Shown here in pieces: positions 1 to 41,582 of a stretch of DNA of 41,582 nt. The stretch lies in the IMG/VR virus record IMGVR_UViG_3300032118_003142, positions 1-41,582 of that record. One strand, given 5' to 3'. This DNA comes from a virus. A program made the translations under genes and the position numbers. The notes beneath the pieces are model-generated. The model was not told the origin of the DNA and searched no databases. It saw only the letters and a program-made list of their open reading frames with translations. How positions within the stretch are numbered: the stretch's first letter is position 1; every line of letters begins with the position of its first letter.

Positions 1-312
1 TTGTCATCTCAGTTTGCCATATGCAAAGGGCTTTGGGCGAATGGTGGCCGGGTTGTTTCACAGACGGAATTTGGCGATCTGTTGGCGAAGGGACTCCTGA
101 ACTCGGGCATCACTCGCATGACCATCTACACCTGGGAGAGCGGAAAGGGGGAGCCCAGTTTGGATTTCCTGCTCTCCATCTACACCTACTGCTTCTTCGA
201 TAGAACCGACTGGCGTTTCCACTGGGCGCGGGAGTGCATGCGAGCAATGAAGCCCGAGACCTTCGACAGCGGCGTAATTGAACTGGCGGATCCTGCGGAC
301 AGTTGTATATAG
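1..312 (+). CDS. XRE-type helix-turn-helix regulator, possibly 5'-truncated
   Basis: This reading frame is open to the first base of the window. It begins with TTG, so the real start may lie outside. The central part (about residues 20-62) has the pattern of a Cro/C1-type helix-turn-helix: 'SQTEFGDLL' as a first helix pair, then 'MTIYTWESGKGEPSLDFLL', which matches the recognition-helix and 'W-x-x-G-x-x-x-P-x-x-x-x-L' signature of XRE proteins. The remainder is unremarkable. The role is inferred to be a DNA-binding regulator of early or lysogeny genes. A perfect GTTCTG-T-CAGAAC palindrome lies just downstream (352-364) and could be its operator. The family call is fairly safe. The regulatory target is a guess. 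Confidence 0.6.
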   Translation: MSSQFAICKGLWANGGRVVSQTEFGDLLAKGLLNSGITRMTIYTWESGKGEPSLDFLLSIYTYCFFDRTDWRFHWARECMRAMKPETFDSGVIELADPADSCI

Positions 313-351
313 GGCGAGCCTTCACGATTCGGAGCATAGCAGAGTGCGGCC

Positions 352-379
352 GTTCTGTCAGAACTTTTGGGCTGTTCTG
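352..379. promoter_or_regulatory. Candidate operator palindrome
   Basis: GTTCTG (352-357), T, CAGAAC (359-364) is a perfect 13-bp inverted repeat. A third GTTCTG half-site starts at 374, 22 bp (about two helical turns) from the first. It lies in the 75-nt gap between the HTH gene and the first small membrane protein. It could be the binding site of that HTH protein. I see no convincing -35/-10 pair beside it. Confidence 0.3.
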
Positions 380-387
380 GAGACGAG

Positions 388-483
388 ATGAGCACGAAGA
401 CGAAACTGCTGATCGCGTACCTGGTGATGATGACCGCCATCGGTGTGGCACTGGCTGTGCTCCTTCTTCGAGGCATGCAATGA
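388..483 (+). CDS. 31-residue single-span membrane peptide
   Basis: A small gene: ATG at 388, preceded by GGAGACGAG, encoding 31 residues. After a short basic start (MSTKTK) almost the whole length is one hydrophobic helix (about residues 7-28), so it should be a single-pass membrane peptide. Its TGA overlaps the ATG of the next gene by 4 nt (ATGA at 480-483), which supports it being translated and coupled. No family is recognised. Adjacent single-span proteins in temperate phages are often superinfection-exclusion or holin-like, but nothing here proves that. Confidence 0.5.
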   Translation: MSTKTKLLIAYLVMMTAIGVALAVLLLRGMQ

Positions 484-827
484 CGAACACGATCGAGCTG
501 ATGCTGCTGGTGGCCCTGCTGGCCGGGGGGACCTTGGGCTGGCTGGGGCGGAAACTCTTCGAGCGGCTGGACGCTCTGGAGCGCAGGGTTGAGGAGCTGG
601 GGGCGATCGCTGGGCGCAGGAAGCTGCCGTATCCGGCTCAGGCCGGGCTGGAGGATGCGATCGCGATTGCAATCGAGCTGCTGGATCAGCATCAGGCACA
701 GCGAGCGTACGACGAAACACGGATCGAGCAGCTGGCGGAACGGCTGCGCCAGGTGCGGAGCGATCCGCAGCACTATGACGTCAGACAGCCGGACAAGCCT
801 GTGCCGACGCGCAGGGCGGAGCGATAG
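480..827 (+). CDS. Membrane-anchored coiled-coil protein, unknown function
   Basis: This gene encodes 115 residues and starts at the ATG that overlaps the preceding stop codon. Residues about 5-23 (IELMLLVALLAGGTLGWLG) form a transmembrane helix. The remainder is charged and helical, with heptad-like leucines and many Glu/Arg (KLFERLDALERRVEELG, and again LLDQHQAQRAYDETRIEQLAERLRQ). It is likely a type II membrane protein with a cytoplasmic coiled coil. Together with the 31-residue peptide before it, it makes a two-gene membrane cassette. No known family is recognised. An Rz-like or exclusion role is conceivable, but it is far from the endolysin and lacks a signal peptide. Confidence 0.6.
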   Translation: MTNTIELMLLVALLAGGTLGWLGRKLFERLDALERRVEELGAIAGRRKLPYPAQAGLEDAIAIAIELLDQHQAQRAYDETRIEQLAERLRQVRSDPQHYDVRQPDKPVPTRRAER

Positions 828-836
828 GAGGGAGCC

Positions 837-977
837 ATGTGGAGTGTCGAATACGAGATCCGAGGGGATCGGCGTGAGAGGACCTTCTTCTACCTGAGAA
901 ACCTGGGGCGGTTCCTGGTGGACGCGAGCAGGAGCCCATTCTTCGAGCTGATCAAGATCACAAACCTGACAGCCTGA
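837..977 (+). CDS. 46-residue hypothetical protein
   Basis: The start is ATG at 837, with a strong Shine-Dalgarno (GGAGGGAG) directly upstream, and the stop is TGA at 975-977. The product has 46 residues with an alternating aromatic/charged composition (begins MWSVEYEIRGDRRERTFFYL). It looks like a small beta-hairpin-plus-helix domain. No family is recognised. It is included because of the ribosome-binding site, the uninterrupted codon use and the tight packing between neighbours. Confidence 0.5.
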   Translation: MWSVEYEIRGDRRERTFFYLRNLGRFLVDASRSPFFELIKITNLTA

Positions 978-998
978 GTGAAGCACGAGGAGGATGAA

Positions 999-1319
999 AT
1001 GGCAGCTGGAGTATTGAGTGACCCGGGCACGAAATTCGGACCATGCGAGCACGCGTGCCATCACAGTGATTGCGCCGAGACGCGGCGGATGGCAGCATCG
1101 GAATGCCGGATCTGTCACCATGCGATCGGATACGGGAGGCGGTTCTATCACGACTACGTTGTCGGGACGAATCCGCGCACGTGTCTGTATATGCATGCGG
1201 CCTGCCGGGAGGACGAAGTCGCAGCCCAGCAGAAGGCAGAGCGCGAGGCACATGCGGCAGCACAGCAATCTGATGTGGGCCTGGCGTCCGTCTTCGCCAG
1301 CCATGCGAGGGGCGAATGA
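999..1319 (+). CDS. Small cysteine/histidine-rich protein, probably zinc-binding
   Basis: The protein has 106 residues from ATG 999, chosen over an upstream in-frame GTG (978) because GAGGAGG sits at the right distance. Cysteines and histidines cluster: 'GPCEHACHHSDC' near residues 14-25, 'ECRICHHAIGYG' around 35-46, then 'CLYMHAACRE'. This suggests one or two structural zinc sites of a ribbon type with an alanine/glutamate-rich helical tail. The family is not recognised. It overlaps the next gene by 4 nt (ATGA, 1316-1319). It may bind DNA or protein, but only the metal-binding potential is visible. Confidence 0.55.
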   Translation: MAAGVLSDPGTKFGPCEHACHHSDCAETRRMAASECRICHHAIGYGRRFYHDYVVGTNPRTCLYMHAACREDEVAAQQKAEREAHAAAQQSDVGLASVFASHARGE

Positions 1320-1708
1320 TTAAGGTGGCCTATTGGTTAGTGGATCGATTGAACGATGCGGCGTCCTGGTTGGAAGCTGTGGCGGATGAGGCGGATCTGC
1401 GCTGGGGGAACCACAGACGATACGCAGGGCAAAGAGCTGTATGTGGAATTGTGATCACCACCGGCAAGCAGCTCGATGCATGGTCCACGTCGTTGGTTCA
1501 TGAATGCAGAAAAGTGGAGACCATACGTCTGATGATGCAAATCAATGAAGCTGAGAGCGTGATCTGCAAGGATGCATGGTTTGAGCGACACATTCTTGCA
1601 TCCGATGAGAACAACACTGGAATTCGTGTTGATGGGGTGCGAATTCCCTGGATGGTCTATGCCCACGGCAAGGACTTCGTGGGTGCCAAGCATGGGGCTA
1701 CGAAATGA
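1316..1708 (+). CDS. Hypothetical protein, 130 residues
   Basis: This gene starts at the ATG overlapping the previous stop and ends overlapping the integrase start (ATGA at 1705-1708). It is therefore embedded in a tightly coupled run. The sequence mixes helices and strands (SWLEAVADEADLRWG; VCGIVITTGKQLDAW; ESVICKDAWFERHILASDENNTGIRVDGVRIPWMVYAHGKDFVG). No signature motif, signal peptide or membrane segment is visible. I do not recognise it. Codon use here is slightly less GC-biased than in the integrase downstream. Confidence 0.5.
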   Translation: MIKVAYWLVDRLNDAASWLEAVADEADLRWGNHRRYAGQRAVCGIVITTGKQLDAWSTSLVHECRKVETIRLMMQINEAESVICKDAWFERHILASDENNTGIRVDGVRIPWMVYAHGKDFVGAKHGATK

Positions 1709-2589
1709 ACTGGTCACGCGAATTCCAATTGCATCTCATTGAGCAGGGGCGCAGCCCGAGGACCGTGGATGCCTATCTGCGGATGATTCAGCAGTACGCG
1801 GCCTGGTACGAAGCGGCCCGAGGCAAGCCATTCGAGCCTGGTCAGTTCGTGGCGCCGGATCTGCGGGAGTACCGCACGGCCCGGACGCAGACAGACGGGG
1901 CAGCGACATGGAACCTGCGCCTGGCAGCGTTCCGGGCCTTCGCCTCATTCGCTACGTTCAAGGGCTGGATCTACACGGATCCGCTATTGGGCGTGCTGCC
2001 CATGGAGCAGCAGGTCCCGGCGCCGAAGGCGCTCAGCCCGCAGGAGTTCAGAGATCTCCGCAGTGAGCTCGATATCCAGATCAACGGCGCGCGGACTGAC
2101 TTTGGGCGCCGTTTGTGTGTTCGGGATCGGGCGATCCTGGCACTCATGGCCTATGGCCTGCTTCGCTCGGGTGAGGTCGTGCGGCTGGACGTCGGCGACG
2201 TCGTGCTGCGGGAGAAGAGCGGCGACGTTCGGATCCGCCACGGCAAGGGCGACAAGGAGGCCGTGGTCCCGTTGGGCCGAGAGGCCCGGCTGGCCCTGGC
2301 CGCCTGGCTGGCCGTTCACCCAGGCGGTGAGAGCCTGTTCCCAGGCAAGGGGACGGATCGGATCAGCCAGCGGGAGCTGCAGCGCCTGGCCAAGGCGATT
2401 GGGGCGAAGTGCTCGATCGAGCTGTGGCCCCACCGGCTGCGCCACACGGGCATCCACCGCCTGTATCACGAGTTGGGCGTGCCAATTGCGACCGTACAGA
2501 AGCTGGCGCGGCACGTGCGGGCCGAGACCACGCTGCGCTATGCCATGGCCACGGACGAGCAGATGCGGCTGGCAGCTGAGGCCCTGTAA
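1705..2589 (+). CDS. Tyrosine recombinase / phage integrase (XerC/D-like)
   Basis: This 294-residue protein cuts and rejoins DNA at attachment sites, normally for phage integration and excision. Residues ~1-95 form the SAM-like core-binding domain ('RSPRTVDAYLRMIQQYAAW', 'WNLRLAAFRAFASFATFKGWI'). The catalytic domain carries the full active-site set: Arg154 in 'GLLRSGEV', Lys181 in 'HGKGDKEAVVPL', His243-x-x-Arg246 in 'PHRLRHTG', His270 in 'LARHVRAETTLRY', and the nucleophile Tyr279. The length is typical of XerC/D and small phage integrases. It is compact, with no arm-binding domain. It follows the previous gene with a 4-nt overlap. It could alternatively resolve dimers, but position and size favour an integrase. 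Confidence 0.9.
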   Translation: MNWSREFQLHLIEQGRSPRTVDAYLRMIQQYAAWYEAARGKPFEPGQFVAPDLREYRTARTQTDGAATWNLRLAAFRAFASFATFKGWIYTDPLLGVLPMEQQVPAPKALSPQEFRDLRSELDIQINGARTDFGRRLCVRDRAILALMAYGLLRSGEVVRLDVGDVVLREKSGDVRIRHGKGDKEAVVPLGREARLALAAWLAVHPGGESLFPGKGTDRISQRELQRLAKAIGAKCSIELWPHRLRHTGIHRLYHELGVPIATVQKLARHVRAETTLRYAMATDEQMRLAAEAL

Positions 2590-2958
2590 GTGGAAGACCA
2601 ACTTGTGACCACGTACGTGGAGATGCCGCAAGATCACGTGCAGATCTGGCATGCTGCCCTGCGGCTCGTCGTGCAGCTTGCCCTGGTGCAGGCTGAGGAG
2701 GACCGACCGGGTGTCATACATTCCCCGTCGGTTTTGATGGGTGGGAGTGTGGCTAGGTTGGTGGATAAGTCAGTAGTAGAACGAATCTCCTCGTTCCCTT
2801 TTTCCCATGCGCAGGCTCGGACGCCTGGGTGTGCATGGGAAACGAGGCGGGGCGGCGAGGATCCGTCGCATAAGAGCATTAGGCGACGCAAGAGTTGCCC
2901 AGGGCGGAGATCGCAGGCGTGCGAGCGGCCGAAGATCGAAGCGATTCGCGTCGCATAA
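2590..2958 (+). CDS. Doubtful small ORF running into repeat DNA
   Basis: A GTG start lies immediately after the integrase stop. The first ~60 residues (MEDQLVTTYVEMPQDHVQIW, then an amphipathic helix ALRLVVQLALVQAEED) look like genuine protein. From about residue 66 the frame is simply translation of the palindromic element at 2790-2846 and of low-complexity basic codons. If real, it is a short protein whose C-terminus has been replaced or extended by a repeat. No ribosome-binding site is evident. Confidence is low. Confidence 0.3.
   Translation: MEDQLVTTYVEMPQDHVQIWHAALRLVVQLALVQAEEDRPGVIHSPSVLMGGSVARLVDKSVVERISSFPFSHAQARTPGCAWETRRGGEDPSHKSIRRRKSCPGRRSQACERPKIEAIRVA
2790..2846 (+). repeat. 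F4-type nested palindrome (CTCGTT...AACGAG)
   Basis: There are three concentric stems: CTCGTT (2790-2795)/AACGAG (2841-2846), CCCATGC (2804-2810)/GCATGGG (2833-2839), and CAGGC (2812-2816)/GCCTG (2823-2827). It resembles the 'CTCGTTCCC-hairpin-GGGAACGAG' class of interspersed bacterial palindromes. It is the only copy in the window. Confidence 0.6.
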
Positions 2959-3080
2959 GAAGGGGACCAGGAGGGGGGCGGGGGGTCTCGGGGATCCGGT
3001 GAGGCCCCGGGGGCGGGGCGAGGGCACACAGCTTCAGATGGCCAATATAGACCCGAAAAACGGGCTGAAAGGAGAACAGG

Positions 3081-3446
3081 ATGTTGACCGGAGTGGATCT
3101 GATCATGAAGGAGCGAATGAGGCAGGTAGATCAGGAGGGCTGGGACCCGAAGCATGACGATGAGCACCAGGACGGAGAGCTGGCCAGGGCCGCGGCATGC
3201 TACGCAGTGGCCGGGGTATTCGACGTGGATGATCGAGCGCAGGTGGCTGTGCAGAAGATCCTGGTGGCGCTGTGGCCGCCGACGTGGACGATGAAGTGGT
3301 GGAAGCCCAAGGACCCGAAGAGCAATCTGATCCGGGCGGGGGCGCTGATCGCGGCGGAGCTGGACCGGCTGCTGCGTGAAGAAGCGAAGGAGCGCGCCAG
3401 GCTGGCTGCTGAGGGGGCTGCTGAGGGCTGGGCCGGGTTGACGTAA
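3081..3446 (+). CDS. Conserved phage protein of the 'EGWxPxHDDEH' family
   Basis: This protein has 121 residues. The start is ATG 3081 behind a good Shine-Dalgarno (AAAGGAG). The N-terminal half has the recurrent phage pattern 'ERMRQVDQEGWDPKHDDEH' followed by 'GELARAAACYAVAG'. A tryptophan-rich segment ('WPPTWTMKWWKPKD') and a helix ('NLIRAGALIAAELDRLLREE') come next. Proteins with this order of motifs are widespread in tailed phages, often as stand-alone proteins or as C-terminal domains of Ea22-like proteins. The biochemical function is not established to my knowledge. The clustered His/Asp residues could bind metal. It precedes the replication genes. Confidence 0.65.
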   Translation: MLTGVDLIMKERMRQVDQEGWDPKHDDEHQDGELARAAACYAVAGVFDVDDRAQVAVQKILVALWPPTWTMKWWKPKDPKSNLIRAGALIAAELDRLLREEAKERARLAAEGAAEGWAGLT

Positions 3447-3552
3447 GTTTCCCCGAAAGTTTCTGAAAAATTGCGGGGAAAAGGGGCGGATTCAGGTAAG
3501 TTGCCGAAGGCCCGGGCGGGTGCGAACCCGGGTCCCACGACGAGGGCAGTGC

Positions 3553-4812
3553 ATGGATGAGTTCCGAGCATTCATCGAAGAAGTGAAGGACCGGGCGGAT
3601 CTGCTGCGGGAGATCGAGGCCGGGGGCGAGTACGTCTTCGAGACCGGGAAGCGGGGGAAGTATGTCTACTGCAAGCACCCGGACAGCCTAGCCGTGGACG
3701 TCGACTGGCATCAATACACGTGGTTCGCGAAGCCCGGCGGGCCCGGGCATGAGTACGAGACGGGCGACGTCTTCGACTGGCTGCAGCGCTATCGCAGTAT
3801 GGACTTCTGGGACGCGGCCACGTACCTGGCGCAGAAGTACGGGGTGCGGATCCCAGAACTGAAGCACAGTGAGCCCAGCGAGGCTGCCAAGAGCTACCAG
3901 GCGCGGGGGGAGCTGTACACGCTGGTGCACCAGTGGCTGTTGAAGCAGCTATGGGGCACGCCGGCGGCGCTGGACTACTGCAGGCGAGCCGATGGCGGCC
4001 GGGCCTGGTCGGACGAGACGATCTGTCACAAGGTGACCGCCCAGGAAGCGCTGGCCACCGGCAACCCCTACCAATTCGCACCGGCGACGATGGAAAAGGC
4101 GCATACCGTTGCTGCGGAAACAGCCGCCAACATGATCGTGGCGCGGGGCGCCGGGATCGGATACTGCCCGGGGACGGCCGAAGCCTTGGCGGAGCTGCGA
4201 GGCTGGCTCGAGACGAACGGGGCGGACCTGAAGGTGCCGGCGGCCGTTGCGATCGTCGGCCTGCAAGGCGACGTGGCAGCCTGGTGCCGGGACCATGCGA
4301 TCGAAGCGCAGAGCAACTGGCTGGAGAAGAGCCGGATCTGGGGGCTGGTCGAGTTCCCGAGGCTGATCTACACCCATTTCGGCCGGGGCGGCAAGCCGGT
4401 GTATTTCAGCGCCCGGAATCTCAAGTGGGCGGGCGAGGGAAAGCTGATCGGTGAGCCAGAGAAGGACAAAAAGTCCTACAACCCGCCGAAGTCGCTCGTT
4501 GGAGATCGGATGCTGTACTTCAACTGGCTGTTCCACAAAAAGGCCGAGGAGGTGGTGATCGTCGAGGGCCAGGCGGACGCGATCACATTGGGGGAATGGG
4601 GGATCCCAGCAATCGGCCTCAACGGGCTGGGTGCCGGGCCCGAGGTGGTGGCCATCACGCGCGACTTCCCGAAGCGATTCCTGGCTCTGGACCAGGACGC
4701 CGCCGGGCAGGCGGCGATGATCAAGGTGGCGGAGGCCTTCGGGCCGAAGGTGCGACTGGTCCAGTGGGCGGTGCCATTCCAGTTCTCCGAGGTCGATGAT
4801 GGCGAAGCGTAA
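3553..4812 (+). CDS. DnaG-like primase with Toprim domain
   Basis: The protein has 419 residues and would synthesise primers for phage DNA replication. I chose ATG 3553 (GAGGG upstream); an in-frame start at 3520 would add 11 residues. The N-terminal ~90 residues resemble the primase zinc-binding region ('YVYCKHPDSLAVDVDWHQYTW', 'GDVFDWLQRYRSMDFWDAATYL'). The usual C-x2-C pair is replaced by 'WFAKPGGPG', so the ribbon is degenerate. The Toprim core follows near residues 330-400: 'VVIVEGQADAITLGEWGI' with the catalytic Glu, then 'FLALDQDAAGQAAM' with the D-x-D. It overlaps the ATPase gene by 17 nt, forming a primase-helicase pair. The middle region is unassigned. Confidence 0.8.
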   Translation: MDEFRAFIEEVKDRADLLREIEAGGEYVFETGKRGKYVYCKHPDSLAVDVDWHQYTWFAKPGGPGHEYETGDVFDWLQRYRSMDFWDAATYLAQKYGVRIPELKHSEPSEAAKSYQARGELYTLVHQWLLKQLWGTPAALDYCRRADGGRAWSDETICHKVTAQEALATGNPYQFAPATMEKAHTVAAETAANMIVARGAGIGYCPGTAEALAELRGWLETNGADLKVPAAVAIVGLQGDVAAWCRDHAIEAQSNWLEKSRIWGLVEFPRLIYTHFGRGGKPVYFSARNLKWAGEGKLIGEPEKDKKSYNPPKSLVGDRMLYFNWLFHKKAEEVVIVEGQADAITLGEWGIPAIGLNGLGAGPEVVAITRDFPKRFLALDQDAAGQAAMIKVAEAFGPKVRLVQWAVPFQFSEVDDGEA

Positions 4813-6766
4813 GGGCGCCCAGGCAGCTTCAGCCCCTCTGTCGCCTGCGGCGGAGATTGCTTCGTCGGGGCAGAGCGCCCCTTCTCGCAACGACGTGCGC
4901 AAGCTGGATGCGAACCAGCTGCTCCAGGACTGGAAGGCGGCCGGGATCGCGGCCGAGGGGCAACGTCTCCAGATCCGCGCGATGCTGTCGCACTCCAAGC
5001 CGCTGATCCTGGCGATGGCCGAGCAGGTGGGCAATCCGGAGAAGGGCCCTTCGCGGAACGGCGCCGCTTCGGGGAGCATCCAGGATGAGGATGACCGGCG
5101 GGCGGCGGTCAAGCACATTGTGCAGCTGGCCAAGCAAATGGGGGATGACTATCAATACTACGAGAAACGGATCGCGGATGCGATGGGGATGAAGCCGACG
5201 GAGCTCCCGGGTCGGCCGGAGAAGAAACGGGGGAAGGCCAAGAAGGACGATGAGAAGGCAACCCAGAGGGCGGGCGGGTGGATCCACGAGCATCTGATCG
5301 AGCTGCTGTATGACGCTGAGCAGGACCGCACCAGCTTTGCCGTGCGGTTCCCGGACGGCCGGATCGAGGAGGGCCTTGACCACGTGATGATCGAGGACCA
5401 GAAGTACGTGCCGATCCCGCCGAATGCACTCATCCGGACGGTCGACGATTCGGCCGTGGTGCTGCTGCCGAGCGCCCTGGGTGAGGAACTGCAGGACCAC
5501 GAGCTGGTGGCCGTGCTGCAATCGCACAACTACAAGTACTTCGACTTCGGGGCAGAGATCTTCTTCGAAGAGCTGACGCCCCTGTGGGAGATATTCACGT
5601 ACATCTACGACGGGTTCCGGGAGGTGAGCTACCTGCGAGGCCTGGGCGACCTCGGCACGGGCAAGACCCGCTGGCTAAAGACGATCGGGAAGTGCTGCTA
5701 CCGGCCCGTGTACATCAGCGGCGGAGGCAGCGCGGCATCGATCTATCACCTGCTGCACGAGTATCGCGGCACGCTGGTGATCAATGAAGCCGACTTCAAG
5801 GACGACAGCGACGAGGCGTCGATCATCGCCAAGATCCTGAACGGTGGGACCGAGCGGGGCGAGGGCATCACCCGGATGCGGAAGGATGCCAGCGGCAACT
5901 TCGAGGTGGAAAGCTACAACGTATTCGGCCCGAAGCTGATCGCGATGCGCAAGGACTACGACGACCGGGCAATCGCCAGCCGGTGCCTGACGATGAACAT
6001 GGTGCCCTTCATGCCCGCCCCGCGCATCCCGCAATCGATGCCCAAGGAATTCGACCAGGAGTGTCGGGACATCCGGAATCTGCTGACGACCTGGCGCATG
6101 CACCGGGCCCGGCCGGACTTCGACGTCAATCCCAATGAAGCGGACCGGTCCCTGGAACCCCGGCTGAACCAGATCACGATGGGCCTGATGTCGACCGTGA
6201 GCAGCGAGCCGATGAAGGAGAAGATTCGGCTATTCCTGCGGGACTACAACGACCGGACGCGGGCGGACCGGAAGGAGAGCAAGACGGCGCGGGTGATCGA
6301 GGGCTTGGTGCTGGCCAACGCCTGGGGACCAGTGAGCAGCCACCCCTCGGACGAGAAGCGTGTGTACCTGAAGGACGTGGCCTACGCGGTCAACCAGCTG
6401 ATCGATGCGATGCGCCGGAAGATGGGCGAGGACGAAGAGGAGGAACAGGAGTTCACGACCAAGGACGGACGCACGATCAGGAGGAAGTCACAGCGGATGA
6501 CGAGTCGATCGGTGAATACGATCCTGAAGAAGCAGTGCCAGCTGCGGGTGCAGGAGACGACCGACGGGACGGACGCCTACCGAGGGACGAACGAGGTGGT
6601 GTGGGACGAGGAGCGGATCCGGGGACTGTGCGAGCGCTGGGGCGTGGCCTGGCAGGAGCGGGGCAGCGTGGAACGTCCATACGAGCTAAAGCCGGAGCCG
6701 CCGGGGATCACCCAGGCCCGGGAAGACTGGAAGAACACCGAGTTCCATGAGCCGGAGGGCCAATGA
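4796..6766 (+). CDS. Replicative helicase-like P-loop ATPase
   Basis: The protein has 656 residues and most likely unwinds DNA with the primase just upstream (17-nt overlap). The ATPase core has Walker A 'GDLGTGKTR' (about residues 284-292) and Walker B 'GTLVINEADF' (about 325-334). Later come 'GPKLIAMRKDYDDRAIASRCL', a sensor/arginine-finger-like region. This arrangement is seen in phage and plasmid primase-associated ATPases that sit where a D5/DUF927-type helicase would be. Residues 20-34 (AEIASSGQSAPSRND) are the translation of an F2 palindromic element inserted in the disordered N-terminus. The C-terminal third is highly charged with a probable winged-helix segment. An alternative start is ATG 4799. 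Confidence 0.7.
   Translation: MMAKRKGAQAASAPLSPAAEIASSGQSAPSRNDVRKLDANQLLQDWKAAGIAAEGQRLQIRAMLSHSKPLILAMAEQVGNPEKGPSRNGAASGSIQDEDDRRAAVKHIVQLAKQMGDDYQYYEKRIADAMGMKPTELPGRPEKKRGKAKKDDEKATQRAGGWIHEHLIELLYDAEQDRTSFAVRFPDGRIEEGLDHVMIEDQKYVPIPPNALIRTVDDSAVVLLPSALGEELQDHELVAVLQSHNYKYFDFGAEIFFEELTPLWEIFTYIYDGFREVSYLRGLGDLGTGKTRWLKTIGKCCYRPVYISGGGSAASIYHLLHEYRGTLVINEADFKDDSDEASIIAKILNGGTERGEGITRMRKDASGNFEVESYNVFGPKLIAMRKDYDDRAIASRCLTMNMVPFMPAPRIPQSMPKEFDQECRDIRNLLTTWRMHRARPDFDVNPNEADRSLEPRLNQITMGLMSTVSSEPMKEKIRLFLRDYNDRTRADRKESKTARVIEGLVLANAWGPVSSHPSDEKRVYLKDVAYAVNQLIDAMRRKMGEDEEEEQEFTTKDGRTIRRKSQRMTSRSVNTILKKQCQLRVQETTDGTDAYRGTNEVVWDEERIRGLCERWGVAWQERGSVERPYELKPEPPGITQAREDWKNTEFHEPEGQ
4853..4895 (+). 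repeat. F2 palindromic element, in frame
   Basis: The element begins GAGATTGCTTCGTC and ends CTCGCAACGACG. Its inner stem is GGGGC-AGAGC-GCCCC and its outer pairing is TTGC/GCAA. It is translated inside the helicase as EIASSGQSAPSRND. The second copy is at 10913. It resembles a widespread class of bacterial interspersed palindromes with the same ends. Confidence 0.65.
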
Positions 6767-6797
6767 GAGGGCAGATCTGGGGCTTGGGCCCCGGAGT

Positions 6798-6853
6798 TCC
6801 TGGACCCTCATGGGTCCAGGACCGGCCGATGACGGCTGGAAGCCGTCTCGGTC
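6798..6853 (+). repeat. F1 double-hairpin element, copy 1
   Basis: Hairpin 1 is CCTGGACCC-tcat-GGGTCCAGG (6799-6820). Hairpin 2 is GACGGC-tggaa-GCCGTC (6831-6847), with an outer CCGA/TCGG stem. The stem sequences differ from other copies but pair perfectly. It ends directly before the first GTGAAGA iteron. Confidence 0.8.
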
Positions 6854-7300
6854 GTGAAGAAGTGAAGATATTTGACCCCCTGGGGGGGCATGCAAAAAAA
6901 GTTCTGCATGCTCCAGGGCGAGATCGTGGGCGCCGGATGGCTCGATTTTGGTCCATTTTCCGCTCGAAATCGGCGATTTGTGAAGCTGGGAAGATGATGA
7001 ATGAGCAGTAGTAGTTGTTGTTGTAGCAAGTTTGTTCTATGTGAGGGCCCAAAAGTGAAGATTCGCAGGGGTTCTCTTCACGAAGTGAAGAACTTTCTTC
7101 ACTACTACTACGGTGAAAACCGCGGATATGCGAAAAATCGCAAACCCGTCCAGGGGGGCCCAGAATCTTCACTTCTTCACATTCGCGCGGACAACCTGGG
7201 CGCGAACGGGCCCGCGATGAGAAATGTGGGGGCCGCGAAGCGATCCGGGGCCGTGAAGATATGCAAATCCATTCTTCCCGAAGTGAAGATATATCTTCAC
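6854..7300. promoter_or_regulatory. Iteron-like cluster: candidate replication origin, centromere or operator
   Basis: Eleven copies of the heptamer GTGAAGA or its complement TCTTCAC occur here. Plus-strand copies start at 6854, 6862, 7055, 7085, 7253 and 7283. Minus-strand copies start at 7075, 7096, 7166, 7174 and 7294. The 15-mer GTGAAGAAGTGAAGA at 6854 recurs as its exact reverse complement at 7166. Palindromic pairs occur as GTGAAGATATATCTTCAC (7283-7300), TCTTCAC-GAA-GTGAAGA (7075-7091) and GTGAAGAA-CT-TTCTTCAC (7085-7102). Uniform base frequencies would predict about 0.05 copies. The region lies between the helicase gene and two ParB-like genes and is AT-richer than its surroundings. 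Origin, parS-like site and autoregulatory operator are all possible. Confidence 0.65.
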
Positions 7301-7363
7301 AAACTGGCTGGAATTGGAAAACCTGTTCTATTGGAAGATGGCAAAGTCAGGAATGGACGTGAA

Positions 7364-8236
7364 ATGGCCAAGCTAGCGGTGCATCTGATCCTGCCAAACC
7401 CGGACCAGCCGCGGAGCAACTTCGACGCGGAGGAACTGCGGTGCCTGGCGCAGTCGATACGCGAGCGGGGGCTGATCCAGCCCCTAGTGGTGGAGCGAGC
7501 CGCGGGAAAGCGCTTCATCCTGGTGGATGGGGAGCGCAGGCTGCGGGCCGTGAAACTGCTGGGCTGGATGAAGGTGGAGGTGGTGGTGCGGCGGGGAGTC
7601 AATCACGCGGGGCGAGGCAGGCTGGTGGATGCGCTGGTGGCGAACATCCAGCGGGAAGATCTGGGGCCGATCGACGAGGCGAAGGCCTACGCGGCGCTGC
7701 ATCACCAGCTGGGCAGCGTGCGGGCAGTCTCGGAGAAACTGGGAGTGCACGACGAGCTGATCACGAACCGGCTGAAGATGCTGAAGCTGACCGGGTCGGT
7801 GCAGGCGATGTTCCAGGCGAAGCAGTTGCCACTGGATGGGCAGCTGATCCAGCGGCTGACGGAGCTGCGGCCAGCGGAGCAGGAGCGGGCAGCAGCGACG
7901 GGCGTGGCGCGAGGCTGGACGACGTATGCGCTGCGCAAGGCGGCGGTGAAACGGCCCGGCAAGAGCAAGCCGTCGGCGGTGGAGGTGCAACCCCAGAGGA
8001 CCCTGCGGAAGTTGGCCGAGGAAGAGGCGGATGCGAAGTTGGCCGGGCATTTCGATGCGCTGGTGCTGGTGGCCGACTGGCAGAGGCTACCGAAGCCGAT
8101 CGTCGAGGTAGCACGGAAGTCATGCCAGGCCTGTATTCTTTACAAGGAAGCCCGGCGGGCGATGTGTGAGCGGTGCCCGCTGCCGGACTTCCTGGTGAGG
8201 TTCAAGCTGCAATACGTTCAAGCAGAGTCGAAATGA
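7364..8236 (+). CDS. ParB-like protein 1 (ParB/Srx nuclease-partition fold)
   Basis: This 290-residue protein has a ParB N-terminal domain: 'ILPNPDQPRSNFDAEELRCLA', 'SIRERGLIQPLVV', the CTPase/DNA-binding box 'DGERRLRA' and 'NIQREDLGPIDEAKAY'. A helix-turn-helix follows ('GSVRAVSEKLGVHDELITNRLKML'). The C-terminus has two Cys pairs (CQAC ... CERC) that could bind zinc. I start it at ATG 7364, because the frame upstream is iteron DNA, although it remains open back to 7001. The role is inferred to be partition, replication control or regulation through the GTGAAGA sites immediately upstream. No ParA ATPase is encoded in the window, so classical ParABS partition is not demonstrated. Confidence 0.75.
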   Translation: MAKLAVHLILPNPDQPRSNFDAEELRCLAQSIRERGLIQPLVVERAAGKRFILVDGERRLRAVKLLGWMKVEVVVRRGVNHAGRGRLVDALVANIQREDLGPIDEAKAYAALHHQLGSVRAVSEKLGVHDELITNRLKMLKLTGSVQAMFQAKQLPLDGQLIQRLTELRPAEQERAAATGVARGWTTYALRKAAVKRPGKSKPSAVEVQPQRTLRKLAEEEADAKLAGHFDALVLVADWQRLPKPIVEVARKSCQACILYKEARRAMCERCPLPDFLVRFKLQYVQAESK

Positions 8237-8250
8237 CGTGCGGGATGCTT

Positions 8251-8313
8251 TTCCCTGCCCCACGAGGGGCAGGGATCTATGACGATGGCGGCTCGACACC
8301 GCCTCGCGACGGG
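8251..8313 (+). repeat. F1 double-hairpin element, copy 2
   Basis: Hairpin 1 is CCCTGCCCC-acga-GGGGCAGGG (8253-8274). Hairpin 2 is GGCGG (8287-8291)/CCGCC (8299-8303). The 3' end CGCGACGGGAG merges with the ribosome-binding site of ParB2 (ATG 8322). Confidence 0.8.
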
Positions 8314-8321
8314 AGAACACG

Positions 8322-10061
8322 ATGAAGGAGATACGAGTTCCGCTGGAATTGATCGAGCCCAATCCGTATCAGGTGCGCCTGGCGGAGGATCCGGGGGTCG
8401 TGGAAGCGATCGCTGCGAGCATCGAGACGAACGGGCTGTTGCAGGTGCCGACCGCACGGCCTTCGACGGTGCAGCGCCCGGACGGGAAGTACGGCTGGCA
8501 ACTGGCCTTCGGGCACTCGCGCTTCGCGGCATACACGTACCTGGCCAGCCAGGGCAAGGCCGAATTTGTGGACATGCCGCTGGTGATGCGCGAGCTCACC
8601 GATCGGCAGATGTTCGAGATGGCCGTGGCGGAGAACGTACAGCGGCGGGACCTGAGCCCGATCGAGGAGGCCCAGGCGATGTGGCGCGCCACGGACGACT
8701 TCAAGCTGACGTCGGCCGAGGTCGGGGTGCTCTTCGGCATGTCGGACGCAACCGTGCGCGGCAAGATGCGGCTGCTGGACTTGCCCCAGCAGGTCCGGGC
8801 GCAGGTGCAATCCGGCGAACTGACCGAGGGCGTGAGCCGATCACTGCTGACGGCCGCCAAGGTGCTGCCCGAGAAGCGGATCGTGGTGATGGCGAAGGAG
8901 ATGGCGAAGGGCGGCTACCAGGACGCGTCGGAGATCGTCGGCAACGAGCTGCGGCTGGGCATGCACGAGATGTGGGGCCGCTGGGACAAGGACAAGGAGC
9001 CCCGCGGCGGGGATCAGCTGTGGCCGTTGCCGTGGAAACACCCAGGGCTGCCGGAGCTGACGCCGGGGGAGGCGGTGAAGGCGCTGGAGCTGAAGATCAA
9101 GCCGCAGCAGATCAAGGGCCTGATCGACGCGGCGAATGACGGCACCGACTTCAAGGGCGATGGATCGGAGGATCCCGAACTGGTGCAGAAGATCCAGCTG
9201 CTGGTGAACCCGCCGATATGTACCGAGTGCCCGGTGTATGTGCGCCTGGATGGTGTGCATTACTGCGGTCTGAAGTCCTGCTGGAGCCGGAAGAAGAGTG
9301 CGTTCGTGCAGCAGGAGTTCGCCAAGGTTGTAGCGGCGACGGGCATCGCCGAATACGACAAGGCCAAGGATGGGCCGGTGCGGAAGTCTGACTGGAACAG
9401 CCGCGAGGCTTTCAAGAAGCTGTTCAAGGAGAAGGATGAATTCCTGCGGCTCGTCCTGCACCTGAGCGATTACCATGCTGACGACATCACCGGCAGTCAT
9501 TACGCGGCCGTGGTGGATGTGAAGCCGAAGCGAGTGGAGGCAGCTAAGGAGAGGAAAGCGGCGGGGCAAAGCGCTTATTCCGGCGTCACTCCCTCGACTC
9601 CCCAGGAAAAAGCCAAACAAGAACGGGAAAGCCAGCTGAGAGATAAGGCCCAGGAATTCTGTGAAGCGGCGATTCCCGTGTTCGCGGAAGCTCTTAAAGG
9701 ACTGGAGAACGTCGCGGTCCTAAAGGAATTAGCGAGGGCTACGGGCACATTCAGTTTTCCGTCGGATGCGCTCCCAAAAGCAAAGCGACTGCAAATCCTG
9801 AGACAGGACGTAACCAACAACCTGATGGAAGAGGGCGACATCCTGCCTTTTGACTTCTTCCATAAAGGTCCTGTGATCGTTGCGAAGCACCTGGAGAAAG
9901 TGGCGGCGGAGTGGGGCGTGAAGCTGCCGAAGGACTGGCACGAGCGGGCGCAGAAGATGATGCCTATCCCTGCGACTCATGTCGCAGGGACTGGCGATGC
10001 GGGCTCGAAGCCCGCTCGCGGCGGGCGCAAGAAGAAGAGCAAGGAGAAGAAGAAGAGCTGA
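8322..10061 (+). CDS. ParB-like protein 2, large, with zinc-cluster domain
   Basis: This 579-residue protein has a ParB-type N-terminus: 'IEPNPYQVRLAEDPGVVEAIA', 'TNGLLQVP', 'LAFGHSRFAAY' at the position of GERRxRA, and 'NVQRRDLSPIEEAQAMW'. A helix-turn-helix comes next ('LTSAEVGVLFGMSDATVRGKMRLL'). The middle has a Cys-rich box (CTECPVYVRLDGVHYCGLKSC) like those in large phage and plasmid ParB homologues. The C-terminal half is helical and charged. Residues ~549-568 (ATHVAGTGDAGSKPARGG) are an in-frame F1 element, followed by a lysine-rich tail. It is clearly different from ParB1, so the genome carries two divergent ParB-like proteins. Targets are unknown. The GTGAAGA cluster is the obvious candidate. 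Confidence 0.75.
   Translation: MKEIRVPLELIEPNPYQVRLAEDPGVVEAIAASIETNGLLQVPTARPSTVQRPDGKYGWQLAFGHSRFAAYTYLASQGKAEFVDMPLVMRELTDRQMFEMAVAENVQRRDLSPIEEAQAMWRATDDFKLTSAEVGVLFGMSDATVRGKMRLLDLPQQVRAQVQSGELTEGVSRSLLTAAKVLPEKRIVVMAKEMAKGGYQDASEIVGNELRLGMHEMWGRWDKDKEPRGGDQLWPLPWKHPGLPELTPGEAVKALELKIKPQQIKGLIDAANDGTDFKGDGSEDPELVQKIQLLVNPPICTECPVYVRLDGVHYCGLKSCWSRKKSAFVQQEFAKVVAATGIAEYDKAKDGPVRKSDWNSREAFKKLFKEKDEFLRLVLHLSDYHADDITGSHYAAVVDVKPKRVEAAKERKAAGQSAYSGVTPSTPQEKAKQERESQLRDKAQEFCEAAIPVFAEALKGLENVAVLKELARATGTFSFPSDALPKAKRLQILRQDVTNNLMEEGDILPFDFFHKGPVIVAKHLEKVAAEWGVKLPKDWHERAQKMMPIPATHVAGTGDAGSKPARGGRKKKSKEKKKS
9967..10025 (+). repeat. F1 double-hairpin element, copy 3, in frame in ParB2
   Basis: Hairpin 1 is TCCCTGCGAC-tcat-GTCGCAGGGA (9967-9990). 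Hairpin 2 is GCGGGC-tcgaa-GCCCGC (9999-10015). The tail is TCGCGGCGGG. It is translated as part of the ParB2 C-terminus. Confidence 0.85.
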
Positions 10062-10090
10062 GACGGATCCGGTGATTGCATGAGGTGCTG

Positions 10091-10981
10091 ATGGCTGAGA
10101 AGAGACGACGGCGAGGGATGGATCTCGGGCGAGTGCTGCTATGGTCCGCGGTGATCGTCGAGGCGCCGCGCTGGGCGGGTGCGATGCTGGCGGCGGATCT
10201 GAAGGACATCTATCCCTGGCTGAGTGCGGGGCTGAACACGGCAAACATCCTGGCCGGCGTGGCCATGGGCATCGTGAACGTGGTGGCCACGGCCTACATG
10301 CTGGACGCGATGCGGAGAGAACGACCCACGATCATGGTGCGTCGATCCCTGCGACTCGTGTCGCCCTCTACCGAGGGCCTTCGGCAGGGACTTGCGGTGC
10401 GGGCTGGACGCCCGCCCGCGGCGGCGGTCGTCGTTGAAAAAGCAAATTGGCGATTCTACGGGATGCTGGTGTTCGTGGTGGGACTGCTGGCGCTGACGCC
10501 GTTCGTGCTGGCGCCGTTCATGGTGAGCCGGATGACAGGGGAGACGCTGGAGGCCGTGCTGGGGACCGTGCCCTGGCGATACGTCTGGGCGACGACGGTG
10601 GTGCTGGCGCCGATCTTCGTGATCGGCGGCGTGAGCTTCTCGCAGCCAGGCCTCGTGAGCCTGGGCGGGCAGCCCCTGGCCGCGAGTGAGGAGCCGGAGC
10701 TGGAAGGAACGGCGCGGGGATCGGACAGCAGGCCCAGCACTTTCGGCAAGTGGAGAACGTGGCGGAAGGTGCCGGATGCAGAGAGGAGGAAGATCGCGGG
10801 GATGAATGTGGACGAGGTGATGGCCGCATACGGGACGGAGGAGAGGACCGCATACAACTGGCTGCGGGATGCGCGGGCATTGGTGGGAGAGGCTCCCTTG
10901 GCGGCGAAGGCAGAGATTGCTTCGTCGCGGGAGGGCCCCGCTCCTCGCAACGACGGGAGAGGAAAGAGGCGAAAGCGATGA
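10091..10981 (+). CDS. Four-span membrane protein with C-terminal HTH-like segment
   Basis: The protein has 296 residues from ATG 10091 (GAGGTG upstream). Hydrophobic spans lie at about residues 13-35, 42-70, 120-143 and 160-180. A soluble tail carries 'MNVDEVMAAYGTEERTAYNWLRDAR', which looks like a DNA-binding helix-turn-helix or Mor-like motif. Two palindromic elements are translated in frame: F1 at ~86-112 (LRLVSPSTEGLRQGLAVRAG), in the loop between spans 2 and 3, and F2 at ~275-289 (EIASSREGPAPRND), near the C-terminus. Both sit in exposed, non-core positions. No family is recognised. A membrane-tethered regulator is possible, but this is inference. Confidence 0.55.
   Translation: MAEKRRRRGMDLGRVLLWSAVIVEAPRWAGAMLAADLKDIYPWLSAGLNTANILAGVAMGIVNVVATAYMLDAMRRERPTIMVRRSLRLVSPSTEGLRQGLAVRAGRPPAAAVVVEKANWRFYGMLVFVVGLLALTPFVLAPFMVSRMTGETLEAVLGTVPWRYVWATTVVLAPIFVIGGVSFSQPGLVSLGGQPLAASEEPELEGTARGSDSRPSTFGKWRTWRKVPDAERRKIAGMNVDEVMAAYGTEERTAYNWLRDARALVGEAPLAAKAEIASSREGPAPRNDGRGKRRKR
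10346..10426 (+). repeat. F1 element, copy 4, long variant, in frame
   Basis: Outer stem TCCCTGC/GCAGGGA encloses GAC-tcgt-GTC and an additional hairpin CCCTC-tacc-GAGGG. Hairpin 2 is GCGGGC-tggac-GCCCGC (10399-10415). The same long variant occurs at 31696 and 34152. Confidence 0.85.
10913..10955 (+). repeat. F2 palindromic element, second copy, in frame
   Basis: It has the same ends as the copy at 4853 (GAGATTGCTTCGTC ... CTCGCAACGACG), but the inner part differs. It is read in the same frame, giving EIASSREGPAPRND. Confidence 0.65.
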
Positions 10982-11232
10982 GCGGCACGACGTGGCAGGT
11001 GAAGCAGGTGCATTACCAGTGGATCAAGTTCGTGCAGGTGGATAGTCCCCGAAGGACGCAGATCTGGTCGTGCCGGAACCTGCGGAGCGATGACGAGCTG
11101 GGCGTGGTGCAGTGGTACGGGCCGTGGAGGCAGTATTGCTTCCTGGCGAAGACCGGCGTCGTGTTTTCGGCTGGCTGCCTGAAGGATGTCCAGACGTTCA
11201 TCGAGAACCTGATGGAAGCGAGGAAGAAATGA
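10978..11232 (+). CDS. 84-residue conserved phage-type hypothetical protein
   Basis: ATG 10978 overlaps the preceding stop by 4 nt, and the stop overlaps the next start (11229-11232). The sequence is rich in aromatics: 'YQWIKFVQVDSPRRTQIWSC', 'GVVQWYGPWRQYCF', 'VFSAGCLKDVQTFIENLMEA'. The middle motif looks like a compact beta-sheet domain closed by a helix. I recall similar short proteins in environmental phages as uncharacterised, and no function is assignable. Three cysteines are spread out rather than arranged as a metal site. Confidence 0.6.
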   Translation: MSGTTWQVKQVHYQWIKFVQVDSPRRTQIWSCRNLRSDDELGVVQWYGPWRQYCFLAKTGVVFSAGCLKDVQTFIENLMEARKK

Positions 11233-11840
11233 AGGAGTGGTCGATCATATTCAGCGGCGAGAGTGTGCGGGCGATCCTGGCTGGGAGGAAGACGCAGACC
11301 AGGCGGGTGGTGAAGCCGGCGGCCCGAGTGCGGATGATAGATGAGATCTACCAGAAGATGGGTCGCGTGGAGCTGCATCTCTGGGAGGGCGATGTTTTCT
11401 GCCCCTACGGTGATCCAGGCGACCGGGTTTGGGTGCGGGAGACGTGGGCACATGACGATCTGAATTGCCTGGATGTTCGATGCGGTAACAGAGACCATAT
11501 CTGGTGGCGAGCAAACGAGACGCCGATTGTGGCTGACAGTTTTGCGGGCGCCGCGCATTGGCGGTCATCAATCCACATGCCGCGCTGGGCGAGCAGGATC
11601 TCGCTGGAGATCATGAGCGTGCGAGTGGAGAGGCTGCAGGAGATCAGTGAGGCCGATGCCGAGGCCGAAGGCATCCATCTGAGCGGCCTGCCGGTGGAGG
11701 AACGCTACAACCACCCCCGGAAGCACATCATCGCATTCGCAGAGCTGTGGGATCTGATCAACGCAAAGAGCGGGCACCCCTGGGAGAGCAATCCGTGGGT
11801 GTGGGTGATCACGTTCAGGAAAATGGAACATGGCACATAG
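11229..11840 (+). CDS. ASCH/PUA-like phage protein (GRKTQTRR ... SIHMPRWASR)
   Basis: The protein has 203 residues. Diagnostic blocks in order are 'FSGESVRAILAGRKTQTRRVV', 'CPYGDPGDRVWVRETWAHDD', 'RSSIHMPRWASRISLEIMSV', 'RVERLQEISEADAEAEGI', and 'ELWDLINAK' with 'NPWVWVITFR' at the end. This is a very common family in tailed phages. Its first part resembles the ASCH/EVE-type RNA-binding fold. The exact function is unproven; RNA or modified-nucleotide recognition is the usual suggestion. It overlaps the genes on both sides (11229-11232 and 11830-11840), so it is in the same operon. Confidence 0.8.
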   Translation: MKEWSIIFSGESVRAILAGRKTQTRRVVKPAARVRMIDEIYQKMGRVELHLWEGDVFCPYGDPGDRVWVRETWAHDDLNCLDVRCGNRDHIWWRANETPIVADSFAGAAHWRSSIHMPRWASRISLEIMSVRVERLQEISEADAEAEGIHLSGLPVEERYNHPRKHIIAFAELWDLINAKSGHPWESNPWVWVITFRKMEHGT

Positions 11841-12027
11841 ATGCGCAAGATGCGGGCACTTGCGGGAGGCGCTGCTGGAGCGATTGTGGAACGGGCACAA
11901 CGGTTATCGGAAATACTGGCTGTGCGAGGGATGCGTCAAGGCGCTGGGTCCAGCAGCGGAAAGGACCTCACCCCCAGCCCCTCTCCCAAGGGAGAGGGGG
12001 GCGATAGGCAGGTCACGGCGGAGGTAG
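11830..12027 (+). CDS. Small zinc-ribbon protein with repeat-derived tail
   Basis: The protein has 65 residues, starting at ATG 11830 within the end of the previous gene. Two Cys pairs, 'CARC' at residues 5-8 and 'CEGC' at about 34-37, are separated by ~25 residues. This is consistent with a treble-clef or ribbon zinc site. The C-terminal ~20 residues (RTSPPAPLPRERGA...) are translation of an F3 palindrome at 11966-12000, so the original protein probably ended near residue 45. The function is not known. Confidence 0.5.
   Translation: MAHRCARCGHLREALLERLWNGHNGYRKYWLCEGCVKALGPAAERTSPPAPLPRERGAIGRSRRR
11966..12000 (+). repeat. F3 palindrome (CCTCACCCCC type), copy 1, in frame
   Basis: CCTCACCCCCAGCC is followed by CCCCTCTCCC (11978-11987)-aa-GGGAGAGGGG (11990-11999). 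It is translated at the end of the small zinc-ribbon protein. Other copies lie near 12446, 20092, 22493 and 29672. Confidence 0.75.
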
Positions 12028-12030
12028 GCG

Positions 12031-12564
12031 ATGGCTGAGGAGCAGGTGGTCTATGACGACGTGGGGCCGAACCTGACGCGGAACATGCTGATCATGCGCG
12101 TGGGGGCACCGGTGGACTGCGAGTCCTGGTGGGCGAAGCTGACGCCGGAGGCGCAGTTGCGATCGTCGTTGCTGGAGTTCGAGCTTGGGGAACGCGTGAA
12201 ACGGCACCACCTGCGGATCCAGTGGAAGCCCAGGGAACTGATCGGCTTCGCGCCGAAGGACCGCAGACTGAAGATCCCAGGTTGGAAGCCGAGGTTCCGG
12301 GTCAATGACGGCAAGGCCATTGCGGCAGTGATCTGGTGGCTGGACCAGGGAGAGTCGATCAGCGGGGGATTGCGGTCGGCGGCGGAACTGTACTGGGCAA
12401 GCACCGGGGTCTGGCCAGCGGTGGGATTAATGTGGAAGGAACCGCCAGCCCCCCAGCTGCCTTTGGCAGCGTCCCCCCATTTAGTAGAACACGAAATGGG
12501 GGGAGAAAGTCTCTCGGTGAGGATGGTGAAGTGGGTGCCGGTCGGATGCGTGGTTGTGCTCTGA
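12031..12564 (+). CDS. Hypothetical protein with repeat-derived C-terminal segment
   Basis: The protein has 177 residues from ATG 12031. Residues 1-135 look like a normal globular domain ('RNMLIMRVGAPVDCESWWAK', 'RHHLRIQWKPRELIGFAP', 'AAVIWWLDQGESISGGLRSA'). From about 139 to 158 (PPAPQLPLAASPHLVEHEMG) the protein is encoded by an F3-class palindrome at 12446-12503, after which 18 more residues follow. The family is not recognised. The insertion near the C-terminus suggests the repeat was tolerated outside the fold. Confidence 0.5.
   Translation: MAEEQVVYDDVGPNLTRNMLIMRVGAPVDCESWWAKLTPEAQLRSSLLEFELGERVKRHHLRIQWKPRELIGFAPKDRRLKIPGWKPRFRVNDGKAIAAVIWWLDQGESISGGLRSAAELYWASTGVWPAVGLMWKEPPAPQLPLAASPHLVEHEMGGESLSVRMVKWVPVGCVVVL
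12446..12503 (+). repeat. F3-related palindrome, copy 2, in frame
   Basis: There are two hairpins: GCTGCC-ttt-GGCAGC (12456-12470) and CCCCCCATTT (12473-12482)/AAATGGGGGG (12494-12503). It is read through in the 12031 gene. Confidence 0.7.
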
Positions 12565-12586
12565 GAAAAATCGAAAGGAGAAGATG

Positions 12587-12919
12587 ATGGGTAAGGTTGT
12601 GGTGGAAGAGGAAACCGAATTCGATAGGTTCAAATGCCTGAGTTGTGAGGGACACCCGCGCTTGGATCTCCGCAATGTTGAGGGCCACTTGCGCGATGTT
12701 CATCACATTGATCTTAGGCGGACGGTCCAGATTCTGGATGCAAGGACTTGGTATGAATACGAGTACCAACTCTTAATTCACGATTGTCGGCGCGGTAATG
12801 TGAGGCTGTTCTGGTCACACCGACGAATGCGGAATGAACCATTGTTCGGCCCGGATGAGAAACAGAAAGGAGACGAGAATGCGGTTGGGAGCGTTTATTG
12901 TCGTGCGCCTGAGGCCTGA
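12587..12919 (+). CDS. Small C2H2-type zinc-finger protein
   Basis: The protein has 110 residues. AAAGGAG precedes tandem ATGs at 12584 and 12587, and the second has the better spacing. Residues ~14-38 ('FKCLSCEGHPRLDLRNVEGHLRDVHH') contain C-x2-C and H-x4-H with a helix between, a C2H2/BED-like zinc finger. An aromatic segment ('ARTWYEYEYQLLIHD') and a basic tail follow. It is likely a nucleic-acid-binding accessory protein. Its last 41 nt overlap the next gene in another frame, so the C-terminal residues may be poorly constrained. Confidence 0.55.
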   Translation: MGKVVVEEETEFDRFKCLSCEGHPRLDLRNVEGHLRDVHHIDLRRTVQILDARTWYEYEYQLLIHDCRRGNVRLFWSHRRMRNEPLFGPDEKQKGDENAVGSVYCRAPEA

Positions 12920-13118
12920 AGAGAGCAATCTCCTTCGGGAGGTGCAACTATTCTGCAATGCATCGCCAACCCAGGCGATGCGGATTGTGCTGAACAGTTT
13001 CGCCGAAGGCATTATCGCGGGTTGGCCGCGGAAGAAGGGGGCACGCAGGGATATGGGACTTCTCCTGCGATCGCGGCAATTAAGGCGGGCCAGGCGGGGA
13101 AGGAATCCTGCCCGATGA
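12879..13118 (+). CDS. 79-residue ribbon-helix-helix-like protein
   Basis: Start ATG 12879 has a clear Shine-Dalgarno (AAAGGAG) 5 nt upstream. The N-terminal strand 'GAFIVVRLRPEESNLLREV' followed by two helices ('VQLFCNASPTQAMRIVLNSF') is compatible with an RHH/Arc-type DNA-binding fold. The C-terminal third is arginine-rich (LLLRSRQLRRARRGRNPAR). It overlaps the end of the zinc-finger gene by 41 nt. The inferred role is a small regulator, but the fold assignment is by eye. Confidence 0.45.
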   Translation: MRLGAFIVVRLRPEESNLLREVQLFCNASPTQAMRIVLNSFAEGIIAGWPRKKGARRDMGLLLRSRQLRRARRGRNPAR

Positions 13119-13130
13119 GAGGAAGCCGCA

Positions 13131-13373
13131 GTGGCTAGGAAGCCCCACGAATTCAAGATCACTGAGGTACCAGGTGACAAGTACAAGAGCTTGAAGGAGG
13201 CGTGGAAGGCGGTACTCCCGGCACTGGCTCAGATTCTGGCAGATGAGGTTCGGCTGATGTTGCGAGAGGGGAGCATTGTGAACGTGCATGGCGAAATTGT
13301 TTCGCCCGAAATGGTGCCCGAGGCAGAAAAGAGGGCGGCCGAACTTATGGCGGCGGAAGTGGGGATGCCATGA
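13131..13373 (+). CDS. 80-residue helical hypothetical protein
   Basis: GTG start at 13131 with GAGAGGAAG upstream; the stop overlaps the next ATG (13370-13373). It is mainly helical: 'SLKEAWKAVLPALAQILADEVRLMLREG', then 'PEMVPEAEKRAAELMAAE'. No motif is recognised. Coupling to the HNH gene is tight, so it may act with it, but nothing else supports a function. Confidence 0.5.
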   Translation: MARKPHEFKITEVPGDKYKSLKEAWKAVLPALAQILADEVRLMLREGSIVNVHGEIVSPEMVPEAEKRAAELMAAEVGMP

Positions 13374-13741
13374 GTAAATCCCCAGATGGTGGCCTTGGAG
13401 CGTCATATGCCCATAACCGGCGCGGAGCCGAGAGGCGCGGACTCGCTTGGGAGCTAAACCGCGATGCGTATAAGGTGCTTGTACAACAGGATTGTTTCTA
13501 CTGTGGGATACCAGCACAAACAGATAATCCGCGCATGGCTCCGCGCGTTGGAATAGATCGGATAGACAACGATCTCGGTTATGTGGATGGGAATGTGGTG
13601 CCCTGTTGCATGGATTGTAACCGGATGAAATCAGTCTTCACGCTAGATCACTTCTACGCAAAAATCGGCTTGATTTCAAGGGAACACACCGTGGAAATCC
13701 GTGCGGCCCTCTTGGCTCGGCAACTATGCCATGAAGATTGA
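13370..13741 (+). CDS. HNH-family endonuclease-like protein
   Basis: The protein has 123 residues. It carries the small phage HNH signature: 'DCFYCGIPA' (first Cys pair), 'VGIDRIDNDLGYVDGNVVPCC' (the D-R-x-D-N and G-Y-x-x-x-N core), and 'CMDCNRMKSVFTLDHF' (second Cys pair and terminal H). These would form a beta-beta-alpha metal site held by a zinc knuckle. Such stand-alone proteins are either homing endonucleases or packaging-linked nickases. This one is not next to the terminase genes. It overlaps the glycosyltransferase start by 11 nt. Confidence 0.8.
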   Translation: MSKSPDGGLGASYAHNRRGAERRGLAWELNRDAYKVLVQQDCFYCGIPAQTDNPRMAPRVGIDRIDNDLGYVDGNVVPCCMDCNRMKSVFTLDHFYAKIGLISREHTVEIRAALLARQLCHED

Positions 13742-15551
13742 TTTCTTCGCGCGGCGGGCACATTTCGTCGAGCACATCGCACCGGTGTGGAAGGCCCTGG
13801 ATCCGGAGGCGCGGGGGGCCTTCTACGTTTCGGCATATCTGCGGCAGTACGCGGAGGCCCAGGGGCTCGAGGTCGTGCCGGTGCTTCCCAGACTCCCAGC
13901 CGATCCGTTGTCTGGCGCGCCGAACGGGCCGAACCCATTATTGACGTGCGCCTACGGCGATATGCTGGCGGCCTACAAAGTGCGGCCGCAGCGGCCGTTC
14001 ATCCTGATGGAGCACGGCGTAGGGCTGACGTTCAATAATCCGTCCTACGCCGGCGGCCTGGGATTGAGGCGGCAGGTGGCGCTCTTCCTGGTGCCGAACG
14101 AGCACACGCGGCTCGCGAATGCCAGGGTAATGCCGCTGACGCCGCAGGCGATCGTGGGGGTGCCCAAACTCGATGAATGGGCAGAGGCGGCTGCACTTGC
14201 GACTCATGTCGTCCTTCCAGGACCTTCGGCTAGTGCTCGTGGTGGCGGCTCGATGCCGCCCCACGTCGGAAGCCCCTGCACTTCGGGGCGAAGGCCCACT
14301 GTATGCATATCGTTCCACTGGAACGGGGCACACATTGCGCCGGAGGCGGGGAACGCGTTCCAGCATTACGCCGGGATCCTGCCTGAGCTGGCCCAGGATG
14401 AAGCCTTCACGCTGATCGGCCACGGGCATCCGAAGTTCCGCGATCTGGAGCAGCATTTCCTGGGGATGGGCATCCGGTTCGTGCGCGATTTCCGCGATGT
14501 GATGGAGCAAGCCGACGTCTACGTGAACGACTCCAGCTCGACGCTGTACGAATTCTGCGTGACGGGGAAGCCGGTCGTGATCCTGAATGCGCCGCAGTTC
14601 CGCAAGAATGTGCACCACGGCATACGGTTCTGGGAGTACAGCGATGTGGGGCCGCAGGTCAATCAGCCGGGCGAGTTGCGGGCGGCGATCGAGCAGGCGA
14701 TCGCCGAGCCAGATGTGTACCAGGTGCAGAGGGAGAAGGCGGTCCAGGATCTGTATCCGTACCTGGGTGAATCGTCGGCCAGGGCGGCGAGATGCATTGA
14801 GGATTTCCTGCAATCGAAGTGGCCCGGGGCCAAGCGGATCGATACGATCGGAGGCGAGACGATCGGGATCCTGTACATGGGCTTCGGGCGGAGGGCGGCG
14901 CTGGAGATCAGCAAGAGCCTGGGATCGCTGAAGCGCCTGGGGGTCGAGATCCCGGCGGTAGTGGTGGGGGACACGCCAGTGGCCGGTGCCGAGTTGATCC
15001 GGTGGGAGGGGGAGAGCCCGTTCGATCCGGCGCAGCGCCACAATTTCCAGTTCCGGGCCGGGCGGATCAAGCCGGACCTGTGCCGGATCACGCCGTTCGA
15101 GCGGACGCTGTACATCGATGCGGACACGGAATTCCTGGCGGACATTACGCCGGGATTCCAGTGCCTGGATGAGGTGGACCTGGCGCTGGCGGAGGAACTG
15201 CTGGCGCTCGGGCAGCTGTACAACAAGCCGCGAGCCGGGTGGGAGATCAACATGATCGAGAGGGACGCGACGATCCAGGAGCTGGGAGGCAATCCGAACC
15301 GGAAGTTTCTGAATTCAGGGGTGATCTTTTTCCGCAGATCCGAAGCGACGCTGAAGCTCTTCGAGGAGTGGCGCCGGCAGTGGCTGCGGTGGCAGCAGTG
15401 GGATGAGCAGCTGGCGCTGATGCGGGCGATCCATGCGTGCGGCATCCGATACAAGGCGCTGAGCCCGGACTGGAATCATCCGCACCGCGGCCAAGCGAAG
15501 ATCATCTTCCACAACTACGGCAGAGGGACGGCCAGAGTCGATGGCCGATAA
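13731..15551 (+). CDS. Two-domain glycosyltransferase (GT-B CDP-glycerol-type plus GT-A)
   Basis: The protein has 606 residues. Residues 1-~370 resemble CDP-glycerol glycerophosphotransferase-like or other GT-B enzymes: 'KIDFFARRAHFVEHIAPVWKAL' at the start, 'FTLIGHGHPKF', and 'DVYVNDSSSTLYEFCVTGKP' with the typical S/T-rich nucleotide-sugar loop. Residues ~380-606 form a GT-A domain with the metal-binding D-x-D in 'TLYIDADTEFL' (~461-468) and 'FLNSGVIFFRRSEATLKLFEEW', as in GT8-like enzymes. The two could sequentially decorate a host surface polymer, virion or DNA. Residues ~156-187 are an in-frame F1 element at a surface position. It is followed by a methyltransferase. The acceptor is unknown. 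Confidence 0.7.
   Translation: MKIDFFARRAHFVEHIAPVWKALDPEARGAFYVSAYLRQYAEAQGLEVVPVLPRLPADPLSGAPNGPNPLLTCAYGDMLAAYKVRPQRPFILMEHGVGLTFNNPSYAGGLGLRRQVALFLVPNEHTRLANARVMPLTPQAIVGVPKLDEWAEAAALATHVVLPGPSASARGGGSMPPHVGSPCTSGRRPTVCISFHWNGAHIAPEAGNAFQHYAGILPELAQDEAFTLIGHGHPKFRDLEQHFLGMGIRFVRDFRDVMEQADVYVNDSSSTLYEFCVTGKPVVILNAPQFRKNVHHGIRFWEYSDVGPQVNQPGELRAAIEQAIAEPDVYQVQREKAVQDLYPYLGESSARAARCIEDFLQSKWPGAKRIDTIGGETIGILYMGFGRRAALEISKSLGSLKRLGVEIPAVVVGDTPVAGAELIRWEGESPFDPAQRHNFQFRAGRIKPDLCRITPFERTLYIDADTEFLADITPGFQCLDEVDLALAEELLALGQLYNKPRAGWEINMIERDATIQELGGNPNRKFLNSGVIFFRRSEATLKLFEEWRRQWLRWQQWDEQLALMRAIHACGIRYKALSPDWNHPHRGQAKIIFHNYGRGTARVDGR
14198..14289 (+). repeat. F1 element, copy 5, divergent, in frame in glycosyltransferase
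   Basis: GCGAC-tcat-GTCG starts it. GTGG-T-GGCGGC-tcgat-GCCGCC-CCAC (~14240-14264) is hairpin 2, with an altered but paired outer stem. A third hairpin, GCCCC (14272-14276)/GGGGC (14285-14289), ends it. Confidence 0.75.
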
Positions 15552-15595
15552 ACCGCATCGCTTTATCACAGCGCGGAAGTGAGAAGGAGAGTCTG

Positions 15596-16222
15596 ATGAA
15601 CGCTGATGAGATCATGAAGAAGGCCAGCCCGATCCCGACGTGGCTAAGCGACGAGGAGAAGCTGCGGCTGGCGACCATGGCCATGGAAGTGCCGCCTGGC
15701 GGGACGATCGTGGAGGTGGGAGCGCTGTACGGCGGCTCGACGGCGCTCCTGGCCCTCGGCCAGCCCGAGGCGGCCGTGTATACGTATGATGATTTCTCCT
15801 GGTCGCCGATCGGGGACCGGCCGCCGGCCAGCGCCGGGCAGCTGAATAGGAGCCTGCAGGACCTGGGGATCCGTAACGTGCGCATCGTCGAAGGAGACAG
15901 CCGCGAGACGGGGAAGCTGTGGCAAGGTCCGATCGATCTGCTTTGGCTCGATGGCGGGCATAGCTACGAATACATTCACGCGGACCTGGCCAATTTCGGC
16001 CCCTGGGCGAAGCGGATCGCGTGCCACGACTGGCAGAATCCAGCCTGGGAGCCGGTGACAAAGGCGATCACGGACTTCCTGCGCGAGCATGCGGAGTGGA
16101 GGATCGGCGCGGTGGTCGACATGCTGGTGGAGTTGTGGCGGCCGGAGCCATGCTGGTGGATTTGTGGCGGCCGGAGCCATGACAGGCACAACTGGCCCTA
16201 TGGATGGCATAGGAGGAAGTGA
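15596..16222 (+). CDS. Class I SAM-dependent methyltransferase, C-terminus extended by a 29-nt duplication
   Basis: The protein has 208 residues from ATG 15596 (AAGGAGAG upstream). Motif I is 'GTIVEVGALYGGSTALLAL' (37-55), the acidic motif II loop is 'YTYDDFSW' (62-69), and 'IDLLWLDGGHSYEYIHADL' (113-131) plus 'IACHDW' (141-146) match Methyltransf_24-type enzymes. Those often sit in sugar or small-molecule gene clusters. It directly follows the glycosyltransferase, so a methylated glycan is plausible. A 29-nt tandem duplication (16121-16149/16150-16178) shifts the frame. Without it the protein would stop after '...WRPEP' at residue 185, so the last 23 residues are new. Confidence 0.75.
   Translation: MNADEIMKKASPIPTWLSDEEKLRLATMAMEVPPGGTIVEVGALYGGSTALLALGQPEAAVYTYDDFSWSPIGDRPPASAGQLNRSLQDLGIRNVRIVEGDSRETGKLWQGPIDLLWLDGGHSYEYIHADLANFGPWAKRIACHDWQNPAWEPVTKAITDFLREHAEWRIGAVVDMLVELWRPEPCWWICGGRSHDRHNWPYGWHRRK
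16121..16178 (+). repeat. 29-bp tandem duplication
   Basis: Two adjacent 29-nt copies (16121-16149 and 16150-16178) differ at one base. The unit begins ATGCTGGTGGA and ends GGCCGGAGCC. Because 29 is not a multiple of 3, it moves the methyltransferase frame past its original stop. Confidence 0.9.
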
Positions 16223-16506
16223 TGTGTGATCATGGCGAGGAAGTGTTGGTGAGAGTAAAAATCCCGGCCGATTTGGCCTGCGATGGCGTGGAGAAATGGA
16301 AGGAATGTGGCATTGACGCCTGCATCGCTCCGCTTGTGCAGGCGTTACAGACTGCAGGCATCGACATGCGGGGATCCTGCTGCGGACACGGAACGCAGCC
16401 AGGGAGCATCCAATTGGCAGACGGTAGCGGGTTGCTCATTCTGCCGAAGGCAGAGTATCAGCGATTCCTGTGCGATGCACCAATCCCGTGGCCGCCAAAG
16501 CAATGA
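16222..16506 (+). CDS. Small phage protein with SCCGHG metal-binding motif
   Basis: The protein has 94 residues. ATG 16222 overlaps the previous stop by one base, with AGGAGG upstream. The core 'GIDMRGSCCGHGTQPGSIQLADG' has the C-C-G-H-G signature of a small family frequently seen in phage genomes. Upstream is 'CIAPLVQALQTA', which aligns with the usual start of the domain. It probably binds a metal. The biological role is not known. It is followed by a 4-nt overlap with the next gene. Confidence 0.65.
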   Translation: MCDHGEEVLVRVKIPADLACDGVEKWKECGIDACIAPLVQALQTAGIDMRGSCCGHGTQPGSIQLADGSGLLILPKAEYQRFLCDAPIPWPPKQ

Positions 16507-16859
16507 AAACGAGCCTTGTAGGAAGAATGGTAATGCTTGCAACCTTCATCACCTTTGAGGAATGGAAACAACGTTTCCCCAAACTAACGGGTAAATACCT
16601 GCCATGTAACACATGCGATGGCGAGGGCCTTCGTTGGAACGATAGTTTGGAAGATTGGTGGGAGTGCCCAGTCTGTGAAGGCGAGGGCATGATCTGCCAA
16701 GATCACGTACTGTACAACGAGCATATCCGGCTCACTAAGCACAAGTTGCAGGCATGGATAGAAGGCAAGCCGATCAAGGCCGGGCCGTTGTTTCGTCGTT
16801 TGGAGATCGTGCATGACATCGATTGGAGCGACATCATGCGGGAGCCGGTTCCTGCATGA
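16503..16859 (+). CDS. Protein with DnaJ-type CxxCxGxG zinc motif
   Basis: The protein has 118 residues from ATG 16503, overlapping the preceding stop (ATGA). Two C-x2-C-x-G-x-G repeats, 'CNTCDGEG' (~42-49) and 'CPVCEGEG' (~62-69), form half of a DnaJ-like zinc-finger module. A helical C-terminus follows ('LTKHKLQAWIEGKPIKAG'). DnaJ-type motifs without a J-domain are common in small phage proteins and may mediate protein or RNA binding. ATG 16527 is an alternative start. Confidence 0.6.
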   Translation: MKTSLVGRMVMLATFITFEEWKQRFPKLTGKYLPCNTCDGEGLRWNDSLEDWWECPVCEGEGMICQDHVLYNEHIRLTKHKLQAWIEGKPIKAGPLFRRLEIVHDIDWSDIMREPVPA

Positions 16860-16878
16860 TAGGCACAACGGGTCGGGA

Positions 16879-17154
16879 ATGACGAGACGAACGCTGCAGC
16901 CATGGAAGTGCAAGCGAGGTCACGTGCTGGGGATGATACAGGTGAACTCCCAGCGGCGGCCCATCCTAATGCTGTACCGGCATGCCATAGATCTCGATTT
17001 GGAGCCGCCTCGCGTCGCGGCGGAGGTGGACGTGATGGGCGTGCTGGTTGGGGGGATGCGGAACATCCGCTGCGACGTCTGCGGGGGAGTACAGGAGTGG
17101 ACGGCCTGGCACAGGCGGCCGGGAAGACGAGCAACAAAGCCCCTTGACAAATGA
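16879..17154 (+). CDS. Small zinc-ribbon protein
   Basis: The protein has 91 residues from ATG 16879. An N-terminal 'WKCKRGHVLGMI' and a C-terminal 'IRCDVCGGVQEW' make a split zinc ribbon. The middle 'ILMLYRHAIDLDL' looks like strands. It is the last of a run of small metal-binding proteins (16222-17154). The -35 box of the next promoter lies inside its final codons (17144-17149), and the operon appears to end here. The function is unknown. Confidence 0.55.
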   Translation: MTRRTLQPWKCKRGHVLGMIQVNSQRRPILMLYRHAIDLDLEPPRVAAEVDVMGVLVGGMRNIRCDVCGGVQEWTAWHRRPGRRATKPLDK

Positions 17155-17173
17155 CTAACTCTGGTTGTAAGAT
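17144..17173 (+). promoter_or_regulatory. Sigma70-type promoter for the lysis operon
   Basis: TTGACA (17144-17149) matches the -35 consensus perfectly. An 18-nt spacer leads to TAAGAT (17168-17173), a 5/6 match to the -10 consensus. It is the clearest promoter in the window, and transcription would start near 17180. It fires into a structured leader and the lysis genes. Confidence 0.8.
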
Positions 17174-17179
17174 GAAAGC

Positions 17180-17346
17180 GGTGCGCAGGGCCTTTCACGG
17201 CCTTGCGGAGGTCCCCCCCTCGTGAGGCGGGGCCGCGAACCGGCCCCGCTGGAGGGAAAAGATAGCGGCAGATCGGCGAGAGTGTGCCGGTCCAGCTGAC
17301 GGACGTGAGCCACCCGTCGTGACGATGTCACGGCGGGATTTTTGTT
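17180..17346 (+). ncRNA. Structured leader / small RNA upstream of lysis genes
   Basis: About 167 nt lie between the promoter and an intrinsic terminator, with no ORF of note. Predicted stems are CGCAGGGCC (17184-17192)/GGCCTTGCG (17199-17207), GCGGGGCC (17227-17234)/GGCCCCGC (17242-17249) with loop GCGAACC, GTCC (17290-17293)/GGAC (17301-17304), and the terminator stem. C-rich 17213-17219 could alternatively pair with GGGG at 17229-17232. I could not match it to a known riboswitch or ribozyme. It may be a small phage RNA or a transcription attenuator that delays lysis. Confidence 0.55.
17313..17346 (+). terminator. Intrinsic terminator ahead of the holin-like gene
   Basis: The stem CCCGTCGTGAC (17313-17323)/GTCACGGCGGG (17327-17337) has 11 pairs, one of them a G-U wobble. 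It has a 3-nt GAT loop and is followed by ATTTTTGTT. It lies only 25 nt before the start of the next gene, so that gene needs read-through, antitermination or a second promoter. Confidence 0.8.
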
Positions 17347-17370
17347 AAGACGAGATCGAAAGGAGAGAGC

Positions 17371-17928
17371 ATGAGATCAAAGATCTTCCATGTTTTGCTG
17401 GTCGTGGTGCTGGCAACGCTGATCTTCGGGATCGTGACGCCGGCATTCGCCCAGATCGGTGTGCCGCCGGCGGCAGCGGCGGAGGGCTTCACGATCGACT
17501 GGCAGGCGGTGTGGGACTTCTGCGTGCTGGCCGGGACCTTCCTGGCGATCGTGACACTGCTGGCCTACGGACAGGGCATCTCGGCGGAGGCGATCAAGGA
17601 CCTGCTGCGCTGGTTTACGGCGAACCCACTACTTAAGTTCGCATTCCCGGACGGGATCAAGTCGATGCTGGTGGCGTTCCTGGTCGCGTTCGCGGCGGCG
17701 CAGAATTTCGATACATCGGTCTGGAAGGACATCCCCATGGTGGCGGCGCTTCCGGAAACCACGATCACAGTGATGACAGCAGTGATTACGTGGGCGATCT
17801 CGAGCTTCATGAAGCGCGAGGGCTATCTGGACGCGGTCTACAAGGCGAAGCCGACGGCAGACTATCACCTGGAGACGATCAAGGGCATCTCGCTGCGACG
17901 TACGCCGGTGCCGCCAGCGGGCACGTAG
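17371..17928 (+). CDS. Membrane protein with signal peptide, candidate holin
   Basis: The protein has 185 residues behind a strong Shine-Dalgarno (AAAGGAGAG). Residues 1-28 are a classical signal sequence ending AFA ('KIFHVLLVVVLATLIFGIV'). Further hydrophobic spans lie at ~50-66 ('FCVLAGTFLAIVTLLAY'), ~94-110 ('SMLVAFLVAFAAA') and ~130-147 ('TITVMTAVITWAISSF'). Its position, two genes before the endolysin, together with three membrane spans, suggests a holin-type pore. The sequence itself matches no holin family that I recognise. Expression is probably controlled by the promoter/terminator leader just upstream. Confidence 0.55.
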   Translation: MRSKIFHVLLVVVLATLIFGIVTPAFAQIGVPPAAAAEGFTIDWQAVWDFCVLAGTFLAIVTLLAYGQGISAEAIKDLLRWFTANPLLKFAFPDGIKSMLVAFLVAFAAAQNFDTSVWKDIPMVAALPETTITVMTAVITWAISSFMKREGYLDAVYKAKPTADYHLETIKGISLRRTPVPPAGT

Positions 17929-17933
17929 ACAGC

Positions 17934-17972
17934 GAAGCCAGCTCGTGGCGGACAAGGCAGCGAGCTGGCTTC
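17934..17972 (+). terminator. Strong intergenic hairpin
   Basis: GAAGCCAGCTCG (17934-17945) pairs perfectly with CGAGCTGGCTTC (17961-17972) around a 15-nt loop. There is no T-run, so it may stabilise or pause RNA rather than terminate. It occupies the 60-nt gap between the two lysis membrane genes. Confidence 0.5.
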
Positions 17973-17988
17973 CCATGGATCAACTCCT

Positions 17989-18315
17989 ATGGCGGCAACC
18001 CAGGTAATCGGACGGGCGGAGTTCAAACGGCTGGTCATACTCGTCGACGAGCATGACAAGATACTGGTCCGAGGAAACGGCGAACCCAGCCTGCAAGAGG
18101 ATGTGCGCAACATATTCAAGATGGTCGAGGAACTCGTGAATGAGAAGACAGAACGGAAACAGCGGGCAGAAGAGGAAGCCAAATACCGACGGCGTGCATG
18201 GATGACGCCGTTGATCGCGTCCGCCGTGTCGGCAGCGTTCGGCGTGGGGGGAACGCTGCTGCTGTTCTACATACGCTTCGCGCCGCTGCTGGATCGGATT
18301 GCGGAGGGGAGGTGA
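17989..18315 (+). CDS. XhlA-like coiled-coil membrane protein
   Basis: The protein has 108 residues. The N-terminal half is charged with a helical coiled coil ('LQEDVRNIFKMVEELVNEKTERKQRAEEEAKYRRR'). The C-terminal part has one transmembrane helix (~72-95, 'PLIASAVSAAFGVGGTLLLFYIRF'). This layout is that of hemolysin XhlA / phage membrane-associated lysis proteins, which sit beside holin and endolysin genes. It starts at ATG 17989 in the gap after the hairpin and ends 3 nt before the endolysin start. It is likely part of the lysis machinery. The assignment is by layout, not by sequence identity. Confidence 0.55.
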   Translation: MAATQVIGRAEFKRLVILVDEHDKILVRGNGEPSLQEDVRNIFKMVEELVNEKTERKQRAEEEAKYRRRAWMTPLIASAVSAAFGVGGTLLLFYIRFAPLLDRIAEGR

Positions 18316-18318
18316 CAG

Positions 18319-20061
18319 ATGGAACGCGAGCACATTACTGAGCGAGCGCACGGGATCGACGTAAGCCATCATCAGGAGAGCTTCATCTTCGCGAAGACGA
18401 CCGGGCAGATCGACTTCGCCATCGCCAAATTCAGCCAGGGCTACAACATTCCGTACAGCAACGGCAGCCTGCACGACTGGACTGATTTTCGCAGGATCTG
18501 GGACCAGGGCGTGGCGCTGGTGCCGATCCGCGGGCTTTACCACTACCAGATGGGCGGCTACTACTCGTGGGAGCGCCAGGCGAACGAGGTACTCGAGCAG
18601 ATGTTGAAGCTCGAGCCGAAGCCACACATGCTCTTCCTGGATGTCGAGAAGATCGGCAACGTCGTCGACAAGACCTTCCTGGCCGACTCGCTGCGCATGC
18701 TCCTCTTCTGGGAAGCGAACGCGCCGGCCGGTGTGAAGGTGGGGGGCTATTGGAACAAGGATATTGCCGAGAACTACATCATGCACATTGGACTGGCCGA
18801 GTATGGGCCGGAGTTTGTGGATCAGTTCAGACGCCTGGGTGACTGGTATGCCCAGTATTGGCTCTTCTATGGTCCCGACAAGCAGCCAGGACTTTCGAAG
18901 CTGAGCCCGAATTGGAAGATCTGGCAGTACACGGACCGGGGCGACAGCTTCGTGTACGTCAACGGCGAACAGTGGCGGCACTACGGCAGCCCGGACCTGA
19001 ACGTCTTCAACGGATCGGTGGCGGATATGCGCGCCTGGCTGGGCCTGGACGCGCCGGCGCCGCAGCCGCCTGCTGGCGACGGGCTGCTGCATGCGACGCT
19101 GCCGGATGGATCGACATACACGGGGCTTCTGCCGGACTTCTGCAGCACGTATTGCGTGACTACTCTCCCTGCTGACGGCGCAGGGACTGACGCGGAGCCG
19201 GAACCGGTGCCCGAGCCGCAGCCTGAACCTGCGCCTGAGCCCGAGCCTGGTGTGGTTGACGAGCGGAAGTACGGCATCCTGAGGAAGCAGGTCATCGAGA
19301 ACGGGCTGACACTGGCGGGCAAGTTCACGCCTGCCACGGTGCAACTGCAGGATAAACCGATCCCGGACAGCCGGAAAGGAGCGCCGATCCCGGTACTGCC
19401 TTCGGCATGGGAGTACATGCGGAAGATCAACGACGACGCGGGCTACAAGTACGCGCGATCGGTGCACATGATGTGGATCAACAGCGACTACGGCGAAGGC
19501 GAGACAGCGCACGCCGAGTCGATCGCGTGCCAGCTCAACTTCGTCAGCTGGAAGCGGGAGGAGAACCGCTGTGCGGGCCTGGAGTGCTTCCCGAACACGC
19601 AGGATTTCTCCGGGTTCGATCCGGCGAAGACGAACTGGTACACGCGGCCTGAGCTGTTCTTCAAGGCGATCGCCACGAACCTGGACAACAGCCAGTACAT
19701 CAACGTGGCCAAGGACGTGGACTGCTTCATCCTGCTGATGGCGCGCAAGAGCAACAACGGGACGGGAGAACTGTGGCTGGCGCTGGATGAGATCGAGCCG
19801 TTCCCAGCGCTGCCGATCGAGGTGACGGTGGCATACGACGGAGTGCGGATCCGTGAGAGAGCCGGAATCGATGCCGAGATCCTGGGACGCCGCAACCGTG
19901 GGGACAAGGCGACGATCCTGGAATACCGGCCGCTTGGGGCGTCCGTCTGGGGCCGTACCAGGGACGGATGGATCTGCCTGCTGTATGCGCCACTCGCGGG
20001 AGTGCGGCAGTTCATGACGAGCTGGAGGCTGGAGACGCCGGGAGTGATCCCGCCGGGATGA
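18319..20061 (+). CDS. GH25 endolysin with linker and SH3-like domain
   Basis: This 580-residue protein would hydrolyse peptidoglycan between MurNAc and GlcNAc. The GH25 domain (~9-235) has 'GIDVSHHQ' with Asp14, 'MLFLDVEKIG' with Asp108 and Glu110 (the D-x-E catalytic pair), and 'WQYTDRGD' near 203. A proline/glutamate repeat (PEPVPEPQPEPAPEPEP, ~296-312) links to a middle domain of unknown function (~320-490). A C-terminal SH3-like binding domain follows ('VRIRERAGIDAEILGRRNRGD', ~510-560). A partial F1 hairpin is translated at 283-290. There is no signal peptide, so export depends on the holin. The stop is within a run of GATCCCGCCGGGAT repeats. Confidence 0.85.
   Translation: MEREHITERAHGIDVSHHQESFIFAKTTGQIDFAIAKFSQGYNIPYSNGSLHDWTDFRRIWDQGVALVPIRGLYHYQMGGYYSWERQANEVLEQMLKLEPKPHMLFLDVEKIGNVVDKTFLADSLRMLLFWEANAPAGVKVGGYWNKDIAENYIMHIGLAEYGPEFVDQFRRLGDWYAQYWLFYGPDKQPGLSKLSPNWKIWQYTDRGDSFVYVNGEQWRHYGSPDLNVFNGSVADMRAWLGLDAPAPQPPAGDGLLHATLPDGSTYTGLLPDFCSTYCVTTLPADGAGTDAEPEPVPEPQPEPAPEPEPGVVDERKYGILRKQVIENGLTLAGKFTPATVQLQDKPIPDSRKGAPIPVLPSAWEYMRKINDDAGYKYARSVHMMWINSDYGEGETAHAESIACQLNFVSWKREENRCAGLECFPNTQDFSGFDPAKTNWYTRPELFFKAIATNLDNSQYINVAKDVDCFILLMARKSNNGTGELWLALDEIEPFPALPIEVTVAYDGVRIRERAGIDAEILGRRNRGDKATILEYRPLGASVWGRTRDGWICLLYAPLAGVRQFMTSWRLETPGVIPPG
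19166..19186 (+). repeat. F1 hairpin 1 only (copy 6, partial), in frame
   Basis: TCCCTGC (19166-19172)/GCAGGGA (19180-19186), followed by CTGACG. Hairpin 2 is absent. It lies in the endolysin linker, just before the PEPEP repeat. Confidence 0.55.
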
Positions 20062-20087
20062 TCCCGCCGGGATGATCCCGCCGGGAT
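20046..20087 (+). repeat. Three tandem 14-mers GATCCCGCCGGGAT
   Basis: Perfect copies lie at 20046-20059, 20060-20073 and 20074-20087, each itself palindromic (ATCCCG-C-CGGGAT). The endolysin stop codon (20059-20061) is formed at the junction of the first two copies. Confidence 0.9.
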
Positions 20088-20091
20088 GAGA

Positions 20092-20127
20092 CCTCTCCCC
20101 CAGCCCCTCCCCTGAAGGGGGAGGGGA
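20092..20127 (+). repeat. F3 palindrome, copy 3
   Basis: CCTCTCCCCCAGCC, then CCCCTCCCC (20104-20112) and GGGGGAGGGG. Its G-rich end sits immediately before the GTG start of the terminase small subunit and may act as its Shine-Dalgarno. Confidence 0.75.
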
Positions 20128-20922
20128 GTGGATAAGGACATGCCGATCAGGAAGACGCCGGTTTCGCAGTTGGAACTTGAGGGCTTTGCCCAGAAGGTCT
20201 CGGAAGCAGAGGAGGCCGGGCAGGGCCTGAAACCGTTGACGGCGCAAGAGGTCCGCGAGCGGATGATGAAGGCGAAGGCGATCTTCAAAGCGAAGCTGGA
20301 CGCCGGCGAGCTGCCGGACTACATGCGGAACTACAACCGCCTGCTGATGGCCGGCGTGCCGTTTCGGATCGCGCTGTACATCACGTGGGTGACGATCCCG
20401 CGGAAGTATCGCTGGCCGGAGACGCAGGAGGAGCTGGCGACGGAACTCATGGGCCTGACTTCGGACAGGGCGATTGCCACATGGCGCAGCAAGTATCCAT
20501 ACATCGATCACATGATCGCTGACCTGCAGTCGGAAGAGCTGCTGGAATTCCGGCCGGGGGCGATCGCAGCGATGGGGCAGGTGATCTCGGACCCGACGTA
20601 CCGGGCGACCCAGGAGCGCAGGTTGTATCACGAACTGATGGGCGACCTGGAGAAGAAGGTGAGCCTGTCGATGCCCGGCGTCGGAGTGGGCAAGGACGTG
20701 CTGGCAGTGCTGGACAAGGTGCCGACGGATAAGCTGCTGGAGATGCTGGGGCCGGAGTTGATGGGGTTCGTTGAGGAACTGAAGAAGGGCGAGGAGGCGG
20801 GCTCCCTGCCCCTCGTGGGGCAGGGACTTGCGGTGCGGGCTGGAAGCCCGCCCGCGGCGGGGACTGGCGATGGCGGCTCGACGCCGCCTCGCGGCGAGGA
20901 CGAAGAAGACCATGCTGCCTAG
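20128..20922 (+). CDS. Terminase small subunit-like protein
   Basis: The protein has 264 residues. It probably recognises the packaging site and recruits the large subunit, whose gene overlaps its end by 11 nt. A helix-turn-helix-like segment is visible at 'ELATELMGLTSDRAIATWRSKYPYIDHMIADL' (~107-138). A helical oligomerisation region follows. Residues ~226-257 (SLPLVGQGLAVRAGSPPAA...) are translated from a triple-hairpin F1 element, so the native C-terminus was probably near 224. I use GTG 20128, preceded by GGGGGAGGGG of an F3 element. ATG 20140 is an alternative. The identification rests on position and the HTH. Confidence 0.6.
   Translation: MDKDMPIRKTPVSQLELEGFAQKVSEAEEAGQGLKPLTAQEVRERMMKAKAIFKAKLDAGELPDYMRNYNRLLMAGVPFRIALYITWVTIPRKYRWPETQEELATELMGLTSDRAIATWRSKYPYIDHMIADLQSEELLEFRPGAIAAMGQVISDPTYRATQERRLYHELMGDLEKKVSLSMPGVGVGKDVLAVLDKVPTDKLLEMLGPELMGFVEELKKGEEAGSLPLVGQGLAVRAGSPPAAGTGDGGSTPPRGEDEEDHAA
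20803..20898 (+). repeat. F1 element, copy 7, with extra hairpin, in frame in terS
   Basis: TCCCTGCCCC-tcgt-GGGGCAGGGA (20803-20826), then GCGGGC-tggaa-GCCCGC (20835-20851), then GGACTGGCGAT and a third hairpin GGCGGC-tcgac-GCCGCC (20872-20888). It looks like one and a half units in tandem. Confidence 0.85.
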
Positions 20923-22492
20923 CGCGAGCATACCGACGAAGGCGATCAAGGAGGTGCTGGCCAACAGGCTCATGGCGCAGCGGAACTTCCTGCCGTTCTG
21001 CCGGTTCATGGACTCGAAGTATCCGTGGCAGACGCCGCACATCCAGATGATGACGTCGAAGCTAGAACAGGTGGAACGATACATCGAGACCGAGGGTAAG
21101 GAGGGGATCGGGCGATTGATCGTGCTCATGCCGCCTCGCTATTGGAAGAGCCAGACGGTGAGCCGTAAGTTCCCGGCCTGGGTCCTGGGGAAATTGCCGG
21201 ATACGTCGATCATCCTGACATCCTATGGCGCGAACCTTGCCACCACGCACAGCCGAGAGGCGCGAGATCTGATCCTGACCGATCGGTATCAGAGCATCTT
21301 CGGGGCGATGTCGGCCAGGGATGAGCCCGTCGTGCTGGACCCGGACAGCAAGAGCAGCGCGCAGTGGGACCTGGATGGCCATAGCGGCGGCATGATCGCC
21401 GCCGGTGTGGGCGGCGCGATCACCGGCTTTGGAGCGAAACTCTTCTTGATCGACGATCCATTGAAGAGCCGGGACGAGGCTGAAAGTAAGACGCGCCGAG
21501 AAATGATCTATGACTGGTATCGCTCCACGGCATACACACGGTTAGAGGACGCGGCTGCCATCATTCTGGTCATGACGCGCTGGGATGTCGAGGATCTCGC
21601 CGGAGAGTTGCTGAGGATGATGGTCGAGGATCCGGAGGCCGATCAATGGGAGGTGCTGTTCCTGCCTGCAATTGCTTTGGAGGAGAAGGCCTACCCGACG
21701 ACGCGTGAGGACTACCTGGAGAACCTGCTGCGCGGAATCTACATTCCGATGGGCGGGGATCAGTTGGGCCGAAAGCCTGGCGAGCCACTCTGGCCGCAAA
21801 AGCACGATGAGCGTGCCTTGAAGGCAATCCATGCGAACACACAGGATTTCGAATTCACGGCGCTGTACCAGCAGATGCCGCGTCTGGCGGCCGGGGAGTA
21901 CTTCGACGACCGGGACTTCCAGATCGTGGAGAAGGCGCCGGAGGGGCTGGACTGGTACGCGTACATCGACCTGGCGCTGGGCGAGAGCGAGACGAGCGAC
22001 TACAACGTGACCGGCGGCGTGGCGCTGGACAGGGATGGGAACCTGTACCTGCGCGATCGGCTGAAGGTGCAGGAATTGGAGAAGTTCCTGCCGGATGTGC
22101 GCGAGCTGATGCTTTCGGAGGACTGGCTGCACACGCACTGGGGCGTGGAGGACGTGGCGTTCCAGAAGCTGGTGTTCAAGGAGTTCATGAAGGACCCGGG
22201 GCTGGTGAACACGGACATCACGCCGGTGAAGCCTAATGGTGACAAGGTGCAGCGGGCGCAGCCCTGGCGCCGGCGAGCGAAGAACAGGAAGGTGTTCCTG
22301 GTGCGCGGCAAGTGGAACCTGGATTTCATTCGGACGGTGGCATCTTTCCCGAAGGGGAGGCACGACGACGACGTGGACTGGGTGAGCGGGAGCGTGCAGA
22401 TGATCGCCGAGGAGGAAGGCGGGGAGAGGAAGACATCGACGAGCGAGGCAATTGTGGTGGATGCGGAGATGTTTGAGGCAGTGGGCGCGTAG
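20912..22492 (+). CDS. Terminase large subunit
   Basis: The protein has 526 residues and is the ATP-driven DNA-packaging motor and nuclease. Walker A is 'MPPRYWKSQT' (73-82), a form typical of phage terminases. Walker B is 'LFLIDDPL' (177-184) with Asp181/Asp182. The coupling motif region is 'ILVMTRWDVEDL'. The C-terminal RNase H-like nuclease starts at 'YIDLALGES' with Asp353 and continues through 'GGVALDRDGNLYLRD' and 'HWGVEDVAFQK'. I start it at ATG 20912, inside the end of terS; longer in-frame starts lie in the F1 element and encode repeat residues. The length is normal for the family. Confidence 0.9.
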   Translation: MLPSASIPTKAIKEVLANRLMAQRNFLPFCRFMDSKYPWQTPHIQMMTSKLEQVERYIETEGKEGIGRLIVLMPPRYWKSQTVSRKFPAWVLGKLPDTSIILTSYGANLATTHSREARDLILTDRYQSIFGAMSARDEPVVLDPDSKSSAQWDLDGHSGGMIAAGVGGAITGFGAKLFLIDDPLKSRDEAESKTRREMIYDWYRSTAYTRLEDAAAIILVMTRWDVEDLAGELLRMMVEDPEADQWEVLFLPAIALEEKAYPTTREDYLENLLRGIYIPMGGDQLGRKPGEPLWPQKHDERALKAIHANTQDFEFTALYQQMPRLAAGEYFDDRDFQIVEKAPEGLDWYAYIDLALGESETSDYNVTGGVALDRDGNLYLRDRLKVQELEKFLPDVRELMLSEDWLHTHWGVEDVAFQKLVFKEFMKDPGLVNTDITPVKPNGDKVQRAQPWRRRAKNRKVFLVRGKWNLDFIRTVASFPKGRHDDDVDWVSGSVQMIAEEEGGERKTSTSEAIVVDAEMFEAVGA

Positions 22493-22559
22493 CCCCACCC
22501 CTGGCCCCTCCCCATTTGGCACCTCCCTTCGGTCGGCGCAAAATGGAGAGGGGGGAAGG
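22493..22559 (+). repeat. F3 palindrome, copy 4
   Basis: CCCCTCCCCATTT on the left pairs with AAATGGAGAGGGG on the right, around an internal ACCTCCC...CGGTCGG segment. It fills almost the entire gap between the terminase and the capsid polyprotein gene, and its end GGGGGGAAGG supplies a G-rich Shine-Dalgarno region. Confidence 0.8.
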
Positions 22560-22567
22560 ACTTTGAT

Positions 22568-25500
22568 ATGAAGATCAACAGCAGCAAGGTCAGCAAGAGA
22601 TCGTGGGGCGATGTCGACAAGTCAGCGCTGGGGAAGGCGCTGGCGGACGGCTATGCCGAAGGTGACGTGACCAGGGCGCAGATCTCGGAGGTCTACGCCT
22701 ACGTGCCGCCAGAGGCCTTCGGCAAGGATGCCGAAGGGAAGCCCGAGTTCTCCTACAGCAAGGCCTGGGGACCGCATCACGAGATCAGCGGCGGTGAGAT
22801 CGTGCTGAACGCGGGCGGGCTGGGTGCTGCAGCTGCAGCCCTGGCGGGCGCCCGGAGCGAGCCGAGCCTGAGCACGGCGGCGAAGGCGAGTGCTGCGTCA
22901 CATCTGCGCAAGCACTACCGGCAGAACAAGGAAGAAGTGCCGGAGGGGCTGAAGGAATCGTTCACGGTCGGCAAGGGACAGCCGCTGGAGGAGCTGGTCA
23001 AGGGGAGCATCTCGTACACGCTGGCAGCGATCGAGAAGGACTTCGCGCAGCAATTCCCGAATGAGCCCGGCGGGAACGGGCCGTTTTACTACATCGCCGA
23101 GACGTTCGCCGGCCATGTGATCGTGACGGGCTACGGCGCCGGGACCGACCTGGCGGCCGACGAGTATTTCCGCGTGCCCTACCAAGGCACGGATGCGGGG
23201 TACAGCTTCGCGCCGAGGAACGAATGGGAAATCGTGGAGCTGACCTATCAGCCGCAGATGAAGGAGGTCGCCGAGGCGGCATCCCTGCGACTCATGTCGC
23301 AGGGACTTGCGGTGGCGGCTGGAAGCCGCTCCGCGGCGGGAGCAAAGAAGAAGGGGAAGAAGTTCGAGGAGCACTTGGGGAATGTGATGTTACTGGAAGG
23401 CGAGGAGGGGAAGAGAAGCATCAAGGCAAGCGATGTGATAGTCGCCGACGTTGTCAATGGCAACGGGAGGCGTTATCCGGCCGGCGTGATCCGGGAGGCG
23501 GTCGATGAAGTGCGCGGCCGCCTGAACGAGACTGCTGGTCAAGGTCGGGCTGTTCAGATCCTGGGCGAGGCTGAGCATCCTTCCGACAAGGGCACGAGGC
23601 GATCCAACCTATTGGAAACGGTCGTGAAGTGGGACGAGGTCTCATTCGACGGCCGATCCGTGTCTCTGGGCGGCAATCTCCTGGCGACAAGCAAAGGCAA
23701 GGATCTCCTGGCGCTTATGGAAGGCGGGATCTCACCGGGCGTCAGTCTGCGCGGCTACGGCGAATCGAAATTGGTCAAGGAGAATGGCAAAAGCGTGGAA
23801 GAGGTGACGGAGGCGCACTTCACCGGGTTCGACCTGGTGCTGGAGCCCTCCTTCCCGGACGCGGAGGCCATGCTCGAATCAAAACAAGGAGATGACGAAG
23901 TGACTATCGAAGAGCTGTTGAAGCTCCTGAAGGAGCACCCCGAACTGTTCGAGGGTGTGACGGAAGCCCAGATCAAGAAGATGGGCGAGGCGCAGCTGAA
24001 GGCGATGGAGGAGAAGCTGCGTGAGGCGCTGGGCATCGATGCGAAGGCCAGCATCGCGGAGTCGCTGAAGGCGATGAGCGAGAAGGCAAGGAAGTTCGAC
24101 GAGGCCGAGCGCAAGACCGGCATCGAGGCAGCGATCACCGAGGCGACGAAAGAGCTGCCCTACGGGAAGGAGATGAACGAGCAGTTCGTCGAGGCCGTGA
24201 AGGCGGCCAACCCGCAGGACGCAGCGGCCGTCAAGAGCCTGGTGGAGAGCAAGCGCAAGGAGTACGACGCGCTGGCCTCGAAGCTGAAGCTGGGGGGCAT
24301 GGGCTTCAAAGGCGGCGCCAAGGGCACCGGCATGACCATCGGCTCAGTCCTCGAGGCGGAGACCGGCACGCCTGAGTTCGCAAAGGCGTCTTTCGAGTTG
24401 GTCGAGAGTCTGCGGAAGCGGGAGAACAAGCCCCAGATCGATCTGCGCAAGGCGGAGACGGCTTCGCAGGTATGGACAGCACGCCTGCTGGAGCGTTTCG
24501 ACGTGCTGTTCAAGCAGCATCTGATCCAGGAGGCACGCCAATTCGCGGAAGCGGAGTTGACGACCGACCTGAACCTGCCGTATTCGGTGAGCCGGGCCGT
24601 GATCGAAGCTGCCTGGCCTGATCTCATCGCTGCCAACGTATTCGAGGTTGGCCTGATGGACGTCAGTCCCATGCGGCTTTACTATGAGCTGGCGCCCACA
24701 GCCGAAGCGGGTCTGGAAGACTCCATTGAGAGCGCCGAGACGGTTGTCTGCACGCTGCAGGACACCTGGTATGCGCTGGGGCACGGCCGGATCACACGGG
24801 GCACGCTGGTGGTGGAGAACGTTGCGGAGAACGTCGAGTACGTGGAAGGCACCGACTATGTGATCGACTATGCAGCCGGACGCATCAAGACCATGGGTGG
24901 GACCCTGACGGCGCCGAGCACGGTGCATGTGACAGAGTACGACTACATTGCCATGCGCGAAGGCGAGATGGCATCAATCCAGCGGATCAAGGTCCCGAAC
25001 ACGTACAAGGTGATCGAGGCAGCTGCCGACCGGCTGGCCGACCAGATCAGCCGCGAGGCGGTGTTGTTCAGCCGGTCGCAGCTCAACTGGGATGCCACCG
25101 CCCGGAATATGGCCGGCCTACTTAAGTACATGCGCCGGAAGATCGATGCGGGCATGATGTGGTCCGGGCTGAGCGCGGCACTGAGCCTGGGAGCCAGCAA
25201 TGTTGCTGGGACCTGGACGGAGGGCATCACGCAGGACGATTACGCCGAGCTTGTGCGGCTGATCGGCGTGGCGAAGCGGATCGTCAGAAATCGGTTCTAT
25301 CAGCCGACCAGCATTCTGTGCTCCGTGACGAGGGCTGAGGACCTATCGAACTGGACCGGGTTCAGCCGGATCGGCTTTGAAAATGCGATCCTCAATGCCA
25401 CGGGCTATGCTGGCAATATCAAGGGCCTGCCAATCTTTGCCAGCACTGAGTGGCCGGATGAATGGATGCTGATTCACAACCGGCAACTTGTGCAGCACAT

Positions 25501-25657
25501 GGTGTTCCAGCCCGTCACCATCAAGGGTCCATTCCCCACCTACGATTCGGAAGGCTTGCTGGTCGCTGCCGACCAGTTCTATGCCGAGGAGTTCAACGAC
25601 ACCGAAGCGCTTGTGCCTGAGAAGGGTGCGCTGATCGAGGTGGCGGAAGGATCGTAA
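22568..25657 (+). CDS. Prohead protease-scaffold-major capsid polyprotein
   Basis: One 1029-residue chain combines functions usually encoded by two or three genes. Residues 1-~120 are a small domain ('SWGDVDKSALGKAL', 'ISEVYAYVP'). At ~280-430 a prohead protease of the T4 gp21/S80 type is visible: 'VVNGNGRRYPAGVI', 'GEAEHPSDKG' with His337, and 'GISPGVSLRGYGE' with Ser393. Residues ~440-580 are a charged, coiled-coil scaffold ('EELLKLLKEHPELFEG', 'KAMEEKLREAL'). The last ~430 residues fit an HK97-fold capsid protein ending 'TEALVPEKGALIEV'. An F1 element is translated at ~239-258, between the N-terminal and protease domains. The protease presumably releases itself and the scaffold during maturation. 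Confidence 0.8.
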   Translation: MKINSSKVSKRSWGDVDKSALGKALADGYAEGDVTRAQISEVYAYVPPEAFGKDAEGKPEFSYSKAWGPHHEISGGEIVLNAGGLGAAAAALAGARSEPSLSTAAKASAASHLRKHYRQNKEEVPEGLKESFTVGKGQPLEELVKGSISYTLAAIEKDFAQQFPNEPGGNGPFYYIAETFAGHVIVTGYGAGTDLAADEYFRVPYQGTDAGYSFAPRNEWEIVELTYQPQMKEVAEAASLRLMSQGLAVAAGSRSAAGAKKKGKKFEEHLGNVMLLEGEEGKRSIKASDVIVADVVNGNGRRYPAGVIREAVDEVRGRLNETAGQGRAVQILGEAEHPSDKGTRRSNLLETVVKWDEVSFDGRSVSLGGNLLATSKGKDLLALMEGGISPGVSLRGYGESKLVKENGKSVEEVTEAHFTGFDLVLEPSFPDAEAMLESKQGDDEVTIEELLKLLKEHPELFEGVTEAQIKKMGEAQLKAMEEKLREALGIDAKASIAESLKAMSEKARKFDEAERKTGIEAAITEATKELPYGKEMNEQFVEAVKAANPQDAAAVKSLVESKRKEYDALASKLKLGGMGFKGGAKGTGMTIGSVLEAETGTPEFAKASFELVESLRKRENKPQIDLRKAETASQVWTARLLERFDVLFKQHLIQEARQFAEAELTTDLNLPYSVSRAVIEAAWPDLIAANVFEVGLMDVSPMRLYYELAPTAEAGLEDSIESAETVVCTLQDTWYALGHGRITRGTLVVENVAENVEYVEGTDYVIDYAAGRIKTMGGTLTAPSTVHVTEYDYIAMREGEMASIQRIKVPNTYKVIEAAADRLADQISREAVLFSRSQLNWDATARNMAGLLKYMRRKIDAGMMWSGLSAALSLGASNVAGTWTEGITQDDYAELVRLIGVAKRIVRNRFYQPTSILCSVTRAEDLSNWTGFSRIGFENAILNATGYAGNIKGLPIFASTEWPDEWMLIHNRQLVQHMVFQPVTIKGPFPTYDSEGLLVAADQFYAEEFNDTEALVPEKGALIEVAEGS
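23282..23340 (+). repeat. F1 element, copy 8, in frame in capsid polyprotein
   Basis: TCCCTGCGAC-tcat-GTCGCAGGGA (23282-23305) and GGCGGC-tggaa-GCCGCT (23314-23330). It is translated as LRLMSQGLAVAAGSRSAAG in an inter-domain linker. Confidence 0.85.
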
Positions 25658-25695
25658 GAGCCGTTGATAGTTGACGGTTGACCGATGTCAGAATC

Positions 25696-25730
25696 CCCCA
25701 GCCCGCCGGTCGCGGATCGTCGGGCTGGGG
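25696..25730 (+). terminator. Hairpin after the capsid gene
   Basis: CCCCAGCCCG (25696-25705)/CGGGCTGGGG (25721-25730) is a perfect 10-bp stem with a 15-nt loop and no T-run. It probably attenuates read-through or protects the capsid mRNA 3' end. Confidence 0.5.
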
Positions 25731-25743
25731 CAAGGAGTAGGAG

Positions 25744-26202
25744 ATGGCTGATTTTATATTCAACATTGCGAAGGGACGTGTAGCGGAGTACGCAAACCGC
25801 GTCAAGCAGAACGACCCAAGCACGGCACGTCTGGTGATCGTGCCTCTTGAGGCGAGCGGACTGGAGGCTCAGTCTGCGCTGGAGGATTCGGTCAGCATGG
25901 CGGAGGTGCTCGATGGGGCCACCAACGAACAGACCACGATGGGCCGGAAGTATCTTACGGATGCGGAAGCCATCGTCGTCACGCCGGATTACACCAACAA
26001 CAGACTGGACGTCGACATCCCGGACATCACATGGAGCGGAGCGACCGGGAACGCGCTGGGGGCGCTGGTGGTTGGATACGACCCAAATACCTCGGCCGAT
26101 TCAGCCATCATACCGCTGACCCACCATACGTTCGCCGTGACGCCTGACGGATCCGACATTGTCGCCCAGATCGCGGCTGCGGGGTTCTTCCGGGCAACGT
26201 AG
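25744..26202 (+). CDS. Probable virion protein next to the capsid
   Basis: The protein has 152 residues, with ATG 25744 behind AAGGAG. The sequence suggests a beta-rich domain: 'RLVIVPLEASGLEAQSAL', 'RKYLTDAEAIVVTPDYTNNRL', 'GALVVGYDPNTSADSAIIPL'. The position right after the major capsid, behind a strong hairpin, fits a capsid decoration or head-completion protein made at high level. I recall similar short proteins in this position in other siphoviruses, but no family name can be given. Confidence 0.5.
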   Translation: MADFIFNIAKGRVAEYANRVKQNDPSTARLVIVPLEASGLEAQSALEDSVSMAEVLDGATNEQTTMGRKYLTDAEAIVVTPDYTNNRLDVDIPDITWSGATGNALGALVVGYDPNTSADSAIIPLTHHTFAVTPDGSDIVAQIAAAGFFRAT

Positions 26203-26208
26203 TTCGCT

Positions 26209-27579
26209 ATGGCTGTAAACCTGCAGCAGACCCATTTCCGCTTTGGCATCGACGAGCTGGCCGAATCGACGCATGGCTGGTATGCCGCCGAAGATGCCAA
26301 CCCAACCCATACATGGGGCTTTGCTACCGTCTTCCTACTTCGGTTCACGGAACAGGAGAACGGTGGCACGGCCATCAGTAATGTCGATGCCCAGCTGCAG
26401 TACAAGAAGAACGCGGGAGCCTGGACCAATGTCACTACAACTTCATCCGTCGTGAAGGCTGTGGCGGCGGCTGCACTAACCAACGGCGGAGACTGCACCA
26501 AGCGGCTATCGGGCACGGGTACGTTTGAGGCATCGGCCGCCGGTCAGTGCGAGGACGGTCTCTCTGGCGGCAACTCGAACGACATCATCGCCAGCGGCAA
26601 CTCAGAGACGGAATACGGTCTTCAGTTCGTGACGGCTGACCTCGCCAACGGCGACGTGGTGTACTTCCAGATCACCAGCCCGGACACCACGATCACCTAC
26701 ACCGTCTACCCCGCCATAACGATCGTCAAGCAGACCACCATCGCTGCTGCCCAGGCGACCGAAACCGACGCGGGTCAGACTGTCTTAAAGGTGAAATACC
26801 GGGCGGCAACCCAGGCCTCCGAGGCCGACGCAGTCCAAGCCGTCACTGCCCTGAGGGTGAGGTATGTGGCGATAGGGCAATCCGTTGAGGCCGAGGCGAG
26901 CCTATCAGCGGCAACCCGGAAGATGAAGGGAATCCTGCAGCCCTTAGAGGGAGAACTATCACAGGCATTTGCATCCGCAAAGCAATGCGCGACGCTGCAG
27001 GCCGGCGAGACCGAGTTATCGCAGCCGGTGCTCGCGGTCAAGCACCTGGCATTGGCACAAGTTGCGGAGACCGACGCCACTCAGGCTGTGGCCAGGATCA
27101 AAGTCAGGGCCGCTGATCAGCTGTCCGAGGTCGATCTCTCACAGGAATTTGCACACACAAAGCAATGCGCGGCACTGCAGGCCGGTGAGACCGAGTTATC
27201 GCAGCCGGTGCTCGCCGTCAAGCGGCTGGCGCTGGCGCAAGTTGTCGAGACCGACACCGCTCAGGTGGTGATGCTTGCCTCGGGGGCGATGATGGAGCCG
27301 GTCGGTCAGGCCATCGAGGTCGACCTTGCAACCTTGCTGTGGCACCAGAAAGTTGTGATCGTTCAGCCCTCGAGCGAAGCCGACCTATGCCGGCCGATCA
27401 TCGAGGCGGTCGCCGGGATGGTGTACGTCGATGTGACACAGGCCGAAGAGACGGATCTGGCAGGATCGATCTTCTATCCGAAGTGGATTGCGGTCAGCCA
27501 GGCCAGTGAGATCGAGACTGCCGGCATCATCAGACCGCTGATCGAGCGCGGCAACGAGAAGGGATTTGTTACGCCATGA
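26209..27579 (+). CDS. Virion protein with ~13 tandem 20-residue (Q-A-x-E-T-D) repeats
   Basis: The protein has 456 residues. Residues 1-~180 are a beta-rich domain ('TVFLLRFTEQENGGTAISNV'). The rest is about thirteen imperfect ~20-residue units of the pattern A-x-Q-A-x-E-T-D-x-A-Q-x-V-x-x-x-K-x-x-x. Two units near 26985 and 27152 are nearly identical even at DNA level, so the array still recombines. Such repeats suggest an extended beta-helical or fibrous rod, as in head or tail fibres. It starts 6 nt after the preceding stop and overlaps the next gene by 4 nt, so it belongs to the head operon. Confidence 0.55.
   Translation: MAVNLQQTHFRFGIDELAESTHGWYAAEDANPTHTWGFATVFLLRFTEQENGGTAISNVDAQLQYKKNAGAWTNVTTTSSVVKAVAAAALTNGGDCTKRLSGTGTFEASAAGQCEDGLSGGNSNDIIASGNSETEYGLQFVTADLANGDVVYFQITSPDTTITYTVYPAITIVKQTTIAAAQATETDAGQTVLKVKYRAATQASEADAVQAVTALRVRYVAIGQSVEAEASLSAATRKMKGILQPLEGELSQAFASAKQCATLQAGETELSQPVLAVKHLALAQVAETDATQAVARIKVRAADQLSEVDLSQEFAHTKQCAALQAGETELSQPVLAVKRLALAQVVETDTAQVVMLASGAMMEPVGQAIEVDLATLLWHQKVVIVQPSSEADLCRPIIEAVAGMVYVDVTQAEETDLAGSIFYPKWIAVSQASEIETAGIIRPLIERGNEKGFVTP
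26985..27260 (+). repeat. Duplicated segment in the repeat-rod gene
   Basis: Two ~105-nt stretches, one beginning near 26981 and one near 27161 (both start AAGCAATGCGCG), encode AxLQAGETELSQPVLAVKxL plus the following unit, with only scattered differences. This points to recent unequal recombination inside the array. Confidence 0.7.
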
Positions 27580-28526
27580 ATCTCCGAATCAACCAAGCCA
27601 AGTTGATCGTGTTCGTCATGGTGGACGATAGTGACGTGGAAGTCAGTGGCCTGGGGGATGCATTCGATGTTCTTATTTCCAAGAACGGCGCGGCCTTTGT
27701 TGCCGGCACCGGTGCGAAGGCTGAAATCGGAGACGGTTGGTACAGCTATAACTTGAATGCGGAAGAGATTGATACCGTCGGCCCGCTGGCAGTAGCGATC
27801 ACGGCAGAGGGTGCGGCCCAGCAGAATCTTCTATACCAGGTTGTGGGAAGCGGCCCTCAAGAATACACGCCATCCACTCCTGGGGCCATGCTAGTTGCGG
27901 ACCTGGTTGAAAAACTAACTGAAGATGTTCCCCCGAGAGGGGGTGTGCCGTCGGAGGGCCAATACGAGCGCATGGTGAAAGAGGCCGTGCGTGATTTCGG
28001 GCGCAGGGCTGGGAGAGTGAAGAGGGCGACGATCGCGGTCACGGCAGGAACGGCGACGTATGACCTGCCGGCAGATTTCTTGAAGATGATCACGCTGTTT
28101 GGGCTGGTCGCTAACGACGGGATCATCAACACGCCGGAGGGATTGATCCCGATCTCGGCGGGGTTCCGAGAGAAGTACACGATCGCGGCCCGGGAAATCA
28201 CGTTCTATCCAACGCCGACCTACACGCTGACCCGATACATTTCCTACAAGGCCGGGTGGGTGATCAGCGGGGACGACGATTACACGGAGGCCTACGAGGA
28301 GATGACGGAGGAGGAGGCGGAGATCATCCTGTTGAAGGCGAAGAGCCTGGCACTGGAGCTGCAGGCGAACCTGACGGCCAGTGACGGGTGGCGATACCAG
28401 ATCGGGGACGAGATGGTCGACAAGAGCGGGCAACAGACCGCGTACAAGGTGCGGATGGACGCGGCCGAGAGCGAGTACCTGAAGGCCGTGGAAACGTACA
28501 ACGGCAATACCGGAATGGCAGGATAG
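27576..28526 (+). CDS. Head-tail adaptor-like protein with an N-terminal beta domain
   Basis: The protein has 316 residues, starting at the ATG overlapping the previous stop. Residues 1-~95 form a small beta-sandwich-like domain ('LIVFVMVDDSDVEVSGLGDAF', 'GDGWYSYNLNAEEIDTVGPL') resembling Ig-like or BppU-type modules. From ~110 on, the protein resembles phage adaptor/connector proteins: 'YERMVKEAVRDFGRRAGRVKR', 'ATYDLPADFLKMI', then a helical C-terminus ('EEEAEIILLKAKSLALELQA'). The N-terminal module is unusual for an adaptor and may be exposed at the neck. The connector call is moderate. Confidence 0.55.
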   Translation: MNLRINQAKLIVFVMVDDSDVEVSGLGDAFDVLISKNGAAFVAGTGAKAEIGDGWYSYNLNAEEIDTVGPLAVAITAEGAAQQNLLYQVVGSGPQEYTPSTPGAMLVADLVEKLTEDVPPRGGVPSEGQYERMVKEAVRDFGRRAGRVKRATIAVTAGTATYDLPADFLKMITLFGLVANDGIINTPEGLIPISAGFREKYTIAAREITFYPTPTYTLTRYISYKAGWVISGDDDYTEAYEEMTEEEAEIILLKAKSLALELQANLTASDGWRYQIGDEMVDKSGQQTAYKVRMDAAESEYLKAVETYNGNTGMAG

Positions 28527-28847
28527 ATGCTGACGAGCGAGGACCGGGCCAGGATGCGGGCGGATCTGAAGGCGATCCGGGACGATCGGCCGGCGAGCGT
28601 GGTGATCCGGAGGGGGGAGACGACGCTGGCGGCGCAGACGGTGAGGATCGCCAGGGTCGGGCGGGGATATCGGTTCATCAGCGGCCAGGGCCGTGAGGAT
28701 CGGGCGAACGTGCTGGCCATGGGAGACACGACCTTCGATGTGAAGGTCGACGATCGCTTCACGCACGAGGGAACGGTATACCAGGTCATCTTCGTGCGGC
28801 CGAACCGGGACGCGGCGATCACAGCCGAGGCCGTGGCGGTGCAATGA
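28527..28847 (+). CDS. Head closure / head-tail joining protein
   Basis: The protein has 106 residues, starting directly after the adaptor stop. A short N-terminal helix ('EDRARMRADLKAIRDDRPAS') is followed by a beta-barrel-like region ('VVIRRGETTLAAQTVRIARV', 'FDVKVDDRFTHEGTVYQVIFV'), a layout typical of small head-closure ('stopper') proteins. Its order after the adaptor and before the gp10-like protein supports this. No diagnostic motif is available. Confidence 0.55.
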   Translation: MLTSEDRARMRADLKAIRDDRPASVVIRRGETTLAAQTVRIARVGRGYRFISGQGREDRANVLAMGDTTFDVKVDDRFTHEGTVYQVIFVRPNRDAAITAEAVAVQ

Positions 28848-28851
28848 ATGC

Positions 28852-28908
28852 CCCTGCACCTCGTGGTGCAGGGACTTGCGATGGCGGCTCGAAGCCGCCT
28901 CGCGGCGG
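28852..28908 (+). repeat. F1 element, copy 9, in a gene junction
   Basis: CCCTGCACC-tcgt-GGTGCAGGG (28852-28873) and GGCGGC-tcgaa-GCCGCC (28883-28899), then TCGCGGCGG. It sits between a TGAATG junction and the real start of the next gene at 28923. Confidence 0.85.
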
Positions 28909-28922
28909 AGCGCATCATAACG

Positions 28923-29402
28923 ATGGCAACTGGAGGATTCACGTGGGTGGTGGCGCCAGAACAACAACTGATCCCGAACATCGAGGCGTACGGGAAGAAG
29001 GCGCTGGTGGCGGTGCAGGCGGTGGCCACATATTGGGGCCAGCAGGTCCAGGACGCGGCGCGACAGGGCGCACCCTGGGAGGACCGGACCGGGAATGCAC
29101 GCAGCGGATTGTTCTTCGCGGTGGATGGCTTCGGCATGGCGCCCGTGACGGGGACCGTGACGCCGGATGTCGACGTGGACGCCGCAGTGGTCTACGGCGT
29201 GAACTACGTGAATCGCGGCAGGAAGGGCGACATTACGATCGAGGAGGGGGACGACGACACGCTGATCATCGTGCTGGCGCACAGTGTCTTTTATGGAAAG
29301 TTCCTGGAATTGTCGAACGCCGGCCGGTATGCGATCGTGATGAGCACGATCCTACGCAATTTGCCGGACCTGGAGCGGATGGTGAAAGAGATATTCGAAT
29401 GA
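28923..29402 (+). CDS. HK97 gp10-like neck / tail completion protein
   Basis: The protein has 159 residues from ATG 28923. An upstream ATG (28848) in the same frame would translate the F1 element. The segment 'VAVQAVATYWGQQVQDAARQGAPWEDRTGNARSGLFFAV' (~22-60) matches the gp10-like pattern in which an amphipathic helix precedes 'P-x-x-T-G-x-x-R-x-x'. 'YGVNYVNRGRKGDI' and 'YGKFLELSNAGRYAIV' follow. These proteins link the connector to the tail. It is followed by a small non-virion-like gene. Confidence 0.65.
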   Translation: MATGGFTWVVAPEQQLIPNIEAYGKKALVAVQAVATYWGQQVQDAARQGAPWEDRTGNARSGLFFAVDGFGMAPVTGTVTPDVDVDAAVVYGVNYVNRGRKGDITIEEGDDDTLIIVLAHSVFYGKFLELSNAGRYAIVMSTILRNLPDLERMVKEIFE

Positions 29403-29440
29403 TGCCCGTGCTGGCCGTTCAAATGCACAAAGGAGACAAA

Positions 29441-29671
29441 GTGAATGTACGCGCGAAATTCAAAGTTGTGTCGGTTACGCAGCATACAGATTATGTTGCG
29501 GCCAGGACCATCAAACTGGCACCCGTTTATGACGAGTCGATTCCCGAGGACAGGCGTTTTGCCCAGGCAACACCAAGTGGCGAGCTCACCATGTACGTGA
29601 ATAATCCTGCCGCCATCGAGGCATTGCCGCTCGGCAAGTTCTTCTATCTTGACTTCACGCCGGTGGAGTAG
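29441..29671 (+). CDS. Small conserved phage protein (KFKVVSVT ... LDFTPVE family)
   Basis: The protein has 76 residues. I choose GTG 29441 because AAAGGAG lies 5 nt upstream and the protein then begins 'MNVRAKFKVVSVTQH', the usual start of this family. In-frame ATGs at 29399/29402 would add 14 residues. The rest, 'RTIKLAPVYDESIPEDRRFA', 'TPSGELTMYVNNPAAIEAL' and 'GKFFYLDFTP', is a small beta-barrel-like domain often seen in phage genomes. Its function is unknown. It sits as an insertion among head genes. Confidence 0.7.
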   Translation: MNVRAKFKVVSVTQHTDYVAARTIKLAPVYDESIPEDRRFAQATPSGELTMYVNNPAAIEALPLGKFFYLDFTPVE

Positions 29672-29735
29672 CCTCACCCCCAACCCCTCTCCAAATGGAC
29701 CTCCGCTTTGCTGCGGCAATTTGGAGAGGGGGGAA
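29672..29735 (+). repeat. F3 palindrome, copy 5
   Basis: CCCCTCTCCAAAT (29684-29696)/ATTTGGAGAGGGG (29719-29731) is a perfect 13-bp stem, with an inner CCGC-ttt-GCTGCGG fold. It fills the whole junction before the portal gene. The trailing GGGGGGAAAG is the likely ribosome-binding region. Confidence 0.85.
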
Positions 29736-29744
29736 AGATAAAGC

Positions 29745-31049
29745 ATGGCGCTGCGTGATGTGATCAATGCAATCTTCGGAAGGAACAGGCCCGCCGTGGT
29801 GACGACGGCCGAACCCGCTGCCGCGTCTGCAGCTCCACTCGGAGCCATGGCAGGAAGCGGTGGCGCGACGGCGATCTACGAGCGGATGAAGTCGGAGCAG
29901 GACCGGGTGGTGGTGGTCAAGCTGTGCCGCCAGATGTACAAGACGGATCCGCGGGTGAGCAAGGCGCTGAGGACGTATGCACGGGACCTGGTGCGCAGCG
30001 GGTTCTTCGTGAAGACCGACAATGCGAGGGCTTCGGAGACGGCGCTGGCGCTGCAGAGGCGGCTGAACCTGAACCAGAAGATGGAGGATGCGGTCCGCCT
30101 GTCAGGCAGAGACGGGGATTCGTTCTATGAGCTGGTGGTGAACGAGGCGATGGAGATCATCGAGCTTTCGCGCAAGCCGACGCTGAACATGCGCAGGAAC
30201 AGCAACAGCTACGATCGGTTCAACGATGCGGCGCGGGCATTCTGGATGGCAAAGGATTATTTCTTCGGGCTGGAGCCGCCAGCGGATGCGATCTGGTTCG
30301 CGGACTGGCAGATGATCCATGCGCGCTGGGACCACGACGAGGAGAACCGTTACGGCATGCCGATGATGGCGCCGGCGACCGGGGCGTTCAAGCGGGTGAC
30401 GGAGGGGGAGGTGGACATCGCGGTGCGGCGCAAGGTGCGGGCAGGGATGCGGCTGCTGCACGTGGTGGAGGGCAGCGCGGCGGACGTGGAGGCCTACAAG
30501 GAGAAGAACAAGATCGCCCTGGATAACCCGTTCGCGGCGCAGATCGATCTATTCTCGAACAAGCCGGGCAGCGTGACGAGCCTGCAGGGGGACGCCAAGC
30601 TGAATGAGATTGACGACATCATGCACCACATTGAGACGATGTTCACGGCGAGCGATGTGCCGATGCCGCTGATCGCCTACGGAGGCGAACTGAACCGGGA
30701 CGTGCTGGGAGAGAAGCGGGCGGAGTACGAGGAGACGCTGAACCAGGGGCGGGAGTGGGCGACGGATCAGATCATCAAGCCGCTGCTGGAGCGGCAGTGG
30801 CTGATGAAGGGAATCCTGCCGGAGGGGCTGAAGTACGAGATCATCTGGCGGACGGCGAAGAGTCTGACGCCGACGGATATCCGGGACCTGGCGGATGCAG
30901 GGATGCGGCTGAAGCTGCTGGGCGTGAAGGACGAGGTAGTGCAGGCGATCATGGCGAAGTATCTGCCGGGCGTGGATATCGATATCCTGACGGGCCAGGG
31001 GATCGATACGCAAAGGTATGCGGACATGCTGAAAGGGTTGAGCATTTGA
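29745..31049 (+). CDS. Portal protein
   Basis: This 434-residue protein would form the dodecameric ring for DNA passage. Supporting blocks are 'DPRVSKALRTYARDLVRSGF', 'RLSGRDGDSFYELVVNEAM', 'PADAIWFADWQMIHARWDHD', 'PGSVTSLQGDAKLNEIDDIM' with 'FTASDVPMPLIAYGGELNRD' (the clip/wing region of portals), and 'EYEETLNQGREWATDQIIKPLL'. It lies about 4 kb downstream of the capsid gene instead of between terminase and protease, which is an unusual order. The length is normal. It ends overlapping the next start by 1-3 nt. Confidence 0.8.
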   Translation: MALRDVINAIFGRNRPAVVTTAEPAAASAAPLGAMAGSGGATAIYERMKSEQDRVVVVKLCRQMYKTDPRVSKALRTYARDLVRSGFFVKTDNARASETALALQRRLNLNQKMEDAVRLSGRDGDSFYELVVNEAMEIIELSRKPTLNMRRNSNSYDRFNDAARAFWMAKDYFFGLEPPADAIWFADWQMIHARWDHDEENRYGMPMMAPATGAFKRVTEGEVDIAVRRKVRAGMRLLHVVEGSAADVEAYKEKNKIALDNPFAAQIDLFSNKPGSVTSLQGDAKLNEIDDIMHHIETMFTASDVPMPLIAYGGELNRDVLGEKRAEYEETLNQGREWATDQIIKPLLERQWLMKGILPEGLKYEIIWRTAKSLTPTDIRDLADAGMRLKLLGVKDEVVQAIMAKYLPGVDIDILTGQGIDTQRYADMLKGLSI

Positions 31050-31336
31050 TGGGCCAACTTAGAAAAGACATGAGCGAGCTGGACAGAGTCGGTCAAGCGG
31101 GGGACTGGTGCTTCGAGGGTGACGATCTGGGTATGTTTATCCGCTATGGGGCCAGCTTCGAGCAAACGGTGCATGTCTACATTCATCCAGAAATGGAGGG
31201 ACACTGGCAGTGGGACGGCAACCGGGAAGCGCCAACACTGTCACCGTCTATCCGGGTGCATTACCAAGGCGAGGATGGCCAGGACGTCGAATTGTGGCAC
31301 GGCTTTCTTAGAGCCGGAAGTCTGGAAACTGCGTGA
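31049..31336 (+). CDS. DUF6527-like small protein
   Basis: The protein has 95 residues. ATG 31049 shares its A with the portal stop. The end of the protein, 'WQWDGNREAPTLSPSIRVHY' and 'ELWHGFLRAGSLETA', matches the pattern W-x-W-x-G-N-x-x-x-P-T-L-x-P-S-I ... H-G-F-x-x-x-G of the DUF6527 family found in many phages. The function is unknown. It overlaps the minor head gene by 4 nt. Confidence 0.65.
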   Translation: MGQLRKDMSELDRVGQAGDWCFEGDDLGMFIRYGASFEQTVHVYIHPEMEGHWQWDGNREAPTLSPSIRVHYQGEDGQDVELWHGFLRAGSLETA

Positions 31337-32520
31337 AGACTGCCGAGTTGGTTCAGCAGTTGGAGAAGGTGCCGCTGGGGCGGATGTACCAGGCCTCGCA
31401 GAAGGCGATGGTCCGGCTACATCTGTATTTCACCGGGCAGACGCATGAGATGCTGCTGGACTTCGGCGAGAGGGCGCGGGGGATCATCCTGAAGCAGGGC
31501 GGGAGCGAGGGGAAACTGGACGGGATACGGGGCTACGCGGCGCAGCAGGAGCTGATGAGAGCCTGGGGCGACGTGGTGGATCGGTGGGCGAGATTGTTGA
31601 CGACGGCGCGCAAGGAGGCGGGGGCGATCCCGTTCGGCGTGCTGGCGCTGATGCATGAGAGGCTGATCGCACCACTGGCCAGTGCGTCGGCGGGCTCCCT
31701 GCGACTCATGTCGCCCTCTACCGAGGGCCTACGGCAGGGACTTGCGGAGGCCGCTGGAAGCGGCCCCGCGGCGGTGTTCGAGCCGCAACTGAGGCGTCTG
31801 CTGGATGTGGCGGCCGAGTACCTGTACGGGGACGGGCTGAACCTGTCGATGCGGATCTGGAGCATGGACCGGGATACACGGGACGGGATCAACGCGGTGA
31901 TCATGAACGGTGTGGCAAACGGGGCGAGCGCCTGGGACCTGGCGGAGCAGCTGGAGCAGTTCCTGGGTGCGGGCAGAGACTGCCCACGGTGGACGTCGAC
32001 GCGGCTATACGGCCGGACGAAGAGCGAGATCGCGGCCGGGGACCTGGGGGGCCTGCTGAGCGGTGATGAATGCGATGGGAGCGGCGTGGCGTACAACGCA
32101 CTGAGGCTGGCCAGGACGGAACTGCAGAAGATCCACGCGCTGGCGACGGACAGGGTGCTGGCCATGCAGCCGTGGGTGGAACTGGAGCAGTGCAACCTAT
32201 CGCCGGCGCACCCGGAGCCGGACGAGTGTGACGACGTGGTCAACGGCGGGGAGAAGAACGACGGCCGCTATCCGGTGGGGACGATCGAGTATCCGCTGCA
32301 TCCGAACTGCCTGTGCTACAAGACGGCGGTGCTGATGGACTCGAAGGCCTTCACGGCCAGGCTGAAGGCCTGGATGCGCGACGAGGAGGCGTGGGCGGAG
32401 ATGGACGCGTATGCGGAGGGGCTGGGCGTGGGCCTGGGGACATCGATGCTGGAGCAGCCGGTGGTGCAGGCGCTGGCGGTGTGGCTGATGGGCGGGGCGC
32501 TGGAGACCTGGCTGAAATGA
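31333..32520 (+). CDS. Minor head protein (Mu F / SPP1 gp7-like)
   Basis: The protein has 395 residues and starts at GTG 31333 (GTGA overlap with the preceding stop). The C-terminal half shows the Mu F-like domain: 'ALRLARTELQKIHALATDRVL', 'CNLSPAHPEPDECDDVVNGG', 'YPLHPNCLCYKTAVL' with the typical H-P-x-C-x-C ending. Such proteins sit by the portal and are injected or aid head assembly. Residues ~122-148 are an in-frame long-variant F1 element between the N-terminal helical part and the F-like domain. Placement after the portal agrees with common gene orders. Confidence 0.75.
   Translation: MKTAELVQQLEKVPLGRMYQASQKAMVRLHLYFTGQTHEMLLDFGERARGIILKQGGSEGKLDGIRGYAAQQELMRAWGDVVDRWARLLTTARKEAGAIPFGVLALMHERLIAPLASASAGSLRLMSPSTEGLRQGLAEAAGSGPAAVFEPQLRRLLDVAAEYLYGDGLNLSMRIWSMDRDTRDGINAVIMNGVANGASAWDLAEQLEQFLGAGRDCPRWTSTRLYGRTKSEIAAGDLGGLLSGDECDGSGVAYNALRLARTELQKIHALATDRVLAMQPWVELEQCNLSPAHPEPDECDDVVNGGEKNDGRYPVGTIEYPLHPNCLCYKTAVLMDSKAFTARLKAWMRDEEAWAEMDAYAEGLGVGLGTSMLEQPVVQALAVWLMGGALETWLK
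31696..31774 (+). repeat. F1 element, copy 10, long variant, in frame
   Basis: TCCCTGC (31696-31702)/GCAGGGA (31734-31740) encloses GAC-tcat-GTC and CCCTC-tacc-GAGGG. Hairpin 2 is GGCCGC-tggaa-GCGGCC (31749-31765), again compensated relative to GGCGGC/GCCGCC. It is translated as LRLMSPSTEGLRQGLAEAAG. Confidence 0.85.
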
Positions 32521-32960
32521 CATTCATCGATGACGTGAAGGCGGTGCTGGCGACGGACGACGTGCTGATAACGCTGCTGACCGGGGGGTTCTACAGCGGG
32601 AGCGAAGTGCGCGAGATCAGCAGGCAGAACACGCCGGCGGCGTTCGACGAGAACCAGGAGATCATGCCGTGCCTGCTGGTGGTGGAGACCATAGAGTACC
32701 GATCGGGGCCCTATCGGCGGTCGATGCTGACGAACTTTGGCGTGTATGTCTATCAGCGGGCGGGGTACGACGTGATCAAGCAGGCGATGGACAGAACCTT
32801 CGACCTGCTGCACGAGGCGAAGATCGGCGAGGGGACGTGGCAGGTGCTGTTCGCGAACAGTGTGCTGAACCAGGACGATCCGGCGCTGGGCTGTTCGATG
32901 GAGACGATGTTCTTCACGGCGGCCAGGATGCGGCCGGTCATGGAGATCGAGGGATCGTGA
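32517..32960 (+). CDS. Probable tail terminator / head-tail joining protein
   Basis: The protein has 147 residues, with ATG overlapping the previous stop. Predicted alternation is helix ('FIDDVKAVLATDDVLITLL'), strands ('PCLLVVETIEYRSGPYRRSM', 'NFGVYVYQRAG'), helix ('DVIKQAMDRTFDLLHEAKIG') and strand ('CSMETMFFTAARMRPVM'). This is the alpha/beta layout of tail terminator (gpU / gp17-like) proteins. The location just before the tail tube region supports the call. No catalytic motif is involved, so confidence is moderate. Confidence 0.55.
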   Translation: MTFIDDVKAVLATDDVLITLLTGGFYSGSEVREISRQNTPAAFDENQEIMPCLLVVETIEYRSGPYRRSMLTNFGVYVYQRAGYDVIKQAMDRTFDLLHEAKIGEGTWQVLFANSVLNQDDPALGCSMETMFFTAARMRPVMEIEGS

Positions 32961-32975
32961 GACGTGTGGTGTGAC

Positions 32976-33063
32976 CCTTGCACCTCGTGGTGCAAGGACT
33001 CGTGCTGGGGGCTCGAAGCCCCCGCACTTCGGGGCTTGCGATGGCGGCATGACGCCGCCTCGT
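32976..33063 (+). repeat. F1 element, copy 11, three-hairpin form
   Basis: CCTTGCACC-tcgt-GGTGCAAGG (32976-32997), GGGGGC-tcgaa-GCCCCC (33007-33023), then GGCGGC-atgac-GCCGCC (33043-33059). It lies in a junction. The following TTACGGAAGGA is the ribosome-binding region of the gene at 33083. Confidence 0.8.
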
Positions 33064-33082
33064 TACGGAAGGATAGGTGAGC

Positions 33083-33319
33083 ATGAGGATCAGATACAAG
33101 GGCAAGGCGACGGTGAGGACGATCATGCAGTATCGCTGGGACAAGGCGAACGGGTACGTTTGTGATGTGCCCGATGAGCTGGCGGCGAACCTACTAACGT
33201 ATCCGCGGCCGGACTTCGAACTGGCGGAGAGGAACCCGCGGGAAGCGAAGGCGAGGATAGAGAGGAGCTTATCGGACAAATCTCGAGTGCGCAGGGGGCC
33301 GGACGAGGGCAAGGGCTAA
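33083..33319 (+). CDS. 78-residue hypothetical protein
   Basis: ATG 33083 follows AAGGA after an F1 element; GTG 33077 is an alternative start. The product begins 'MRIRYKGKATVRTIMQYRWD' and continues 'VCDVPDELAANLLTYPRPDF', a short beta-rich domain with a basic tail. Similar small proteins are found beside tail tube genes in other siphoviruses, but I cannot name a family. Confidence 0.5.
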   Translation: MRIRYKGKATVRTIMQYRWDKANGYVCDVPDELAANLLTYPRPDFELAERNPREAKARIERSLSDKSRVRRGPDEGKG

Positions 33320-33328
33320 TTGTCGATA

Positions 33329-33437
33329 CCTGCCCCACGTGGGGCCCTGGAAAGGGCGCCAGGACAGGCAGGCATTTGTCCTTGGAAAAACGCCAAGGAT
33401 CTAGGACGATGCGGGCTTGAGGCCCGCTCGCGACGGG
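33329..33437 (+). repeat. F1 element, copy 12, divergent multi-hairpin form
   Basis: It starts CCTGCCCCACGTGGGG, contains TCCTTGG (33379-33385)/CCAAGGA (33393-33399), and ends with GCGGGC-ttgag-GCCCGC (33411-33427) and TCGCGACGGGAG. That end forms the Shine-Dalgarno of the tail tube gene (ATG 33447). Confidence 0.65.
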
Positions 33438-33446
33438 AGATAACAG

Positions 33447-33992
33447 ATGGCAGACAAGAGTTCGGCATACGGTGAGAAGAATTTCGGGCTGCACGGGGTG
33501 AAGTTCGTGAGCATCGACGGGCTGACGGTGGTCGATCTGCCTGCAGCGCAGACATTGGAGTTCAAGGAACGCGTGATCTCGGCCGAAATGGCCGGGGACG
33601 ACGCGATCCAGGCGATCCAGACGGTCCCGATCGCCGTGGATTGGGGGATAGATCATGGCGGGATCCCGCTGGCGGCTTACGCGCTGATCACCGGGCGCAC
33701 GCTGGCGGTGGACGGCGTCTCGCCGGCCGAGTCGGCGACGCTGCAGGGGACAGTCGGACCGTTTCCCTATTTCCAGATCTTCGGCAAGAGTCTGGACGAT
33801 AGCCTGGGCGACCTGCATTGCAAAATCTTCAAGGCGAAGCTGACAGAGGCCCCCGAGGGCAAGTTCGAATATGGCAAGTTCTTAATACTGAGCATAAAGG
33901 GCACGGCGGTGGCCGGGCCGGACGGCTTCCCGTATGAGTTCGTGGCGCACGAGACGGCCGAGGCGCTGGAGCTGCCGGGCAGCGGATCGTAG
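33447..33992 (+). CDS. Major tail tube protein
   Basis: The protein has 181 residues. It is a beta-strand-rich sequence with the features of siphovirus tube proteins: 'LTVVDLPAAQTLEFKERV', 'VPIAVDWGIDHGGIPLAAYAL', 'LHCKIFKAKLTEAPEGKFEYG' and 'KFLILSIKGTAVAGPDGFPY'. The position between the tail terminator and the tail chaperone fits exactly. A very strong hairpin follows (34009-34045), as expected for a highly expressed structural gene. Its ribosome-binding site is supplied by the end of an F1 element. Confidence 0.7.
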   Translation: MADKSSAYGEKNFGLHGVKFVSIDGLTVVDLPAAQTLEFKERVISAEMAGDDAIQAIQTVPIAVDWGIDHGGIPLAAYALITGRTLAVDGVSPAESATLQGTVGPFPYFQIFGKSLDDSLGDLHCKIFKAKLTEAPEGKFEYGKFLILSIKGTAVAGPDGFPYEFVAHETAEALELPGSGS

Positions 33993-34008
33993 GACCACGA
34001 TTTCAGAT

Positions 34009-34045
34009 TGCCTGTCCGGCAGCATAGGGCGCTGCCGGACAGGCA
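34009..34045 (+). terminator. Perfect 15-bp hairpin after the tail tube gene
   Basis: TGCCTGTCCGGCAGC (34009-34023)/GCTGCCGGACAGGCA (34031-34045) with a 7-nt loop. There is no T-run. It is likely a partial terminator or mRNA stabiliser that lets the tube gene be expressed above the downstream chaperone. Confidence 0.6.
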
Positions 34046-34060
34046 GATGGCCTGGATGCC

Positions 34061-34118
34061 CATGGCACCTCACGGTGCCAGGGCTTGCGATGGCCGCTCG
34101 AAGCGGCCTCGCGGCGGA
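34061..34118 (+). repeat. F1 element, copy 13
   Basis: TGGCACC-tcac-GGTGCCA (34063-34080) and GGCCGC-tcgaa-GCGGCC (34092-34108), then TCGCGGCGGAGG. The final GGAGG is the ribosome-binding site of the gene at 34127. Confidence 0.85.
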
Positions 34119-34126
34119 GGACTGGA

Positions 34127-34714
34127 ATGACCGGGAATAGCAAGAGAAGGATCCCTGCGACTCATGTCGCCCTCTATCGAGGGCCTTCGGCAGGGACTGG
34201 CGACGACGGCTCGAAGCCGCCTCGCGGCGGAACCCTGGCCGAGTGGCGGGCGAAGCAGCTGCGCGAGGTGACGCTGCCGAGCGGGCTGGTGGTGAGGCTG
34301 CGGAACGTGACAATGACGGACCTGATGCTGACCGGCAAGCTGCCGGAGCCGATCCTGGACATGGCGGAGGAGGCGAACCGCAACGGGCAGGAGGCGATGG
34401 ACCTGAAGGCGGTGGCCAAGAACGCCGGGCAGTTCGCGGAAATGCTGGACCTGATCACGAAGCTGAGCCTGGTGGAGCCGCCGCTGGCCCTGGACGGCAA
34501 GCCGGATGAGGAACACCTGACGCTGGCGGAGATCTCCGGCGACGACAAGATGGCGATCTTCAATTTGATAAATGGAGGGACAGCCGAGCTGCGCCCCTTT
34601 CGTGAGGGAGAGGACGAACCTGTGGAGACTGCACGCGATGGGGGAGGCGTACGGGGTGCGGCCGAGCTCGATCATGGGGCTGCAGGATCCGAGGCTGGCG
34701 TTCCAGTTCGATGA
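34127..34714 (+). CDS. Tail assembly chaperone, upstream frame
   Basis: The protein has 195 residues from ATG 34127. Residues ~9-35 are an in-frame long F1 element. The conserved part begins after it: 'LAEWRAKQLREVTLPSGLVV', 'RLRNVTMTDLMLTGKLPEPI', and helices to 'SGDDKMAIFNLINGG' (~145-150). This layout is typical of gpG-type tail chaperones located just before the tape measure. From ~155 on, the frame loses protein-like character (ETARDGGGVRGAAELDHGAA). The overlapping frame (34572-34850) takes over with good sequence, suggesting a programmed +1 or -2 shift, or two separately translated genes. Confidence 0.65.
   Translation: MTGNSKRRIPATHVALYRGPSAGTGDDGSKPPRGGTLAEWRAKQLREVTLPSGLVVRLRNVTMTDLMLTGKLPEPILDMAEEANRNGQEAMDLKAVAKNAGQFAEMLDLITKLSLVEPPLALDGKPDEEHLTLAEISGDDKMAIFNLINGGTAELRPFREGEDEPVETARDGGGVRGAAELDHGAAGSEAGVPVR
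34152..34230 (+). repeat. F1 element, copy 14, long variant, in frame
   Basis: TCCCTGC...GCAGGGA (34152-34196) enclosing CCCTC-tatc-GAGGG, then GACGGC-tcgaa-GCCGCC (34205-34221). It lies only 34 nt after copy 13 and immediately behind the chaperone start codon. Confidence 0.85.
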
Positions 34715-34850
34715 GGCGTGCCTGATGGCGGGGCGGCAGCTCGAGAAGGAACTGATTGACGGCGGCCCTGCTACGGTGCCAGGAAAATACAGCGCGCCGG
34801 ATCCGAACCGGATCGTGAAGAGGAAGATGGACGCGAGAGGTCTGTGGTAA
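34572..34850 (+). CDS. Tail assembly chaperone, overlapping second frame (gpT-like)
   Basis: This frame opens at ATG 34572, directly after an in-frame TAA, and runs 92 residues to the stop just before the tape measure. Convincing sequence is 'LWRLHAMGEAYGVRPSSIMG', 'DPRLAFQFDEACLMAGRQLE', similar to the C-terminal, T-type portion of phage tail chaperones. Overlap with the upstream frame is 143 nt (34572-34714), and this frame is +1 relative to it. A frameshift near CCC-TTT (~34599-34604) or within the G/A-rich stretch that follows would fuse the two. Independent initiation cannot be excluded. Confidence 0.6.
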   Translation: MEGQPSCAPFVRERTNLWRLHAMGEAYGVRPSSIMGLQDPRLAFQFDEACLMAGRQLEKELIDGGPATVPGKYSAPDPNRIVKRKMDARGLW

Positions 34851-36581
34851 ATGGCGATCAATCTGGGCAGCGCGTACGGCAAGGTGACGATCGACGCCAG
34901 CGGGGTGAAGAGCGGCGTTTCCACAGCAACGGCCAGCCTGCAGGACCTGTCGAAGCTGGGGATGAGCATCGGGCGCGAGATGCAGAACATCGGGCGGGCC
35001 ATGACCATCGGGATCTCACTGCCGTTGATCGGGATCGGAGCGGCTTCGATCAAGGCGGCGAGCGATCTGAACGACGCCAGGGGCAAGATGCGCCTGGTGT
35101 TCGGCGAGATGTCGGATGATGTGCTGGCGTGGTCGAAGACGTCGGCGGATGCGTTCGGGCAGAGCCAGCGCAAGGCGCTGGAGGGCGTGGCGGACTTCGG
35201 CCTGCTGTTCACGCAGATCGGTCTGACGACCGGCAAGGCGGCGCAAATGTCGCAGAGCATGGTGCAGCTGGCCTCAGACATCGCGGTCTTCAAGGGCATT
35301 GATCCGTCGGCCGTGTTTGAACTGCTGAAGTCGGGCTTGGTCGGCCGGGGCATGGAACTGAAGAAATTCGGCATCGCCCTCTCGGATGCGACCGTCAAAG
35401 CGAAAGCGATGGAGATGGGGCTGCAGGACGCGAACGGCGATTTGAGCGAGGGCGCGCTGGTGCAGGCCCGGTATGCGCTGATCATGGAAGGTACGACAAA
35501 GATGCAGGGCTTCTTCGCGAAGAGCCAGGGCGACGTAAGCGTGCAGACCACGATCATGAAGGCAAAGCTGGAGAATTCGGCGGCGATGCTGGGGGAGCGC
35601 CTGATACCGATCGTGCTGAGGGTGGTGGAAACGTTGAACCGACTGCTGGACCTGTTCCTGAAGCTGCCCACGTCCGTACAGGATGGGATCCTAGTCCTCG
35701 GCGGGCTGCTGATCCTGATGGGACCGGTGATCGGGTTCATCGGATCGATCGTGAGCCTCGTCTCGGCCGTGATTGGGGCGATCGGGCTGCTGGGCACGGC
35801 CGGGATCTCGCTGGCCACAATCGTCGGCGTTGTGGGATCGATCGCGGCGGTGCTGGCGACGGTGGTATTCCCGATCCTGCTGATCATCGGGACGCTGGGG
35901 CTGTTGTACCTGGCGTTTCGGAACAACTTCGGCGGGATCCGCACGACGGCCGAGCAACTGTGGACAATCCTGAAGTGGGGCTTCTCCACGATGTGGAGGA
36001 ACCTGGTGACGTGGGCGCAAGAGGGGATGTTCAACATCGGGGAGGCCATGAGGAGCGGGGCGGAGCGCATCCGCATCGACCTTTCCGGCCTAACGAACTG
36101 GATGGAGACCGCCTGGCGGAACACGATGGACTGGATGGCACGGATGGCAGCTTGGGGAAGGAACGCGATCTTCACCGTCTTCCGGGTGGACTGGGCGGCG
36201 CTGGGGAGGTCGATCATTAACGGGATCGTCAGTGGATTCAACAGTGGGCTGAGCCTGCTGGTGGAGGCAGCGCGGAAGGCGGCGCAGGCGGTCCTAGACA
36301 CGATTCAGAAGACTCTGAACGCGCATTCGCCCAGCATGGAGACGTTCAAGCTGGGCCTGATGGCCGGTGAGGGCTTCACCCTAGGCATGGCGCGGGGGAT
36401 CGATCCGCGGGCGATCGCCAGGATGGTGGCGCGGCCGGTGCAGCAGATGAGCACGAGCCAGCAACAGCAGTTGACGGTGAACCTGGCGGGCGGGCTGAGC
36501 CTGCAGCAGGCGAGCGTGATGATCGCCGACAGTGAGGAGCAGATGCTGGAGAACATGCAGAAACTACTGGGCGGTGGCTGA
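34851..36581 (+). CDS. Tape measure protein
   Basis: The protein has 576 residues and starts immediately after the chaperone stop. The N-terminal coiled region ('GSAYGKVTIDASGVKSGVST', 'GREMQNIGRAMTIGISLPLI') is typical of phage tape measures. The mid-part is rich in hydrophobic spans (~275-360: 'GILVLGGLLILMGPVIGFIG', 'TVVFPILLIIGTLGLLYLAF'). The C-terminus has 'AHSPSMETFKLGLMAGEGFTLGM', the common '(N/S)-x-x-S-P-S ... G-x-x-x-G' ending. From the usual ~0.15 nm of tail per residue, the tail would be near 86 nm, i.e. short for a siphovirus. Confidence 0.85.
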   Translation: MAINLGSAYGKVTIDASGVKSGVSTATASLQDLSKLGMSIGREMQNIGRAMTIGISLPLIGIGAASIKAASDLNDARGKMRLVFGEMSDDVLAWSKTSADAFGQSQRKALEGVADFGLLFTQIGLTTGKAAQMSQSMVQLASDIAVFKGIDPSAVFELLKSGLVGRGMELKKFGIALSDATVKAKAMEMGLQDANGDLSEGALVQARYALIMEGTTKMQGFFAKSQGDVSVQTTIMKAKLENSAAMLGERLIPIVLRVVETLNRLLDLFLKLPTSVQDGILVLGGLLILMGPVIGFIGSIVSLVSAVIGAIGLLGTAGISLATIVGVVGSIAAVLATVVFPILLIIGTLGLLYLAFRNNFGGIRTTAEQLWTILKWGFSTMWRNLVTWAQEGMFNIGEAMRSGAERIRIDLSGLTNWMETAWRNTMDWMARMAAWGRNAIFTVFRVDWAALGRSIINGIVSGFNSGLSLLVEAARKAAQAVLDTIQKTLNAHSPSMETFKLGLMAGEGFTLGMARGIDPRAIARMVARPVQQMSTSQQQQLTVNLAGGLSLQQASVMIADSEEQMLENMQKLLGGG

Positions 36582-36674
36582 TGGAGCAATTCGAAATTGG
36601 GACGACGCTCCCCGTGGCGACTCATGTCGCCAGGGCTCGTCGTGGCGGCTGGAAGCCGCCCGACGTCGGAGGAT
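36581..36674 (+). pseudogene. Duplicated start of the tail-tip gene interrupted by an F1 element
   Basis: ATG 36581, overlapping the tape-measure stop, begins MEQFEIGTTL and then reads into an F1 element to a stop at 36672-36674. The next gene begins MSDFEIGTTL. The seven shared residues FEIGTTL are encoded with a different third base in every codon. It looks like an old duplicated or displaced 5' end. Confidence 0.6.
36613..36670 (+). repeat. F1 element, copy 15
   Basis: TGGCGAC-tcat-GTCGCCA (36615-36632) and CGTCG-T-GGCGGC-tggaa-GCCGCC-CGACG, where the outer stem is again changed on both sides. The end GTCGGAGG is the ribosome-binding site of the gene at 36677. Confidence 0.85.
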
Positions 36675-36676
36675 AG

Positions 36677-37072
36677 ATGTCGGACTTTGAGATAGGAACC
36701 ACTCTGGAAGAGATGACGAACGTGGAGCAGCTGGCAGAGCCGCTGCCGGCGCCGCGGTCCACCTATCAGGATTATTCGGCGCTGGTGCAGCTGGGCTCCG
36801 GGGCATCGATCGGGCAGGGATTCCCGACTGCGACGTGGACCTTCGGGACGCTGACGACGGCGCAACGGGACCAGCTGAAGAGCTTCTGCACGGGCGCCTC
36901 GGCGACGGTGTACATCCAGACGAAACTGAGCAGCGAGGACGGGGGCGCTGACGAGTATGCAGTGTTTTCGGCGATCATGAGCTGGCCATTCCCTGAACCG
37001 GGGCGGGCCTATTCGATGCGCAACAACTACGTGATCGAGTTCACATTTTTGGAACTTCAGGAGGGATCGTAG
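36677..37072 (+). CDS. Distal tail-tip protein, small
   Basis: The protein has 131 residues, with ATG 36677 behind GGAGG. It follows the tape measure. Features: 'STYQDYSALVQLGSGASIGQ', 'FPTATWTFGTLTTAQRDQLK', 'FSAIMSWPFPEPGRAYSMRN' and 'YVIEFTFLEL'. They describe a beta-sandwich of the type seen in small minor tail proteins (gpM/Dit-like domains of siphovirus tail tips). The 5' end has a displaced duplicate upstream (36581). The family is not firmly named. Confidence 0.6.
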   Translation: MSDFEIGTTLEEMTNVEQLAEPLPAPRSTYQDYSALVQLGSGASIGQGFPTATWTFGTLTTAQRDQLKSFCTGASATVYIQTKLSSEDGGADEYAVFSAIMSWPFPEPGRAYSMRNNYVIEFTFLELQEGS

Positions 37073-37081
37073 TGGCCGATT

Positions 37082-37137
37082 CTTGCGACTCATGTCGCAA
37101 GGACTTGCGATGGCGGCTGGAAGCCGCCTCGCGGCGG
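37082..37137 (+). repeat. F1 element, copy 16
   Basis: CTTGCGAC-tcat-GTCGCAAG (37082-37101) and GGCGGC-tggaa-GCCGCC (37112-37128), then TCGCGGCGGGGC. It occupies most of the 90-nt junction before the large tail-tip gene. Confidence 0.85.
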
Positions 37138-37162
37138 GGCAGCCGATGCGGAAACAGGAATT

Positions 37163-40066
37163 ATGGCTAGAGCACTGATAGATCCCGAGCCAGCGCTGCT
37201 GCGAGGGCCGCGGCAGAGGACGCGGCTCTTCGTGGATGCCGACTTGCCGCCGGTCGTTTTTGCATGCCGCGTGAACCAGAGTTTCACGAGCAAGGACATG
37301 GTGCTGGAGGTCATATATGACCTCGACGGAGTGACGATCGAGGGCGTTTACACGGATGTGCTGGCGGGGATGACCATATTGATCGGATCATCGCAGGGGG
37401 ACGACGACCTGGGCAGCTGCCGTGCCCGGAAGTCGGAGGTCGTCGGGGCGGCGGCGGATGCCACACACTTGTACATCGGGCTGACCTCGGAGATCGTCTG
37501 GGCGGACAATATCTTCATGACGGTGATCGCGGATTGGTGCCTGTGGGCGAAGCCACTGGTGGTCAATGAGGGCGAGGCAGTGCTGGTGGACGGGGAGACC
37601 GCCTACAACGGCCAGAACGCGAACTTCGCGCCGGTGATCGTGGCGGGCCCGGCGCGGCGTGTGGCCAGGCTCGAGGGCGATTATGTCGACGTGGCGTTCG
37701 ACCTGTCTGGTTCGTGGGTCCTGGGATCGAGCATCAGCTCCCGATCGGTGAGTGCGCCGGGGGGAACGGTGACGGGCGGGGGCACGGCGACGCCGGTCGT
37801 CCGATATGCCGCGACGGGGCGATACTGGATCGCGTTCACAGCGGGGGCGGTGAATGGGAAGAGCAGCACGGCCTATCGAACGGTGCGCATCTTCTCGGAT
37901 GCCGATCCACTACTGACGGTGTTCGGGCCGCCGGAGGGATCGGGCGATTATGACGACGGCGGATGGCGGCTGGGACTGAATGTCTACTTGCCGCAGTCGA
38001 CGCTGGAGGTGATCCGCAAGCATGCGATGATCACGCTCGTGGCGGAGGACTGGTACGACGACACGAAGATCAGCATCGGCCCGGTGGCTGGATCAGAGAA
38101 TGTGGTGGCGATCGGCTGGCTGGCCACGGATGAGATCCGGGCGAATCCGAGAACGGGCGGGACGGCGAGGCTGGAGGTGCTGGGGCCACAGGCCTGGCTA
38201 GACCGGATCGGGACGTCGATGCTGGGACTGAACAATGCTACCGCGACACCGGGGGAATGGAATGAGGTGCAGCAGCTGACGGTGGACAAGGCGCTGCAGC
38301 ACATCATCACCTGGCGGTCCACGATCGCCGCAGTGATGGACGTGTATCGAAGCGACGACGGCCGGATCGCGGATATATTCCCGAATTCGGAGACGACGCT
38401 GTGGGGGCAGCTGGCAGCGATCGGGGCGCGGATCCTGGCCAGGCCGCTGTGCGACCGCTATGGCAGGCTGTTCCTGCGGATCGATCCGCAGTTCGTGGCC
38501 GAGGACGACCGATCGGCATTTCCGACGGTGATGACGGTGGAGAAGGGGGATTGGCGGGACGAGCTGGTGATGCGGCAGAATATGGAGCAGGTGACGCAAC
38601 TGCTGCAGGTGGCGAGTCTGGCCGGAGGCGGAGAGCAGCAGGCGATCTACAGCCTGGCAGCGGGGCACATCTTGAAGCACTTCGGATCGCAGGCGGTGAG
38701 CGCGGAGGCGGACCTGATCGTGGCGAGCCAGGAGCAGGCGAACGAGATCGCCGGGCTGCGGCTGGGACGGGCGAACCGGGAATTCGATTTCGAGATCCCG
38801 CTGGCACAGAACAATCGCATGGTGGACATCTGCCCGGAGCAGTATGTGGGACTGACACTCGAGGCAGGGGACACGCCGCGGGGGATCGAGTTCGACGGGC
38901 GCATCGTGGTGCGGCATATCGAGCTGAAGTACGAGATGAAATCGGGCTTCCTGTGGTTCGAGTGGAGCGGGGAGCAGGAGACCTTCGCAGAGAACACGGT
39001 GAACGGGGACATCCCCGTGGGCGATGAACTGCCGACGATGCCGGTGCTGCCGCCCCTGCCGCCCCTGCCGCCACTGCCGACAGATCCGGTCCTAGAGGAG
39101 TCGCCGGTCGGTGAGGACGGCCCGCCGAATGTGGTGCTGGCCATCCCGGGCAAAGGCATCTGGTACACCCAGGACTTCGACACGGAAAAGCCCCACTGGT
39201 ACGGCTGGAGCTCGGGACTGGATACCGATGCGATCGACCACATCTGGGCCTTCGACATCTCGAAGACCTCGGGCCTGGCCATTCTGCACACACAGAAGTA
39301 TGGGGGTGAGGGGCGATTATGGGTATCGCAGGGCCCGGGAGAGGAGTGGACCCTGCTGGCCGGTTCGACGACCAGCCCCGTGGTCATGGCGGCGGCACTC
39401 AATCGCGGTGTTGATGACGAGATCGCTGCGATCCTGCAGAGTGGATGGAACCAGCCGGGCAGATGGTACGTGGGCACGTCCGAGGGACTGACGGCCAAGG
39501 CTCTGACGGGCTTCAACGCGCACTGTGCCAGCCCCATGGTGTACGGGGCCGGAGTATGGACTGCCTGGAATTCGTGGATCCCAGTAGCTCTCTTGCAAGC
39601 CAATCGTGACGGTACATTCCTGCGGGCGACCAACTATGGGAACGGATCGGGTGCCGGCGGATATCTGTCGCGCGGGAATGTGAATGGGGCGACCTTCATC
39701 ATGTGGAACCGCTCGCCGGGTTTTGCATGCACGCCGGATAACGGACTGAACTTCATAGAGATCAACACTAGTCCCCCGGCTCGCTGGGAGGGTGTGGGTG
39801 CGGATCCCCTGGGGCGCTACATCATGGTCTCACAAACATATATCACGGTGAAGTCATCCGACCACGGGGCAACCTTCGGGACCATCATCGGGGCATACGG
39901 CAACGGTGCGGTGTGGAACCTCGGGGACAGCCAGAACTGGCTCATTCAAACGGGCCTGACGGTGTACTTCTCGCATGACTTCGGGACCACGTGGGTCGAT
40001 CGACGGGGCGATCTGCAGACGCAGCTCGGCATCGGGTGGCTTGCTGTGGCCGTGAGGAACTTCTAA
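37163..40066 (+). CDS. Large tail-tip / spike protein with C-terminal propeller-like domain
   Basis: The protein has 967 residues from ATG 37163 (AGGA upstream). Residues 1-~620 look like a tail hub or tail-associated protein: several beta domains ('FDLSGSWVLGSSISSRSV', an Ig-like fold) and a conserved 'QLAAIGARILARPLCDRYGR' region. 'DICPEQYVGLTLEAGDTPRG' follows, as in hub proteins. A proline-rich hinge (PLPPLPPLPPLP, ~628-640) separates it from a C-terminal part (~650-967) with BNR-like motifs ('VKSSDHGATFGTI', 'YFSHDFGTTWVD') and tryptophan-rich strands, probably a beta-propeller for receptor binding. The propeller suggests carbohydrate recognition. Confidence 0.65.
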   Translation: MARALIDPEPALLRGPRQRTRLFVDADLPPVVFACRVNQSFTSKDMVLEVIYDLDGVTIEGVYTDVLAGMTILIGSSQGDDDLGSCRARKSEVVGAAADATHLYIGLTSEIVWADNIFMTVIADWCLWAKPLVVNEGEAVLVDGETAYNGQNANFAPVIVAGPARRVARLEGDYVDVAFDLSGSWVLGSSISSRSVSAPGGTVTGGGTATPVVRYAATGRYWIAFTAGAVNGKSSTAYRTVRIFSDADPLLTVFGPPEGSGDYDDGGWRLGLNVYLPQSTLEVIRKHAMITLVAEDWYDDTKISIGPVAGSENVVAIGWLATDEIRANPRTGGTARLEVLGPQAWLDRIGTSMLGLNNATATPGEWNEVQQLTVDKALQHIITWRSTIAAVMDVYRSDDGRIADIFPNSETTLWGQLAAIGARILARPLCDRYGRLFLRIDPQFVAEDDRSAFPTVMTVEKGDWRDELVMRQNMEQVTQLLQVASLAGGGEQQAIYSLAAGHILKHFGSQAVSAEADLIVASQEQANEIAGLRLGRANREFDFEIPLAQNNRMVDICPEQYVGLTLEAGDTPRGIEFDGRIVVRHIELKYEMKSGFLWFEWSGEQETFAENTVNGDIPVGDELPTMPVLPPLPPLPPLPTDPVLEESPVGEDGPPNVVLAIPGKGIWYTQDFDTEKPHWYGWSSGLDTDAIDHIWAFDISKTSGLAILHTQKYGGEGRLWVSQGPGEEWTLLAGSTTSPVVMAAALNRGVDDEIAAILQSGWNQPGRWYVGTSEGLTAKALTGFNAHCASPMVYGAGVWTAWNSWIPVALLQANRDGTFLRATNYGNGSGAGGYLSRGNVNGATFIMWNRSPGFACTPDNGLNFIEINTSPPARWEGVGADPLGRYIMVSQTYITVKSSDHGATFGTIIGAYGNGAVWNLGDSQNWLIQTGLTVYFSHDFGTTWVDRRGDLQTQLGIGWLAVAVRNF

Positions 40067-40067
40067 G

Positions 40068-41582
40068 ATGGCAAAGGTCGACAGGCTGCGCAAGTCGCTG
40101 CAAACTCGGCTGGATCCGTATCAGCTGAAGCCCCACCAGTGGGTGGGGGTGATCGGGAACGCGGCGGGGGAGGTGTATCCGGACAGCAGCGACCGGCGAT
40201 TCATCTGGGTGCGGGATTTCGGCGGGGTGCCGCACACGGTATTCAACCAGCGCGTGCCGGCGATCGCCGGCTACCTGGTCAAGGTGGGGAGGAACCAGGA
40301 CCGGCCGACGCTGGAGGAGGTGGTCGGCTGGATCCCGATGTGGGATGCGCCCTCGGTGCAGTCGTCCGTACCTATGCATGGGGAGATGCACGCATTCCCG
40401 AGCCATGACACCGTATGGGTGCACGGCGAGCAGTTCACGCCATGGATGGCGGTGCCGAGTGGGATGACGCTGACCATCTATCCGTCGGCCACGTCGACGC
40501 CGACGGGGTGGATGTGGGGGAGCCCGACGCCCATCGATCTCAGCAGCTATGTGCCGGATGAGGATGCGCTGCTGGTGCTGATCTCGGTGGACGAGAACGG
40601 GGAGTTCGTGGTGACGGTGGGCGAGACGCAGATCCTGGAGGGGATCTCGGTGGAGGACATCCCGGCCGTGCCAGCGGGCACGCAACCGTTGTGGGCGGTG
40701 AAGCTGGTCGCTGATATGACCACGATCGAGGGGATGGAGGGCGAGCGCTATAAGTACGTGATCGACCTGCGGTGGGGCCAGGGCGGTGGCGGAGATGTGA
40801 TCAGTCCAGCTACCAATACCGATAGCAAGATCCCCCAATGGAACGGGGCGAATTCAAAAACACTGAAGGACGGCCTGACACTTGTCACCACTGTGGGCGA
40901 TCCGGGGGCGGACACCGCAGTGGCGAGCGAGCAGGCGGTGAGGGAGGTCATCGACGTTCACGAGCACCTGACCTTTTCCCCGGATACTAACGAGATTTAC
41001 CGTAACAATTCCTGCAACGCCAGCAACTTTGCCGGCACCATAGCCACCCTTCCCGGTGGCGCCGCCATCACTTATACCCTCGTTACCGGCAATGATGATG
41101 CAATGGTCTGCGCATCGACTACCAACAACGCCAAGATGCGCCTCCATAACACCACCCGCGGCAATTATGCCCGCATCATTTCCTGCGTCGTTGCAACCAC
41201 CACCATTACCTTCGATGCCAATGTTCCCGCCAACTGGCAGATAGGTGATGTGATCACCATACTCAGCCCCACTCTTGGCTTCTCGGCCGTCTCGTGGGTG
41301 GAACTCGAGATCACCACAGGTGCTCTCCTAAATAAGAATAATTGCATCCTTACTCTTTTGTTCAAGGATACAGGTACTGCGCCCATCCAATTCCGGTCTC
41401 AACCATACGAGGGGGCAACACCTACCAAGATGCACTCTTGGTGGACCCAGGTAGCTAATCAATACATCGGTTCCGAGTTCCATTTGAAAATAACGTCCAA
41501 CGTTATCTGCATAGGATGGGCAGCAACAGGCGCAGGCACAGCCACCGTCATACTCAAACAGATCGGCTATTACTTACCGTGA
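40068..41582 (+). CDS. Tail fibre / receptor-binding protein
   Basis: The protein has 504 residues, ends at the last base of the window and starts 1 nt after the spike stop. Residues ~1-245 share the high-GC style of the tail module ('WVGVIGNAAGEVYPDSSDRR', 'DEDALLVLISVDENGEFVVT'). A short linker with 'TNTDSKIPQWNGANSKTLKD' and 'DPGADTAVASEQAVREVIDV' is typical of phage fibre shafts. From ~305 the coding DNA becomes visibly AT-richer and the protein turns to serine/threonine/asparagine-rich strands ending 'ATVILKQIGYYLP'. This looks like a swapped C-terminal receptor-binding head. The position at the end of the tail module agrees. Confidence 0.65.
   Translation: MAKVDRLRKSLQTRLDPYQLKPHQWVGVIGNAAGEVYPDSSDRRFIWVRDFGGVPHTVFNQRVPAIAGYLVKVGRNQDRPTLEEVVGWIPMWDAPSVQSSVPMHGEMHAFPSHDTVWVHGEQFTPWMAVPSGMTLTIYPSATSTPTGWMWGSPTPIDLSSYVPDEDALLVLISVDENGEFVVTVGETQILEGISVEDIPAVPAGTQPLWAVKLVADMTTIEGMEGERYKYVIDLRWGQGGGGDVISPATNTDSKIPQWNGANSKTLKDGLTLVTTVGDPGADTAVASEQAVREVIDVHEHLTFSPDTNEIYRNNSCNASNFAGTIATLPGGAAITYTLVTGNDDAMVCASTTNNAKMRLHNTTRGNYARIISCVVATTTITFDANVPANWQIGDVITILSPTLGFSAVSWVELEITTGALLNKNNCILTLLFKDTGTAPIQFRSQPYEGATPTKMHSWWTQVANQYIGSEFHLKITSNVICIGWAATGAGTATVILKQIGYYLP

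Follow-up and report, generated by a model that had tools for sequence, protein, structure and literature searches.

A cluster of eleven copies of the heptamer GTGAAGA, lying between a helicase gene and a ParB-like gene in the genome of an uncultivated virus, is very probably a phage replication origin of the P4/SaPI type, and the protein encoded by the helicase gene immediately upstream probably binds it. The sequence analyzed (the window) is the whole of IMG/VR record IMGVR_UViG_3300032118_003142, which is 41,582 bases long. Diverged relatives keep the array in the same place on the 3′ side of this gene, with an AT-rich tract between two sets of iterons; the helicase resembles the D5 and SaPI helicases in fold, and seven relatives searched as whole records have no ParB family match above the cut-off. 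The array is thus a conserved and directly testable candidate origin in an uncultivated phage family whose helicase belongs to no Pfam or PHROG family; it ties this helicase to the P4/SaPI mode of replication start, a mode that these phage-like records appear to share.

The heptamer array and the genes around it

The window has a G+C content of 62% and no terminal repeats in its 41,582 bases; there is a start codon at its first base and a stop codon at its last, as with an excised-provirus call. It contains terminase and prohead protease genes and is hence a phage-like element; since it carries these virion genes of its own, it is not a PICI or other satellite. Glycosyltransferase-like and methyltransferase-like genes are also present in the record (13701–16222). 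A tyrosine integrase gene (1705–2589; Pfam Phage_integrase, E 1.7e-25) opens a module common to most of the relatives discussed below, followed by a DnaG/Toprim-type primase gene (3520–4812; Toprim_2, and NCBIfam dnaG with E 7e-17) and the gene for a putative initiator helicase of 656 residues (4796–6766), which is D5/SaPI-Rep-like AAA+ by predicted fold and has the Walker A sequence GDLGTGKT. Two ParB-like genes lie downstream of the array (7364–8236; ParB_N, E 2.8e-21, and HTH_ParB; 8322–10061; HTH_ParB, E 2.6e-16, and ParB_N), and all five genes are on the + strand. The array begins 88 bp past the helicase stop codon and ends 64 bp before the start of the first ParB-like gene. An open frame (7001–8236) that runs across the array was not counted as a gene; in the protein that starts at 7364, the ParB domain already begins at residue 3. 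Directly after the helicase stop, three consecutive hairpins on the + strand (6776–6854) have a folding energy of −33.4 kcal/mol, compared to −16.8 in shuffled sequences (z −7.0). They might act as a transcription stop or as a barrier ahead of the origin, and phage P4 has an annotated terminator in the matching place, between alpha and crr.

The preliminary description of this DNA had reported eleven GTGAAGA heptamers in positions 6854–7300, and all of them are indeed exact copies, six on the + strand (6854, 6862, 7055, 7085, 7253, and 7283) and five on the − strand (7075, 7096, 7166, 7174, and 7294), in a region where about 0.05–0.1 copies are expected. Window-wide there are 20 copies compared to 4.5 in shuffles, and the nine outside the array are scattered. 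When the intergenic region (6767–7362) was shuffled 2000 times, the mean number of GTGAAGA copies was 0.09 and the maximum was two, and no heptamer of any kind occurred more than six times. The array cannot be due to chance. It is also the strongest 7-mer cluster in the whole record (the runner-up has five copies). The symmetry elements described earlier are present as well: a perfect 18-bp palindrome at 7283–7300 (GTGAAGATATATCTTCAC), overlapping palindromes at 7075–7102, and a 15-mer at 6854 whose exact reverse complement lies at 7166–7180.

From left to right, the array consists of an outer iteron pair, GTGAAGA-A-GTGAAGA (6854–6868, + strand); a degenerate inner left pair (6980–6994, + strand), GTGAAGC at 6980 and GGGAAGA at 6988, which lines up with the left pair conserved among the relatives; a candidate unwinding region (7008–7043); a conserved right iteron set (7055–7102, with iterons at 7055 +, 7075 −, 7085 +, and 7096 −); the inverted copy of the outer 15-mer (7166–7180, − strand); and a diverged duplicate (7253–7300) of the four-iteron block 7055–7102, to which it is identical at 35 of 48 bases at an offset of 198. 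This duplicate includes a further GGGAAGA at 7273 and ends in the 18-bp palindrome. The candidate unwinding region has a G+C content of 36%; few 36-mers of the intergenic region have so little G+C, and window-wide the share that does is just 0.27%. The GC skew is uninformative, being positive almost throughout the window with no switch that would mark an origin, and the window contains no DnaA box (TTWTNCACA) of the kind expected at a DnaA-dependent origin.

Conservation of the array in diverged relatives

The first 24 kb of the window matched nothing in a DNA search of a phage collection, and single-sequence searches of IMG/VR with the first ParB-like protein and with the helicase returned no relatives. 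Scans of IMG/VR by heptamer pattern turned up dense arrays in non-coding DNA; at three of these loci (L247, L261, and L267), the protein encoded directly before the array is 48, 42, and 40% identical to the window helicase, respectively. A profile built from these three proteins and that of the window, a search in which the heptamer played no part, found 16 diverged relatives in IMG/VR (39–54% identity). The relatives share the primase-helicase module, with a primase homolog directly before the helicase in nearly all, and 12 of the 16 have an integrase homolog (30–45% identical), some of the loci being cut short. A helicase fragment 31% identical over 154 amino acids is encoded by virus Rctr41k (KX853513), where an integrase lies just before the fragment; GTGAAGA does not occur within the initial 26 kb of that record, which counts against the proposed link between helicase and array.

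Conservation statistics were taken from the 11 relatives whose contigs had not been returned by the heptamer scans, using the 600 bp 3′ of the helicase stop, expected counts from other stretches of the same loci and 5000 random same-locus draws. There are 20 copies of GTGAAGA (2.3 expected), 61 of GTGAA[GC][AG] (7.8 expected) and 33 of ATATATA (0.9 expected), numbers that none of the 5000 draws reached for any of the three motifs; the reversed heptamer, at two copies compared to 0.6, is not significantly enriched there (p 0.11). The most enriched 6-mer 3′ of the helicase is AGTGAA, which is found in 15 of 15 loci. Conservation in relatives had been proposed as a check on the array, and it is kept 3′ of the helicase gene in these diverged phages, with clusters in that place in most of them.

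Alignment reveals a common plan, in which a left iteron pair is followed by an AT-rich tract (GTAAGTATATATAT), a right iteron and a triple unit TTCAC..GTGAA..TTCAC. In the window the triple unit is 7075–7102, and eight relatives have it in an identical layout. The conserved part is the core at 6976–7103, not the outer 15-mer pair. The low-GC tract at 7008–7043 occupies the place of the relatives' GTAAGTATATATAT tract, and here the window aligns most closely with L311. The layout of two iteron sets around an AT-rich tract is clear in the relatives but less so in the window, whose own candidate unwinding tract is weaker than those of its relatives and contains no ATATATA, and whose inner left iteron set is degenerate.

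The iteron itself varies within the family. The window has 11 GTGAAGA copies in the first 600 bp past the helicase stop and the relatives have 0–8; L316, L318, and L320 have no exact copy there and carry GTGAACA, GTGAACG, or GTGAGG-like variants instead, and in L316 a cluster lies about 1.2 kb away. On the helicase tree, GTGAAG[AG] is found in the half that includes the window and GTGAACA in five members of one clade in the other half. This pattern, which comprises few phylogenetic events, is suggestive only, but it would fit an iteron that drifts along with its helicase. With its switch from a GTGAAGA to a GTGAACA iteron between helicase clades, the family is a natural set for mapping the helicase residues that read the iteron.

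The genes beyond the array differ between relatives. The window has its ParB-like genes there, seven relatives (L313, L314, L316, L318, L320, L321, and L324) have an identified actin-like gene (ALP_N and MreB-like_C) 1.9–3.6 kb 3′ of the helicase stop, and L322 has a HerA/FtsK-like ATPase gene; segregation-type genes thus appear to have been exchanged next to a constant origin module. The helicase is the likely reader of the array, since the array stays with it while the downstream genes change. None of the relatives that keep the array has a ParB gene near it, and a ParB_N search of seven relatives as whole records gave no match above the family cut-off, which argues that the array belongs to the helicase.

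The helicase as putative initiator and other possible roles of the array

The helicase matches no Pfam, PHROG, or NCBIfam family, and sequence profiles detect no homology between it and the P4 alpha, D5/D5_N, or VapE proteins. Its AlphaFold model is mediocre (pLDDT 70). In a Foldseek comparison of the model with the PDB, it matched the C-terminal region of the phage NrS-1 primase-polymerase (7.7e-7), the D5/E5 helicase (MPXV E5, 1.3e-5), the SaPI5 primase-helicase (1.6e-4), and SCCmec Cch (6e-4), as well as PriRep1, with low TM-scores (0.2–0.3). The predicted structure indicates a D5/SF3-like AAA+ helicase, with which the primase gene upstream forms a pair, and a winged-helix-like order of elements in the model makes approximately residues 525–615, near the C-terminus, a candidate winged-helix region.

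Initiators of this kind are known to act on repeats beside their own genes. PICI origins lie immediately 3′ of the rep/initiator gene and have two iteron sets around an AT-rich region (PMC6092414), the C-terminal domain of SaPI Rep binds iterons downstream of its own gene and Cch2 requires AAGTG iterons just downstream of its gene (PMC7581432), and the winged helix of P4 alpha binds the origin repeats (PMC4234260). Direct comparison with P4 shows that crr is directly 3′ of alpha, and the annotated type 1 ori repeats are GGTGAACA or close variants. In both P4 and the window, the origin (putative in the window) comes immediately after the initiator gene, on its 3′ side, the short iterons occur in the two orientations, one iteron block is duplicated, and a Toprim primase is combined with an AAA+ helicase. 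The iterons are also comparable, GGTGAACA in P4 as against GTGAAGA in the window and GTGAACA in one clade of its relatives. On the other hand, P4 alpha combines in a single fused protein what the window encodes in two genes, with no detected sequence homology between the helicases, P4 has a second site, ori, elsewhere in its genome, and P4 is a satellite whereas the window carries genes for a terminase and a prohead protease. The SaPI/PICI rep-ori arrangement agrees with that of the window family in having a separate primase gene and then a helicase gene with the origin (putative in the window family) immediately 3′, and in its two iteron sets flanking an AT-rich region (clear in the relatives). 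The window helicase matches the SaPI5 primase-helicase and PriRep1 in fold, yet it is unrelated in sequence at the Pfam level, and the SaPIs and PICIs are satellite islands, unlike this phage-like record with its integrase and virion genes. Like the SCCmec proteins Cch and Cch2, the window helicase is proposed to act on repeats that closely follow its own gene; Cch is among its fold matches and the SCCmec iteron AAGTG is contained in AAGTGAAGA, but SCCmec has three 5-nt iterons rather than eleven heptamers and a polymerase-type rather than a Toprim primase.

In the proposed mechanism, the helicase probably binds GTGAAGA through its C-terminal domain at two iteron sets, one on each side of the low-GC tract at 7008–7043. 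There it would form two AAA+ rings and melt the low-GC DNA, on which the DnaG/Toprim primase would make the first primers, so that replication would start at the array.

Three other roles may be weighed against an origin read by the helicase. The least improbable, though still unlikely, is a dual role peculiar to this lineage, in which the array is the helicase's origin and the additional elements at 7253–7300 and 7166–7180 serve as a ParB partition or handcuffing site. Such a role might explain why the window has 11 copies where its relatives have 0–8, and why several additional copies are found between the core and the ParB genes; however, nothing indicates that a ParB protein reads GTGAAGA, and P4 crr also has a duplicated iteron block (120 bp) with no ParB gene annotated.

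The preliminary description had offered the array as either a replication origin or a centromere bound by one of the adjacent ParB-like proteins. The conserved array 3′ of the helicase and the AT-rich tract between iteron sets favor the first half of that proposal, and the second half is not supported: it is very unlikely that the array is a parS-like centromere with which ParB1 or ParB2 segregates the phage as a plasmid-prophage. As in ParB-parS systems, ParB-like genes adjoin the array, two of them in succession with the first only 64 bp beyond it, its inward repeats TCTTCAC-NNN-GTGAAGA (7075–7091 and 7273–7289) resemble inverted ParB half-sites, and some relatives have an actin-like segregation gene downstream. 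Nevertheless, no site in the window matches the parS consensus TGTTTCACGTGAAACA with up to three mismatches, relatives without a neighboring ParB gene retain the array, the seven whole relative records have no ParB_N match above the cut-off, and a centromere would not be expected to contain an AT-rich unwinding tract. The position of the array follows the helicase and not the segregation gene, which in the relatives is 1.9–3.6 kb away; a type II partition site of the ParM-parC kind was rejected on the same grounds.

Equally improbable is an operator at which a repressor, ParB included, controls the genes from 7364 onward: the array does precede the next gene in an intergenic position, and iteron arrays often also control initiator or neighboring genes, but the array is constant while the downstream genes vary among relatives, its AT-rich tract and two-set layout fit origins, and a search of the coding strand gave no promoter-like site.

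Occurrence of the heptamer beyond the helicase family

In the heptamer-only scans, arrays also turned up next to other kinds of primase-helicase, namely VapE (L101, L106, L126, and L251), DUF5906 (L019 and L249), D5_N (L270), and Prim-Pol proteins (L136 and L147). GTGAA-type iterons are therefore recurrent, but they are not universal, since VapE and DUF5906 loci sampled from three bacterial classes have no general downstream enrichment of GTGAA[GC]A. It is possible, but rather doubtful, that GTGAA[GC]A is the recognition word of a broad group of D5/SF3-like initiator helicases, either ancestral or repeatedly reinvented, that would take in P4 alpha, the window family and several VapE, DUF5906, D5_N, and Prim-Pol families of uncultivated phages. 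If it were, many metagenomic phage origins could be read directly from their sequences, and iteron variants could be matched to helicase clades.

A control scan with the reversed heptamer returned 25 stretches compared to 65 for the GTGAAGA pattern. A few of the control clusters (L294, L297, and L304) are also dense, so a cluster alone is no proof of an origin. The reversed sequence AGAAGTG is especially dense at L304:1211–1688 (15 copies) and L297:529–731 (10 copies), which are possibly unrelated iteron arrays. Several matches to the GTGAAGA pattern were discarded as coding or non-origin repeats, including direct GTGAAGAAGTAAAGAAG repeats in L033, dispersed repeats in the Vibrio loci L192 and L205, and L185, which lies beside a glycosyltransferase gene.

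Very dense GTGAAGA arrays accompanied by TATATA tracts are present at L181:172–657 (24 copies), L147:8220–8530 (14), L177:7257–7568 (14), and L170:7889–8105 (10). These four are viral contigs with G+C contents of 38–67%, and the L147 array lies near the gene for a 1125-aa Prim-Pol protein. Finally, a contig of Candidatus Aenigmatarchaeota has a GTGAAGA array (L224:6572–6842) beside an AAA ATPase gene with a weak ORC-CDC6-like match; this array could be an archaeal origin.
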